Below are positions 1 through 64,000 of a DNA stretch of 64,000 nucleotides, one piece after another (the stretch's first letter is position 1; each line of letters starts with the position of its first letter). Position numbers and translations under genes: made by a program. Below the pieces are notes generated by a model. The model worked only from the letters and a program-made list of their open reading frames with translations. It was not told the origin of the DNA and ran no database searches. The stretch is from Ailanthus altissimus. Lineage: Eukaryota > Streptophyta > Magnoliopsida > Sapindales > Simaroubaceae. The stretch spans positions 15,534,501-15,598,500 of the forward strand of contig OX327690.1 of NCBI GenBank assembly GCA_946807835.1, written 5' to 3'.

Positions 1-96
1 GAGGATAAAATCTAGTTAAACCATTCAAATTCTTTGGTACTTAAAGTTGATGTATTATTCAAATTTTTTATAATTTAACGCACTTGATTGTGTTAG

Positions 97-3000
97 GCTT
101 GGAGTGTTCCTGAAGTTCTCAGGCCACTTTATGAATCATCTAAAATCCTTGCTCAGAAAATGACCATGGCTGTAAGTACTACTGCAAAGTGACATGAGTC
201 TTTCTTTGATATGGTCATTTTTAATCATCATTTCATTTTTAAAATATTGTTATTCAGGCTTTGCGGCAGATTCGGCAAATTGCGCAAGAGACTAGTGGAG
301 AAGTTCAGTATGGTGGAGGCCGCCAGCCAGCTGTTTTAAGAACTTTTAGCCAGAGACTTTCCAGGTAAGACATCTCAACTTGGTATTGCAAAACATTAGC
401 AATGCTGGCAGTCTTTAAGTTTTCGGCATGTTCACTAAGGTTTGATAATTTCAAGTCGACATGGAACAATTGGCGAACTGAAATTATGTTTTGCCAGATC
501 TTTTTACTGGTTCTGTTTTAGCTTACACAAATGTTTAGTGGTCTGGGTTGTTTCCTTGCATCAGTTTGATTTCGTTCTTGAGAAGTATTCTGTTACACTG
601 AATCTAGGGGTTTCAATGACGCAATCAATGGTTTTGCGGATGATGGATGGTCTCTTATGAATAGTGATGGTGTGGAGGATGTGACCATTGCCATCAATTC
701 ATCTCCAAATAAATTTCTTGGATCTCATTATAATTCATCAATGTTTCCAACTTTTGGAGGTGTGCTGTGTGCCAAGGCATCAATGCTGCTGCAGGTATTT
801 CTCTTCATTCAATCTAGTCATGCAGTTGTCCACTTCAGTATTACTTTTTTTTTTCATTCCTCTCCACTTCTCAATGTCCCATGATTAAGGCAGCTTCGGA
901 TCTCTTTATTTGCTGTTTCACTCGTCCAAGTTTGACTGCAGTTTACAAATTTAAGTAATTCTTTTTGTGGTTCTGCAGAATGTCCCCCCTGCTTTACTTG
1001 TTCGTTTTCTGAGAGAACACCGTTCAGAATGGGCAGACTATGGTGTTGATGCATACTCTGCTGCATGTCTTAAAGCCAGTCCTTATGCAGTCCCATGTGC
1101 AAGACCTGGTGGCTTCCCCAGTAGCCAGGTCATTTTACCCTTGGCTCATACTGTCGAGCATGAAGAGGTGTAATATACTGTAAAATACAATTCATATTCC
1201 ATTCTCATCGTGTCTTTCAGAATGACCTTGTTAATGCATTTTTTTACCTGTTTCTTAATAGTTCTTGGAGGTTGTTCGGTTAGAGGGTCATGCATTCTCA
1301 CCTGAAGATGTAGCTTTGGCAAGGGATATGTACCTATTACAGGTCAGTGCACTTACTGGTCATGTATGGGAACAGGTTTTTGAATTTATTCTTAATGATG
1401 AAGGTGATATTATAACTTTGGATTTTTCTTATTGATGTGATTTGTCTGAAATTTCAATGTGGCAGTTATGCAGTGGGCTTGATGAAAATGCAGTTGGTGC
1501 CTGTGCTCAGCTTGTCTCTGCACCTATTGATGAATCCTTTGCTGATGATGCTCCTTTGCTGCCTTCGGGTTTTCGTGTGATACCCTTAGAGTCCAAAACA
1601 GTTACAGTAAAGCTCTCAACTTTCTACAAAAGACTTTCAAGTAGAAATCTTCAAATGACCTTGAAAGGCGAAAGACATAATATATGAATATAAGAGTAAT
1701 GCTAGAGTGGGTTGATGTAAAGAATAAAAAAATGCAAAGGGTTAACTTAGGTGTTGGGATCTTGAAAGTGTTCATTATATTGCTTTCATGTAGTTTCTGT
1801 AGCTGTAAAGTACTGGACAGAGCTCTTGAACTTGAAAATAAAATCTTGTGGATATATTTTTGGCTCATTGTATACAATTATATTGCATGTCTTTTTGGCA
1901 GCTAGTACCCATTTCTCATAATTTTTCTGTTTCTTTTATTTGCAGGATGGACCTGCTGCAACTCGGACCTTGGATTTGGCCTCTACGCTTGAGATTGGAC
2001 CTGGTGGTGCCCGTGCTGCTGGTGAAACTGAATTGAACAATAATTCCAGGTCAGTCCTGACAATTGCTTTCCAGTTCACATTTGAGAATCACTTGCGAGA
2101 CAATGTGGCGTGTATGGCCCGTCAGTATGTACGTAGTGTTGTTGGGTCTGTTCAGAGGGTGGCAATGGCTATTTCTCCTTCTCGGCTCAGCTCGCATGTG
2201 GGGCCAAAATCACTTCCTGGTTCTCCCGAGGCTCTTACTTTGGCACGATGGATTTGCCGAAGTTACAGGTTTTGATTCTACCCTCTTTTCAGTCTTATTA
2301 TTGGTAGATCAAAACAAAAGCTGCATTTTCATGAAATTACTTGGATGTATTTCAGTAGATAGTTGCACCAACTTCCTATCTCTATTTATTCATGATATTC
2401 TTGTCTGTCTCAGGATACACACTGGAGGGGAGCTTCTTCGGGCTGACACACCTGCAGGGGATGCTTTGCTGAAGCAGCTTTGGCACCACTCACATGCAAT
2501 CATGTGTTGTTCCTTGAAAACAAATGTAATTTCTTTGACTAACCATTTTATTTTAGCACATTAAACTGACTGACAATGTATGAAAAGATCATTTTTTCCT
2601 GATAGAGATTTGTGACATTCTGCTTATTTTCTATGTTTTATGGAAACTAATTTGATCGGAAAAAATATATTGCAGGCATCTCCTGTTTTCACCTTTGCAA
2701 ATCAGGCAGGGCTTGACATGCTGGAAACCACTCTTGTGGCTCTTCAGGACATTATGCTAGACAAGATTCTTGATGAGGCTGGCCGCAAGATTCTCTGCTC
2801 TGAGTTTGCCAAGATCATGCAACAGGTAAATTTTTCGATAGCTGGAGCTGACACTAGATTTTACATGGATGATGGGTCTAAACCAGACCACCTGACTGCA
2901 GTTCTAACAGTATAACTTTCTCAAGTGTTAAATAGTGTTGAGCTTCCGGGAAAGATTCGAAATTATATAAAGTGTTAACCTTATCTGATTTTGAGTTGTT

Positions 3001-3183
3001 TAAAAGCTACTTAATGTCTTATTTTCTTAACTGCAGGGTTTCGCATACTTGCCTGGGGGCATATGTGTATCCAGCATGGGCAGGCCAGTGTCCTATGAGC
3101 AAGCAGTTGCATGGAAAGTTCTCAATGATGATGATTCCAATCACTGCCTGGCCATCATGTTCACAAACTGGTCTTTTGTGTGA
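97..3183 (+). CDS. ATHB-14: Class III HD-ZIP transcription factor, PHABULOSA/ATHB-14-like (5' part outside window)
   Basis: Ten exons: 97-171, 258-364, 608-794, 979-1167, 1262-1342, 1466-1600 (or 1606), 1946-2268, 2414-2525, 2676-2825 and 3037-3183 with TGA. All introns are GT-AG and phases agree, giving about 501 C-terminal residues of a family usually near 840. The homeodomain, zipper and most of START lie upstream of the window. What remains is the end of START, the SAD region (FSQRLSRGFNDAING; LREHRSEWADYGVDAY) and the C-terminal MEKHLA domain ending TNWSFV. The stretch EVQYGGGRQPAVLRTF fits the PHB/PHV branch rather than REVOLUTA or CORONA. Family role (known): nuclear regulator of adaxial leaf polarity, meristem and vascular patterning. 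The family's miR166 site lies in START and is not in this window. Exon 6 has two in-frame donors 6 bp apart. I see no break, so this is probably functional. Confidence 0.96.
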
Positions 3184-4317
3184 TGGAAGCAAAAATAGAT
3201 ATCTGAAAGACTTGAAAAAAACTTAGGTATCTAATAACTTATGTATTTGCTTGTAGAAGCACTCTATTATTTATATTATGGCAGATGAATGTAGATGTTG
3301 ATGCAGGATTTGATGAATGATTATATCTTTGTATGTTTGCTTGATGGGTATTGTTTTGTGCTATCTATTTCTGTTAGAATGTCCCTTATGAAATTTCAAC
3401 CAATTTGGATAAAGTTTGAGATTGTGGGGCAGTAGTAATTGTGACCATCTGTGGTTGGGTAGTTGGCTTGGCTTTGATTGATTACTTTTTCTTGGACACT
3501 TCCAGTTTGATTCATTATTGTTGATTGGTTTCTTGGGTCGCAATCTCATTCCACATACAGTAATGGCATATTTTTCTGTACAAGTAATCATTCTGTTTGT
3601 GTTTTGTGAAGAAATTTTGGTTAAGTGTCAATTCATGAGGCTGGCTTGGTGTGGACTCTTCTAGAACCATGTAAATGTGTAGTGTGTTTTCCACTAGTAT
3701 GCTGTTTGGTTAACTAGATGAAAAAGAAACATGAAAATTATGTCATGCTAGTGAATCAAGTTCTCATTCTAGATATCCCCACCCACTTTTGAACATTTTG
3801 GTACTTGCAGAAATATTCAGGGTCCGTTTGCTATTGTTTCACTTTTGCTTAATATTAGAAGCACCATAATTGTTAACGAGTATTTATAACACACCCGCAT
3901 ACTTCACTTTAGTGGCTATTGCTTTCCTTTTCTATATTATAAAACTAGTTGCTTCAAAGGCAAATATTCATTCGATCGTTAATTGATTCTTTGCACCAAA
4001 AGATAAATGGTGAAGAGCTTTCGATGGCATATTATTTTAGATAAAAAATTTCAAGTTTAAATGTTCTCGTAATTTTATTAATTACAGAACTCGTAAATTA
4101 TTAACTTTAATTAAATAAAAAATTTTGATGGTCTCAATCTGGGCCTTATGTGTTAATTATTAATTTGATAAATATATAAAATAATATGTTATAAAAATTT
4201 CTTATAATTTTTTATAGGATTTATTATATAAATTAATGTGTAATTAAATTTATAGGATATTCTTAGAGTCTTTATAAAATATGAATTGATATTGTTTTTT
4301 AAAAAATAAAATTGAAG
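3184..4317. other. 3' UTR of the HD-ZIP III gene, then AT-rich intergenic DNA
   Basis: About the first 500 bases after the stop are T-rich and less AT-extreme than what follows, as expected of a plant 3' UTR; I cannot fix the poly(A) site. From about 3840 to 4317 the sequence is AT-rich with no coding potential. No other gene is visible. Confidence 0.5.
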
Positions 4318-5353
4318 AGCAGACTAATTCAATTCAAGGCCAGTTGACTGGGTTCAATGTTAGTCCAAGTCAATTACTGTTCAATGTTAGTCCAAGTCAA
4401 TTACTCTTCACCATCCGGTCTGGGTATGTTAGGTGGGATTTATGCATCAATTTACATCATTATTTAGTCTTATAATTAGGGATGCATTATCATGCTAAGT
4501 CACCCACTTGTCATCCAATTAATGAATATATTAATAAAGTTATCACCAAATTCATCTAATACTTAGTTGGAGACTACAAGGCATTGAGCACAAGGGAAAG
4601 GAAAAGTTTTGGAGGAAAAATTTTAAAGAGATCATTACCAATCTGTCACATATGTATGTAATAAGCCTTGGTCTCTTTATTATAGAAGGATAAGGCTTAT
4701 TTGGGTTAGTGAGGTGAGTCAGTACTATATTTGCTAGAGCTTAAGAGGTAGCATCTGCAATCCACTTGATTTTAAGGTTGATTCTCTTAAAATGTAATCA
4801 ATTTGAAGTTACTCAATACTCAAAGTCTCTGGAGGTACAATTACTCAAGTATTCCTAATTCTATTGTTTCTCTAAAACATCCTTGAAGAGAAGTGGACTC
4901 TCCACTCGTGAGTCACCATATGTCACCTTTAAAGGAAATTCTCCAATTTAGCTATTTCCATGCTTAAGACTTATCTTTTATTTCGTATTTGAGTAAGATA
5001 ACTTTGAACACATAACACATATTCTAACAAGAAACCATATTCTTTATTTTCTCTAAAAAACTTTTAGGGCAAAAACCTTTTAGAATATATTGGCCATTAA
5101 GTTATTGTCTAACTTTAGCATCGGACTTGACTTAGTATTTTTCGTGTTTCACAGGGCTCTACCGTGCAACTCGACATTTTACCAGTTCTTAGCAAGTTCT
5201 CCACTCAGTCCTAAGTTTTATACTGCCCATCACCCAGTCAAAGGTCTAACTTTTAGCATCTGTATGCCCAATAGTTGAGATCTTCCCTCACTAAAACAAC
5301 TATTGATTGTTTGGGTTGGCGTCAATGGGCCTAAATGAATTTAGCCCTAAACA
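4318..5353 (+). repeat. LTR family A, copy 1 (5' LTR of element I, truncated at its start)
   Basis: It aligns with 13486-13797 plus 21452-22174 and with 33938-35077. Shared landmarks include the segment after TTAGTTGGAGACTACA, the CTCAAGTATTCC region and the terminal TTTAGCCCTAAACA. About 100 bp of the 5' end seen in the other copies is missing. A 27-bp tandem duplication (GTTCAATGTTAGTCCAAGTC...) occupies 4352-4405. Short ORFs here, such as 5090-5278, are LTR reading-frame noise shared between copies. Confidence 0.7.
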
Positions 5354-5525
5354 TCTGGAACCAATTGTAAAGGGCTGAGAAAAGCCTATCTTGCAACGCC
5401 TTGCTAACTCCAACTAACCAAGAGCTTGTTGTAGCCTTTATCATGTCTGAGATGTTAAGAGAAACTGGTTCCTTGACTAGAAATCTACCCATAGCGAAAG
5501 TTGCTAAAAACTTAAAAGAGCTCAT

Positions 5526-7073
5526 TGTTTACGCTGAAAATGTAATGCGGCTATCGCAGTATAGATTAAGGTGTTAATCTCACAAAGAATCTTTTGACAA
5601 AATAGGTTGGTGAAGTAAAATATTAAAACAGTAGCAAAAGAGAAAATTAATTAATTAGTTTAAGTGGATAAGATAGAATTGTTTATGCATTAAGGAAAAT
5701 GTTTTATGATGATGCAAGCAAGGCTTCGAGAATCACAATTATGCTTTATAAATCTACTCTACACTTTGATTCAATGTTTATAACTCAATTGAAAGTTTTA
5801 CATCCCAAACAATCAATTGGAAGATATGTAAAATATAGCACATTTGATAACACATGTATTTGATATGACTAAACTCTTTACAAACATTAACACAAATCAT
5901 GTTTATTTATACAAGTTATCTAAGATCGATAATATTGCAGTAAAAGATCAATTTGAATATTAAACAATTATTGTCTTTATATGTTATCCAAGATCGATAA
6001 TATATCGATTGACAATCTTGCAGTAAAAGATTAATATATAAAATAATGTAACCAATAATAATATAATTCAACGAGAATCACATAAAGAAAGCATGACTAA
6101 AAATATATGAAACGTGAGAATTATAACCTCTGAATTATAGAAAATAAAATAGATAAGAGTTTAAGCACAACCAAACTTACAAACATTTGTATTTTTTAAC
6201 AAAGAATCAATGCATAAAAGTAAGTTTATTAAATATAAAAGCTCATCTCTTAGCCTTATCAAGAATTCTAGCCTAGATTACAATGCATGTTAATGAGAAG
6301 GAAATAAGAGAGAATTGTCTAATGTTAAAAATGTCCTAAGAGTGTCCTTATATAGACAATGAATGGAAATATATTTAGTGTGACTTCAATCTTAAATAAT
6401 TTAGGCCAACCACTCGTTCACCCACTTGCAGCACCTTTTTGATAATGAAAATGACCGATGTAACCTTTTTGGCCGACATAAAATTTGTAGCATTTTGTCT
6501 CCTTTTTCCATAGCTATTAGGTTCATGCAAATTGGATGAGTATCCAATGCGATATGGGTAAAATTCCAAAGATATGTCATATTTCAAGCAATAACCCTTT
6601 TACCTATTTGCAATACAATTTGGTCCATAATAACAGCTGATTTGGACTTTACCATCAACATAAGAGTTGTTGATAATTAAGTCAATATTTCACAACTTTA
6701 ATAATTATACCAATTAGATACATATTTTGTGAAATACGGTCCAAATACATGAGTTGGGTCAAGCTGAATAGAAGTTGTAACCCAATTCTATTATATTTCA
6801 ATTTTTTGCCCATAACATGTTGGATTGGCTTTTTAATTATTCTTCAAATTTGTGTAAGATTGAGTCATGTTACTCTAGGTTCAAGAATTTCTTTATTTTG
6901 ATTTCTATATTGAGAGTTACATCTATTTTGCCTAAACCTATGCAAATAACATTCATTAATCATAATTTAAGGAGAACACTTTATTTTAAGCTAAAAATAC
7001 AAAAATGCTAAAATTAGTGACATTAAATGGTGACTAAATCTCTTAATAATTATGCATTTTTATATATTAATCA
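5526..7073 (-). mobile_element. Solo LTR, Athila-type family B
   Basis: This is a minus-strand copy of the LTR found at 50905-52462 and 59305-60862. Read on the minus strand it starts near TGATTAATATATAAAAATGC and ends AGCGTAAACA. It is 1548 bp against 1558 bp for the intact LTRs. It is flanked by a perfect 5-bp target duplication, ctcat, at 5521-5525 and 7074-7078. No internal sequence is attached, so it is a product of LTR-LTR recombination. It interrupts the interior of element I. Confidence 0.92.
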
Positions 7074-7637
7074 CTCATGTAGAGGTTTATCAAATATGCT
7101 TAGTGGAACACCTCAAAGTCACTAAATGGACAAACTAATAAAGATGTCCCAGTTACTTCAAGGCAGTTTGAAGAGTTCGCTAAGAAAAGGCATCATACAA
7201 CATCTAGTGACAACAGCGGCTAGAAGAGAACAAAGAAGTAAATTGGCAGGTAGACTTAGCTAGTCTCATCCCATACTCACCATGAAAAGATCTAGAAGTC
7301 GCTGTTTTCCTGAACCCCCACAAATTAGATAAGCCAATAAAATTAAGTCTCACTTTTATCACAACAAGAAGCTCTGGTCTACCATAGATACTAGGTCAAG
7401 AAGCATTAAGGACTATGAGTTTAAGCAACCTTTTAAGGGTCCGAGATTCACTAAATGCCAAACATTGAGCTTACAATGAGGTTAAGGCCATTGAGATGGA
7501 CAACACTGTTCACTAAGCTTCTGAAGAAGGTCGATACATTTAGCAAGATTTAGAAGATATCTATCAAGCAAAGGATATGTAGTGAACCCTTTTCCCATTG
7601 TAGAGACTAGATCCCATTTTGTTGCTAAGAACAGGAA

Positions 7638-8536
7638 TTCTCCTTTGCCTCTAAAGTTCAGAATGCCATAACTAATCAAGTATGAGGGTAAAATTGACCC
7701 AACAACCTACTAAGAGCTATACAGAGACTACATGTTAATCCAAGGTGTGGATGAGGATGAGATATGCAATTTGTTTCCCCACACTTTGTGTAAAAATACT
7801 AGAGTTTGGTTTTGAAGATTGAAACTTGAGTTAAAATATAGTCCATTGAGATTGAAAAAAAAAAACAAAGACGGGGTTAAGAACATTTGGCACCCTAAGG
7901 AGATCATCCCAATACAGGGAACCACAATAATATATTGACATAATGTATTAAGAAATAGCAAAGTTGAGAGCAGGAAGGGTCATATACCTTCTGAAGCAAA
8001 TTGAGAGCAAAACTTCTTCAAGGTTCAATTGATACTAATGATAGAGCCTAAAAGAAAGTCTCAAGTAGTAGTAAGGAGTCTTGGTACTTAAAAAAGCTAA
8101 GTAGTAGTAGTAAAAGCCAACACCAGGTTTTAGTTCCTCTATATAACTCAACCACAAAGCACCAAAACGCAAGTAGAAGAAGAATGAAAAGGAAAAATGC
8201 CAATGAAACAGATAAGGGAAAGATGAAAGATCTTTACCTCTTAAAGATCTGAGTAACGACAAAAAGTAATGGATTTATCTTGGGCGAACAAGGAGACCAT
8301 GTGGAAAAATCTTGAGATGGGAACAAGCTAAACATGAGGCAAAGAGAGAAGATGAAAGAGAAAAGGCAAAATGAAGAAAGATGGCAAAATAGGAGCATTA
8401 AAAGCCTTATTCATCGAAAAGTTGATTGAAGGTCAATCGTGGTCAAAGTCAGAGAAGAAAAAAAAATTCGAATAAGTTTGGAGAGAAATGGAAAAGGAGG
8501 ATGATGAACCTACTTCTTACTTTGAAATGAAAAACT
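7638..8536 (+). pseudogene. Ty3-gypsy gag remnant of element I
   Basis: Frame reading across 7680-7818 gives a recognisable retrotransposon gag core: YEGKIDPTTY, then YRDYMLIQGVDEDE, then CNLFPHTL and a following VWF. This matches the usual gag pattern of a 'Y-G-DP' start, a middle helix with a hydrophobic pair, and a 'FP-TL---A--W' block. Stop codons and shifts interrupt it throughout. The stretch 8320-8500 is Lys/Glu/Arg rich, as in gag C-termini, but no CCHC knuckle is visible. The family role is the structural capsid-like protein. It is clearly non-functional, and the lineage within Ty3-gypsy is not resolved. Confidence 0.55.
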
Positions 8537-8586
8537 ACTAACTTAGGAGTTCAAAAGGAAAAGAACTCTAACACATCCAAAAACAT

Positions 8587-9959
8587 TGGATTTTATTTCC
8601 AAATGCAGAAATATCAAAGTAGTAAATTACCTGGTAAGAATGAAGTCGATCCTTAGAGAAGTATTATTTAAAGTTCGTAAGTATAAATAATCTGAAAAGA
8701 AATAAAGATGTTTACAAATAATGATATAAACAATCAATAGAAATGGATGTTAAGATTAAGGGATCCACTCTTGATATATGAAATAAGAATACATTCAACT
8801 CTATTTTATAACTCAATCGGAACCTGACACAAAAGAGGTTCTAATTAGAAGATAAACAAATATGGTTCATTCCAATTTATATATGAAATTGTATTCACTT
8901 TCTTTAATTACTTTGTTGAGATTACGCCAAATCTTGTAATGCATTTAAGTATTTATTATGCCAATCATTATACTTGTCTACAATAAATTAAGTCTCTTAC
9001 TTTATAAAAAAAAGAATGATATTTATGCCAAATTTTGTAAATAGGTTTAAGAATCTATTGTGCCAATTATATGGATTATCTATAATAAATCAAGATACAC
9101 TATTTTACAAGAAAGAGTATTAATATTAATTAAAAAAATAAATACAACATATATAAATTTAATCAACTTAAGAATGTAAACATTAAATTTCAAATTAAAA
9201 GTTAAAATATGTTCTTATTACCTTACCAATAGTTTCTCTCTTTCATCTTAGCATAATGAAAATTAAACAAGTATGATGGATTTAAAGGAAAGAATTACAA
9301 GTAATAACATAAACTTCAAAGTAGTATATAAAAGAAAATAATATTACAAAGAAAGAATACAAAAGAAAAGTGTTAGAACTAAAATTTTGCTCTCATTTGG
9401 CATAGAAAAGCTACATATTTATAACTTGAAGGGTACAAGTTAAAAAAAAGGCCACCATTTTGATGGATTATTGACAATTTAAGGCTTATTTCATGTGTCA
9501 AATTTGATCCATGAACTTGTTATTAACAGCAATCGAATTTGATTCACATGCCATTGTTTTAGATATTTATTTTAGCTTTCTAGAATGGGTAAGAATGTCC
9601 GTATTAAATACGTATTTCTCAAGTTATGAGTCAAATACTGGAGTCTGCTTGGATTAGGCCTACACTGTAGATAAGTTATTTTTTAAGCCACTTTTTACTA
9701 ACTAAATATTCTAATTACAAAATGTGTGTAATCTATTTTTGTTGTATATGAAATCAACTCTTCACAGGTTCATGAATTACTCTAATTGGATTCATTGGTA
9801 GAAAGTTATGTCTAATTGACCGAATCTACACTAATATAGTTAAGAACTTAGTTAGGTAAAATAATGAAAACATACTCAAGTTAAGGAGGTTAGTAACACT
9901 AGTAATGCAAAATGATGATGAAAAACTTTTAATAAGTGTGTAATTTTAAGTGTTCATCA
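8587..9959 (-). mobile_element. Solo LTR, diverged Athila-like family
   Basis: On the minus strand it begins TGATGAACACTTAAAATT, like family B, and ends AAAATCCA. Near its 3' side it has the GGATCGACTTCATTC block typical of the end of these LTRs. The flanking pentamers aacat (8582-8586) and aactt (9960-9964) agree at 4 of 5 positions. It contains an imperfect internal direct repeat of roughly 100 bp (about 8936-9030 and 9030-9120, each with TTATGCCAA-type and TGCCAAT blocks). No gene is present. Confidence 0.68.
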
Positions 9960-10059
9960 AACTTTAGAAGAGCGAGAGACAAACAATCAAAACCGTCCAT
10001 CTTTACTTCCTCACCCAGAGGCCGCCATATGTTATTGCATGAGGAGGGTATCATGTGCC

Positions 10060-11357
10060 TGATGTGTATTTTCTAAGTACAAAATTAAATGCAAGTATAC
10101 ACTATCGTAATAAGTAATAAAATGACTTATAAAGTCGGATATCAAATTCACAAAAATAATTTTTATTTTCTACAAAATACTAAAATTGTATCTTTTAAAT
10201 AATTATCTAGAAAATCATATATTCAAATTGTAAATAATTAAATAAAGTACAAAAAATAATGACACAATTTAAATAATTCAAAGAAGATAGCAAAATAAAG
10301 AACCTAGGATTAATTACTATCCTTCAATATGTTTTATAAAGATTAAACCTTTAACATTTAAATTCTCCAACTCTTATATTTGGTTAAAACATTAATATAT
10401 TCATAAGCCTCTCTCAATGTCAAATAAATATATCTTAAGTTACCCAATACTTATATCTTTATAGTAATTGTAATAAATCAATATTCATTAAGAACAAGTT
10501 TTATTTACCATACATGCCAATTAAGTATATCTCCATCTTAAATTGAAAATTGTAAATGTTACTCTACAATTATGCATCAAATTATCAATGTTTAAATACA
10601 AAAATGTCTCTCTCGAGTTTATTAAATTATTCCCAATTCAATCATAATATTGATCAAATATAATAAAGCATTAAAAATAAATAATTTGAATAATAAAGAA
10701 TTGAATTCAAATAAATATTAAAAAGATCTAACAATTAAGCACACATATTGAGTTCAAGTAATAACCCCATAAAATAAATTTATTTTATGGTAAAATAAAG
10801 AGTTCTAGAATTTATCAATAATAACATCACAAAAATCATAGAAAACTAGGAAGAATAAGAGTTGAAGAGACAAAACTAATTTTGTTGCAGTCTTCAATCT
10901 TTTGGCCTTCTTAATCCTTCAAAAATTGCTCTTTCTCTCTCTTCTTTCTCTTCTTAAAATAGGCTTTTTATTTTTCTATTTATAGACTTATATCTTCAAA
11001 TTAAGTTAAAATATCAAATATAAGTCAGATTATAATTTTTTTTTTGGCACGATATTGTTCACATGGCATTGTAGTGAAATATTTTGTGCATTTAGGTGCT
11101 AAAGACACTGAAATTTTTGCTAGAGCGATTTGCTCAGCAAGTACTATTCATAAATAATGTAGCGATTTATTGTAGTAGGTTACTGTAGCAAACTTGATGT
11201 TTTGCCTATTTTCTTTAGATTTTTATTCTCATTTACTCCGTTGACTTCAAACCTACAAAATAATTATAAAACATATAAAAAGTCTACTATTCTTATTAAG
11301 ATGAGCAATTAATCAAGTTAAAAGAGTAAAAATAATAAATATAATTTACACTTATTA
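10060..11357 (-). mobile_element. Solo LTR, gypsy family C
   Basis: The plus-strand left edge is TGATGTGTATTTTCT followed by TGCAAGTATACACTATCG, the block shared with 37085-38499. The right edge is CACTTATTA (minus-strand start TAATAAGTG, a mutated TGATAAG). A perfect 5-bp target duplication, gtgcc, flanks it (10055-10059 and 11358-11362). Length is 1298 bp. It inserted into the interior of element I. Confidence 0.9.
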
Positions 11358-11362
11358 GTGCC

Positions 11363-11631
11363 ATTTGTGAACGAGAAGAGGGGAGGTTATATTAAAACCC
11401 CACTTAATGAGTAGTGGGTGGTCAAAATGACTCAAGTACCCCCATCCATCATACAAAAGGGCTAAAACTCCTTTGGTCAGCCGTTAAGAAAACACAGAGG
11501 CAAAAAATTTCCAGCCAAAGAAAAAGTGAAAAGAGATATTGGGAAGAGTCATTAAAAGCATGCCATGTGTCACAAGAGCAAACTAGTTTCTATTGTCTTT
11601 TCACCTCCATACTAGAAATTAGGAGGATTGA
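11363..11631 (+). other. 3' interior end of element I with polypurine tract
   Basis: A short non-coding remainder of the interior after the solo LTR insertion. It ends in the purine-rich run AAATTAGGAGGATTGA immediately before the TG of the LTR at 11632, as expected for the plus-strand primer site. The ORF at 11414-11650 shows no recognisable domain. Confidence 0.45.
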
Positions 11632-11748
11632 TGTTGGGAGAAAAAATTAGGTGACACTTGGACTGCACCCTGAGGTCTATTAAAGTCTTTAGGCCTAACT
11701 TCCTCAAAGAGCCATCTAGTCCAATTCAAGTTCGGTCCACATGGCTCA

Positions 11749-13485
11749 AATTATAGGCATTGAAGCGATCGAGTGAGAGAAAGAAAGAAAACTATTGTGC
11801 ACGCCTCTCATTCGCCCTTAAAAAATAAAAATATAATATAAGGTAAGTAAAAAGTAGCTTAAGCCCTTCCGATCACCCGAGAAGCTGTCGATGAACCGCC
11901 TAGGTGAGTAACAAATAGTCATTCCTAATCTCCATTGTTATAGCTTTGAAGCCTATAGCTTTAGTACCAGACTTCTAATTACGTAGAAAGTCTTTGTCTC
12001 GTCTTTCTTGCTCTTTGCCAACCCCTTTCCTTCTTTCAAGACAGAGATGCACTACTCTATTTGGAAAAGGCTTTCCCTGGGGAAAGAGAAGAACCATTTA
12101 TTTAAAGGTAAGGCCAGAAGGAAGTAAAAAATCACTAAAAGATTGGTTCTGTTTGGGAAGGATTTAGCTATACAAAAAAAAAAAGTGTTTTTCTTTAGCC
12201 TTCCTATTAAGATAGGGCATATCTTAGCTCCTCTATATGCTACTTAGGGCTTGAAAGGTTGGACAGTTTTCCTTTTTTATTTAGTATTTTCAATCCAAGC
12301 TGAAATAGGAAAAGAAAAGCCATTTCTTTGAAATCCTACTATTTTAATGCCAATAAAAATAGAAAATGAAAGACTTAAAGTAATGATAAAATGACTTGTA
12401 ATGTCTTTCTCATCCCATCACGAATCATATTCCATTTCAGTGTGTCCATAGAAGAGAAAATCACAATGCATCTTGCTGAGCAGGCATAGCACAATAGTTA
12501 TTTTCCTCTGTTAGGTCTGCCCCTTCACACTTTTTTAATGGTAAATCAAACTTAGCCTCACTGACTTTCTTTTCTTTACGTTGAGTTAATCAGTAAAGGG
12601 AAAATGAAAGTACACTTCTACACATATTAAAAGCATCAATTTGATGTGTTATCCCTTCCAACATAATATTCTGGAAGGCTCCCTAAACCTATTTATTCGC
12701 GATATCGAACAAAATAGTGCCTAATCCTTTATATATAGGGGCTTTTATTATACTTTACTAACGAAGAATTTCATCAAGGCCTATAATACTCACAATTTGG
12801 TTGTACTTCCCTTTTGCTTCATGTCATCATGCCACACCCAACTCTCATTGATGAGAGATTGAAATTGTTTAAAGGGAAGAGACTTATTTGTAAAGGTGGC
12901 AGATGAGAGTTTTTTTTTTCACTATAGCTGTGTAAGACTTAGAAGAAAAAGGATCTGGTGGTCGGGATAAAATCCTCTATTAAAGAAGGATTTGGCAACA
13001 GTCAAAGTGGCTAGAAAAACCAACCATGTCAGAAGAATCAAGTTAGAGAAGCATTCTACCTATAAAAGCCACTTTAACCCCTTTCTATTCCCTATAAGAA
13101 TGATTGATTGAATAATGAACCCGGATGACTGGGGAGAGAGGCGCATATGTCTGAATGATGAATGAGTGGTAGCAACTTCGTACTTCATTTTGTCAAATTC
13201 AAAATATCTCTATCAAGATAGAATAAGTCAATGCACATTCCCTGGTAAAATGTGGGCCGGTAGCGCAGAATGGGGCACTGTGCCTTGGGCTATTCGTATA
13301 ATTATTGGAGGGGCTCGCCTTTACATGGTTCTCTAACCTCTCTAAAGAGTCTATCCTAACTTGGATCAGAGGTCTATCCTTTCCCTAAATCCTTGCATTC
13401 GGTCATGCTTTGACCAACTTTTCGAGCACTCGCCTATAGTAGTTTCAATATAAATTTCCCAACAAAGTAGATGAATTGCTCGTGG
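11749..13485. other. Foreign insertion of about 1.7 kb, possible plant mitochondrial DNA (NUMT)
   Basis: Base composition is distinctly less AT-rich than its flanks. It has no ORF of note and is full of short A/G-run motifs (GAGAGAAAGAAAGAAA, CCCTGGGGAAAGAGAAG) of the kind seen in plant mitochondrial intergenic DNA. I recognise no organelle gene, so the origin rests on texture only. The boundaries are where alignment to LTR copy 3 stops and resumes. Confidence 0.4.
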
Positions 13486-14559
13486 TTTGCTTAACGTTCA
13501 TAATTTGGCTTGTGGGGTCTATTAAGTAGGACTCATACATCAGTCGATGTCACCACTTAGTCCCACATCTAGCGAATGCACTATCATGGCTAAGTCACAT
13601 GCCACGTTATCAATCTATCATTGAGCCTCACAACTGATACAGATGTCAGTAAAGCACAATCTTCTTGCACGTTATCACCGAGCCCATCTAATGCCTAGTT
13701 AGAGACTACATGGCTGACAATTGGCACAAGGATAAGGTTTTGGATGGAGAAACCTCAAAAAAATAATTACCAAGTTTTCTTGTCAGCATGTGGCAGGTAG
13801 AGATGGCAATTTAACCAAAATCTAAAAAAAATCCAAAATCCCAAAAACCCTTAATCTGAAAAAATTCATAAAATCATATTTTTTTCAAATCCGAGATCTA
13901 TTTTTTTTATGTGGAATTCAAATTTAGGCCAATCCAAGTTTCTTCTAGATCGGAGAAACCCGGTCTAGAAACTTGGGTTTTATCTTTTTTTTTTTTAAAA
14001 AAAAAGAGAAGTCCTAAATCAATTCATAAAATTTGTAATCTTTAATATATATATATATATATTAAAAAATTATAATTATTCATTTATTTTGTCACTTTTT
14101 ATTGATCATACTTATGAAAAACAAATGTGAAAAGATTATTTCGGTAAAGAATGTTGCTCATTTTATATAATATAATTGCATACTTTATATACTCATATAT
14201 AGGCTCTTAATTAAAGTTGTAGGTGTTAAATTAATCTTGCAATGAAATATGAATCATATTAGTATCTATTTAAAGAAAAAATATATATGATTTTGTCACT
14301 CTTGAGTCTTGACCTATTAAATCATCAATCATGAAAATATAAAAGTTAAGTGTTTAGTAATTATTGATAGAAAATATTGTTAATTTTAAAACCTAATAAG
14401 AATAAGAATAAGAATTGTTTCCATTTGGAAATCTGATGAACCCATGCCCAAGCCCATTAGCCCAAGAATAAGAATTGTTCCCATTTTCACAAAAATCACT
14501 CCATCCCCACCTCATTCAGGGTAGAGTCTCATCCCTATGAGACATTTTTCCGTCCCTAA

Positions 14560-17439
14560 TATGGTCATGGTCGAAAAGGCCAACAGAAAATAGAAGATGT
14601 GTGTTGATATCACTAATCTAAACAAAGCATGCCTTAAAGATAGTTTCTCGCTTCCCAAAATATACCAGTTGGTGGATTCAACAATCGGCCACGAGCTACT
14701 AAGCTTTATGGATGCCTTCTCTAGGTATAACCAGATCTTAATATTCCCATCATACCAAGAGAAGACATCATCTGTTACACATCGTGGGACATGCTGCTAT
14801 AAAGTGTTGTGGTTTTGTCTTAAGAATGCAGCAGCCATATATCAGAGGTTAGTAAACAAGTTGTTTAAAACTTTGATAGGAAAAAGCATAAAAGTATATT
14901 CAAAGGTTAGTAAACAAGTTGTTTAAAACTTTGATAAGAAAAAGCATGAAAGTATATGTGGATGATATGGTTACAAAATCTGTTAGATTTAGAGACCATG
15001 TGGGGGACCTGAGAGAAGTCTTCAAAATATTAAGAAAGCATCAGATGAAGTTAAATCTTAAGAAGTGTGCTTTTGGAGTAAGTCGAGTAAATTTTTGGGC
15101 TTCATGGTCAATAAATAGAGAATAGAGGCTATCCCCGACAAAATTAAGGTCATCTTAGAAATAAAATCCCCAAAGTCGTTTCATCTTTGGGTTATAGGAA
15201 AATATTTTAAGTTTCTTAAGGCTATCAAAATAAGGGAAATAAATAGATTGACTAAGGAATGTGAGGATGTTTTCCAATAGCTCAAAGCCTACCTTTTTCA
15301 GCTATCCATCTTATTATCCCTACCCAGAGGGATGATTTAATCCTGTATCTTGGCGTGTTAGCATAAGTCATGGGCTTAGTACTGTGAGGGAAGAGTTGGG
15401 AGTCCAGAGACTGGTATACTTTGCCAGCAAGTCTTTTACTAACCCAGAAAGCTGATACCCCCCATCCCCCATTCCTTCTCCAGTAGAAAATTTGGTACTA
15501 GCCTTGATAATGTTCAGAAGGAAGTTGCACCCTTACTTTTAGGCCCGCACTATCATAGTTCTAACCGATTAACCTTTGAGATATATTCTACATAAGTACA
15601 ATTTATCAGGTGGCTAGTCAGATGGTCGATAGAATTAAGTGAGTTTGATGTATAATACAAACCTTGAGCAGCTATCAAGAGGCAAGCCTTAGCTGATTCA
15701 TGGTAGAATGCACGCTAGAGGAATCACTAGTCAGATTGGCTGCTAAAGAAATAGAAAAAGAGCAAAGTAAAAAAGGCTTTAACTTGGATTCTTTCATTGA
15801 CAGAGCTTTAAATTCCCAAAGTTATAGAGTAGGAATAGTCATTTCTAGCTCAGAAGGGGATGTGGTCTGCTACATAGTCAAATTCAGGTTCGCCACCTCA
15901 AACAACGAAGCTAAGTTATGAAGGTCTTCTGGTTGGATTGAGAGTAGCTCGAGCCTTGGCTGCCATAAATATCTTAGTAAAAGCGACTCCCTATTAGTTG
16001 TTAACCAAGTAAATGGATACTTTGAAGCTCGGGGAGAAAATATGTTGGCATACCTTGAAAAGGTCAAAACCATAATGAGCCAATTCAAAGAAGTTAGAAT
16101 CGAGATAATCCTGAGAAGTGAAAACCATCAGGTAGATGTGATAGTACAACTTGCTTCCAATGAAGAATCCCAATTGCCAAGATCTATTCCCTTGGAATTT
16201 ATTCCGATCCCAAGCACACAAGAATAACCTAAAGAAATAATAATACAGATCGATGCCTAGCCAAGCTAGATTGACCTCTTTCGAGACTACATCTAAAACG
16301 AGACCCTATACAAAAGAAATAAGGACTTGATATCATGTTTTTTTTATATACAATAATCAAAGGGGTACTATACAGAAGAGGTTTCTTCCATCTATACATG
16401 CGGTACTTGGGACCACAAGAGGCAGAGTAGGTACTCAGAAAAATTCATGAAGGTACTTGTGGCAACCACTTAGGAGTAGAAGCCCTAGCCTACAAAGTTA
16501 TCAGAATATGGTACTATGGCTCACTACCCTTCAAGATGAAAATTACCTAATCAAGTGATGTGATACATACCAAAGATTTGCTGACAAGATTTAAGCCCTA
16601 CCTAAAAAATTGAACACCGTGTTGGGACCATAGCTTTTTTTCCAATGAGGACTTGATTTTGTAGGGCCTCTACCTCAAGAAAAAGGGTTTTATAGATATG
16701 TCATGATAGCAATGATTACTTTACCAAATAGGTCGAGACTAAACCTTTATCAAAGATGATCAAGAAAAGTGTGCGAGATTGTGTATGGAGAAATTTGATA
16801 TATAAATTTGTGGCTCCACGTACAATTATCGCTGACCACGGGAAGAAATTTGACAACAATAACTTCAAGGGTTTTTGCGCGCAGTTGGGAATTCAACTCT
16901 TATTTGCAACAACCAACACAATCTAAGATCAACGGTCAGGTAGAGTTATCTAACAAGACTATCAACAAGTGATTTGGACTACCCTTAAAGGCAGGCCCAA
17001 GTAAATCACCCCCTTGCCCTGGTCGTTCGAAGCATCACTTGAATAATCCCGAGCAACTGTCTTCAAAGTACTTCTGTCACGATACGTTAAACAACTTTCA
17101 AACCTTGAGCAATTCTCTCCAAATCACTCCTGCCAAAATATCTCGAACAGCTTTCAAATCCCGAACAAAACAAAATATGTCCTAGCGCTACAAATCCCCT
17201 AGCTTGGAAAATAATCCTGAAAATCAAGCAAATCAAATTCAATGTAGGATTTCATAAGGTAACAACCCTTATTTGTAGCACATACCACTTCTAAGGAAAA
17301 CGGTCTTAATTGCATATCTCAATTACTTCGATCATGCCAATAATCGGGGAGGAATGGTCTAATCCTCCAGACATGGATTTTAAGGTTTAGATAAATGAAG
17401 ACCGACTAAAAAGGGGATAAAAAAAATTGTAAGGGGAGT
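14560..17439 (+). pseudogene. Ty3-gypsy pol remnant: reverse transcriptase, RNase H, integrase
   Basis: RT begins near 14570: MCVDITNLNKAC, DSFSLPKIYQLVDST, GHELLSFMDAFSRYNQI, LVNKLFK, and the catalytic block VYVDDMVTKS near 14953-14982 (YVDD intact). Thumb and connection follow to about 15450. RNase H is at 15700-16230, with SSEGDVVCYIVKFRF and NNEAKL. Integrase zinc-finger and core traces occupy 16400-16990. Stops and shifts are frequent, and a 58-bp tandem duplication (14847-14904, 14905-14962) shifts the frame inside RT. Gag and protease are absent. Known role: copying and inserting element RNA. It is non-functional here, and its upstream edge abuts a hAT-like terminus. Confidence 0.85.
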
Positions 17440-17694
17440 GTCATTTTTCTAAACTAAACACTTTAAACCATCTCTCATTCTTCAAATACTAATTTAAGCA
17501 TTGGAGAGTCGTCGTTAGTACCACTATCGACAAGACCATAACGATTTTTTCCTATTCTTGCAGGAAGATATTCGAGCTGCTCCAGGTGAGCCACCCTCAT
17601 CACAGTTTAATCCAACAAGGCTCAAGTAACTTTCCAATTAAAAAACAAATTCAAAACTTGTTGGCCCAGAAAATTAGTTTCTCCGCTCAACAAT
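17440..17694 (+). repeat. Probable short LTR following the gypsy pol remnant
   Basis: The purine run AAAAAAATTGTAAGGGGAG directly precedes TGTCATTTTTCTAAAC at 17440. The unit closes with TCCGCTCAACA at 17694, so the ends are TG...CA. The position after pol and the polypurine tract support a 3' LTR of about 255 bp. No second copy is present in the window for comparison. Confidence 0.45.
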
Positions 17695-17701
17695 AGTAGT
17701 T

Positions 17702-17728
17702 ATAATAATAATAATAATAATAATAATG
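17702..17728. repeat. (ATA)n microsatellite
   Basis: Nine uninterrupted trinucleotide units, in AT-rich DNA between the pol-associated LTR and the next solo LTR. Confidence 0.9.
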
Positions 17729-17949
17729 AATATTATACTAATTAGCATAAATATTAGTAGTATTTTTAACACAGATAATTATAAAAAATAATTAACAATA
17801 GATTATTAACAAATTATACAATAAAGATTATATAATTTAACAATTGCTTTACAAAATAAATACCACAAAAGTTTAAATTTTACCTAAAATATGGGGCAAA
17901 AAAAGAGAGTTAAAAACGAGTTTAAATCCAAGATGAATTACTTGGTTTT

Positions 17950-20900
17950 TGATAGGGGCGTAAAAGCACTAGTATGATTTGTACCCAACTTTCGTATTTT
18001 GCATCAAATCATAAATATTTGGCTATTTAATTTTTTTTATCATAAATAGATGCACGATGAAAAATATGATGTATAGGAATAAATGGTAGGCAAATTGGAC
18101 GTCAAACGAAGAAGTTACGATCAAAATACGAAAAGAGTACCAGAGCTGGACACCGCAGCGCCTAGGTCAATAGTTAAGCCATATTTTACTACAGTAACTC
18201 GTGAACAGTTATTTGAAGACAAAACCTATAAATAGAAGGCCAAAAACCCTAAGAGGAGGGAGGAAAAAGAGGAGAAGATTTTGGAGAGGCAAAAACTTAA
18301 AGAAAGAATTCACAATACAAAATCAAAGATCAAATCCAAATATTAAAGAACTAAGATCAAGATTCAAGCTTCAAGTCAAGATTGAGGGAGAAGCACATAA
18401 AAGAGTCACTTTGATTAGTTTTTCTTCTCTTTCTTTATCATTATATTATTGTTTTTGTTGATCTTTATGAATTAGTTTGATACTTTTGGTTTTGTGATAG
18501 GCTAATTGTTAGGGTCAGTGCTTACGTGCCATCCTTGAATGTACATATACTTATGTATTTATATAGGTGTACATTCCTATTAAATCACTAATACCCATTT
18601 ATATGGTATTATGCATGTAATATTGCAGACATTGTAGATCTGAAGGAGTTCGGATCAGATCTAAAGGAGTTTAGATAAGGGCTTATAATTAGCCACGCTG
18701 AGAGATATAAATGCTAAATGTTAGCACAGTTAAGTGTTAGCGGGTGATAATACCCAGCAGATCCAAGAATTGGAGTCTTGTCTGAATGGGACATAGACCT
18801 AGGAGTATACTAATAACTGCATAATTGCAAGAGTTGTAATCGGGTGTTAGAAAATGCTAGTTGCACAAGTATGTTCTCGAATACTTGTCCCTGATCTATT
18901 TCTGCCGATGCGGGTCTGTCGATGGATATCTTTATATATAGATCAGCATATGTCATACCTAGAGGGTATGGATGGTCATTCCTAACCGACTGTGAGCTTG
19001 GAGCTCTTATTGACATATAGGTATCCAGTTAGGACTGGATATGAGACAGACTCACGAGGGCTTCTAATAGACATCCCATATAAGCCGTCAACGGAGGGGT
19101 CCTCTCAAATTGAGTAGTATACATGGTCCTTTGACGTGAGTGCCACGGTGGGCTTGTAAGTGATTCACCATACTTTGGTTCCACGCATGTCACAGACATT
19201 TCATGGTATGACCGTTGAGTGTCGTTGAGTATGGTCCGATGCTTATAGAATCTGGTGTGTATAGATATGAGATTTGTCAGCTCGTATAAGGAGTTTGATA
19301 TCCAGATGCTTCGAGACTGTACCCCAAAAAATCTTGTGGCCACAAGTATCAATCTCGAGAAATAGTTTCGTCAAGGTAGAATAATATGGCAAAAGAGTTT
19401 GCGCATATTGTTCAGTGAGATATAAGTATGGAGATAAGATGTGGATGAATAAAAGGGGATTTGACAGTGATAATCTATATCCCCACACATCTAGGATATC
19501 ATGACGGAAGGACTATACGTATGCGTTGTAACCTTAGTTTGTATGGTTCAACGCATTGATTTGTATATCCGTGACGTGTACGTGAGGCATTGCTCACGGA
19601 CTCATGGAATAGTTCCATTTGACGAATCGGATGTAGGACCTAGGGAGTTCCATGATATGGAGTGTACTCATTGTGCACTGGGACAGCGTACCGAATTAAA
19701 TTATTTAATCCAGCAATATTCAGTACTATCACAGAAATGCGTGCGTGTCTGTATTTAAGTGTTAAATATAAAAATTAGTCAATAATTATTATTTACTAAT
19801 TATATAATGACACGTAGCGTATTGTGGACCCTCAATTGAGTTTATCCAAGTGTGAGATTTGGTGGGACCCACTAAGGGGTGAACTTGGTAACTATTTATG
19901 AGGGGCAAAATGGTCATTTTTTATTTTGATTATTTAATTGTTAAATAATCAAATATCTCTCTTTTTATATTATATCATATATTATTATATTATATATATT
20001 ATTATTACATTATTATTTATATTATATAATATAATATATTATATTATATTATATATAAAGAAAGAGAGCAAGAGAGAAAGGTGTGTGAATTTGGGCAAAT
20101 GTTGTTCGAGAAAGAGAAAGCCAAAATAAAGAGAGAGAAAGAAGAAAGAAGAAGAAGAGAAAAACAAATAGGAAAAATGAAATTATTTCATTTTTCTTTA
20201 TGCTTCCAATTGAAGCAATGCTAGATTGCTTCAAACTCTCCATTTTTTTATCCTTTTGGAGAAAATGATAAAATTACACACCGGCCATTTTGGAGATTAA
20301 GAGTTAATCCTGGGCTGTATATCGGGCCGTTGTTCTAGCTCACCGTGTTGGTGACTAGAATTGTACACAAGTTGGTATCTATGCGGACTTTAGAAAAATT
20401 CGTGTATAACGTTACACGTTGTGGTGAGTTCTCTAACCTTTCTAATATATTAATGTGATTAATATATTTATTTATTATGTTTATTGCATGTTTCACGCTT
20501 CCATTGGATTTAAATTCGTATATAATACATATTTAGGCAATAGACACAATTGCACATGCATACACCTATACGTATATTAGATCCGCCAACATTAAATGGT
20601 TTATCTAGGGTTAGACTATGTAAATCTAGTATGGATTTAGATTGTGTTAAGTCTTAGTTTATGAACTTGATACATTCAATTGATTCATTCTATCTTGTGT
20701 TTTAATGCTTTCATTATATCTAATCAATATTTTTAATGCTTGAGGAACTATGATAAACTTGACAAAGGGATTCATGTATTTAGCCTAAGATAGTTTGATG
20801 CATGATTATAAGGTAACAACTATGAGTTTCATCTAGGATAGACATATACTTAGGTGGCATGTATGGTATAATTTAGACTTTATCTTAATGAATTACATTC

Positions 20901-21303
20901 TGATTTGATTACCATAGATATATAGGTGATTGTTAGAATGTGTAATATAGTCACTTGACCATCGACAGAGGCTTGTGATGAGATTAGTGTCTAAGCCAAC
21001 AATTGGTGTTAAGAGATTAACTAAGATGTTAATAAATCCAATGAAATACTAAGGGATAAGTTAAAACCCTAGATTATCTTTATTTGTGAATTCTATCTTT
21101 TACTTTTATTCAGTTTAATTGTAGATTAGTTAAATAAATTTCATATTTTGATTTTCTGAATAAAAGTTAAGTAGGTACAATTTTAGTACTTAATTTATAG
21201 AATTAGATCACTTAGTCCCCGTGAGATCGATATCTGGATTTAAAATTCTATATTATTTGATATGATAGTGTGCACTTGCGCTTAACTAATATAGCACCAA
21301 TCA
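17950..21303 (+). mobile_element. Solo LTR, gypsy family C, interrupted by a 2.1-kb unit
   Basis: It starts TGATAGGGGCGTAAAAGCAC and ends AGCACCAATCA. The ACGTCAAACGAAGAAGTTACG segment and a downstream CTATAAATAGAAGGCC (TATA-like, about 18225) are typical of these LTRs. The end carries GTGAGATCGATATCTGGATT and TGATAGTGTGCACTTGC, the block seen inverted at 10060 and 37085. Flanks gtttt (17945-17949) and gtttc (21304-21308) agree at 4 of 5. Without the insert at 18507-20591 it is about 1.27 kb. Confidence 0.75.
18507..20591. mobile_element. TG...CA-bounded 2.1-kb insertion, probable large solo LTR of unknown family
   Basis: It begins TGTTAGGGTCAGTGC and ends GATCCGCCAACA, the terminal form of an LTR. 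It interrupts a family C LTR. It contains unusual moderate-GC sequence (18800-19760), a run of TA-rich palindromic DNA (about 19960-20055) and a GA-rich tract (20057-20165). Small ORFs on both strands (for example 19029-19352 minus, 19501-19758 plus) show no domain I know. Flanking pentamers ctaat and ttaaa do not match convincingly, so the assignment is tentative. Confidence 0.4.
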
Positions 21304-22174
21304 GTTTCGACCCAAATTTAAACTCGGATCTGGCCCGGGCACCAAAACCCTAGTGAAACCCAGGTTTGGGTTTATACAAAAAGAACTAGATCCAGTTTTG
21401 GGTTGAACAAACCTCAAATCCAAATTCAAGTTTTGCCATCCCTTATAGCAGGCCTTTATCCCCTTGCCGATAGAAGGATAGGATTTTTCTAGGGTTTGTG
21501 AGGTGAGTCAGCACTGGGTCTGCTAGATCTCAAAAGGTAGCACTACAAATCACCTTATCCCAAGGCTAATCCTCCTAAAAGGTAACCAATCTGAGGTTAC
21601 TCAGTATTCCAAGTCTTATAAAGGTCATAATTATCCAAGTGCCGTTAACTGTATTGTTTCTCCAAAATAGCCTTGAAAAGAAGTGGACTTCCACTAATGT
21701 GTTGCCATGTGTCACCCTTGAGGAGAATTCTTTAGGCCAGTTCTCTTCATGCTCAAGATTTATTCCTTGTTTTTAATTTGACTAAGACAAGTTTGAATAT
21801 AAAACAGACACTCTAGCAAGAAACCACCTTCTCTTTTTTCTTTAAATTCTCTCTAAGTAGAAACCTTAAAGAACATCTTGACCATTAAGCCGTTGTCTAA
21901 CTTGAATCTCAGAGGGCCGTCGCTGGCAACCCCACCATTGATTGCCCCTAACCTAGTGTTTTTTGTGTTTTACAGGGTTCTACTGTGCAATTTCATATTT
22001 TACCAGTTCTTAGCAAGTTCTCTACTCAGTCCTAAATCTTATATTGCTCAACCTTTAGTCCAAGGCCCAACTCTTGGCATCTCTAGGCCTAGTAACTCAG
22101 ATCTTCTCTCGCTTAACAAACTCTTGCCTGTTTATGGTGGTTTTGGCGGGCCTAACTGGATTTAGCCCCAAACA

Positions 22175-22605
22175 AAAATTAATGTTAACTTAAATCTCAT
22201 CTTTAACTTTTCATAATGCACAAAAAAAAGTTTGTGTTGCATTCGCATATTGCAATAACAAATTATTCGATGTCATTTTCACTTTGAGTGCTTTACTTAA
22301 GATAGACTCTTTATAAAATTATAATTTCAAAAAGTACAATTCATGAATATAGTTTATAATTGTTATTAAAAAAATTAATTCAAATTAATTTCCTTAATTA
22401 TAATAAGAAGATATTAACTTACATTATTTTAAAAAAAAGAAGGAATATTATCGTAAAGTAATAATTTATTAATTAATCAATTAATTGAAATACACTTAAT
22501 TAGTATATCTTTCTTACTTCCAACAGTATTAATTTATTGCGGTTCTACTATATTAATCTATGTAAAAGTTACATAGAACATTTAGTATATGTATAGAAAA
22601 TTTAA
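22175..22605. other. AT-rich spacer, no feature seen
   Basis: Non-coding AT-rich DNA between the end of LTR copy 2 and the target duplication of the next MITE. I see nothing else in it. Confidence 0.6.
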
Positions 22606-23573
22606 AAAAAATGACAATTACACTCCTATAATTTGGTTAATTGGACAAATCAATCATCCTGTTTTTAAAAATACCTAAAAGCACCGTCGTTGTTGGCAAC
22701 TAATGCCTATTTGAACAGATTTTTCAATTTAATAAGCATAATTACTATTTTATCCCTATTTTTAAAAAAGAGGGATAAAAACACACACCAAGTGGGATTA
22801 GAAGCTGGGACCTTTGAGTAAAAGTCAAACACATTAACTATTAGGCCAAAGGTGCTTTGTTGACATTAAATTATTTATTTGCTATATATTCAATATAATA
22901 GTCTGAACAAAAATGAATTAAATTAAAAATAAATAAATTTAATAAATTAAATTTACAAAAGAATCAGGTGGCCATCAGTCATTGGTGACCGTTGTCCCTA
23001 TCGTTGCCGTCATTAACTATTAGGCCATTGGTCATGTGGCGAATGAACTCCAAATTTTGAGATCTATGCGATATGTGATTATTTTCGTCAATAGAGCACT
23101 AGAGGAAGGCTAAAATTAAAAAAAAATAGCGGTTACCATATGTTCACCAATAAATGGTGGCGGGTAAAGATGTACTGCCACCATCATTATAGTCTCCAGT
23201 CGATGATCTAGAAGATAGAGGTGGGGGTACACCTCCACTTGTCATCATTTGATAGTAGAGATATAGTAGTTATTCAGGTTGTTGTATTGAATATATAGAA
23301 AGTAAATAAATTTAGGGCCAACGAAGTGCCTATAGCCTAATAGTTTAGGTGTTTGACTTTTAATCAAGAGTCATGACTTCAACTTCCACTCTGTGTGTGT
23401 ATTTTTATCTCTCCACTTTTGGATTTTAAGGGTAATGATAAATGTATAAATTTACTTTTATGACCGATCTAACAAGTATTAGTTACTAACGGTGAGAGTT
23501 TTCTTGATATTTTAAAAAAATATGGTAACTAACTCATTTAACCAAACTATAGGAGTGCACCTATTCTTTTCCC
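22606..23573. mobile_element. Mutator-type MITE with long inverted repeats and tRNA-like arms
   Basis: A 9-bp target duplication, aaaatttaa, occurs at 22597-22605 and 23574-23582. Arms of about 300 bp are inverted copies of each other: CACTCCTATAATTTGGTTAA at the left and its complement (TTAACCAAACTATAGGAGTG) at the right. Each arm includes a tRNA-like stretch: GCCTAATAGTT, then GTTTGACTTTTA-TCAA, then a degenerate B-box-like region. No ORF is present. It is nonautonomous. Confidence 0.8.
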
Positions 23574-23784
23574 AAAATTTAATCATGATACATAAATAAA
23601 AGTTGAATGTTCCTATTTTAAAATGTTCAGAAGTTTCCACTATAGAAGAATTGTTACTTTTTACAAATTAAAAAAAAAAAGAAGTTTTAACTTGGGTAAC
23701 ATTACATTTTCTTGTAGTTTATTGATCGATCCCCAATGGTTATTTCAAATATTTACAATAAATATCTGTGAAAAAAAAATAATA

Positions 23785-24480
23785 GAAAATTTTCCAAACT
23801 TGACCACAATTTATTATTATTATTTCTTTACCCTAGTTAAAGATATTAAATTTTATTAACTAAAGAGTGCAAATTTTTCCTCTTTTGTACCACGTGGCAA
23901 TTTTTTTTTTAATTTTTAATTTATTCTTTTATATTAAAATTTTTAATTTATTTAATTTCATTATTTATTATAAATTTTATTTAACAAATAAAATAATATT
24001 TTTTAAGTTTGAATGGACTTCATTCTTTCTCTCTCTTTTGAACACTCAATTTTTCCTAAAATAACCATCAGATTTGTTACACAATTTGTAAATCGGCTTG
24101 AAATGCATGACATTTTGAAAAGTAGAAGTAAAATAATGACTGTGGACTTAAATAAATTGAAAATAGACCAAAAATTGGTGAGTTTTTATTGTTTGTTTGT
24201 TGTTATTCTATTTTTGTTGTTAGTTTGTATTGTATTAGTTCAAATGTGTAGATTTAGTATTAAGAATGTAAAAATATGGTTGAAAACAGGTGTAAAAAGT
24301 TTTAAATTTTTTTTTAAAAAAAAAGGCTAAAAATGGTGGATTCAAGGTCAAAACTACATGCACCACATAATGCAAGTGCCAGGCGCAATGCACCATGCAC
24401 CAAAGGCGCTTTACAGCAAAGCACACACTTTAATGTGCCACGTGTTAGTTTTTTTTAAATTTTTTCTTATTATTTTAAAA
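23785..24480. repeat. Left terminal inverted repeat of the MULE
   Basis: It matches the complement of 32920-33529 in order. Landmarks are the outer AATTTTCCAAACTTGACC, a TTCTTTCTCTCTC block, GTGTAGATTTAGTATTAA, GGTTGAAAACAGGTGTAAAAAG and AAAATGGTGGATT. It carries an insertion-like AT-rich stretch (about 23890-24005) absent from the right arm. Confidence 0.8.
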
Positions 24481-24692
24481 TTAATTATATCATTTTTATT
24501 TTTTGTCAATAATTAATTATTCAATATTTTGTATTTTTTAATTTTATGTAATTATACTAATATTTATTTTGGTATTGTTATTTTTTAGGTGCTTCTGATA
24601 TTATCATGGTGCATATTTCGACCATTGTCTGCTTTAGGGGAAGGTGAGAGAGTTTTAGTGATGGTGTTGAGATATATAATAAATTTTGACAT

Positions 24693-27600
24693 ATGCACAT
24701 GTTAGTTCTTAAAAATATAAAATATGAAGCATTATTGAGAAGTGTTTATCATATTCTTGGAGTTGATCAGGTGCAGTATAAAGTGACTCTCAAGTTGGAG
24801 GTTCTTTTAAGTACTACAAAGTTGAGACCTATTCCACTTGAAAATAATGATAATGCGATATTTTGGCTGAGCCTACATAAGAAAAGTGCTACATCTCTAT
24901 TTGTAACAGTGGATGTGTGAGCTCTTGAATTTGAAAATAATTAAGAAGCACTTATGGAGTAGAAATAAGGCTACGTTAATTCATTCACATCCGCAACCCC
25001 TGTGTATGTTCCAAACCATCCAGAAAATTATCGTTATTATACTCCAATGTTCAACGAACAATTAGCTTACACATATTATGATAGTCAGATATTTAGAGAT
25101 GCTGACATTCATCTTGATTATAATATTGATAATAATGTTGGTTATAGTATCGGTAATGATGATGGAAATGATGTTCAAAATGACAATGGTTATAAGAATG
25201 AAGAACATGGTTATGATGTTAGTAATGATGATGATGATGATGATGATTATTATTATTATTATTATTATTATTATTTTATTTATAAAACTTCTATTTATAG
25301 GTTGCATGATGAGTATGTCTCGTATGCAAGAGAAGAAAGGGTTAAGATAGAAAACACATTTCAATTCATGCCTAAAATACCATTGTTTGAGTTGAACATA
25401 TTGGAAAATGTATCTTGTACTGGAATTAGATATGTGTTTGTAGGAAAGTTGTATAACAATAAAGATGAAATTCATGAGACTATAAGCATAATTACACTTA
25501 GGGGCAATTGGAGCTTTGGAGTTTATAAGTCTAGCAAAGATCGTTTTGAGTTGAAATACGATGATAACATATGCAAATTAAGATTATGTGCAGTGTCGAC
25601 AAAAGGGCGACAGTTCTTCATTGTGAGGCGAGTAGATGCAGATCACAATTGTATTTTGGGCCAATTACTGGATGGTCACCGACAAGCTAAAAGTCATATT
25701 ATTAGTAAAGTAATTAAAAATAAATTTGCATCGGTCAATAGAAATTATAGGTCGAAGGATATTTAAGCAGATATACATAAAGAATTTGGTGTTCAGATAA
25801 CGCATACTACAACTTGGCAAGCTAAAGAGTATGCATTAAGATTGATAAGAGGTGCTTTCAGATAACGCATACTACAACTTGGCAAGCTAAAGAGTATGCA
25901 TTAAGATTGATAAGAGGTGCTCTAGAAGATTCATTTAGATTGCTTCTTGCATATAGCTATATGTTGCAATAGCGGAACCCAGGTATGGTTACTCACTTGG
26001 AAACGAATGCCAATAATCAATTTAAGTATTTCTTTTTGGCATTTGGACCCTGCATCAGAGATTTTCATTTATCCATCCGATCGATGATTGTAATGGATGG
26101 AAAATTCTTAAAGTTCGCTATCTTTGTACAATGTTTGTAGTCGTTTTTAAAGATGAAAATAATCATATATTCAATTGGCATAAGGGATTGTTAACTCAGA
26201 AAATGATTCCTCTTGGACGTAGTTTATGGTTAAATTGTAGGGCGTAATTGGTGATTATCAGAATCTTATTTTTATATCTGATTAACATGCCAATATTGAA
26301 AGAGCTATATAGGGTGTGTTTCCTAATGCATATCATGGATTTTGCATCTTTCACTTAAATGGGAATTTGGTGACAAAATATAAGTTACCAATGAATAAGT
26401 CTAAAAAAACATAGTATACTTGTCTGCCTTTTTCTTGCTGTCAAGGTATATCGTGTCTCTGAATTTCAACACCAAATGAATAAGATGCAGAAAATGAGAC
26501 CCAATATAACTAAGTATTTAAATATGGATGTTGATATAAAAAGATGGCCTTGATCAACTGGTGCTTTCAGATGGTACAACATTATGACCATTAATATTGC
26601 AGAAAGCATTAATGCAATTGCAAAAGAAGAAAACTTCCTATAACCCATTTTAGTAGAATGGATACAAGAGTTAACGTAACTATGTTTTTATTATAGACAA
26701 TAAGTGGCACAACATATGATAACTGTCTTGATAACTTGGGTAAATCGCAAAGTGTTGAAATATAATGATAAAGTAAATCGAATGACATTTTACCTAGTAG
26801 ATGTTTCACGATTTTCAATCAAGAACAGTGGCAGAAACGGGATAATGGACATTCCCGAGAGGACATGTAGCTATCAAAAGTTAGACTTTTGGCAACTGGC
26901 TTATTGTTCGCAAAATTATACACACGCGAATTTATACCGCAAGTGTACGGGTCGTGAGCAAGTAATAAAGTGACGAGTGACTATCGTTCCCACGAGGATT
27001 CTGTCCTAAATTAATGCTAAGTACTATGATGTTGGCAACCTAACTTTATCTAGGCTAATCTAAAGGGTAAAATGAATTATTGAATTAAAAACAACTTAAA
27101 ACTAAATAACTTGATAAATTAAAGACATGAGAGATTTAAGGCAATGGGGTTCTAAGGACTTGATTTCCCTCTATTGTTCTTATGGTCTTTGTCATTAGTG
27201 ATCAACAACCAATTTTATGCATTCATTAGTCTAGAGTGTATAATTAATCTCATTTCCTCTCCCGAGTGCTAAATGAGATACTATGCATATACAACTAAGT
27301 TGATATCCTTATCTAACCCGTTATACATGCACGTATTAAGATACCCTTACGCGACTACCCTAAGTTCATTAGTCTCCTAACTCAACAAACTCAAAGTTAT
27401 GCTTTTTACAACTAACATATGGATTGAACTTTCTCAAGCACATAACCCAAATGTTTAAATCATCTAATCCATTTTCCAATGCAATTAGAAGCATTAAGCA
27501 CGTAAAAAGCATAAATGAATGAACATCAAATATTCATTAATCACAAAATAGCATCAACACATATTGTTCAATAAAGTTCCATCGAGTCATAGAACATATA

Positions 27601-29200
27601 ATCTAACAATAAAATAATAATCTTGCGATATGGTGAATTCTATAAAAATAGGATTTTAGAGTATTGATTTCATTCTATTCATTCTATGTTCTTCCTATCT
27701 AGCATTTCGTTCAATTTATTTATCAAGGGCTTAAGACTAATCTCATTCCCTCTCCTGAGTGTCGAATGAGAAACTATGTATATATATTTAAGTTGACATC
27801 CCTATCTAACTTGTTTACATATATATGCATTACGCAACCCTTAAATTGATTACCCAAGGATTAATTTAATTACCTCTCTTGAGCGTCAAATGAAATTCTA
27901 GGCATAATGGCACACCCTAAGTGTTCTAACACATTTTATCAAACACTTGGAGTGCACTACATGTAATCCTTAAGAAAACCATGGTAATTACCTAAGTGTT
28001 ATTAGCCTCTCAACTCAATAACAACCTAAGGCTATGTTTCTCCCAAATCCAATAAATTGGTCAAGCTCTCCCAAGCATCAATCCATAAATTCACAACAAC
28101 CAATTCATTTTTCAATCAATTAGAAGCATTAAGCATAGAGAAATATAAATGGATTACATGAAAATATACTAAATCATCCAAACATAATATAAATAAAACT
28201 ACATCAAGCCTTAGAATCAAGTTTAATCACATAAAAAATTCAACTATAACTAAAATTATCAAAAAATCTATAGATACAAACATTATTCAAAGTTGAAAAT
28301 TTAAACAAAAGAGAAAATATAAAGAAAAGAAAGAGAAAACCGAATTTGATGTCTACAAGGTTTTAATCTTTTAAATGTCTTCAATGATACTCAAGAAACC
28401 TTGAAGACATTGTTTCTTCTCTTCAAATTCTAGCTCAAGCCTTGTTCTCTTTTGCAAATTTCATGCCTCCCTTTGATTAGTGTGAAAAATGGCTAAATGG
28501 TAGTATTTATAGGTTTCAAATTAGGGTAAGAAAAATGGGGTTAAAACAGGTGATGGCGACTGGGCGTCACATTTTGGCACCCGAGCGCCAAGCATTCTGC
28601 CTATTTAGGTGCCTGGGCGCCAATTTCTGGCTCTAGGGTGCCAAATCCTAAGTGATTTGGTGCCTGGTGCCAAACACTGTTACTGTCACTGTAGCGGCAC
28701 TGTTCACCGACCTGTAGCATTTTTGGTGTTTGGCTTGTTTTCTTTGAATTTTTATCCCAAATAACTCTATTAACTTGAAACCTACAAAATAAAATTAATA
28801 TATATATATATAAATCTATAAATTCACATTTAAAATGAGCAATTATCAAATTAAGAGGGATATAATATCATATATAAAATGCACTTATCCCCTATCCCCA
28901 TACACTCATCGTATGTAGACACATAAGGTTATTGAACAAGTGTCTTTGTTTGACTTATTACACAATTAAGACTTGATTCTGTGCCTATAGCGAGTCAGTA
29001 CTTCCGATTGGCCATCCATCGAATTGGATAGTCCTAGAGAATTTAAGAAATATTAACATCTAGCCTTCGATAGCATGTCGTCAAGTAGGCAGGCGTCGGA
29101 TGAATTGAATTCTATCTCAAAAGAAGGAACCATCAAAGAATATTTTTAGTTGTAGACAACATGGACATAATTAACAGATGTGTCGAAACCTTATTGCTTT
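24693..29200 (+). pseudogene. MULE transposase (MURA/MuDR type), broken
   Basis: The N-terminal MuDR domain is at 24693-24920 (LRSVYHILGVDQVQYKVTLK, then LENNDNAIFWLSLHKK). The acidic linker and DNA-binding region lie in 25002-25766 (254 codons: FVGKLYNNKDEIHETIS, NWSFGVYKSSKDRFELKYDD, a C-x-H zinc feature, YRSKDI). The transposase core follows to about 26850 with shifts. The SWIM-type zinc finger is near 26850-26905 (GIMDIPERTCSYQKLDF), where a solo LTR interrupts it. The gene resumes at 28901-29200, with VPIASQYF, the linker GRRRMNRILSQKK and a C-terminal Cys-rich knuckle. Known role: cut-and-paste transposase acting in the nucleus on the TIRs. Damage includes a 65-bp tandem duplication at 25794-25923, several stops, and an expanded Asp7-Tyr9 run at 25221-25270. 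It is non-functional. Confidence 0.85.
26924..28900 (-). mobile_element. Solo LTR nested in the MULE transposase gene
   Basis: A 5-bp repeat, tacac, sits at 26919-26923 and 28901-28905. Transposase coding sequence continues across it. On the minus strand it starts TGGGGATAGGGGATAAGTGC. The other end reads CGCGT instead of the usual CA, so that boundary is less sure. It is 1977 bp, enlarged by an internal near-repeat: 27180-27560 and 27680-28200 share TCTCATTTCCTCTCCCGAGTG and CTCATTCCCTCTCCTGAGTG blocks about 520 bp apart. Several CTGGGC-centred inverted repeats lie at 28550-28680. Confidence 0.75.
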
Positions 29201-29712
29201 TACATAGTAGGTGAGGTCTGTTTGTTTATAAAACTTACCTATAATTTATATTTAATTTTTAATTTTACTATAATATAAGCCTAATTTGGTTTTTCAGTCG
29301 AGTATGAGATGAAAGAAATGAGTTAGATCCCGAGGCACAATTCTATGGAAAGATAAAATTAAGGGTTATTATAGACCATTTTTAATTATGCTACTTTGTG
29401 TTTAAGTTTTGAGTTTTGTAACTTTTGTAATGCACTTAAATTTCATTACATTTTTGTGATGCATTTAAATTATTGATTATAGATGTATTTTTCATTTATA
29501 CATGCCCCTTGTATTTTTAATTAAATTTTAGCAAAGTTTTCCCTATTCTATAGAAGTTCCCAAACCTACATATTAGGAAAAAAAATTTCTATATAATTAT
29601 ATATCATCTTTGTACACATCCATCAAACACAATAACTTTTAAATAATTATATAATACAAATGCATATATAGAATATATTACATATCTATACATTGTTCTT
29701 TCCAGTGGTCTA

Positions 29713-32480
29713 TAAATTTATGGCCATCTTATGTCTATAAAAAGCACTAATCACAGGGAAGAAATCAAATGGTCGATCTAATATATGATACTCAATAAAT
29801 ATATAGGTAAATGCGTTGTAATCTCTGCTTCTGACCTCCTGTTAAGATGTGTTATTCTTCAAGTGAATAACTAGGAAAGACAATATATCTGTATTGACTT
29901 CTCCTCTTAATTGATAAAATCTACATCTACAAAGATAAAATGACATGGAAACACTCAGAGGTTCCATAAATGTTTTATTAGCTTCGTCGAAGTTTTCATT
30001 CACAGTGGAATCTTACAACTAATCCTCCTCTCATTAAGGTCAACATCTGTTGTAAACCAATGTTCTTGATTAACACTCAATAGAATATATATATATATAT
30101 ATCTACACAAACCATTTATGTATTATTTTAAACTTATTATATTAATAATGATAAAATTTTATTATTATCCTTTCATTATCTTATTGACTGAAGCCCACGT
30201 TTTAACACCAAGTAAATCCTCATTTGTTCTTTGTGCATATGCCAACAACACTACAACCTATTCAACGTTATAACTTAAACTAGGATTGAACGGTTGTTAC
30301 ATTTGTCTAATGTACTCTTAAAAATATATATTTATGACATTAAACTTAATCAACGACATTATAATAAAAGTGCACAACGGATGAGTAAAAAAATACTCGC
30401 GTAAAAATATGCATCTACAGTTATGCATTTCTATAAGTACATTTCGTGAAACGTATGCTGTCGTGTATGCAGAACCTTTAGATATTCATTTAAATACTAC
30501 AAAACTGTGATAGCATGTATATAAGTTTTGATATTATTAAAAACTCACATTAAAAAATATAAAATAAAAAGTCCTCACCGTATCATCAAGCTAGTGAAAC
30601 AGGAACTTGTTAAATCACGTTTTGTCAACATCGACCCCATGTAAAGTAACACATTAAGCTGGGTCATTATTATTTATCTAATCCATAAGTTTCTTAAGTT
30701 TTGCTTCATTTATAGGAAACAATTGCCCATGTATGTCAACAGTAACTTCTTATTCCAATTTCATAACTTTCATTTTTAGGAGTTTTTGGAATGGATTGGT
30801 ATAAGGACTGGTTTTAGCTTGTTCCTTTCAGTAAATGTGCCCATACTTGTTTATCCCTTCTACAATAGTAGTGGGCATAATTTGTAGAGTTGCGGGGTTC
30901 TCAATTATATGATGCATGTTTAGCATGGGCTAATGTTGAGACGCAGTCGTATGACTGTAAGTCTGAAAGTCACAAACCATGAATTCTTCCTCTTAAAATA
31001 AAGCAACGTCAATCAATGTATTGACTTGTTAACTTTGTACCTAATAAAATTTATGTTCAAAATTTACAATAGTCTAATCTGCATCCTCAGAGATCCTATA
31101 TGACTTTAAGTGCAATATCATGAGAGTTATCTTATGCAAGATCTCTTCTTTGTCTTTATTCATCCTACTCATTAGCTCTACTTGAAGCTTTAAGCTAACT
31201 GTATCAATCTTTGTGGTTAGCTCTACTTGAAGATCATTAATCCTCTTTCCCAAAACATGATAATGTGATGACGTGTCCAGCTCAAACTATACATAAACAA
31301 TTATAATCAATCTTTATAATGTAATACTCATCAACAACATATAGTGAATCCAAGAAAAATGATTAAATTATTATACTGTTGGTCCAGATGCTGGTGGGGC
31401 TTCGAATTGGTTCCCATGCTGAACATCCATATCAATCATATGATCAGTGAATCAAATGTTCAAAATTGCAACACGCTCCAGCTTCAGAGTCCCTCTCCAT
31501 TTTTCCAATAAAATGCGTAACTTTGTCGCCATGCAATAGTCCGTATTGTTCTCGTATTTATGGGGCACCAACTTCATATGTACTTTCAAAACCTACACAA
31601 AATTTTAGATTTTTTAATCATTAACAAGAAAAATAATTTTCAAGAAAATATATATATATATATATATAATTTTTCGTTCTATGTAAAAACATACAAAATC
31701 TTTAGCTTTGTTGAAGATAACGTTTTTGACGTCTTCATACAATGGAAAGCCCCTGCTAGACCAATTTAAAAGGCAAAGAAAACGATCACCCTCCTTGCAT
31801 GCAAATACCGAGGCACTATTAGAATCGCCTCGTAGAACCACAACTAGGATAATAAAAAAAGAACAATCTCAAATAATAACAACACTATTTTCTTATCTTC
31901 TTTAATGCAATATGAAAATAATAATTTTTTTTGCATCTCAATATAATAATGAATCGATGAATCAAAAGAAAATAATTACTCACCAAGAATGCCTGACCAA
32001 ATACGTAAAGGTTATATGCATCCTTATCTTTACAGTCCCTTTTTTCTAACCTTTACTAATTTTTTAATTAGCGTCGTGCTTAAGCTATGGTGGAGCAGAG
32101 TCCATATAATCGTGCCCCAATAGTAGACATTAAACTCATCGAAATCATCCATAAGGTGAAGCACAGAATACTAGACGGCTCTAAACCGATCATGTGGCAT
32201 CAATAATTTATGAAATAAATAAAATAGACATATTTACATAGTATCTATGTCATCGTTAAATGTAACATTTTTGAACCACGAATCTAAATCCTTGTAGGTC
32301 AACTCATTTCTACCTCTAAAGTACTTATCTTATAGTCTATCATCTAATTTTGAATTCAACTCCCTTACTGAGGGATAATATCCCATTCTCAAACCAGTAA
32401 TTAAATAAAACTCTAGACATGAGAATCTAATTCACCTCTTGCCTATATAGAACCATAATTCTTCATGTTAATTTTTTGTA
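29713..32480 (-). pseudogene. C48/Ulp1-type accessory gene of the MULE (DUF1985-like N-terminal part)
   Basis: Reading the minus strand from about 32200: DDFDEFNVYYWGT, then KDKDAYNLYVFGQAFLV (DUF1985-like, about 32170-31990), then DRFLCLLNWSSRGFPLYEDV (about 31790-31720), a middle region, then VDVDKT-FNKFL near 30640 and a C48 protease domain at 30075-29713. In that domain EHWFTTDVDLNERRIS supplies the catalytic His. The block where the family has GDCG reads RDYN, so the catalytic Cys codon is Tyr (TAC complement at 29818-29820). Stops and shifts are present. Known context: several plant MULE lineages carry a C48 gene antisense to the transposase, of unknown transposition role. The missing Cys and the breaks indicate no activity. 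Confidence 0.72.
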
Positions 32481-32919
32481 TGTACTTATCTTAATAAAAT
32501 CTTATAGTACTAAAATACCTGAGAATGAAATATCTTGTATATCCAAAAAAAGGTCCAAAACATATAATTCTAAATAATTGGATCTTTCTTTCTGTCAATT
32601 TAGTTTTTATTTTATTGATAGCCTATACCTTTGAGTAAGTAGTGACTGTCGCTCGATAGAATTCATTTTTTACAATTATATAATCCTTCGATATGTTTTC
32701 CTTCCTAAAACAATTATTAGTATATAACTAATTACATAATATTCAAAATACACAAATTTTAATTAAAATGTTTTAATTGATTTTACAAAATCAAATAATT
32801 ACTAAAATTAAAAAAAATAAAATATGAAATAAAATCAAATTTAATGATAAAATAATTAATTAATGACAAAAAAATTTAAAATATTGACTAAAATTATAAT
32901 TTAAGCACAATTTTAATAT

Positions 32920-33529
32920 TTGCAATTAAAAATTAAATAAACTAACTACAAAAATTTTATAAAAAATAAAAAAAATTTGCCACGTGGCAACGCCATACGT
33001 GCATGGATAACCAACGTGCACACGGCGCAATCCAAATAGTGTCCAACGCATGATGTATGTGCCAGCACGTGATGCATGGGCCGGCGTATACATCACGAGT
33101 TGGACGGAAAAATGGCCGAAACCTACTATTTTCAACCATTTTTGGGTCATTTTCGGTACTTACACTAATTTTCAACCTCTTTTACACCTTATTAACACTA
33201 AATCTATACATTTCAACAACTACAATACAAAAACATAACAACCCCAAATTTTTAATTTTTTTCAATTCCACAATAGGTTATTTTACTTCTAATCTAATCT
33301 TTAAAATATGATGAGTTCAAAGGCGATCTATAAATTGTTCAATTGATTTTATTGATTTGGCAAAGTGTTTGAAGCAAAAATGTGAGAGAGAAATAGGAAA
33401 TGTGTGTGGCATTTCTTTAGAGGGCAAAGTTGGCAGAAAATTTGGTAAATGGTTATTATATTTTGAAAATTTTGACCGAGGTCAAAATTTTATATAGATC
33501 CTTTTCTAGGTCAAGTTTGGAAATTTTCC
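32920..33529. repeat. Right terminal inverted repeat of the MULE
   Basis: Complement of the left arm. It includes TTAACACTAAATCTATACAT, TTTTCAACCTCTTTTACACC and the outer GGTCAAGTTTGGAAATTTTC. The inner part (32960-33110) is GC-richer, with repeated ACGTGCA-like words. Confidence 0.8.
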
Positions 33530-33538
33530 AAAATAATA

Positions 33539-33937
33539 TTGAACACTCAACAAAAATAAGTCTATTGTTGTATGGTGATGGAATATACCTCTCCTGCTCC
33601 TACTTTGTCCACAAGATTGAAGTAAGAGAGGTGTCTTAAAATTCTCTCAAAATAAATAAATATTGAACAACACTTGACAATACTAAGCAGTAGAACTCAA
33701 TATACATCATTTGTTAGTTTGATTAAAGAGTAAATATATGATATCAAGCCATACCATGTGGCATAGTTACACTATTGGCCCACTGAGAAATGTTGTGTTG
33801 TTGAATGGCTCATGGCATGTTATGGTACAGCCTACTTGTTATCTATCGGAAAGAAATGTACTCTTTTAGCCTTTCCTTTATTACTTTTAATTTTTACAAT
33901 CTCTTGTAGTTTCTATATTTTTTTTTTTAATTTCAAT
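33539..33937. other. Spacer, no feature seen
   Basis: AT-rich DNA between the MULE target duplication and LTR copy 3. No repeat or coding signal is recognised. Confidence 0.55.
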
Positions 33938-35077
33938 GTTAGAGGAAAATTAGGTGATACTTAGGCTGTATCTTGAGATCTATTGAAGTCTTCAGGCCTA
34001 TCTTTCTTGAAAAGCCATCCAATTCAATTCAAGGCTGATCCATCGGGCTTAATGCCAATTCAAGCCATTAACTTTTATAATTCGGCTTGTGAGGCTCATT
34101 AGGTGGGACCTATGCACCAATTCACATCACTACTCAATCCTACAACTAGAGACACGTTATAATAGATAAATTACCTTCCATGTCATCATTAGGCCCTATA
34201 AGTGATATGCGCATTAGCAAAGTCCAGTCTCTTTAGACGTCATCATCGGGCATATCTAATGTCTAGCTGTAAACTACATGATATGATAATTGGGCAAAAG
34301 GGTAAAGTTTTCAATATGAAATACCAGCGAGACCATTATAAAGTCCCCATGTCAGCATGTGAGAGGCCTCTATCCCTTTGCTTAAAGAAGCATAAGCTTT
34401 ATATAAGATTGTTGATCTCAGTCAATATTACATCCACTGGAATGCATGAGACAACACCTTCTGGTCATCTAATTCTAAATAGATCCTCCTCAAAAGTAGC
34501 CAATTATAGGTTACTCAGTACTCCAAGTCTCAAGAGGCGCAATTACCTAATTGCCCACAGTTATATTATTTCTCCAAAATGCCCCTATAAAAGAGGGGAC
34601 TCTTTAATCATGTGCCACCCCTAAGGAAAAATCTCCACACCAGCTCCCCTTATACTTAAGATTTATCTCCTAATTTAAATTTTAGTAAGATAGATTAAAA
34701 TTAAGCATAACAACTCTAGTAAGAAACACTCTCTATATTCTTCTGCATATTCTCTCTAGGGCCAAAAAATAAAATAAAAAAAATAGGGAACATCCACCAC
34801 TGAGATGTTATTTTACTTTAGTGTCAAAGTACCTTTGCTGGCCACCCTGTCGGTGCCCGCCCTTAATGTCATGTTTTTGTGTTTCTTAGGTATAGCTCAG
34901 TCTTAAAATAATTTTGAGCGAACTCATTACTAAGTCATGGTTCCAATATCACATAGCTTAAGGTTCAAACACAGCTTTTAGCATCAACATACCTATCAAT
35001 TCAGATTTTTTCTCACTCAATAAACTCTCAACTGTTTAGGGTGGCCTTAGTGAGCTGACCAAATTTAGTCCCAAACT
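33938..35077 (+). mobile_element. LTR family A, copy 3 (uninterrupted, probably solo)
   Basis: It starts TGTTAGAGGAAAATTAGG and ends TTTAGTCCCAAACT (mutated CA). It is co-linear with copies 1 and 2 over its whole length and served as the reference for recognising their insertions. No target duplication was found (ttcaa against ccata), and no interior is attached on either side. Confidence 0.7.
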
Positions 35078-36074
35078 CCATATGATGAACTTTTAAAAAA
35101 TAAAATAAAATACTTTTTTCACATGAATATAAATATATTCTACTCGATAAATAGTGTGAGTGAAATTGAAATCTTAAACAATTTGTATCATTTTAAAATA
35201 TTTAACTAATTAAATCAATTAACATTTCCATATATTGTGTTTCATGTAATTGAATATCTTCTCTCAAAAGAAAAATAAAATCTATATCACGAAAAAATGA
35301 TATTGATTTTGAGATCATACGTCTTAGTTTATCATATCAAAATGTACTAAAATTATTAGCATAAAAACTATTATAATTTGATCATTAATGGCTAAATCAT
35401 TGATTATAATATTGTTGATTTAATGATTAAATCTTTATTATTTAAATTTTTAAAGAAATTTGACTAAAAACTTAAAAAATCCAATGTGAGACTTGTATTA
35501 TAATAAAGATCCAAAAAAATATAACTGTTAAGATTTGTCTTTAATACTAATATTGACATTCACCTAATATTTTAAGATTTTGAGTTAAGTGGCAAACTAA
35601 TAAGGTATCAAAGTCTTATGTTTTCACTCTATCTGTTTAGCTAGAGACTTTTCAAAGACTCATCAAAAGTCCACTATAGTCTTGTTGGAAGTTAACAAAA
35701 AGTCCTCCGAAATTTTATTTTCAATCTCAGATTAGTCGTGCAAGTCATGCTAACCCTTGTTTTGACTAAATCAGTCCTCGTTTTCACAAAAAAAAATGTC
35801 GAAAATAGATGAGGCAACTACCAGACTACTAGAAAAATAACCAATCTTTTTGACTATGTATGATTGTCACTACTTTTCCTAGGACGGTCGTTCGAACGCC
35901 ACTGAAATCACACTGACCAGAGACTAAAAAAGCCTGCACATGTTGCCCAAAAGTTCTGTTGTCGCCTCAAATTTTAGTCAGTTTTTGGTGTGTCTATACT
36001 CATTGCTGGGACAAAATTACTTCCCATGAGTCGATCTATTCATCCATAATGCCTATTTGCCCAATTAAATCACC

Positions 36075-36345
36075 GATTCTTAAAAAAAAGTTCTTTTTCA
36101 AACTATTCAGAATTTTGAGGTCAAATTATCATCCCTTAAAACTTTTTAGGGTTATTTTACAATTTAAAAAATTGTGGGTCATTTTGAAATTATCAATTTT
36201 TTTTGGGGTTATTCAATTTTTTTTAAAATTTTATTGTCATCATTCTATAATTTTTTAAAACATTTGGAGTTTGATTATAATTTACTAAAATTTAAGGGTC
36301 ATATTATAATTTTTTAAAAGTTGAGGGGTTGAAATTGCATTTTTT
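36075..36345. repeat. Degenerate short repeats (GGGTCATTTT-N-AATTTTTAAAA type)
   Basis: Eight or so loosely similar units of about 30 bp, of the form 'GGGTCAnTTTnnAATTTnnnAAAA'. They lie in the copia leader between the primer site and gag. Confidence 0.45.
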
Positions 36346-36374
36346 ATATTTCTTTCATTTTGAACTTGTGATAT

Positions 36375-39064
36375 ATTACTATGAATAAGTCTGATGCATC
36401 TCAACCTATTTAGATTATTCTTGATATACATAACTATGCTTTAAGGGCACAAGCTTTGTGTAACTTTCTTAAAGACATAAAACTTTGTCGTTATATCACT
36501 AATTGTATCACTCTGTCTAAAAAGCATAATAGTGAGAGTCTAAAGGCTTTTATTGACCAACTAGAAGTTTGGAATAGCAAAAAACAATACCATATTATTA
36601 TATGGTTTCATAATACAGCTACACTGTTAATCAATATTCATTATGGTCGATTTAATGCTATTAAATCACTTTATGACTTGCTTGTACATTGCTATACAAC
36701 CATTAATCTCTCTCATCAGTATCAACTATTGTATAATTTATAGCAACTCTGTCAAGAACTAGAGTAATCCATCACAAATTTTATTCTTAGATGCAGCTTA
36801 TATGGGATCAGTTAGTTCTTTTAAAACCAATTTTGAAAAATAATAATGATGCCCGAGCTTTTATTACTTACCGAGATCATCAGTGTCTGAATTAGTTCTC
36901 ATGGCCTTACAAATTTGAGCCTACTTGTGCTTCTCTACTTTATCAAAGGCCATTATGTACTCTGGATCATGCTATTAATGTTCTTATCTTCGAAGAAACA
37001 CGTACTCTCCAACCAATCCACATAGATACAGTCCTTACTACTCTCCAGCACAAATTTATCGATTCTACTCTGCCTAAGGCATACTGATGGGATAATTCTA
37101 TATCATAAATTAAGTGCAAGTATACACTATCGTATGCAAGTAATAAATAGACTAATTAGTCGGATGTCGAACCCACAGGGATAGTTTCTTCTTTTTAAAC
37201 CAATTACTAAAATTATATCTTCCTAATAATTATTCAGAAAAATAAAAATCTAAGACTGAATGAAAGAAATATAAAACAAAAACACAATGTAAAGAAAATT
37301 AGGTGATAGCAATATAGAGAAAACCTAGGATTAATATTATCCCTCAATATGTTTCTAATGATTAATCCTCTAATATTTAACTCACTTAGTCTTTATTATT
37401 GATCAAGACACTAATGTATTCACAAGCCTCTTCCAAGGTCATGCAAGTATACCTTAATTTACCAAATACCTATATTCCTATGGTACTTGTAATAAATTAA
37501 GATTCATTAAGATTAGGTCTTATTGATCATACATACCAATTAGGTATATTCCTATCCTAAGTTGAAACTTGCATATGCAACATTGAATGTTACTCTACAA
37601 TCATGCATCAAATTACCTAGGTCTAAATATATTGATGCCTCTTCCGAGTTTATCAAAATATTACCAATTCATTCACCATATATTGGCCAGATATATTGAA
37701 GCATTAAACACAAGTAATTTAAATAATAAATGACTAAGTTTATTAAATACTAAAAGATATGGCAATTAAGCACATATATTGAGTTCAAATATTAACCCTA
37801 GAAAATAAAGTTAGCTCATGGCTACAAGAGAACAGCAGTAAAAATAATTATAAATCATGATACAATTATTAGCAAACCGATATAGACGTCGAATTGCTCT
37901 TAATTGCGCTGCCTAGGAACTCTTGATGCCGAAGAATGTCTTGTATCTCTCTCTAAAGTTGCTTTAATTAAGCTCCTATTGCTCTCCAAGACTCGTGCTC
38001 TGTATTCTTGGTGCTCTTAGGTCGTCTTGGATTGATTCTTGAAGGTTGGGAATGAGTGGCTTTATATAGGGATTGATATGAGTTTGAAAATCTCAATTCT
38101 CGTCGGACTAGGACTCGCACTACCGCTGGCGCGCTATGAATCTGTCGCTGGGGCGACACGTGAAAAAGCTATTACCGCTGGAGCGGTGGGATATTGGCAC
38201 TGGGGCGGTGACTTTCTGGCGCTGGGGCGCTATACGCGACTTAAGCAGGTCGTTTTTCTTATTTCGATCACTATTTCAGAGCTGGGGCGAAAATCCTTGT
38301 GGCGCTAGGGCGATGGACACATACTTTGAAAACTTTACATTTTAGTCCCTGTTTTCGCTCCTTTTGCGTTCTTTCTTTAAATTTCGTTCAAGTCCCTATA
38401 AATAACAATAATGCACATAAATAGCCATTTATTCTCATAAAATCATAAAATATCAATAATAAAAACATGAGAAAATATATGACAAATTTGCCCTTATCAC
38501 ATATCACTATTGTCGCTTACCTAGTCATCTAGTTCTTAGTTTTCTAGCATGTAAATACAAAATATGTCAAAAGCTTGGATCCGATCATTATGAAAAAGAT
38601 TATCCCAACAAAGGAAAACTATCCCAAGATGCTTCTTCTACAAAACGTCCACCACATTCTATTGCTACTGTTGCTTAGAATATTGTGAGTTTCTCTTCCA
38701 ACTTAGTCAATAATCTTAAATTTTTACTTTTCCAACTCCTCTTGAACTTTGGTAAACCTTCCATTTCTACTTCCTCTAATATTTCATGTAATTCTTCTTG
38801 ATATTTTAATTTTACGTGTTGCAATCACATGATTTTTTATCCTACCATTTTCTCTTCTAAATCTCTTAATTCTTATTTACTCTCTATTCAAACTATTAAT
38901 AGGTTTTTTATGAATGTTAGTCATATTAGTCAAGTGACTTGTTCTAATCTCTTATTATCTAACACATTTCTCATTCCTAAACTCACAATAAATTTTTTAT
39001 CTATCGGTCAATTATGCGAATTTAGTCCTAATGTCGATTTTGCTACTTCTAATCATTGTGTGTA
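36375..39064 (+). pseudogene. Copia gag and protease-region remnant
   Basis: 36381-36743 encodes a UBN2/copia gag domain: NYALRAQALCNFLKDIKLCRYI, ESLKAFIDQLEVWNSKKQ, FGRFNAIK-like and LAHQYQL-like blocks (here HYGRFNAIKSLYDLLVHCYT). It continues to 37080. After the solo LTR it resumes at about 38510 with a zinc-knuckle-like CKYKICQKLGSDHYEKDYP. 38829-39064 matches the region after the protease: NLLLSNTFLIPKLTINFLSIGQLCEF. Several stops occur, and it ends abruptly at about 39064, so pol is deleted. Known role: capsid and polyprotein processing. It is non-functional. Confidence 0.8.
37085..38499 (-). mobile_element. Solo LTR, gypsy family C, with GC-rich hairpin array
   Basis: On the minus strand it starts TGATAAGGGCAAATTTGTC and ends GAATTATCCCATCA. 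Flanking pentamers catac (37080-37084) and catat (38500-38504) agree at 4 of 5. It is 1415 bp. It shares TAAGTGCAAGTATACACTAT and GTCGAACCCACAGGG with the other family C copies. The GC-rich stretch 38122-38314 holds seven GCTGGGGCG-like motifs, several with complementary arms. Confidence 0.9.
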
Positions 39065-39213
39065 GGATCTAAATTTAAGATTTGAAACAGAGTAGGCCTT
39101 CACCTAATATTTGGCCTAATATGGATTAAGGAGGTTTATTAAAATTTATCTTTAATACTAATATTGGATCTTCACCTAATAGTTTAAGATTTTGGGTTGA
39201 GTGAGAAACTATT

Positions 39214-39812
39214 ATAATACCAGAGCGAATGTTTTAAGTTCAAGCTCTCATGTCTTTATTTTCAATTAATTTTTTAATTTATTTATTTTTTATTTTCTAG
39301 AGACCCGCTTTACCTCAGACCTTAAATTTGAATCTAAATATTACTTTATGGGGACTATTAAGACTTATATTTAATATTAATATTAGATATTTATCTAACA
39401 AAATTTATATTTAATATTAATATTAGACATTCATCTAATTACTTAAATTTTTAGATTGAGTGATAACCTATAGTAATTAAAATTTAATGAACTGTAAGAA
39501 TGTAATCTATATTCTTTGTTTTTTCTCTTTTTCCTTTCTTTATATGAGCTCGAGTAAATTGAGATTTATTTTTATTTTTATAGAAAATTTCATAAAATCG
39601 TGCACTAAATTTTTTTAAAGTACATAAATAAAACTTTAACAAAATAAAAATAAAATTGAATAAATTAATATTTACTTTTATGTTTAGTTTTATTGTAATT
39701 CTATAAAAATTGTAGATGAATTTTTTTAAAATAGAAAAATCTAAAGGATGAATTAAAAAAATAGAATGGAAAAAGAAGAAATTGAGGAGAGTAAAGAGAA
39801 GTAACATGGGAA
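39214..39812. other. AT-rich spacer with copia-LTR-like duplicates
   Basis: Short direct repeats, TTTAATATTAATATTAGA, occur at about 39370 and 39412. They resemble pieces of the preceding LTR-like block. No coding signal is seen; the ORF 39484-39930 (minus) is a hydrophobic AT-rich artefact. Confidence 0.45.
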
Positions 39813-41428
39813 TAAGGGTGGCAAAATGGGTCACGACACGATTATTCGACACAAATTCGACACGCTTTAAGGGAATAAGGGTAAAGAAAATTGACACGAT
39901 TAATAAATGGGTCGAATTCGTATTACTCATTTATTAATTGTGTCGAATACGTGTTTAAATTCTGCAATTCGTTAATTCGTTTAAGTCACGTTTAATAAAT
40001 GAATCGTATTCGTGTCTCTTCGTGTGCTATTCGTTTAAGTCACATTTAATTATATTATAAAATTATAAAAAGCACACACATGAAAGCTTTATATTGGTTG
40101 TTGTACAAATTTATTATAAGACTTACCACACTGAATCATTCATATGTAAACCCTATTACACAACAGCTAACCTTAACATTTCAAAATCTTTACTTCTTCT
40201 CTTCTCTAATCTTGTCGCTTCTCACTCTTATAGTCTCATACTCTCATTAACCTTCTTTACTGCTAACCAGCGCCCCATCTCCTTTATGAATCATTACCAT
40301 TTCTTATCTTCCCCCCATCGTTGGAAGAAGAAGAAGAAGAAGTCAATTTTTTGTTTTTTTTTTTTGCAGAAATTTTTTTATTTGCTACAACAAAGTTTGA
40401 ATATGCAAGAAGAAAAAGAGGAAATTAATTTCTAATTATTTTATAGAAAAAATTTGATTTGTTACAGAAAAATTTAAATCTGCAAGAAGAAGGAGTCAAT
40501 TTATGATATTTTTGTAAAAAAATTCGAATTTGCATAAAAAACAAGTCAATTTTTATTTTATTTTATTTTTGCAGAAAAATTTTGATTTGCTACAGCAAAA
40601 TTTGAATGTGCAAGAAGAAGAAGAGGAAATTAATTTCTAATTATTTTATAGAAAAAATCTAATTTGTTGCAAAAAATTTAAATCTGCAAGAAGAAGAATG
40701 AGTCAATTTCTAATATTTTTGCAAAAAAAATCTGTTTAATTACAGAAAAATTCGAATCTGGATAAAAAAAAAGAGTCTATTTTTTATTTTGTTTGTCACA
40801 GAATCAATTTTTAGACGATTAAAATTTCTTTCTAATCTCCTTCATATGTTATCTAGCATTCACCCTCCTTTCATTTTCATTACCCAAAACAATGAATATC
40901 CATGTGTTGTTGTACATTTAACATTTAGGGATGTTTCTTTGTCATCTAATATCCAAGAAAACTTATTTATTATTTTTATGATATTAATTTAGTTTTATTT
41001 TTAGTTGATTTCATGTATGATGAATTATTATTTTTAATTATGTTGGAGGAATTTTATTTTTTAATTATATTATTAGATGCATTAAATATTTAATTTTTTA
41101 TGTTAATTTTATTGTGATTATTCATTTAAACGAATCGATTCATTAACAAATTGTAAACGAATTGAATTATAAACGAATTATATTGTAAACGAATCGAATA
41201 ATAAGTGAATTGTAAACGAATCGAATTATAAATAAATTAAATAATAAAAAAAATTGAATTAAATATGTTTAATTGTATTATGTTATTTATTTATTAAACG
41301 AATAGAATATAAATTTAAATATCTGATTCACTTAATAAATAAATTATATTTATATCTAAAAAATATTTATTAATATTTTATATTAATATAACACAAATAT
41401 AATTTATTTACATGAATTATCACCTTTA
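39813..41428 (+). mobile_element. hAT-like nonautonomous element, long form
   Basis: The left end is TAAGGGTGGCAAAATGGGTC, followed by CACGACACGATTATTCGACAC. The right end in reverse is TAAAGGTGATAATTCATG. Subterminal DNA is dense in ACGAAT/ATTCGT words, typical of these plant families. It matches 43275-44010 in opposite orientation at both ends. The extra internal part (about 40080-41000) includes a 205-bp tandem repeat. No octamer duplication matches convincingly, and no transposase is recognised. Confidence 0.65.
40366..40785 (+). repeat. Two tandem units of about 205 bp inside the hAT-like element
   Basis: GCAGAAA at 40366 and GCAGAAA at 40571 begin units that run in parallel (ATTTGCTACA, GCAAGAAGAA, GAGGAAATTAATTTCTAATT, and so on). 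Each unit itself repeats a CAGAAAAATTTGAAT-type word. Confidence 0.8.
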
Positions 41429-43274
41429 CTTAAAAAAAAGAGTACAGAAAAATCGTTACTTCTGTTGGTACATATCTGGGAGTCGACCCAACACGAATCT
41501 CCAAATACAGAACAGAGCACGCCATTAGACCTACGATTCTTAGCCATATTGTTGCCACGTCATGTAATATTCAGTTTCAGTTTTCTTTTAATATGCAAAT
41601 ACATTTTAACAGCCCTGTTACCGTCACTTACTCGTCGTCTACACATCCTCCAAAGGCCGTGCCAAGAAAAAAAAAATTTGGTTAGTAAAACTAGACTGAG
41701 GCAGTGAGCTGAGATGAGATGAGCTACTGCTGCTGTTGGGGGTGGTCGTGTTTCTGAGAGTTCTGTACAGTATACACTACACACAATTTCGCATGGTAAA
41801 ATTACAAATTAATAAGGAAAATTTTCGAAAATGACTACTATTTTTAGTCAGGTTTTTTTAATTATAAAGTAATATTGTAATCTTTATTAGTTAAAATTAC
41901 GAAAAATAGATACCATTACCATTGTTGATTAAAAATAAAAATACATTCATAAAACCCTACTAAAATTTTAAAAATCTACTTAAAAAAATACACTTCAATA
42001 TTTAGTGATGAAATTCTTTAAAAAAATGAATAAAGGAGAAAAAATCATTTCTAAAAAATTTTAAATTTTGTGTATCAAAGTAAAATGGTCCTTCCTTCTT
42101 TTTATTTTTACTATTCCTTTCTTCTAATTTAATTTAATTAATTTTTTTAATAAATTATTTGAACAAATAATGTTGCATAATTTATTTAATTAATAATTTT
42201 TTAACAAATAGTATTGCACCGCTTCTTTCATCGAATGTTCAGAATCATCTCCAATCTCTTCCTTTTTAAGTATCCCATCACTTAGGGTTTATAGAATCAA
42301 ACATTTTTTTTTTAGTTTTTAATATCATTAATTAAATTAAGATATTATAAGGTACAAGTCTAGTGTTATATATGTAGAGAATTACCAAGACAATACAATA
42401 TACGTTTATTGACAAATCCTCAAACTGAAACTTCTCTTATAAAAGATACACAATATCCTCAAAACAGGAAGACCATCCCTATGATCAGGAATAAACTACT
42501 CAACTTATTAAGGTGGAAAATTCTTTCCTCATGAGGGGGGACATGCCACCTTCGCGACAAAAGGACAAAAACCTTATAAATGATGGACAAAATACCCTCA
42601 TAAAAAAAGAAAAAAAAAACCCACCCTCATGCAAAAGGGGTATACACACAAACCATCATTTATATATACATCCTCCATAATTACAAATCAATAAACATTT
42701 CAATCATTCTATTTACACCAAATATACCACAATAGAATAATAAGATAATATATCTAAAAATACAGGTTATTCTATGTAGCAATGATGGGATAGTTTAAAA
42801 ACTGCCAGTGTTTGCTTCACACCAGATTAAACGAGAGCGCGGGCTACGATGTTACTTGAATGTAGGGGTTGAATGCTTGGAGGTGGTCAGCTCAATGGTG
42901 GGTTTAGAAGATGGTCGGAGGAAAGCACACTTCACTGATAATATGGCTGGATCGGTTTAAATCTGAGAGCAACCAGTCTTTCAGAAGACAAAGAAGGCCA
43001 CAACATAATTTACATATGGAGCCCATCATTATACAAATCAAAACGGTGTCCAACCGAAAAATGGTCGAAAAAAACTAACAGTGTCCGAGGAGGCTCAACA
43101 TAGGCTAAAGAGCACAACGAAAAGCTGAGGATCTCTCTAACTTTGTAGTAGAATTTCATTGGCCATAGCACACATAAAATGTTAAAAAGAAAAAGAAAAA
43201 TGATAGAAAGTAAAAATAAAGTAAAACCTATACTAAAAGCTGAAAAGAAGAAGGATAGAGAGGATGGATCCATT
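41429..43274. other. Low-copy AT-rich region, no gene recognised
   Basis: 41460-41790 is less AT-rich and contains CCACGTCAT and a short GAGATGAGATGAG run, so it could be a gene fragment or promoter, but I find no coding signal on either strand. 42300-42760 has the look of an old LTR (CTTATAAATGATGG, GGGTATACACACAAACCATC) with no partner in the window. Confidence 0.35.
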
Positions 43275-44010
43275 TAGGGGTGACAATTCATATAAACCAA
43301 TCGTATTCGTATTGTATTAATATAGGGTATTAACAAATTTTTATTATATTCATTTATTAAACGAATCAGACATTCAAATATAAATTTAATTTGTTTAATA
43401 AACGAATTACATGATACGATACGATACAATTAGACACGTTTAAATAAATAGATCAAATTTAATTCGTTTATACGATTATACACAATTTGATTCGTTTATG
43501 ATTATATTCATTTAAATGAATAATAACACCTAATTCGATTCATTTACGCGAAATACTCAATTCGTTTAAAATACGTTTAAGTCACAATTAATAAATTTTA
43601 AAATTACATTAAAAAAATTATGTATTTAATGTATCTAATAATAAAATTATTTTAACACAAATAAAACAATAAAATTCATCCAACATGATTGAATGAGAAG
43701 AATCTTTAGAGTTTAAATATGTTAGGGTTTTGATTTTTAATTATATATATTTTTAATTTTATAATTTTATTTAATTAAATATAACTTAAACGAATAGACA
43801 TGTGAATGACATGAATAGATACAAATACAATTTGTTTATAAAACGTGACTTAAACGAACTAGTGAATTATAAACTCCAAATACGTATTTAACAAGATTAA
43901 TAAACGGGTAACACGAATTTGACCCGTTTATAAATCATGTTAATTTTTTCTACTCATATTCGCTTAAACTATGTCGAATAATCGTATCGTAACTAATTTC
44001 TCCACCCTTA
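43275..44010 (-). mobile_element. hAT-like nonautonomous element, short form
   Basis: The left end is TAGGGGTGACAATTCATAT. The right end in reverse is TAAGGGTGGAGAAATTAGTT. The flanking octamers gatccatt (43267-43274) and aatccact (44011-44018) agree at 6 of 8, fitting the 8-bp hAT duplication. Inverted relative to 39813-41428, both its ends align with that element (CGATACGATTATTCGACA against CGACACGATTATTCGACA). Confidence 0.72.
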
Positions 44011-44039
44011 AATCCACTAGAGAGGGGTTAAAAATGGCC

Positions 44040-44140
44040 TCACTCCGGTGGACAAGTGGGTATAGTAGGCGGCAGCTCTTAATTCTTTTGTTTAGAAAGT
44101 TTTGAGAACTAGGGTTCGAGTTGTCCGCAAGTAAATCAAA
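44040..44140 (+). repeat. Possible tRNA-derived SINE head
   Basis: GTGGACAAGTGGGTATAGTAGG resembles a pol III A-box region and AGGGTTCGAGTTGTCC a B box, about 65 bp apart, followed by AT-rich DNA. No target duplication or second copy was seen. Confidence 0.3.
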
Positions 44141-47100
44141 CTTATTTAAGTATTATAAAAAGGCAAAAATTAAAGATGCTAAAAAAACAAAATACAAAGA
44201 GAATATCTAAATTTTTAAGCAGGTATAGAGCACGAAAGCACGCAAGAGATATACTGGCAGTAAGATAAAAAGAGAAAACTAAATACTAAATTAAAAATAT
44301 TTTAAAAAATAATTATTTTATTATTTCTTATTTATTTTAACAATATTTCATTATAAATAATTTATAATTTAATAATTAAATTAAAAAATTATTTTTCAAG
44401 TGCCATGTGTCATGCATGTGGTGCGCATGACAAGGTGTCCAATAGACACACATGTGCTGGGCTCACAAAAAATAAAATTTTAAAAATAAATAAAATTAAA
44501 ATAAATAAAATTAAAATAAATAAGAATGAATTAAATAATTTATTTAATTTATTATTATTTGTTAAAAAGTAATTGATTAAATAAATTATGTAATAGTATT
44601 TATTCAAAAAATTATTAAACTTAATAATTATATTTTAATTAGAATGTAATAATTAATAAAATTAAATTAAAAAAAGGGATAGCTAAAAAAAAAAAGGAAA
44701 TGGTCATTTTGAGCATCTTTTCCCCACGCCAGAAAGGCTAAGTGGGATAAATTTTTTATTCATAAAATTCAAAAAATTTTAAATTTCTTAGATTTGTGAA
44801 TTTTCTTTTCTATTTACTTATATGAAATATTTTGTCCAATTTTAAATTAAATTATCTATTTTTTCTATTTTATTATTTTATTTATCATTATTTTTACTCA
44901 AAAGGGTAATTATGTCTATTTATTATAATTTTGATTAATAAAAATTATATTATTAATTTATGACAAAATAAAATAACTTAAAAGTATTGACCATTTTAGA
45001 AAAATTCCCAACCTCCTATGGCAGTTAGGCCTAAGCTTCTGTCTCTTTTTCGCTCACCACACTGTCCTTTTCTTTTTCCTCTCCAGCAAATCTCTCTTTG
45101 CATAATTACTTTACCCGTGTTTACAAAATTGTCCATCCAATTCTTTTCATAATTTCTTAAATTAAAAATAATTTGCAGAAACAACCTTATGTAACAAGGC
45201 AAAATATGGAAGGTAATTTTATTTTTTACTCCATTTATTTTTGGATATTTTGGTCTAATATTGCTAAATTTGTTCTGAGTCACTGCACCTATTGGTTCAT
45301 TACAAATTTGCACTTTACAGCTCACCCGTACCCGCACACGCACACAACTTAGAAGGAGAAGGGCAGTTTCGGGAAAAAAAATCAACAAATTTTCCCAAAC
45401 CAAAAAGGAAAAAACCCTTAGCACTTTCTGGCCAATCAGACAACATTACAGTCATTTTACGCGGGCCCCACAGATATCCCTCCGCAAAAAAGAACCACGT
45501 CTAGCATAGCGTACGGCGTCGTGTTATTTAAGTCCATCGTATCATGTTCGTGGCAATGAATGATGTTGATACATGGAGATCGTCAGTGATTAAGTGGAGC
45601 CCACATCACATGAATAGGGGTCCTAGCCCTTGGGCCGAGCTAGAGATAGGGTATTAATCCTTTATTAAAGTTAGAGTGCGAAAGCCCCTGTATTTTCGAG
45701 TCTCGTGCTCTTGAGCCTCCGCATGCAGATTGCGATACTAATGGTAAATGCTATTTAATCCAATTATATTTGTATATATTTAATATTAATTTTTATATTA
45801 ATTTAACAAATAACAAAATTAATTATATCGCAAAATAAATTTAATTTTTATACAATACTATTTAACTAATAAAAATATGTTACACAATATTAATTTTATT
45901 GTTTATACAATATATTATTATTGTTTAATATAATGACAAGAGTTTTATAAATTATTAAATATTATAAGATTTTTAGTAATTAGAGAATTTATTAGAAGGG
46001 TAAAAATAAATTCTCTAATATTAATAAAAATAAATTAAATCAAGTTTCAGCTATATTAATATCCAATACTACGAGTCTCGAATTTGCTATAAAATTACCA
46101 AAAGATTTTAAATTTATTTCGTTAGATATTATTTCTTTTTTATCATAAATAAAAAGAATATTCCATATAAATTTAGAAATATAATTATTGAAGTTGAGTT
46201 ACATTTATTAAAGTGTGTTAATTATGCATAATAAATGGGTCAATTTTGTATCTTTTTGGTGCAGAGATCAGAAATTAAAGAAACTGTTGAAGCGTGGAGA
46301 GGAATGAAAAGAAACGGAGAAAAGACTCCTTTTCACTGGTTTGCATTTGCATAGCTTTACAGTAACCACTTTTGTCAATATTAGTAAGTAGTAGCAGTCT
46401 CATGCATGCTTACTTAAACTATCCACTTTTCTTTTTCACTTTCTTAGTTTTTTTGAAAGCTTTTTAAAATAAAAATGCATATATTCGGTGCAAAGGTTCA
46501 GATAAGCGTGCTGTTAACATCTTTTTCATGGTTTTATGTATACACAGCAAAGAACTCAGTAACCCACAAAGCTCAAGCACATTAAAGTGATTTCCGAAAC
46601 CCGAGGGTTAGTAATTAATAAGGAAAAACTAGAAGGTTTTGTGTTTGTTTTAGTGTTTTTTTCTTCTTTGGTTGTTGTTTTGTGTGTTAGTTGCTTTTAG
46701 GGTATTGCAGTTTCATTGCTGCAGGTTTGAAGATTTAGTAGAGTAAGTAGACACACATAGACGATCATGGCCTGTAAGTTTAGTCATGTTTAGGGTTTTT
46801 AAAGAGTTTGACTGGGGAAGCTATGGAGTTTTCTAGCTTTATGAACAGAAGTTAATTTTATAAAAATGGTTTGAGTGTGTGTGTATATGAGAGTTTCAGT
46901 TCTGTTGCAGAAAGAAATAATGATGGGTTGTTGTTGTTTGTTAATATTTTTGTTTTTGTGATAAGGGGAAATGGTGTCGCTGGGAAAAAGGGGCCGGGTG
47001 AGGTGTTGTTTTGAGAAATTTTGGGGCAGTGGATTTTCTGGAGTTGATGATTATCATTCTTGCCTTTTGCTCTTGGGATTTTGTGTTGGACCAAAAGAAG

Positions 47101-47254
47101 CTGGATTGAATTTTTGGGATTTTGGTGCTTCACAAAATTTTCTTGTTAAACAACGGATCTGAGTTGAGAAAAGATTGCTTCACTGGCTCTGTAAATTTCC
47201 AAAATCATACTAACAATGCTAATTAATATTAATCAAATATGTTTTAATTAATGT
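44141..47254. other. Low-copy intergenic DNA; possible promoter/5'-leader region near 45400-46800
   Basis: AT-rich to 45000. 45030-45540 is less AT-rich, with GCGGGCCCCAC, CCACGTCTAGC and TTATTTAAG. 46270-47160 has pyrimidine/purine stretches and ATGGCCT directly followed by GTAAGTTTAG at 46767-46783, which could be a first exon and donor. I could not connect it to any exon. ORFs here (44996-45424 minus, 46858-47133 minus, 46971-47162 plus) have no recognisable domain. Confidence 0.3.
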
Positions 47255-47318
47255 GGATCCATCGTAGCGCGTCTGACTCCGGTTCAGAAGGTTGCGTGTT
47301 CGTTTCACGTCGGGTTCA
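47255..47318 (+). pseudogene. tRNA-Trp-like pseudogene with lost D-arm and CCG anticodon
   Basis: It begins GGATCC and ends CGGGTTCA, as plant tRNA-Trp does, with TAGCGCGTCTGACTCC and GAAGGTTGCGTGTTCG between. The 5' half of the D-arm is missing (total 64 nt, about 8 short). The anticodon loop reads CTCCGGT, giving CCG instead of the expected CCA. The B box reads GTTCGTTTC. A T run follows at 47327. It is not expected to make a working tRNA. Confidence 0.72.
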
Positions 47319-47400
47319 AATCCCGCCTTTTTTATCTTTTCCAAGCTTACACTGGAATCTTCACAACGTTTATTTATTTATTTCTTTAAATGCTTGACAA

Positions 47401-48440
47401 CGTTTTTATTATTTAAAAAATATATGTTTTATCTGTTTTAAGAGTAATAAGTATGCTAAATTCTTTTAAAAAAAGTAATGTGTTAAGTTAATGTAATAAA
47501 TAATTTTAAAATTTATATTATTTTATATTTAATAATTATTTGATATATTATTTTTTTAAATTTAAGATACAATTTAAAATATTTATTATTACTTTTCAAA
47601 TAAATACTAATATTCTATTTAAAAGAAAAATTTAAATACTAACAGGCCAATAAAAATGAATTCTCATTTTCTCTATTAAATACTACCACAGATAAAAATG
47701 AGTAACCATAATTTAAATTCATTTATTTAAATTTTGGGTTTTAATTAGTCCATTAATTATGAGAAAGAATATTTGGATTTTTAACATTTAAAAAAAATAC
47801 AAACCTCAATAATTTCAAAAATTCAATGACATTCTTGTTCAATAATGATTTCCATCTTTTCACGACAAAAAAAGTTTGTATTTGTTAAAATTTTAAAAAT
47901 TCTCATGTTCATTTCTTGTTAATGATATTTTTATTATTTAAAAGAATATGTTTTATCTATTTTAATTAAGAGTAATAAGTATTCTGAATTGTATTTTAAA
48001 AAGTGATGTGTTAAGTAATCATCGGTTATAATAAATAATTTTAAAATTTATATTATTTTATTATTTAATAATTATTTAACACATCATTTTTTAAAATATA
48101 ATTTAAGATATCTATCATTACTCAAATAAATACTAATATTTTGTTCAAAAAAAAATTTAAATACTAACAGGCTAATAAAAATGAATTCCCATACTCTTCA
48201 TTAAATACTACCACGGGTAGAAATGAGTAACTATAATTACTATAAATTTATTTATTTAAATTTTGATTTTTAATTAGTCCATTAATTATGAGAAAGAATA
48301 GTTGGATCTTTAACATTTAAAAGAAAATACAAACCTCAATAATTTTAAAAATTTAATCGATACTCTTGTTAAATAATAGTTTCTATCTCTTAACGACAAA
48401 AAAAAATTATATATTTATTTTTTAAAATTATAAAAATTCA
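47401..48440. repeat. 528-bp tandem duplication
   Basis: AGAGTAATAA occurs at 47441 and 47969, and everything from about 47401 to 47925 recurs in order at about 47926-48440 (AATACTAACAGGC, TTAGTCCATTAATTATGAG, AAATACAAACCTCAATAAT, CGACAAAAAAA). The copies differ at many positions, so the event is old. No coding potential is seen. Confidence 0.85.
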
Positions 48441-50639
48441 CATGTTCTATTTTTTTTATTAAAATAAACAAAAATTATTACATGACAACAATATCGATAA
48501 TATTTTTTAAACCATCGTTTATCAATTTCTTAAAACATTAAGTATTTAGATTTTTTTTTTCCCTTTAATTATTAAAAAAAATTCTACCTGCACTCAACTC
48601 TCAAACAGTAAAAAGGAGAAAGAATCTTCGACCCCTTTGAATAAAGAACAAAAGTACGTGATAAAAGTTAGAAAAAGAAAATAACAAGAAATGTGTAAAT
48701 TAAAAAGTAAATTTAAAAACTTCGTTTAAAATGAGTAAAAAGTTCACAGTTAACATCTTGTTGATGCTTTTTGTACCAATAACAACGTGAAGTTGACTTG
48801 AAGATCTAAAATTTGTATTTCGTTTTTTTATTTTATTTTATTCTGAATTTGGTTAGAGTTCAAGGCTTTAAGAAAATGCCATTCATCTTTGTTGCACAAA
48901 AAGTGCTTAATTTTATTTGGATAAAAAGCTTTGCTCGACTTTAATGCGACAAGTTTTTACTTTTAACATGGGTGTAGAAAAAATGTCCAATGTTAAAAAA
49001 AAAAAAAAGTAATTTTATTTGACTTGGTCAAATTTTATAGAGCAATTTAAATTAAACTAAATTATTAATTTTCATTAAAATAATTTGGACACGTTATTAT
49101 CGTTCTTGTACAGACCAAAGCTGGTTGTAAGAATTCAGTCAATATTTGACCTTTTTTTTTTTAAGTCTCGAATTTTCTGTTATTGGGTGGGGTAGTTAAA
49201 CTATCTTTGGGCCTGAAAGATCATTACTAGAAGCACCCCATATCTATATGTCGATACACCCGTTCCAAAAGAACTGCAATGGGTGTATATTTAGGATTAC
49301 AAAGGCGGGCAGTATTATTGGACACAAATTTGTTACTGGGCCTGTCGCTTAATGGCATTCAATATAACTTATTTTTTATATTGGAACGGGGACTTAAACT
49401 TAGAATTTCAATTTTTATAGAGAAATAATATTTTACAAATATTTTACTATTAAGTCATTCAAGTAAGTATATTTTTTATAATTTTTATCAATCATTAGAT
49501 GGGGATATTAATCCTACTCCTAAAATAAATATATACAAAAGGTTATATTTTTTTACACATAATATACTTCTTTCGATTAATGAATATTAACACAACAAAT
49601 TAAATTTAGCGCATGTTTAGTTGAGATTTTCTATTAACCAAAAGAACTTTTTATGACAAATTTTTTTAAAATTTTTTTTATGACATTTGGTTACAATTAG
49701 AGAAGAGATTTTAGAGTATAATTTTTTAAGTTTTTTTTATTTTGTATTTGTGCATTGACATATATAACCTAATAATATTTTCTTAATTTTATGTATCCTT
49801 AATAAAAATAAACTATATTCAATTAATATATTTTTAGCATTTTGTTGAAAGCCACTATATCTTTATATCTTTGCAACTATCATCTCTACAAGACTTTACT
49901 AATTTTGTTTGGTCATAGATATATAGTATTTTATTTTATTTTTAATTTTTATACTAAATATAACAATTTATTTTATTCATTGATTGCTATATATTAATTG
50001 TATTTGAATTCTTATAAATTTGTATTTATTGATGTTTAGAGTTCTAATTGTTTTGGCCATTATTTCACAATGATATCAAAACTAAATTTTAATACAAATT
50101 GATTTGTGTTGTTTATAAAAATATGTTAGTAAATTTTATTTTATGTTAAAAAAAAAGATTGAATTGTCTAAAATTTGAATTTAAGCTTCATTGGGTGTTT
50201 TTTTTGGTAATTTAATAACAAGGAAGCACTATTATTCAAATATATATAAATACTTTTAATAATGTGTAATCAAATGATTTATTACTTCAAAAGAGTTTTT
50301 TAATTGACAACTTTAACGATCAATGATATTTTCTTAAAAATTCTATTTTTAAAAACTTTACTCTCAAAAATTTTATTTTTAAGGACTCTATTTAAAAAGC
50401 CCAATAAAACGAGTCCTTAATGTCAAAGCAATCAATGTATTGTTTACGTTTAACAATTAGTTTATATTTTAACAAATATAAATTGAACAAAATTTTTAAT
50501 TTCAAAATATTGATATCTAAAAATTGTAAACTGATAATAAAAAAAAAAATGATGATGAAAAAATTCAATGCAATTCCTAAGATGAGATGCCAAAAAATAA
50601 ACATGGAACAAATAACTAAAGCTTTTCTTGAAGAAACAA
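48441..50639. other. AT-rich intergenic DNA, no feature seen
   Basis: Very AT-rich with many short ORF artefacts. A slightly GC-richer patch at 49190-49340 shows no recognisable gene or repeat. Confidence 0.5.
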
Positions 50640-50855
50640 ACCTAGATTAATCAAAAGCTTTGGTAAAAATGTTTGTAAGTTGCTTTTCAGTTTTATTTTT
50701 TAAAATTAATTTATGGCCAATAACATTAGTGGGCTTAGGCTTAGGTACTATTGTTCAAATATCATTTTTAGTGAATTACTCCAATTCCACTTACATAACA
50801 CTTACATGAAATCCATCTAACAAAGCCTCCCTAGCAATTTTGGGTTCAAGGAAGT
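50640..50855 (-). pseudogene. Copia pol remnant: RT start joined to RNase H end
   Basis: On the minus strand from 50850: EPKIAREALLDGFHVS, then VPKPKPTNVIGHKLILKNKT, the N-terminal block of copia reverse transcriptase (RVT_2). It runs directly into EKQLTNIFTKAFD at about 50690-50645, the motif at the far C-terminus of copia RNase H. The roughly 450 residues between are absent. Two stops lie in the RT part. The Athila-type element sits 50 bp away. Confidence 0.75.
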
Positions 50856-50904
50856 AAAACAAATATATTTCACCATATTAACATACTTTTTCCCTTGTGA
50901 TTAT

Positions 50905-52462
50905 TGATGAACACATAAAAATGCATGTTGTTAAGAGATTCAATCACCATTTAATGTCACTAATTTTAGTGTTTTCTGTATTTTTAACTTGAAATAAAGT
51001 ATTCTCCTTAAATTTTGATTAATGAATGTTATTTGGACAGGTTTAGGTAAACTGGACATAACTCTCAATGTAGAAATCGAAATGAAGAAATTCTTGAACC
51101 TGGTGCAACATGACTCAATCTTACACAAATTTGAAGAATAGTGGAAAAGCCAAATCCAACATGTTATGGGCCAAACATTGAGATACAACAAAATCGGACT
51201 ACAACTCTTACCCAGCTTGACCCAATTCACGTATTTGGACCGTATCTCACAAAATACGTACTCAATTGGTATAATTCTTGAAGCTGTGAATTTCTTACTT
51301 TACTATCAACAACTCGTATGTTTATGGTAAAGTCCAAATCAGCCGTTATCATAGACCAAATCGCATTGCAAGTGGGTAAAATAGTTGTTGGCCGAATTCT
51401 GATGTATCTTTGGAATTTTGCTCATATCTCATTGGATACTCATCCAATTTGCATGAAATCAGTGCCTATGGAAAGAAGAGTCAAAATTCTACAACTTTCA
51501 TGTCGGCTGCAGAAGCTGAATTGATCATTTACATTATCAAAAATGTGCTGCAAGTGGATACACGAGTTATTGGCTTAAAACTATTGAAGATTGATGTCAT
51601 CCATGACATATGTCCATTCATTGCCTATATAAGGAGACCCTTAGGACCTTTTTAATAGATAAAAATTTCTCTCTTCTTTTATTCTCATTAACATGTATTG
51701 TAATTTAGGCTAGAGTTCCTAGCAAGGCTAAGAGATGAACTTTTATGTGTAGTAAATCTACTTCCATGCTTTGATTCGGTGTCAAGAGCTATAAATGTTG
51801 TAAGTTTGATTTTGATTAAACTCTTATCTATTTTATTTTCTATAATCCAGAGGTTATAATTCTCATGTCTCATATATGTTCAGTCATGCTTTTCTTATGT
51901 GATTCATGTTGATTTATAATTGTTACTGGTTATATTGTTTTATATGTTAATCTTTTACTGCAGTATTGTCAATTTGATATATTGTCGATCTTGGATAACA
52001 TGTAAGGGCAATAAATGTTTGATATTCAAGTTAATCTTTTACTGCAATATTGTCAAAATGATATATTGTCGATCTTAGATAACTTGTATAAATAACATGA
52101 TGTGTGTTAATGCTTGCAAAGAGTTTAACTAAATCAAATACATGTGTTATCAAATGTGCTATATATTACATACCTTCCGATTGATTGTTTGGGATGTGAA
52201 ACTTTCAGTTGAGTTATAAATATCGAATCAAAGTATAGAGTAGATTTATAAAGCATAATTGTGATTCTCAAAGCCTTGCTTAAATCATCATAAAACATTT
52301 TCCTCAATTCATAGACAATTCTATCTCATCCGTTTAAATCAATTAACCCTTTGCTACTGCTTTAATATTTTACTTCACTAACCTATTTTGCCAAGAGCTT
52401 CCTCGTGGGATCGACACCTCAATCTATACTGCGATAGCCGCGTTATATTTTGAGCGTAAACA
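50905..52462 (+). repeat. 5' LTR of the Athila-type element
   Basis: TGATGAACACAT to GAGCGTAAACA, 1558 bp. It contains TTGCCTATATAAGGAGACCC (TATA-like, about 51620-51640), the expected promoter position. The ORFs at 50940-51230 (minus) and 51410-51655 are LTR artefacts repeated in the 3' LTR. Confidence 0.95.
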
Positions 52463-52468
52463 AAAATT

Positions 52469-52486
52469 TGGCGCCGTTGCCGGGGA
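52469..52486 (+). other. Primer-binding site, tRNA-Asp type
   Basis: TGGCGCCGTTGCCGGGGA, six bases after the LTR end. It is complementary to the 3' end of plant tRNA-Asp (from memory) and is the primer site known in Athila elements. Confidence 0.9.
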
Positions 52487-52602
52487 AGCACACTAAGCGA
52501 AAGTCGGTTGCGATTATAAATACTAAAGTGGTAACTTTGTATATTTTCTTTTCTTTGTAAACTTTTAGTTTTATTTCCTTTGTTGTAATTTATTTATTAT
52601 TT

Positions 52603-53118
52603 ATGGTTGGTTCTACCACCTAATTTATTTTGTTTTCTTTAGTTAATTTGTTATATTTTATATTATCTTAATGGCTGGTTTTGCCGCCTAATTAGTTTAT
52701 TTTATTTTATCTATTTATTGCACTTTATTTCTTATGGCTGGTTTTACCGCCTAACTTTGTTCACTTTCTTTTATTTATTTATTATACTTTATTTCTTTAG
52801 TTAATTTATTGTATTTTCTTTTTATTTTGTGGCTGGTTCTACCGCCTAACTTAGTTTCTTTATTTCGTATTGTACTCTATTTATTTATTGCACTTTTTTA
52901 TTGTACTTTATTTTCATTTTCTTTTACGTATTTATTGCAATTTATTTTCTTTAGTTAATATGTTGTATTTTTTTTTATGGCCGGTTCTACCGCCTAACCT
53001 TTTATTTATTTACTTATTGTATTTTCTTTTTATTATTTATTTATTGTACTTTTTTCGTATTTTATAGTCTTTTGTTTAGTTATTGTATTTATATTTCATG
53101 GTTGGTCTTACCACCTAA
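52603..53118 (+). repeat. Six spaced hairpin motifs in the leader (GGYYGGTNNTRCCRCC)
   Basis: Copies lie near 52606, 52673, 52737, 52831, 52979 and 53100. Each can fold as GGY-(Y)-GGU-loop-RCC-RCC, a six-pair stem with one bulged pyrimidine. Copies 1 and 6 have GGT...ACC where the others have GGC...GCC, a paired change. T-rich spacers of 47-132 bp separate them. All lie between the primer site and gag. Confidence 0.85.
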
Positions 53119-53206
53119 CTTATTTCTATTTCTTGTTGTGTTTATTTCCCTTCTTAATTTTCCTTAAGCATTTCTTTCCTTAAAAAAAAAAAAAAAATTA
53201 GGATGT

Positions 53207-56181
53207 ATGCATCGACCTAGAGACAAACGAGGAAGATTTGTGAGAGAACTAGAACTAGAACTAGAACCACCCCCACAATTTGTAAGTGAAGAGAATTCAC
53301 CTTCTAGTTCATCTTGTAATTCTAACACAATGAGCCAACACGAAGAAAACCCCGTTAGAACTCTAAAAGATTACTTGCATCCTACTCACACAGCCACACC
53401 ATCATGCATTATATTTCCACTTAACATACCACATTCGGATTTTAAACCTGGAATGATACAACTTCTTCCCACTTTTCATGGTCTAGATAGTGAAAATCCT
53501 TATGTACATGTTAGGGAATTTGAAGAGGTAATTGCCACCTTTCATAGCCAACCTGAAGCCATAGACACTGTTAGGCTTAAATTTTTCCCTTTTTCTTTGA
53601 AAGACAAAGCAAAGAGTTGGATATACTCTTTGAGGCTGAGGTCTATAGGAACTTGGGCAGAAATGACCCAAGCATTTTTCAATAAATACTTCCCACAACA
53701 CAAAACTAATGGCCTGAAAAGACAAATTTCTTCATTCTCCCAAAAAGACAGTGAAACCTTATATTAAGCATGGGAAAGGTTTAAAGAGTTGCTAAATCTG
53801 TGCCCTCACCATGGGTATGAAAATTGGCGCTTGGTTAGTTATTTCTATGAGGGACTCATAATTAGAGAGCGCCAATTTGTTGAGATGATGTGTAATGGGG
53901 AGTTCCTTCACAAAGATCCTGAGGAAGCTATAGAATTCCTTAATGACTTAGCCGAAAAAGCCCATACATGGACTGGACCTAGCATTACTGAAAGCACAAA
54001 TAGGTCACGACCCAATGGAGTTTTCCATCTTAGGGAAGAGGATAACCTCAAAGCCCAATTAGAGGTCTTAACTAGAGAGTTAGAGGCCTTGAAAACCAAA
54101 GATATAAGGGTCACCCACACGGTTGCTAAAGCTGAGTCACATGATGTCCGTTTTGTCTGTGGAGGAGCGGAACACTTAGCTCAAGATTGCCCCATATATA
54201 GTGAGATGAGAGGGATTTATGAGGAACAATGTAATGCCCTAGGGATGTACAAGAAGCCTTATTCACCCTACTCTGAAACATATAATCCTAACTGGAGAAA
54301 CCACCCAAATTTCAGTTGGAAATCTGACCAACAAGCCAACAACCAATGGAAACAAGAACAACAAGCACCCAAGTCTTATGTTGCACCTCAATATAATGCA
54401 CGACCAACTAGGAGTTCTTTAGAGGATACATTACAAGCATTTATGGAGGCACAAAGTAAGACTAATAAAAAATTTGAAACAATTCTTGCACAGGTGGTGG
54501 ACGAAAACAAAGAAATCAAGAGTCAAATCACAAAGTTGACCAGTGCCTTAACTGTACAAGAGCGAGGTAAGTTTCCATCTCAACCTCAATCCAATCCGAA
54601 AGGATAATTCATGGCACAAGCTTCTACTTCTGATGTTCAAAATCTCAAAGAAGTCAATGCCATTACTACTCGAAGTGGTAAGATTGTAAGTGAGCCTACT
54701 CCTGAAATTAACACATCTACGAGTAGTAAAGACGCCCCCCTTGAAAAAAAGGCCACAATGGAAAAAGAGCCCGAAAGTAAGTTTTCAATCCCAGTGCCTT
54801 TTTCTCAAGCTCTTCGACCGGTTGGGAAAAATTCAGAAATTCAAGGTGAGATTTTGGAACATTTGAAACAAGTTAAAATTAATCTTCCCTTGTTACATTT
54901 GATTAAGCAGGTTCCAACTTATGCCAAAGTCATCAAGGATTTATGCACTATCAAAAGAAACACCATGTGAAGAAAACTGCATTTTTGGCAGAACAGGTAA
55001 GTGCAGTGATTGAACAAAAGACACCACCCAAGTATAAAGACCCAGGATGTCCCACAATCTCCTGCCAAATTGGGGCACATGAGTTTGGTCAAGCTTTATT
55101 GGACTTAGGAGCAAGTGTAAATTTAATGCCTTATTCTATTTACTTGCAGTTAGGACTTGGTGAGATTAAACCAACCTCTGTAGTCTTACAATTAGCTGAC
55201 CGATCAATCAAGAAACCACGGGGAATAGTAGAAGATGTTTTGTTGCAAATTGACAAATTTTACTATCCTGTTGATTTTCTTGTTTTAAATACTCATTCTG
55301 TTGTTAATATGGAGTCAAAAATCCCTCTTATTTTGGGGAGACCTTTTCTTGCCACTGCTAATGCTCTTATTGATTGCAGAAATGGTCTAATGAAATTATC
55401 TTTTGGGAATATGACTCTTGAGGTGAACATTTTTCATATTGATAAGCAATCACGAGAAGAAGACGAATGCTATCATTCATATATGATAGACACACTTGGA
55501 GCGGAAGAAGCTTATAAAAATCATGGCTCTAATTCTTTAGAAAATCTCTTTGATTTTGATATTGAAGAATTGTATTATCCTGATGAAACAACTAATATGT
55601 TTAGTATTTTTGACTCACAGGATAAAGGGATGCGATTTTGGAAACCAGGCATTGAAAAGTTGCCATGTGAGAGGGAGAAACCAAAATCATCAAAACGCGA
55701 GACACCACGTGTCATCATTGGTGACCAAGGAACACATTTCAGTTCTAGAAAATCTCATAAAGCTTATTGGGCTGTCAAAGCCCTTAACTTTGATTTGAAT
55801 GCTGCAGGTCTTCAGAGAAAGTTACAATTGTCAGAAATAGAAGAGCTACGAAATGACGCATATGACAACTCCAGAATCTACAAAGCTAAAATGAAAGTAG
55901 CTCATGATAAACAGATCTCAAGGAAACACTTTGAGCCAAATCAACGGGTCTATCTTTATGATTCTCGATTGCATTTACACCCTGGAAAGTTGAGATCTCG
56001 ATGGACTGGTCCATTTATGGTAAGACATGTTTTTCCTAATGGTGCTGTTGAAATAGAAGACCCCACTGATGGACGAACTTTCAAAGTGAATGGACAGCGG
56101 CTAAAAAGCTACGTGGAAAAGGTAAACGACTCTATGTACCTAGGCGAGATCCCTCTTGTGGATCCTGTCTATCGTGATTGA
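53207..56181 (+). pseudogene. Athila-type gag-protease joined to integrase C-terminus
   Basis: Gag core in 53207-54607: FHGLDSENPYVHVREFEEV, then FFPFSLKDKAKSWIYSLR, FNKYFPQHKT, LLNLCPHHGYENW. The zinc knuckle near 54149-54190 reads CGGAEHLAQDC, with the first Cys codon as CGT (Arg). Protease is at 54943-55660, with active-site block LLDLGASVNLMP (Asp at 55102). At about 55700 the frame passes directly into integrase: IIGDQGTHF, a second join near 55745, HKAYWAVKALNFDLN and the C-terminal GPFMVRHVFPNGAVEIEDP. RT, RNase H and most of the integrase core are gone. Breaks: in-frame TAA at 53765 and 54605 and a one-base loss in an A run near 54960. The 412-codon frame 54943-56181 is open. Enzymatically dead apart from possible gag or protease. 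Confidence 0.92.
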
Positions 56182-56287
56182 TCAGGTTCAATCTATCTGT
56201 ACCATATTTTATATTTTGTCTATATTTTATCTTTTGACTTTCTATTTTTGCTTTTATTTTCCTGCACATTTTATTTTACTTTATTTT

Positions 56288-56309
56288 CTTCTTTTTATTT
56301 TTTCTTCAG
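56288..56309 (+). promoter_or_regulatory. Candidate 3' splice site upstream of the cargo ORFs
   Basis: A pyrimidine-dominated run (CTTCTTTTTATTTTTTCTTCAG) ends in CAG 121 bases before the ATG of the cysteine-rich ORF. In retroelements with an env-like third ORF, a spliced subgenomic RNA is one known expression route. No matching donor was established here. Confidence 0.35.
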
Positions 56310-56429
56310 TGTGATTTTATTTCCTGGTCAAGTGGCGGATACGGTACTCCGTGACTATTAAAGTCGGTTTCTCAGTACCCTAAAAACTGTCCCTCAAACT
56401 GTGCATTCATCTCTTTTCTTTCTTTCAAA

Positions 56430-56978
56430 ATGGATCACATTCTTGCCAACCTTAAAAAACGTTTTCCTTCATTTCCTCAAAATGCTCTACTTAAGATTTA
56501 CAAAGCACGGTGTGAAAGACTAAGGCTATTGATGTTGTGTAATATCCCTGTGGACCTTCGTTGGTTAATTGAAGCCAAGGTTCGGTTGTCTGGTGAGTTT
56601 GAAAATGATTTTGTTTCTCATATGCCTGGTCTTGGAAGAAGCTCTTATGCCAAAAGGCGACGAGCAAAAAGGTTACAAGTCTGTCATAAATGTGCTCGAT
56701 GAAATTGTAATCGGAGTTGTCGTTCTTTAGGATTCGTATCTAGAAATCGAGAAGACAAAATTCAGTTCATTAAGGATGGACTGAGTAAGGAGTCTTTGGA
56801 TGATATCCTATTGACTCTTGAGACGCATCCCTGTGGGCTCGTGCAACGTGAACTTCTCGATTTATGGAACAAATTCAAAAATGAACATCAACGGTATAGT
56901 CTCGAGAATCTGACTCTAAAAGACCCTGTTTGCCAATTTATAAGAAAATTGGATGGGAAGCCTATCCCCGACTCATAG
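56430..56978 (+). pseudogene. Cysteine-rich, basic ORF resembling carlavirus-type nucleic-acid-binding protein
   Basis: 182 codons plus stop in one frame, with a single internal TGA at codon 91 (56700). A helical N-terminal part is followed by a strongly basic segment at codons 69-81 (G-R-S-S-Y-A then K/R-rich). Immediately after comes a zinc-finger-like set Cys85-x2-Cys88-x4-Cys93-x3-Cys97, with the internal stop lying inside it. The G-R-S-x-Y-A-x-R-R-R-A block placed just before Cys-x2-Cys is the signature I associate with the small nucleic-acid-binding proteins of carlaviruses and relatives (Betaflexiviridae), which act in RNA binding and host interference. The C-terminal half is unfamiliar. 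It sits between integrase and LOG, in sense. It could instead be an element-derived or host zinc-finger ORF. It is broken as it stands. Confidence 0.5.
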
Positions 56979-57232
56979 AGGGCGTTTAAGCCGTTACTGG
57001 ACGTAAAACCAGAGGAAGATGTGAGCCACAATCACAACTACTTGTAAATACATGTGTTTTAATTTCAAACTTTATTTTATGAATAGTAGGGCTACTCATG
57101 TAGATGTCTTAAATTCAAATCTTTTTGTTTAATAATGCATGTGGGTCATTATGTTTAAATTTTTGTGTTTTATTTTTAACTCTTTTTGACAAACTGTCGG
57201 GTTACCATAATCATTGTTATCATTTGGCACTC

Positions 57233-57240
57233 TATAAATA
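57233..57240 (+). promoter_or_regulatory. TATA-like box 53 bp upstream of the LOG ATG
   Basis: TATAAATA within CACTCTATAAATACAGC, followed by a pyrimidine/purine leader of plant 5'-UTR character up to the ATG at 57293. Spacing fits a core promoter, but an AT-rich chance match is possible. Confidence 0.4.
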
Positions 57241-57292
57241 CAGCACCTCAGTTTCTTCATTTTCATATATTGAGATAAAGGTGAGAGTAGAT

Positions 57293-57940
57293 ATGGAGGA
57301 AACCCAAGTTTGATAATTTTGAAATATATGTGTATTTTGTGGATCTAGTCCTGGGGAGAGTAAAGTGTTCGTAGAAGCAGCAAACAATCTAGGAAAAACA
57401 TTAGCTGCAAGAAAAATTCATTTGATTTATGGAGGAGGTAGCCTTAGGCTAATGGGGTGTGTGTCAACAGCTGCACATTTAGGAGGAAGTCAAGTTTTAG
57501 GTATTATTCCTACAGCTTTGGCCGTGGGAAACCTGACCGGGAAAACAATAGGGGAAGAATTACAAGTCTCATCCATGCATGAACGTATAGCCAGAATGCT
57601 TTGCAATGCAGACGCTTTTATTGCTTTACCAGGTGGTTTTGGTACCTTGGAAGAAATTTTTCAAATTGTCTCTTAGGCCCAACTGAATATCCACCGAAAA
57701 CCCATAGGTTTGTTGAATGTTAATAACTATTTTGATTGCTTACTTTGTTTTCTTGATCAAGCTGTGGAACAGAATTTTATTTCACATTCGGCGCGACATA
57801 TCCTGGTTTCTGCTACTGAGGCGGATGAATTGATTAACAAATTACAGGCAGTTACCTACGAACCTGACCCAGCAATAACTCGGATCGATTGGTCAGTGGG
57901 CCTTAACAAGCGAAAATTGGATCTGACACTCCGTTTGTAA
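57293..57940 (+). pseudogene. LOG: LONELY GUY-type cytokinin riboside 5'-monophosphate phosphoribohydrolase, uninterrupted copy inside the retroelement
   Basis: 215 codons plus stop, the usual LOG length, in one frame without introns or indels. Recognisable blocks: N-terminal CVFCGSSPG, YGGGS at codons 46-50, LMG, VLGIIP, the P-G-G-x-G-T-x-x-E motif at 113-121 (PGGFGTLEE), AQLNIHRKPIGLLNV, and a C-terminal tail ending KLDLTLRL. Known role: releases active cytokinin base from its nucleotide in the cytosol and nucleus. Nonsense codons are at 57311, 57314, 57320 and 57674 (TAG where the family has Trp). Codon 52 is Arg where the family has Gly. Plant LOG genes usually have several introns, so this looks like an mRNA-derived copy. 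It lies in element sense between the integrase tail and the 3' LTR. It is non-coding as it stands unless stops are read through. Confidence 0.93.
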
Positions 57941-59304
57941 ATTTTTCTTTTTATTTATTTATTTATCAGTACCATCATTTTAGTTTATATTTGCTTAAGT
58001 GTCTCTCAGGTTTGTTTCTTTCAAATAACTGGCGTTTCAGGTAATGTCTCCTATACTTTATCTCTTTCTATTTAAACATTGAGGATAATGTTTCATCTGG
58101 TTTGGGGGGAGAATAGTAGACATACGTTGCATTTTGCAAAAAAAAAAAAAAAAATTGTGGTCCGACATTTGATTAAAATGGCTAGTAAAGAGTTCATTCT
58201 TGAACTCTTGAGACGCATTCTAGGTCAAATTAGAATGGCAGAGTAAGGAGTTTTAGTACTAACTTTTGAAATGCATTTTAACTAACTTTTTGTTATTTTG
58301 TTTTATATTTCATGCATTGTCGTTTACTGCTTGTAGTCTTGGTAATTCTTGTATAAAGGAATTTGCTTTTCTGCCTAAGTATGATTTCAGAATTGTTTAG
58401 GTTGAGTCACTGTTTCTATCTAGGTTACTAAAGAATGACTTCCAAAATATTTTTGAGCACAATGCTAAGCCTTGTGGTAAGATGGATGATTCAATTTATA
58501 TAGCCAAGAGAATTCTCATGTTTAAGTATATATTTTTCTAATCTCGCATATCTTTTGTGAGTAAGTGGAAAGGTTGAGAAAACAGCTTATGAACCTTCAT
58601 TGATCCTTTGAATTGGTTAATTTTTGTTTAGAATGATATTATTTGAATTAAGGGATAAGTTGGTTACATTTGTGCATAATATAATTTGGTGAGAAACCTT
58701 TATAATGCTTCCTTGTATTCTTCAAAAATCCAAAAAAAAAAAAAAAAAAAACACACAAAAGTACCAAAAACAAGAAAAAAAAAAAAAGCAATTCAGTTTA
58801 ATAAAGTCTTCATTCAATTTTAGAAGACAAATACCTTGTAAAACAGTTTTCTCACCAAGTTATAATTGTATTATTCTCACAAGCCAATTAAAGTTCTAAA
58901 GTTGGCGTATGATATGAATAATTGATTTTTAAACAAATAATTTTCCTATCTTCGGATCAATGTTAGTTTATATGTCTGTCCTTAAAATTGACTTTTCCTT
59001 GAGTGCTTAACTATTTTCCAACTCCATAAGAGAAGTCCTAACCTTTTAAACAGTCATACACCTGTGAGGATATGGAGTTGAGGTTTTTACTTGGAGAAAT
59101 TCTCAAGGCTATATCTATTGTGGTTTGTGGTTAGATGGTTATGGCTTAGTTCACACACACACAAATTATAGAAGTTGTAATTGAAAAAACCATGATAGCA
59201 ACAGTGATCTCGAACTAACGTTTTGATTGAAATGCTTAGGTAGTTTTGCATATTCTATTTACGCTTGAATTGCTAGAGACTAGCAATAAGCTGGTTGGGG
59301 GCTG
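57941..59304 (+). other. Athila 3' region with poly(A) tracts and polypurine tract
   Basis: TTGAGGATAATGTTTCATCTGG followed by TTTGGGGGGAG (58079-58113) is the post-coding landmark I associate with Athila elements. A-runs lie at 58138-58155 and 58731-58751. GCTGGTTGGGGGCTG directly precedes the 3' LTR and is the likely plus-strand primer. No env-like ORF or membrane segment is seen. Confidence 0.65.
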
Positions 59305-60862
59305 TGATGAACACATGAAAATGCATGTTGTTAAGAGATTCAATCACCATTTAATGTCACTAATTTTAGTGTTTTCTGTATTTTTAGATTGAAATAAAGT
59401 GTTCTCCTTAAATTGTGATTAATGAATGTTATTTGGACAAGTTTAGGTAAACTGGACATAACTCTCAATGTAGAAATCAAAATGAAGAAATTCTTGAACT
59501 TGGTGCAACATGACTCAATCTTACACAAATTTGAAGAATAGTGGAAAAGCCAAATCCAACATGTTATGGGCCAAAAATTGAGATACAACAAAATCGGACT
59601 ACAACTCTTACCCAGCTTGACCCAATTCACGTATTTGGACCGTATCTCACAAAATACGTACTCAATTGGTATAATTCTTGAAGCTGTGAATTTCTTACTT
59701 TACTATCAACAACTCGTATGTTTATTGTAAAGTCCAAATCAGCCGTTATCATGGACCAAATCGCATTGCAAGTGGGTAAAATGGTTGTTGGCCGAATTCT
59801 GATGTATCTTTGGAATTTTGCTCATATCTCATTGGATACTCATCCAATTTGCATGAAATCAGTGCCTATGGAAAGAAGAGTCAAAATTCTACAACTTTCA
59901 TGTCGGCTGCAGAAGCTGAATTAATCATTTACATTATCAAAAATGTGCTGCAAGTGGATACACGAGTTATTGGCTTAAAACTATTGAAGATTGATGTCAT
60001 CCATGACATATGTCCATTCATTGCCTATATAAGGAGACCCTTAGGACCTTTTTAATAGATAAAAATTTCTCTCTTCTTTTATTCTCATTAACATGTATTG
60101 TAATTTAGGCTAGAGTTCCTAGCAAGGCTAAGAGATGAACTTTTATGTGTAGTAAATCTACTTCCATGCTTTGATTCGGTGTCAAGAGCTATAAATGTTG
60201 TAAGTTTGATTTTGATTAAACTCTTATCTATTTTATTTTCTATAATCCAGAGGTTATAATTCTCATGTCTCATATATGTTCAGTCATGCTTTTCTTATGT
60301 GATTCATGTTGATTTATAATTGTTACTGGTTATATTGTTTTATATGTTAATCTTTTACTGCAGTATTGTCAATTTGATATATTGTCGATCTTGGATAACA
60401 TGTAAGGGCAATAAATGTTTGATATTCAAGTTAATCTTTTACTGCAATATTGTCAAAATGATATATTGTCGATCTTAGATAACTTGTATAAATAACATGA
60501 TGTGTGTTAATGCTTGCAAAGAGTTTAACTAAATCAAATACATGTGTTATCAAATGTGCTATATATTACATACCTTCCGATTGATTGTTTGGGATGTGAA
60601 ACTTTCAGTTGAGTTATAAATATCGAATCAAAGTATAGAGTAGATTTATAAAGCATAATTGTGATTCTCAAAGCCTTGCTTAAATCATCATAAAACATTT
60701 TCCTCAATTCATAGACAATTCTATCTCATCCGTTTAAATCAATTAACCCTTTGCTACTGCTTTAATATTTTACTTCACTAACCTATTTTGCCAAGAGCTT
60801 CCTCGTGGGATCGACACCTCAATCTATACTGCGATAGCCGCGTTATATTTTGAGCGTAAACA
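59305..60862 (+). repeat. 3' LTR of the Athila-type element
   Basis: Same length as the 5' LTR with an exact 8400-bp offset and no indels. All 13 differences lie in the first 619 bp; the remaining 939 bp are identical to the 5' LTR. Confidence 0.95.
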
Positions 60863-61021
60863 ACCATGTTAATAACCATAAAATTACTTATTATGAGATC
60901 TAAAGGATGATTCTTCTTAACCTTTAATTATGGTTATTTTTTGAGTAGGTCGTTGATAATTGTTTAATATTTCATAAGAATTTCAAAATACACAAATATA
61001 AAAAGTTGTGACTTTTCATAT

Positions 61022-61169
61022 GGTTGTATCATTTCATATTAATTATGAAATAATATAACCATTGAAGACACCAATTGATTTGAAAGTGATGATGATTCAC
61101 TTAGAATCATTGAGTTGTGACCTTTTATACGGTTGTATCATTTCATATTTAGTATGAAAGGATACAACC
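61022..61169. repeat. Tandem pair of hairpins (109-bp period)
   Basis: GGTTGTATCATTTCATA at 61022-61038 faces TATGAAATAATATAACC at 61044-61060. The same left arm recurs at 61131-61147 and faces TATGAAAGGATACAACC at 61153-61169. Surrounding sequence (GTTGTGACTTTTCATA, AAAGACACCA) is also duplicated. It may be part of a MITE or LTR. Confidence 0.75.
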
Positions 61170-61249
61170 ATTAAAGACACCATTTAATTTGAAAATGGTG
61201 ATGGTTTATTTAGAACCACTGATCAAATTTAAATTTGATTTAACAATCA

Positions 61250-62000
61250 TAAATCAAGAGGTGTATATGGAGGGCTATGTCCTAAATGAAATAGTACTTG
61301 TCGCTTATAAATATGTGTTGATACCATAAAATATAAAAAGGAGAATATTGTGCATAAGAATATGTAAGAGAGTGTACAAGAGAGCATAATGGTGCATATG
61401 TACATAAGAGAGCACAATAGGGTAAGAGAGAATACAATAATGCACAATATAAGGATATAATGCCACCAAAGTTGTTCTAGGGTTCTGTATCGTGGGAGTG
61501 CACCCAAACAGAACCAAAGCCACTGAATGCTGGGGTTAGAACTGCCAAACAGCTTGATTGCACTAGAACATTGTCCTTGAGGGGCGAAATCTATCCTTAA
61601 GTACAATGTACTTTTACATTCCTTGGCTCCTTATCTGTTGTGTGCAAGATCTATGTTTGTGTAGCATCCATCAACATACTCTAATTTTTTTTAACAATAA
61701 TGACTATTAGAAGAGTATCCTTGTTATAAGTGGAATCAGTTTGTTGCTAATCTAATGTTGTAACATAACATTCCTTTATTTCAACCTTTCTGATTACCTA
61801 GTTTTGTGGGAGTTGTTATAATATTGTTTTGTTCAACACCTATATTAACAATACTAGTCAGATTCTTATCCTCAAGTGATCAAACTTTGATGCCATATTT
61901 CTATTTAATCATAAGTGGTCTTGTGATAAGTGTGTAAATGTACCAATATATATATAATTATTAGAAGATGTAGAGCATTCCAACACATAATTTCCTAGTT
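61250..62000. other. Unassigned repeat-like sequence
   Basis: The minus-strand ORF 61247-61606 (119 codons) lacks a domain I know. The plus strand shows repeated AAGAGAG/GCACAATA words at 61350-61450. This is probably interior or LTR sequence of a copia element, but unproven. Confidence 0.3.
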
Positions 62001-62830
62001 TGTCCATCACTTGGTATTTTTCATGTGTAAAATTAACTACAAGGTCTTGATTTTAAATTTGTCTTGTTAGTGAAAACACTTACACACACAAGTATAATAA
62101 TGCAACAAATAAAATAAATGAGAGTTGAGAAGGGAATCAGAAGAAAACACACATAATGATTTACGTGGTTTGATAATTACTCACATCCATGACAAATCAA
62201 GATCTCGATTCTTTTATTGAATCAACAAGAATTCACAAAGAACTCTTAGAAAGAACTCAAAAAAAATACTTTCTCTCTCTAAAAGATATTACAATAATTG
62301 CTCTCTTAATTGTGTGTAGTGTTGTTATGATCTGTTGTGATACTTTCTCAAACTAAAATTAAGACTCTTATATAGTCTATACATCATAACTTAATCCAAA
62401 TACCATTTAGAATAAAATATGGTATTTAAACCAATATAGGAGTCTTCTTATTTTCAGAACAGATCACATTAACACTAGGGTGTTAATTTTTTAACACTAG
62501 AGAATTGTACCAAGTCACAGCAACGCTAGGGCATTGCTTCTTAATATTAAGGCGCTGTTTAGAACACTAGGGCGTTCTCTATATAGCTCTCTTATGCCAC
62601 TTACTAGAATTTGCGTGGTAGTGTTCTCACTTTGAACGCTGCCACGTTCACTCATTGAAGTATCTTTAAAATTTGAGTCTTTACACTTTCACTTTGCATC
62701 TCCTTTATATTAGCTTGACTCTAACTCGTTTCCAATATGATTTTTAATTATGTTATCATAAATTCCCTCATTGATTCAAAATCGTCCAAGAAGCTTTCAA
62801 GATTTTTTATTTTTGCATCATTGTTACCTT
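62001..62830 (-). repeat. Probable copia 3' region/LTR with hairpin motifs
   Basis: It lies directly downstream, in minus sense, of the copia RNase H end. It has a TATATAGAGAACGCC-type motif. Three motifs with complementary arms around CCTA lie at 62466-62578. LTR borders could not be fixed. Confidence 0.45.
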
Positions 62831-62834
62831 CACA

Positions 62835-63390
62835 TAATAGTGACTTTTGTTAAGTCATTGTATTGGAAAAACTTAACCAAAGGTAGTGGCTGAGTTAACA
62901 TATCAATGGAATTTTCAGACGACTAAATTTTTATTAGACTAATCTCGGTACTTTGAACTATCTCTTTAATGAAATAGAGTTATACATCAATGTGTAGATT
63001 CTTTTTAACCATACGTTCTCCTTTATAGCTTTACCCACAACTATATATTCTATTTTCGTGGTTAATAGTGCCACCACGTGCTGTGAACTCGACCTCTAAC
63101 ATACACTACACCTAAACACTATGAATACATACCCAGTCAATGACATTCTCTTGTCGAAGTCACCCACATAATCTGAGCCGATGTATTCTCTTACCATTTT
63201 ACCCTTATTTTTTTGCCTTTTTGTCTAGCAAACCTTGCTCTGACGTTCCCTTGAGATATCTCAAAATCTATTTTACTGCAATTTAGTGATCTGTCTCTAG
63301 ATCCATGTATCTACTCACAACTCTCAAGGCATAGGCTATGTCCAGTCTTGTAGAAACTATCTCATGCATAATACTCTCAACAATGTTAAT
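62835..63390 (-). pseudogene. Copia reverse transcriptase C-terminus and RNase H remnant
   Basis: Minus strand from about 63380: DIAYALRVVSRYM-like, then ILRYLKGTSEQGL, REYIGSDYVGDFDKRMSLTG, YVFIVF, then an EYI-VG--IKE block and at the end FIKEIVQSTEISLIKI, SSENSIDMLTQPLP. This is the order of the copia RNase H (GSDYVGDFDKR carries the catalytic Asp region). Stops and shifts are frequent. Known role: RNA removal during reverse transcription. It is non-functional. An LTR of another element begins at 63397, cutting off the upstream pol. Confidence 0.8.
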
Positions 63391-63396
63391 ATATGT

Positions 63397-64000
63397 TGTC
63401 ACGCCTTAGACCCAAAAGATCTTACACACGACATAACTTACACTCATTCAATAATATGCACTCATAATTAATATTGCGTAAAATTTTAAACTTAAATTCA
63501 ACATAGGAATCCTTAGCAAGTTGCTAGTAATTTCAACACAAAGTTCCACTCATAACCATACTTGGTGAAACATAAACCAAATACAACCACATCTAATAAA
63601 ATAATACATAAGTATTTATTTAATAGGGACAAATCAAATATCTTAAACTACGTGTCCACAAATGAAACACTTAGCAACCTAGCAACTTAAAGAACCCAAG
63701 GGACAACAGAAGTCTTACCAAATCTGCTAAGTACACATGTACTTTATTTACCTGAAATCACCATAAACTATAATGAGTATGAAACTCAGTAAGCATACTA
63801 GTTTTTCATATATCAAAATACAAATACATATATTTACACAATGCAATGTATGATATGCCGTGATAAATTAAAATTATAATCTTATCAAATCACATGTCAG
63901 GTAAGCGCTTACACATTCTTTCAAAATATAGAATAGGAATACATCACTCAATTATTACTTAGTAGGACTTTCATATCACATATTACATAATGAGCCAAAT
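63397..64000. mobile_element. LTR of another retrotransposon, cut by window end
   Basis: It starts TGTCACGCCTTAGACCC, a terminus common in plant gypsy LTRs of the Tekay/Del kind, and includes ATGAAACTCAGTAAGCATAC near 63780. It interrupts the copia pol remnant. The second end lies outside the window. Confidence 0.5.

What the first reader, a model, noticed from the sequence alone, without database searches (positions are those of the whole stretch)
57293..57940. A full-length, intron-free LOG cytokinin-activating gene carried inside an Athila-type retrotransposon
A complete LOG reading frame (CGSSPG, YGGGS, PGGFGTLEE) lies in sense between the integrase tail and the 3' LTR of an element whose LTRs are about 99% identical. 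Plant LOG genes normally have introns, so this copy probably entered as RNA. It shows only point nonsense changes, three of them at codons where CGA or CAA to TGA/TAA decay is plausible, and no frameshift, which suggests either a recent capture or past selection on the frame. A retroelement carrying a cytokinin enzyme could alter hormone dose or produce small RNAs against host LOG genes.
Basis: partly seen in the sequence, partly recalled or inferred. Interest (0 to 1): 0.92.

Follow-up and report, generated by a model that had tools for sequence, protein, structure and literature searches.

The report
Retrotransposon LOG gene with repressor-like tail
A plant jumping gene carries its own old and heavily altered copy of a hormone-activating enzyme gene, with a tail of the kind plants use to switch genes off and beside a gene that resembles one of plant RNA viruses; the copy in this window is broken, but many open copies exist elsewhere in the same genome.

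Summary
In detail: a full-length, intron-free LOG frame (57293-57940, four in-frame stops) lies in sense between an integrase remnant and the 3' LTR of an Athila-type element with 99.2% identical LTRs. LOG in Athila-like elements is already in print, so the capture is not new. New here: (1) the same genome holds LOG in huge number (4943 first-look candidates; the 150 scored are open in the domain), in at least three element families with dN/dS 0.11-0.31 between them, while the host's ordinary LOG loci align in pieces. (2) These belong to one old clade, seen in rosids and asterids, that keeps the catalytic Arg/Glu but has replaced pocket residues Lys100 and Glu125 and gained a basic plus EAR-type tail (98 of 113 proteins; 0 of 112 ordinary LOGs). 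(3) A TATA box precedes LOG in all three families. (4) Families A and B also carry a gene matching flexivirus nucleic-acid-binding proteins (dN/dS 0.18-0.20). My reading: retro-LOG is a maintained element gene, probably a nuclear co-repressor recruiter rather than a plain cytokinin enzyme. TOPLESS binding and enzyme activity are untested. The window's copy is broken.

The parts
50905..52462 (+). 5' LTR (TG...CA)
   Evidence: 99.17% to 59305-60863; ends read
52469..52486 (+). primer-binding site TGGCGCCGTTGCCGGGGA; Athila-like tRNA-Asp type by recall
   Evidence: sequence; the type is recalled
53168..54967 (+). gag region, broken by in-frame stops
   Evidence: Retrotrans_gag 2.9e-12 in 53207-53767
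54907..55704 (+). protease region
   Evidence: Asp_protease_2 2.0e-4, 22.5 bits, just below its cut-off of 24.3
55705..56178 (+). integrase remnant; RT, RNase H and most of the integrase core missing
   Evidence: match to the L001 integrase frame
56430..56978 (+). NABP-like zinc-finger frame (Carla_C4 / Viral_NABP), one in-frame stop at 56700-56702
   Evidence: dN/dS 0.19 against L001
56976..57050 (+). conserved 75-nt block beginning with the NABP-like stop codon
   Evidence: 72 of 75 identical to L001; 96-97% to family B over 72 nt
57054..58034 (+). LOG cassette, absent from L001 (limits approximate)
   Evidence: homology to L001 stops at about 57053-57076 and resumes at 58035
57232..57240 (+). 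TATA box CTATAAATA upstream of LOG
57293..57940 (+). retro-LOG frame, four in-frame stops
57908..57937 (+). C-terminal basic stretch plus LxLxL (EAR-type) motif, KRKLDLTLRL
   Evidence: conservation
59293..59304 (+). polypurine tract
   Evidence: sequence; my reading
59305..60862 (+). 3' LTR

Best explanation
The window holds a decayed, non-autonomous copy of an Athila-type LTR retrotransposon. Its family carries two accessory genes between pol and the 3' LTR: a zinc-finger protein related to flexivirus nucleic-acid-binding proteins, and a retro-LOG. Shown: retro-LOG is an old, element-maintained, intron-free gene under purifying selection, preceded by a conserved TATA box; it keeps the LOG fold (by model), nucleotide motif and catalytic Arg/Glu, has replaced pocket residues that ordinary LOGs keep, and ends in a basic plus EAR-type tail. 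Inferred: from its own promoter it makes a nuclear protein that binds an adenine-nucleotide-like ligand (no longer a standard cytokinin nucleotide) and recruits TOPLESS-type co-repressors through its tail, to the element's benefit. The copy in the window is broken.
For: Own genome: 150 of 150 scored PF03641 matches (of 4943 candidates) have no stop in the domain. In 40 fetched pieces NABP-like DNA lies upstream of LOG in 21 of 21 family A and 6 of 6 B pieces (one A only in part), with a readable frame in 20 and 5, and in 0 of 13 C pieces; protease, integrase and NABP matches lie upstream in one A and one B copy. dN/dS between families A-C 0.235, B-C 0.305, A-B 0.106 with dS near saturation. 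Pocket: Lys100 kept in 1 of 113 and Glu125 in 0 of 113, Arg99 in 107 and Glu122 in 112 of 113; 112 of 112 ordinary LOGs keep all four. Own-genome copies: Gln at site 125 in 40 of 40, Ile or Met at site 100 in 39 of 39 readable. Tail: LxLxL at the C-terminus in 98 of 113 (shuffle rate 2.4%) against 0 of 114 (two basal retro-type rows included); 20 of 25 lineages; EAR-type tails in 37 of 40 own-genome copies. Tail leucines are spelled with different codons in A, B and C. TATA at -60 in 21 of 21 A, -73 in 5 of 6 B, -68 in 9 of 10 C pieces tested. LOG model pLDDT 87, tail about 50. One clade, support 99/97. Ordinary host LOG loci align in pieces.
Against: No binding, localisation or enzyme data exist. 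PMC7446885 (passages) reports that ten other LxLxL effectors did not bind TOPLESS, so the motif is not sufficient. Arg99, Glu122 and the PGGxGTxxE motif are kept, which suits some remaining catalysis. Copies were picked by score, which favours open frames and lowers pN/pS; between-family dN/dS rests on one copy per family. The ordinary-LOG set was chosen by likeness to ordinary LOGs, so its 112 of 112 is partly by choice. Element context outside this genome was not seen in DNA except in L001, which has NABP but no LOG. NABP homology rests on modest Pfam scores (best 2.7e-8), the NABP model is poor (pLDDT 47.6), no solved structure matches below E 0.05, and L001's Carla_C4 score is just below cut-off (19.8 against 20.9).
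Confidence: 0.55

Rival explanations
1. Retro-LOG is still a cytokinin-activating phosphoribohydrolase; the element raises active cytokinin in expressing cells, and the tail only localises it.
For: Catalytic Arg99/Glu122 and the PGGxGTxxE motif kept in most; LOG fold by model; purifying selection.
Against: Lys100 and Glu125 replaced in nearly all proteins; PMC4979012 passages name Lys100 in the adenine and prenyl sites and report near-complete loss of activity when the AMP-site residues were changed to alanine (one exception, Ser19).
Confidence: 0.2
2. LOG is a passenger: captured by chance and amplified with the element, without function.
For: It is absent from one NABP-bearing element (L001) and broken in the window.
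Against: dN/dS 0.11-0.31 between families, conserved tail and TATA box, presence in three element families.
Confidence: 0.08
3. The transcript mainly serves as a source of small RNAs against host LOG genes or as a decoy.
For: Huge copy number.
Against: Retro-LOG protein is only about 46-52% identical to Arabidopsis LOG3-type protein, so long matching stretches with host LOG mRNA are unlikely (inference, DNA not compared); selection acts on the protein.
Confidence: 0.07
4. The clade is an ordinary host LOG paralogue that elements happen to neighbour.
For: Some members are annotated as LOG genes.
Against: Intron-free, behind integrase and NABP in A and B and between LTR-like direct repeats in C, dispersed over 32 contigs of one genome by my count; ordinary host LOGs with the MHxRKAEM motif are 15 loci that align in pieces.
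Confidence: 0.03

Closest known systems
LOGL4-like / YgdH extra ORFs in Athila-like elements (Steinbauerova 2011, abstract recalled, paper not held; PMC9289625, section 12 and passages read)
   Same: LOG-domain frame in Ty3/gypsy elements; Citrus sinensis, C. clementina and Populus trichocarpa named in PMC9289625
   Different: Pocket changes, basic/EAR tail, own TATA box, selection estimate and the NABP-like neighbour are not mentioned in the parts I read
Plant type-I LONELY GUY enzymes (AtLOG3, AtLOG8)
   Same: Fold (Foldseek), PGGxGTxxE, catalytic Arg and Glu
   Different: Lys100 and Glu125 replaced; new tail; no introns
EAR-motif proteins that recruit TOPLESS, e.g. SUPERMAN's repression domain (PMC6479872, passages) and effector HaRxL21 (PMC7446885, passages)
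   Same: Terminal LxLxL or DLNxxP; the window's DLTLRL differs by one residue from SUPERMAN's minimal DLELRL
   Different: Attached to a LOG domain in a retrotransposon; binding untested
Flexivirus nucleic-acid-binding proteins (Pfam Carla_C4, Viral_NABP)
   Same: Basic stretch plus Cys-rich finger; Pfam matches in most members tested
   Different: Encoded by a retrotransposon; direction of transfer unknown
AlkB-bearing orchid Gypsy elements (PMC9289625, abstract and section 12)
   Same: Host-type enzyme kept as an extra retrotransposon gene
   Different: Different enzyme; that one was shown active in vitro

Membership tests
Athila lineage, Ty3/gypsy | LTR pair with PBS and polypurine tract | tested here: met
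Athila lineage, Ty3/gypsy | gag, protease, RT, RNase H, integrase in gypsy order | tested here: inconclusive
   window copy lacks RT, RNase H and most of integrase; in one family A and one B copy protease, integrase and NABP match in that order within long frames whose RT was not separately tested
Athila lineage, Ty3/gypsy | RT/INT phylogeny placing it in Athila | not tested
   no reference RT or INT set was aligned; assignment rests on layout, recalled PBS type and published LOG-bearing Athila-like elements
Type-I LOG phosphoribohydrolase | PGGxGTxxE, catalytic Arg99 and Glu122 | tested here: met
   Arg99 107 and Glu122 112 of 113; Glu122 40 of 40, Arg99 39 of 39 readable
Type-I LOG phosphoribohydrolase | adenine/prenyl pocket Lys100 and Glu125 | tested here: not met
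   1 and 0 of 113; 0 of 39 and 0 of 40
Type-I LOG phosphoribohydrolase | releases cytokinin from riboside monophosphates | not testable with these tools
   needs an enzyme assay
EAR-motif repressors | LxLxL or DLNxxP near a terminus | tested here: met
   window frame
EAR-motif repressors | binds TOPLESS/TPR | not testable with these tools
   motif alone is not sufficient (PMC7446885 passages)
Flexivirus NABP (Carla_C4/Viral_NABP) | curated profile match | tested here: met
   both over cut-off for the window's first piece, none for the second; 25 and 23 of 29 members at E<=0.1; L001 over cut-off for Viral_NABP only
Flexivirus NABP (Carla_C4/Viral_NABP) | shared fold | tested here: inconclusive
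   model pLDDT 47.6; no fold search made
Gene captured through RNA | all introns missing against multi-exon host genes | tested here: met
   15 host loci align in several pieces, breaks recurring near residues 42, 74, 85, 118, 142, 189 (two loci less clear); retro-LOG is one frame
Gene captured through RNA | own target duplications around LOG | tested here: inconclusive
   an 8-bp repeat TTGTAAAT at 57042 and 57935, but 414 of 2000 random pairs do as well

The most novel reading that the evidence does not exclude
A retrotransposon lineage has turned a captured LOG into a nuclear, nucleotide-binding recruiter of TOPLESS co-repressors, expressed from its own internal promoter, and has kept it beside an RNA-virus-type nucleic-acid-binding gene: a two-gene host-manipulation module. 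Retro-LOG is also carried by a second kind of element (family C), in which I found no gag, protease, integrase or NABP match.
Probability: 0.35. Interest if true: 0.88.

Novelty: new variant of a known kind. Interest (0 to 1): 0.7.

Why it matters
Extra ORFs of plant retrotransposons are mostly of unknown use. Here one is open in many copies, under purifying selection, and carries a short testable motif of the kind some pathogen effectors use. If the tail works, transposons would join pathogens in hijacking TOPLESS. The NABP-like neighbour suggests gene exchange between plant RNA viruses and retrotransposons, in one direction or the other. Genes of this clade that are annotated as cytokinin enzymes in plant genomes would then be misnamed.

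Tried and rejected
Viral contigs: LOG, NABP alignment and conserved-block scans found no relative. The NABP model was too poor for a fold search. A target duplication or microhomology for the LOG cassette was not better than chance. RNA structure of the conserved block: z -0.89, not significant. Rfam at gathering scores gave only a snoR71 match in gag. PHROGs: no NABP match. The NABP search of the own genome did not complete, so NABP copy number is unknown. In one search I also computed a ratio for the integrase tail, in a wrong frame; it is discarded.

Rows dropped: the ordinary-LOG list came from a profile that included two basal retro-type sequences; two such hits (P0242, P0282) were taken out for the 112-row counts. 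Three fused models (P0002, P0003, P0045) were left out and of the trees; P0028 also out of the tree. The tree used 29 of 113 main-clade, 5 basal, 30 ordinary and 2 bacterial rows. CgLOG residue numbers were placed by motif on a P. aeruginosa LOG reference; CgLOG itself was not in the alignment. TATA in family C was tested on 10 of 13 pieces.

Tree caveat: the branch to the retro-LOG clade is long, so its root among plant LOGs is unsure and the donor is not identified. The own-genome copies were not in the trees; their nearest proteins, P0001 (21 of 40), P0112 (13) and P0044 (6), were.

Full report
OBSERVATION. The LOG frame at 57293-57940 is real and complete, with four in-frame stops and no frameshift. 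It lies in an LTR element, 50905-60862, whose LTRs differ at 13 of 1559 positions, 9 of them transitions. The element copy is non-autonomous: gag is broken, protease runs into an integrase remnant, RT, RNase H and most of integrase are gone, and no matching target duplication flanks it.

MANY COPIES IN THE SAME GENOME. The window lies in a 939-Mb assembly. PF03641 gave 4943 first-look candidates; the 150 scored are all over cut-off and without stops inside the domain. Ranking by score favours open frames, so this is no estimate of the intact share. With AtLOG3 (P0241) as query, 150 of 5682 candidates were scored and, by my count of the listing, 12 had a stop. From 40 fetched pieces, chosen from these high-scoring lists, I distinguish three families: A (window type, 21 pieces), B (6) and C (13). 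A LOG frame of at least 215 residues is open in 20 of 21, 5 of 6 and 12 of 13 (two of the C counts include residues before the start codon). Family A copies are 96.8-98.9% identical to the window's LOG DNA.

SELECTION. Between one representative of each family, dN/dS is 0.235 for A-C (bootstrap 0.13-0.35), 0.305 for B-C (0.20-0.46) and 0.106 for A-B, where dS is near saturation (296 of 400 bootstraps usable). Within families pN/pS is 0.32, 0.38 and 0.15, biased by the choice of copies.

INTRONS AND DONOR. A pattern for the ordinary LOG motif MH[Q/E]RKAEM found 15 sites and none in the reversed control. All 15 loci align to ordinary LOGs in several pieces, with breaks recurring near residues 42, 74, 85, 118, 142 and 189; two loci (L074, L075) show longer open frames of 195 and 149 aa and are less clear. 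Retro-LOG is one uninterrupted frame, so entry through RNA is likely. The donor is not identified: retro-LOGs form one clade against 30 ordinary LOGs (99/97), and the ordinary ones, a gymnosperm's included, group apart (85/90).

AGE AND SPREAD. The first 120 relatives of the window's LOG include Xanthoceras, Melia, Reevesia, Diplodiscus, Populus, Parasponia, Paulownia and Primulina. Taxonomy look-ups for five of them give Sapindales, Malvales, Malpighiales, Rosales and Lamiales. Reevesia alone contributes 26 of the 120 rows on 15 named chromosomes by my count. Element context in those species was not seen in DNA; PMC9289625 (section 12 read) reports the domain in LTR-element consensuses of two Citrus species and, without its filter, Populus trichocarpa. 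A Xanthoceras gene model joins LOG to a stretch resembling the window's gag-protease region (E 1e-4 for a single comparison).

WHAT CHANGED IN THE PROTEIN. In C. glutamicum LOG, Arg99 and Glu122 are the proposed catalytic pair, Lys100 lies in the adenine and prenyl sites and Glu125 in the prenyl site; changing the AMP-site residues to alanine nearly abolished activity, Ser19 excepted (PMC4979012, passages). In 113 main-clade retro-LOGs, Arg99 is kept in 107 and Glu122 in 112, but Lys100 in 1 and Glu125 in 0; all are kept in 112 of 112 ordinary LOGs, a set chosen by similarity to ordinary LOGs, and in 6 of 6 basal relatives. In the 40 own-genome pieces, site 125 is Gln in 40, and site 100 is Ile or Met in the 39 that could be read.

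THE TAIL. 98 of 113 retro-LOGs end in LxLxL at the very C-terminus, one more has DLNxxP, and 104 have a basic cluster in the last 24 residues; shuffles of their own residues give LxLxL in 2.4%. Ordinary LOGs: 0 of 114, two basal retro-type rows included. Collapsed at 80% identity, 20 of 25 lineages have LxLxL in at least one member; of the other five, one has DLNLTP, two end early, one looks shifted and one ends in KKRKFM. On a tree built without the tail, EAR presence needs four changes. Of 40 own-genome copies 37 have an EAR-type tail; family C's is KKRKIDLNLTP in 11 of 13, the other EAR type. A, B and C spell the tail leucines with different codons. The LOG model is confident (pLDDT 87) and its last two blocks are not (48 and 52), as expected of a free linear motif. 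Basal relatives have the basic stretch without EAR and keep Lys100, and P0119 has EAR with Lys100, which suggests the order basic tail, EAR, pocket change.

PROMOTER. CTATAAATA lies 52 bp before the window's ATG (57232-57240; 6 matches in the window against 3.0 expected). A TATAWA box recurs at -60 in 21 of 21 A, -73 in 5 of 6 B and -68 in 9 of 10 C pieces tested, so LOG probably has its own promoter; no transcript was seen.

THE NEIGHBOUR GENE. 56430-56978 encodes a 182-codon Cys-rich, basic protein with one internal stop. Its first piece matches Carla_C4 (1.1e-5) and Viral_NABP (7.4e-5) above cut-off; the second piece has only a weak match of another family, E 0.044 and below cut-off. The first piece has 145 relatives at E<=0.001, Populus among them; 25 and 23 of 29 members match the two models at E<=0.1. 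dN/dS is 0.19 against L001, with the two other frames above 1, and 0.18-0.20 among A, B and L001. NABP-like DNA lies upstream of LOG in 21 of 21 A and 6 of 6 B pieces; the frame is open to its end in 17 and 5. L001, a plant-like contig filed under a bacterial MAG, has integrase and an open NABP-like gene but no LOG: homology breaks at about 57053-57076 and resumes at 58035. So NABP without LOG exists, in one case.

FAMILY C. Its LOG has no NABP match in the pieces fetched (0 of 13). In one copy no gag, protease, integrase or NABP match was found in 4.4 kb upstream (RT not tested), LOG follows a frame of 422 residues (read in a second copy) with no Pfam match, and direct repeats of at least 1952 bp, 100% identical, flank it. 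I read these as LTRs; since several copies lie 6.55-6.62 kb apart, a tandem array of another kind is not excluded.

LITERATURE. LOG in Athila-like elements is known. Full-text searches for LOG with retrotransposons, for Carla_C4 or carlavirus with Athila or retrotransposon, and for LONELY GUY with EAR motif and TOPLESS listed no paper that, by title and abstract start, treats retro-LOG tails or NABP in retrotransposons (some lists were cut, e.g. 6 of 8 shown and 20 of 361). The library holds open-licence PMC papers only, and Steinbauerova 2011 is not in it; its 'LOGL4' remark is recalled.

VERDICT. The finding is real and its capture story is known in outline, but the gene is neither recent nor a plain cytokinin enzyme. 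The best reading is an old, selected accessory gene with a re-tooled pocket and a probable co-repressor-recruiting tail. The anatomy, selection and spread are shown; the mechanism is inferred.

Noticed in passing
56976-57050: 75 nt from the NABP-like stop codon on are more conserved (72 of 75 to L001; 96-97% to family B over 72 nt) than the coding part (about 76-79%) and stay open in the same frame for 22 codons; read-through or an RNA signal, not resolved.
   Followed up: partly
57280-57285 and same place in families A, B, C: A splice-donor-like GGTGAG sits just before the LOG ATG in representatives of all three families (one of the three C copies printed reads GGTGGG).
   Followed up: no
53711-53817, minus strand: Full-length Rfam snoR71 match (66.3 bits, 3e-12) antisense in the gag region.
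   Followed up: no
5525-7074: A related LTR on the minus strand, 84% identical to the element's LTRs.
   Followed up: no
L059:1036-2301: 422-residue frame of unknown kind upstream of LOG in a family C element, itself containing an LDLSL stretch; no Pfam match.
   Followed up: partly
family C copies on C5, C17, C27: Pairs of LOG copies 6.55-6.62 kb apart suggest tandem units.
   Followed up: partly
L001: A plant retrotransposon piece filed as a Candidatus Nomurabacteria MAG contig, apparently contamination.
   Followed up: partly
2064-2564: ORF with a MEKHLA-domain match just below cut-off, possibly a piece of an HD-ZIP III gene (the gene name is recalled).
   Followed up: no
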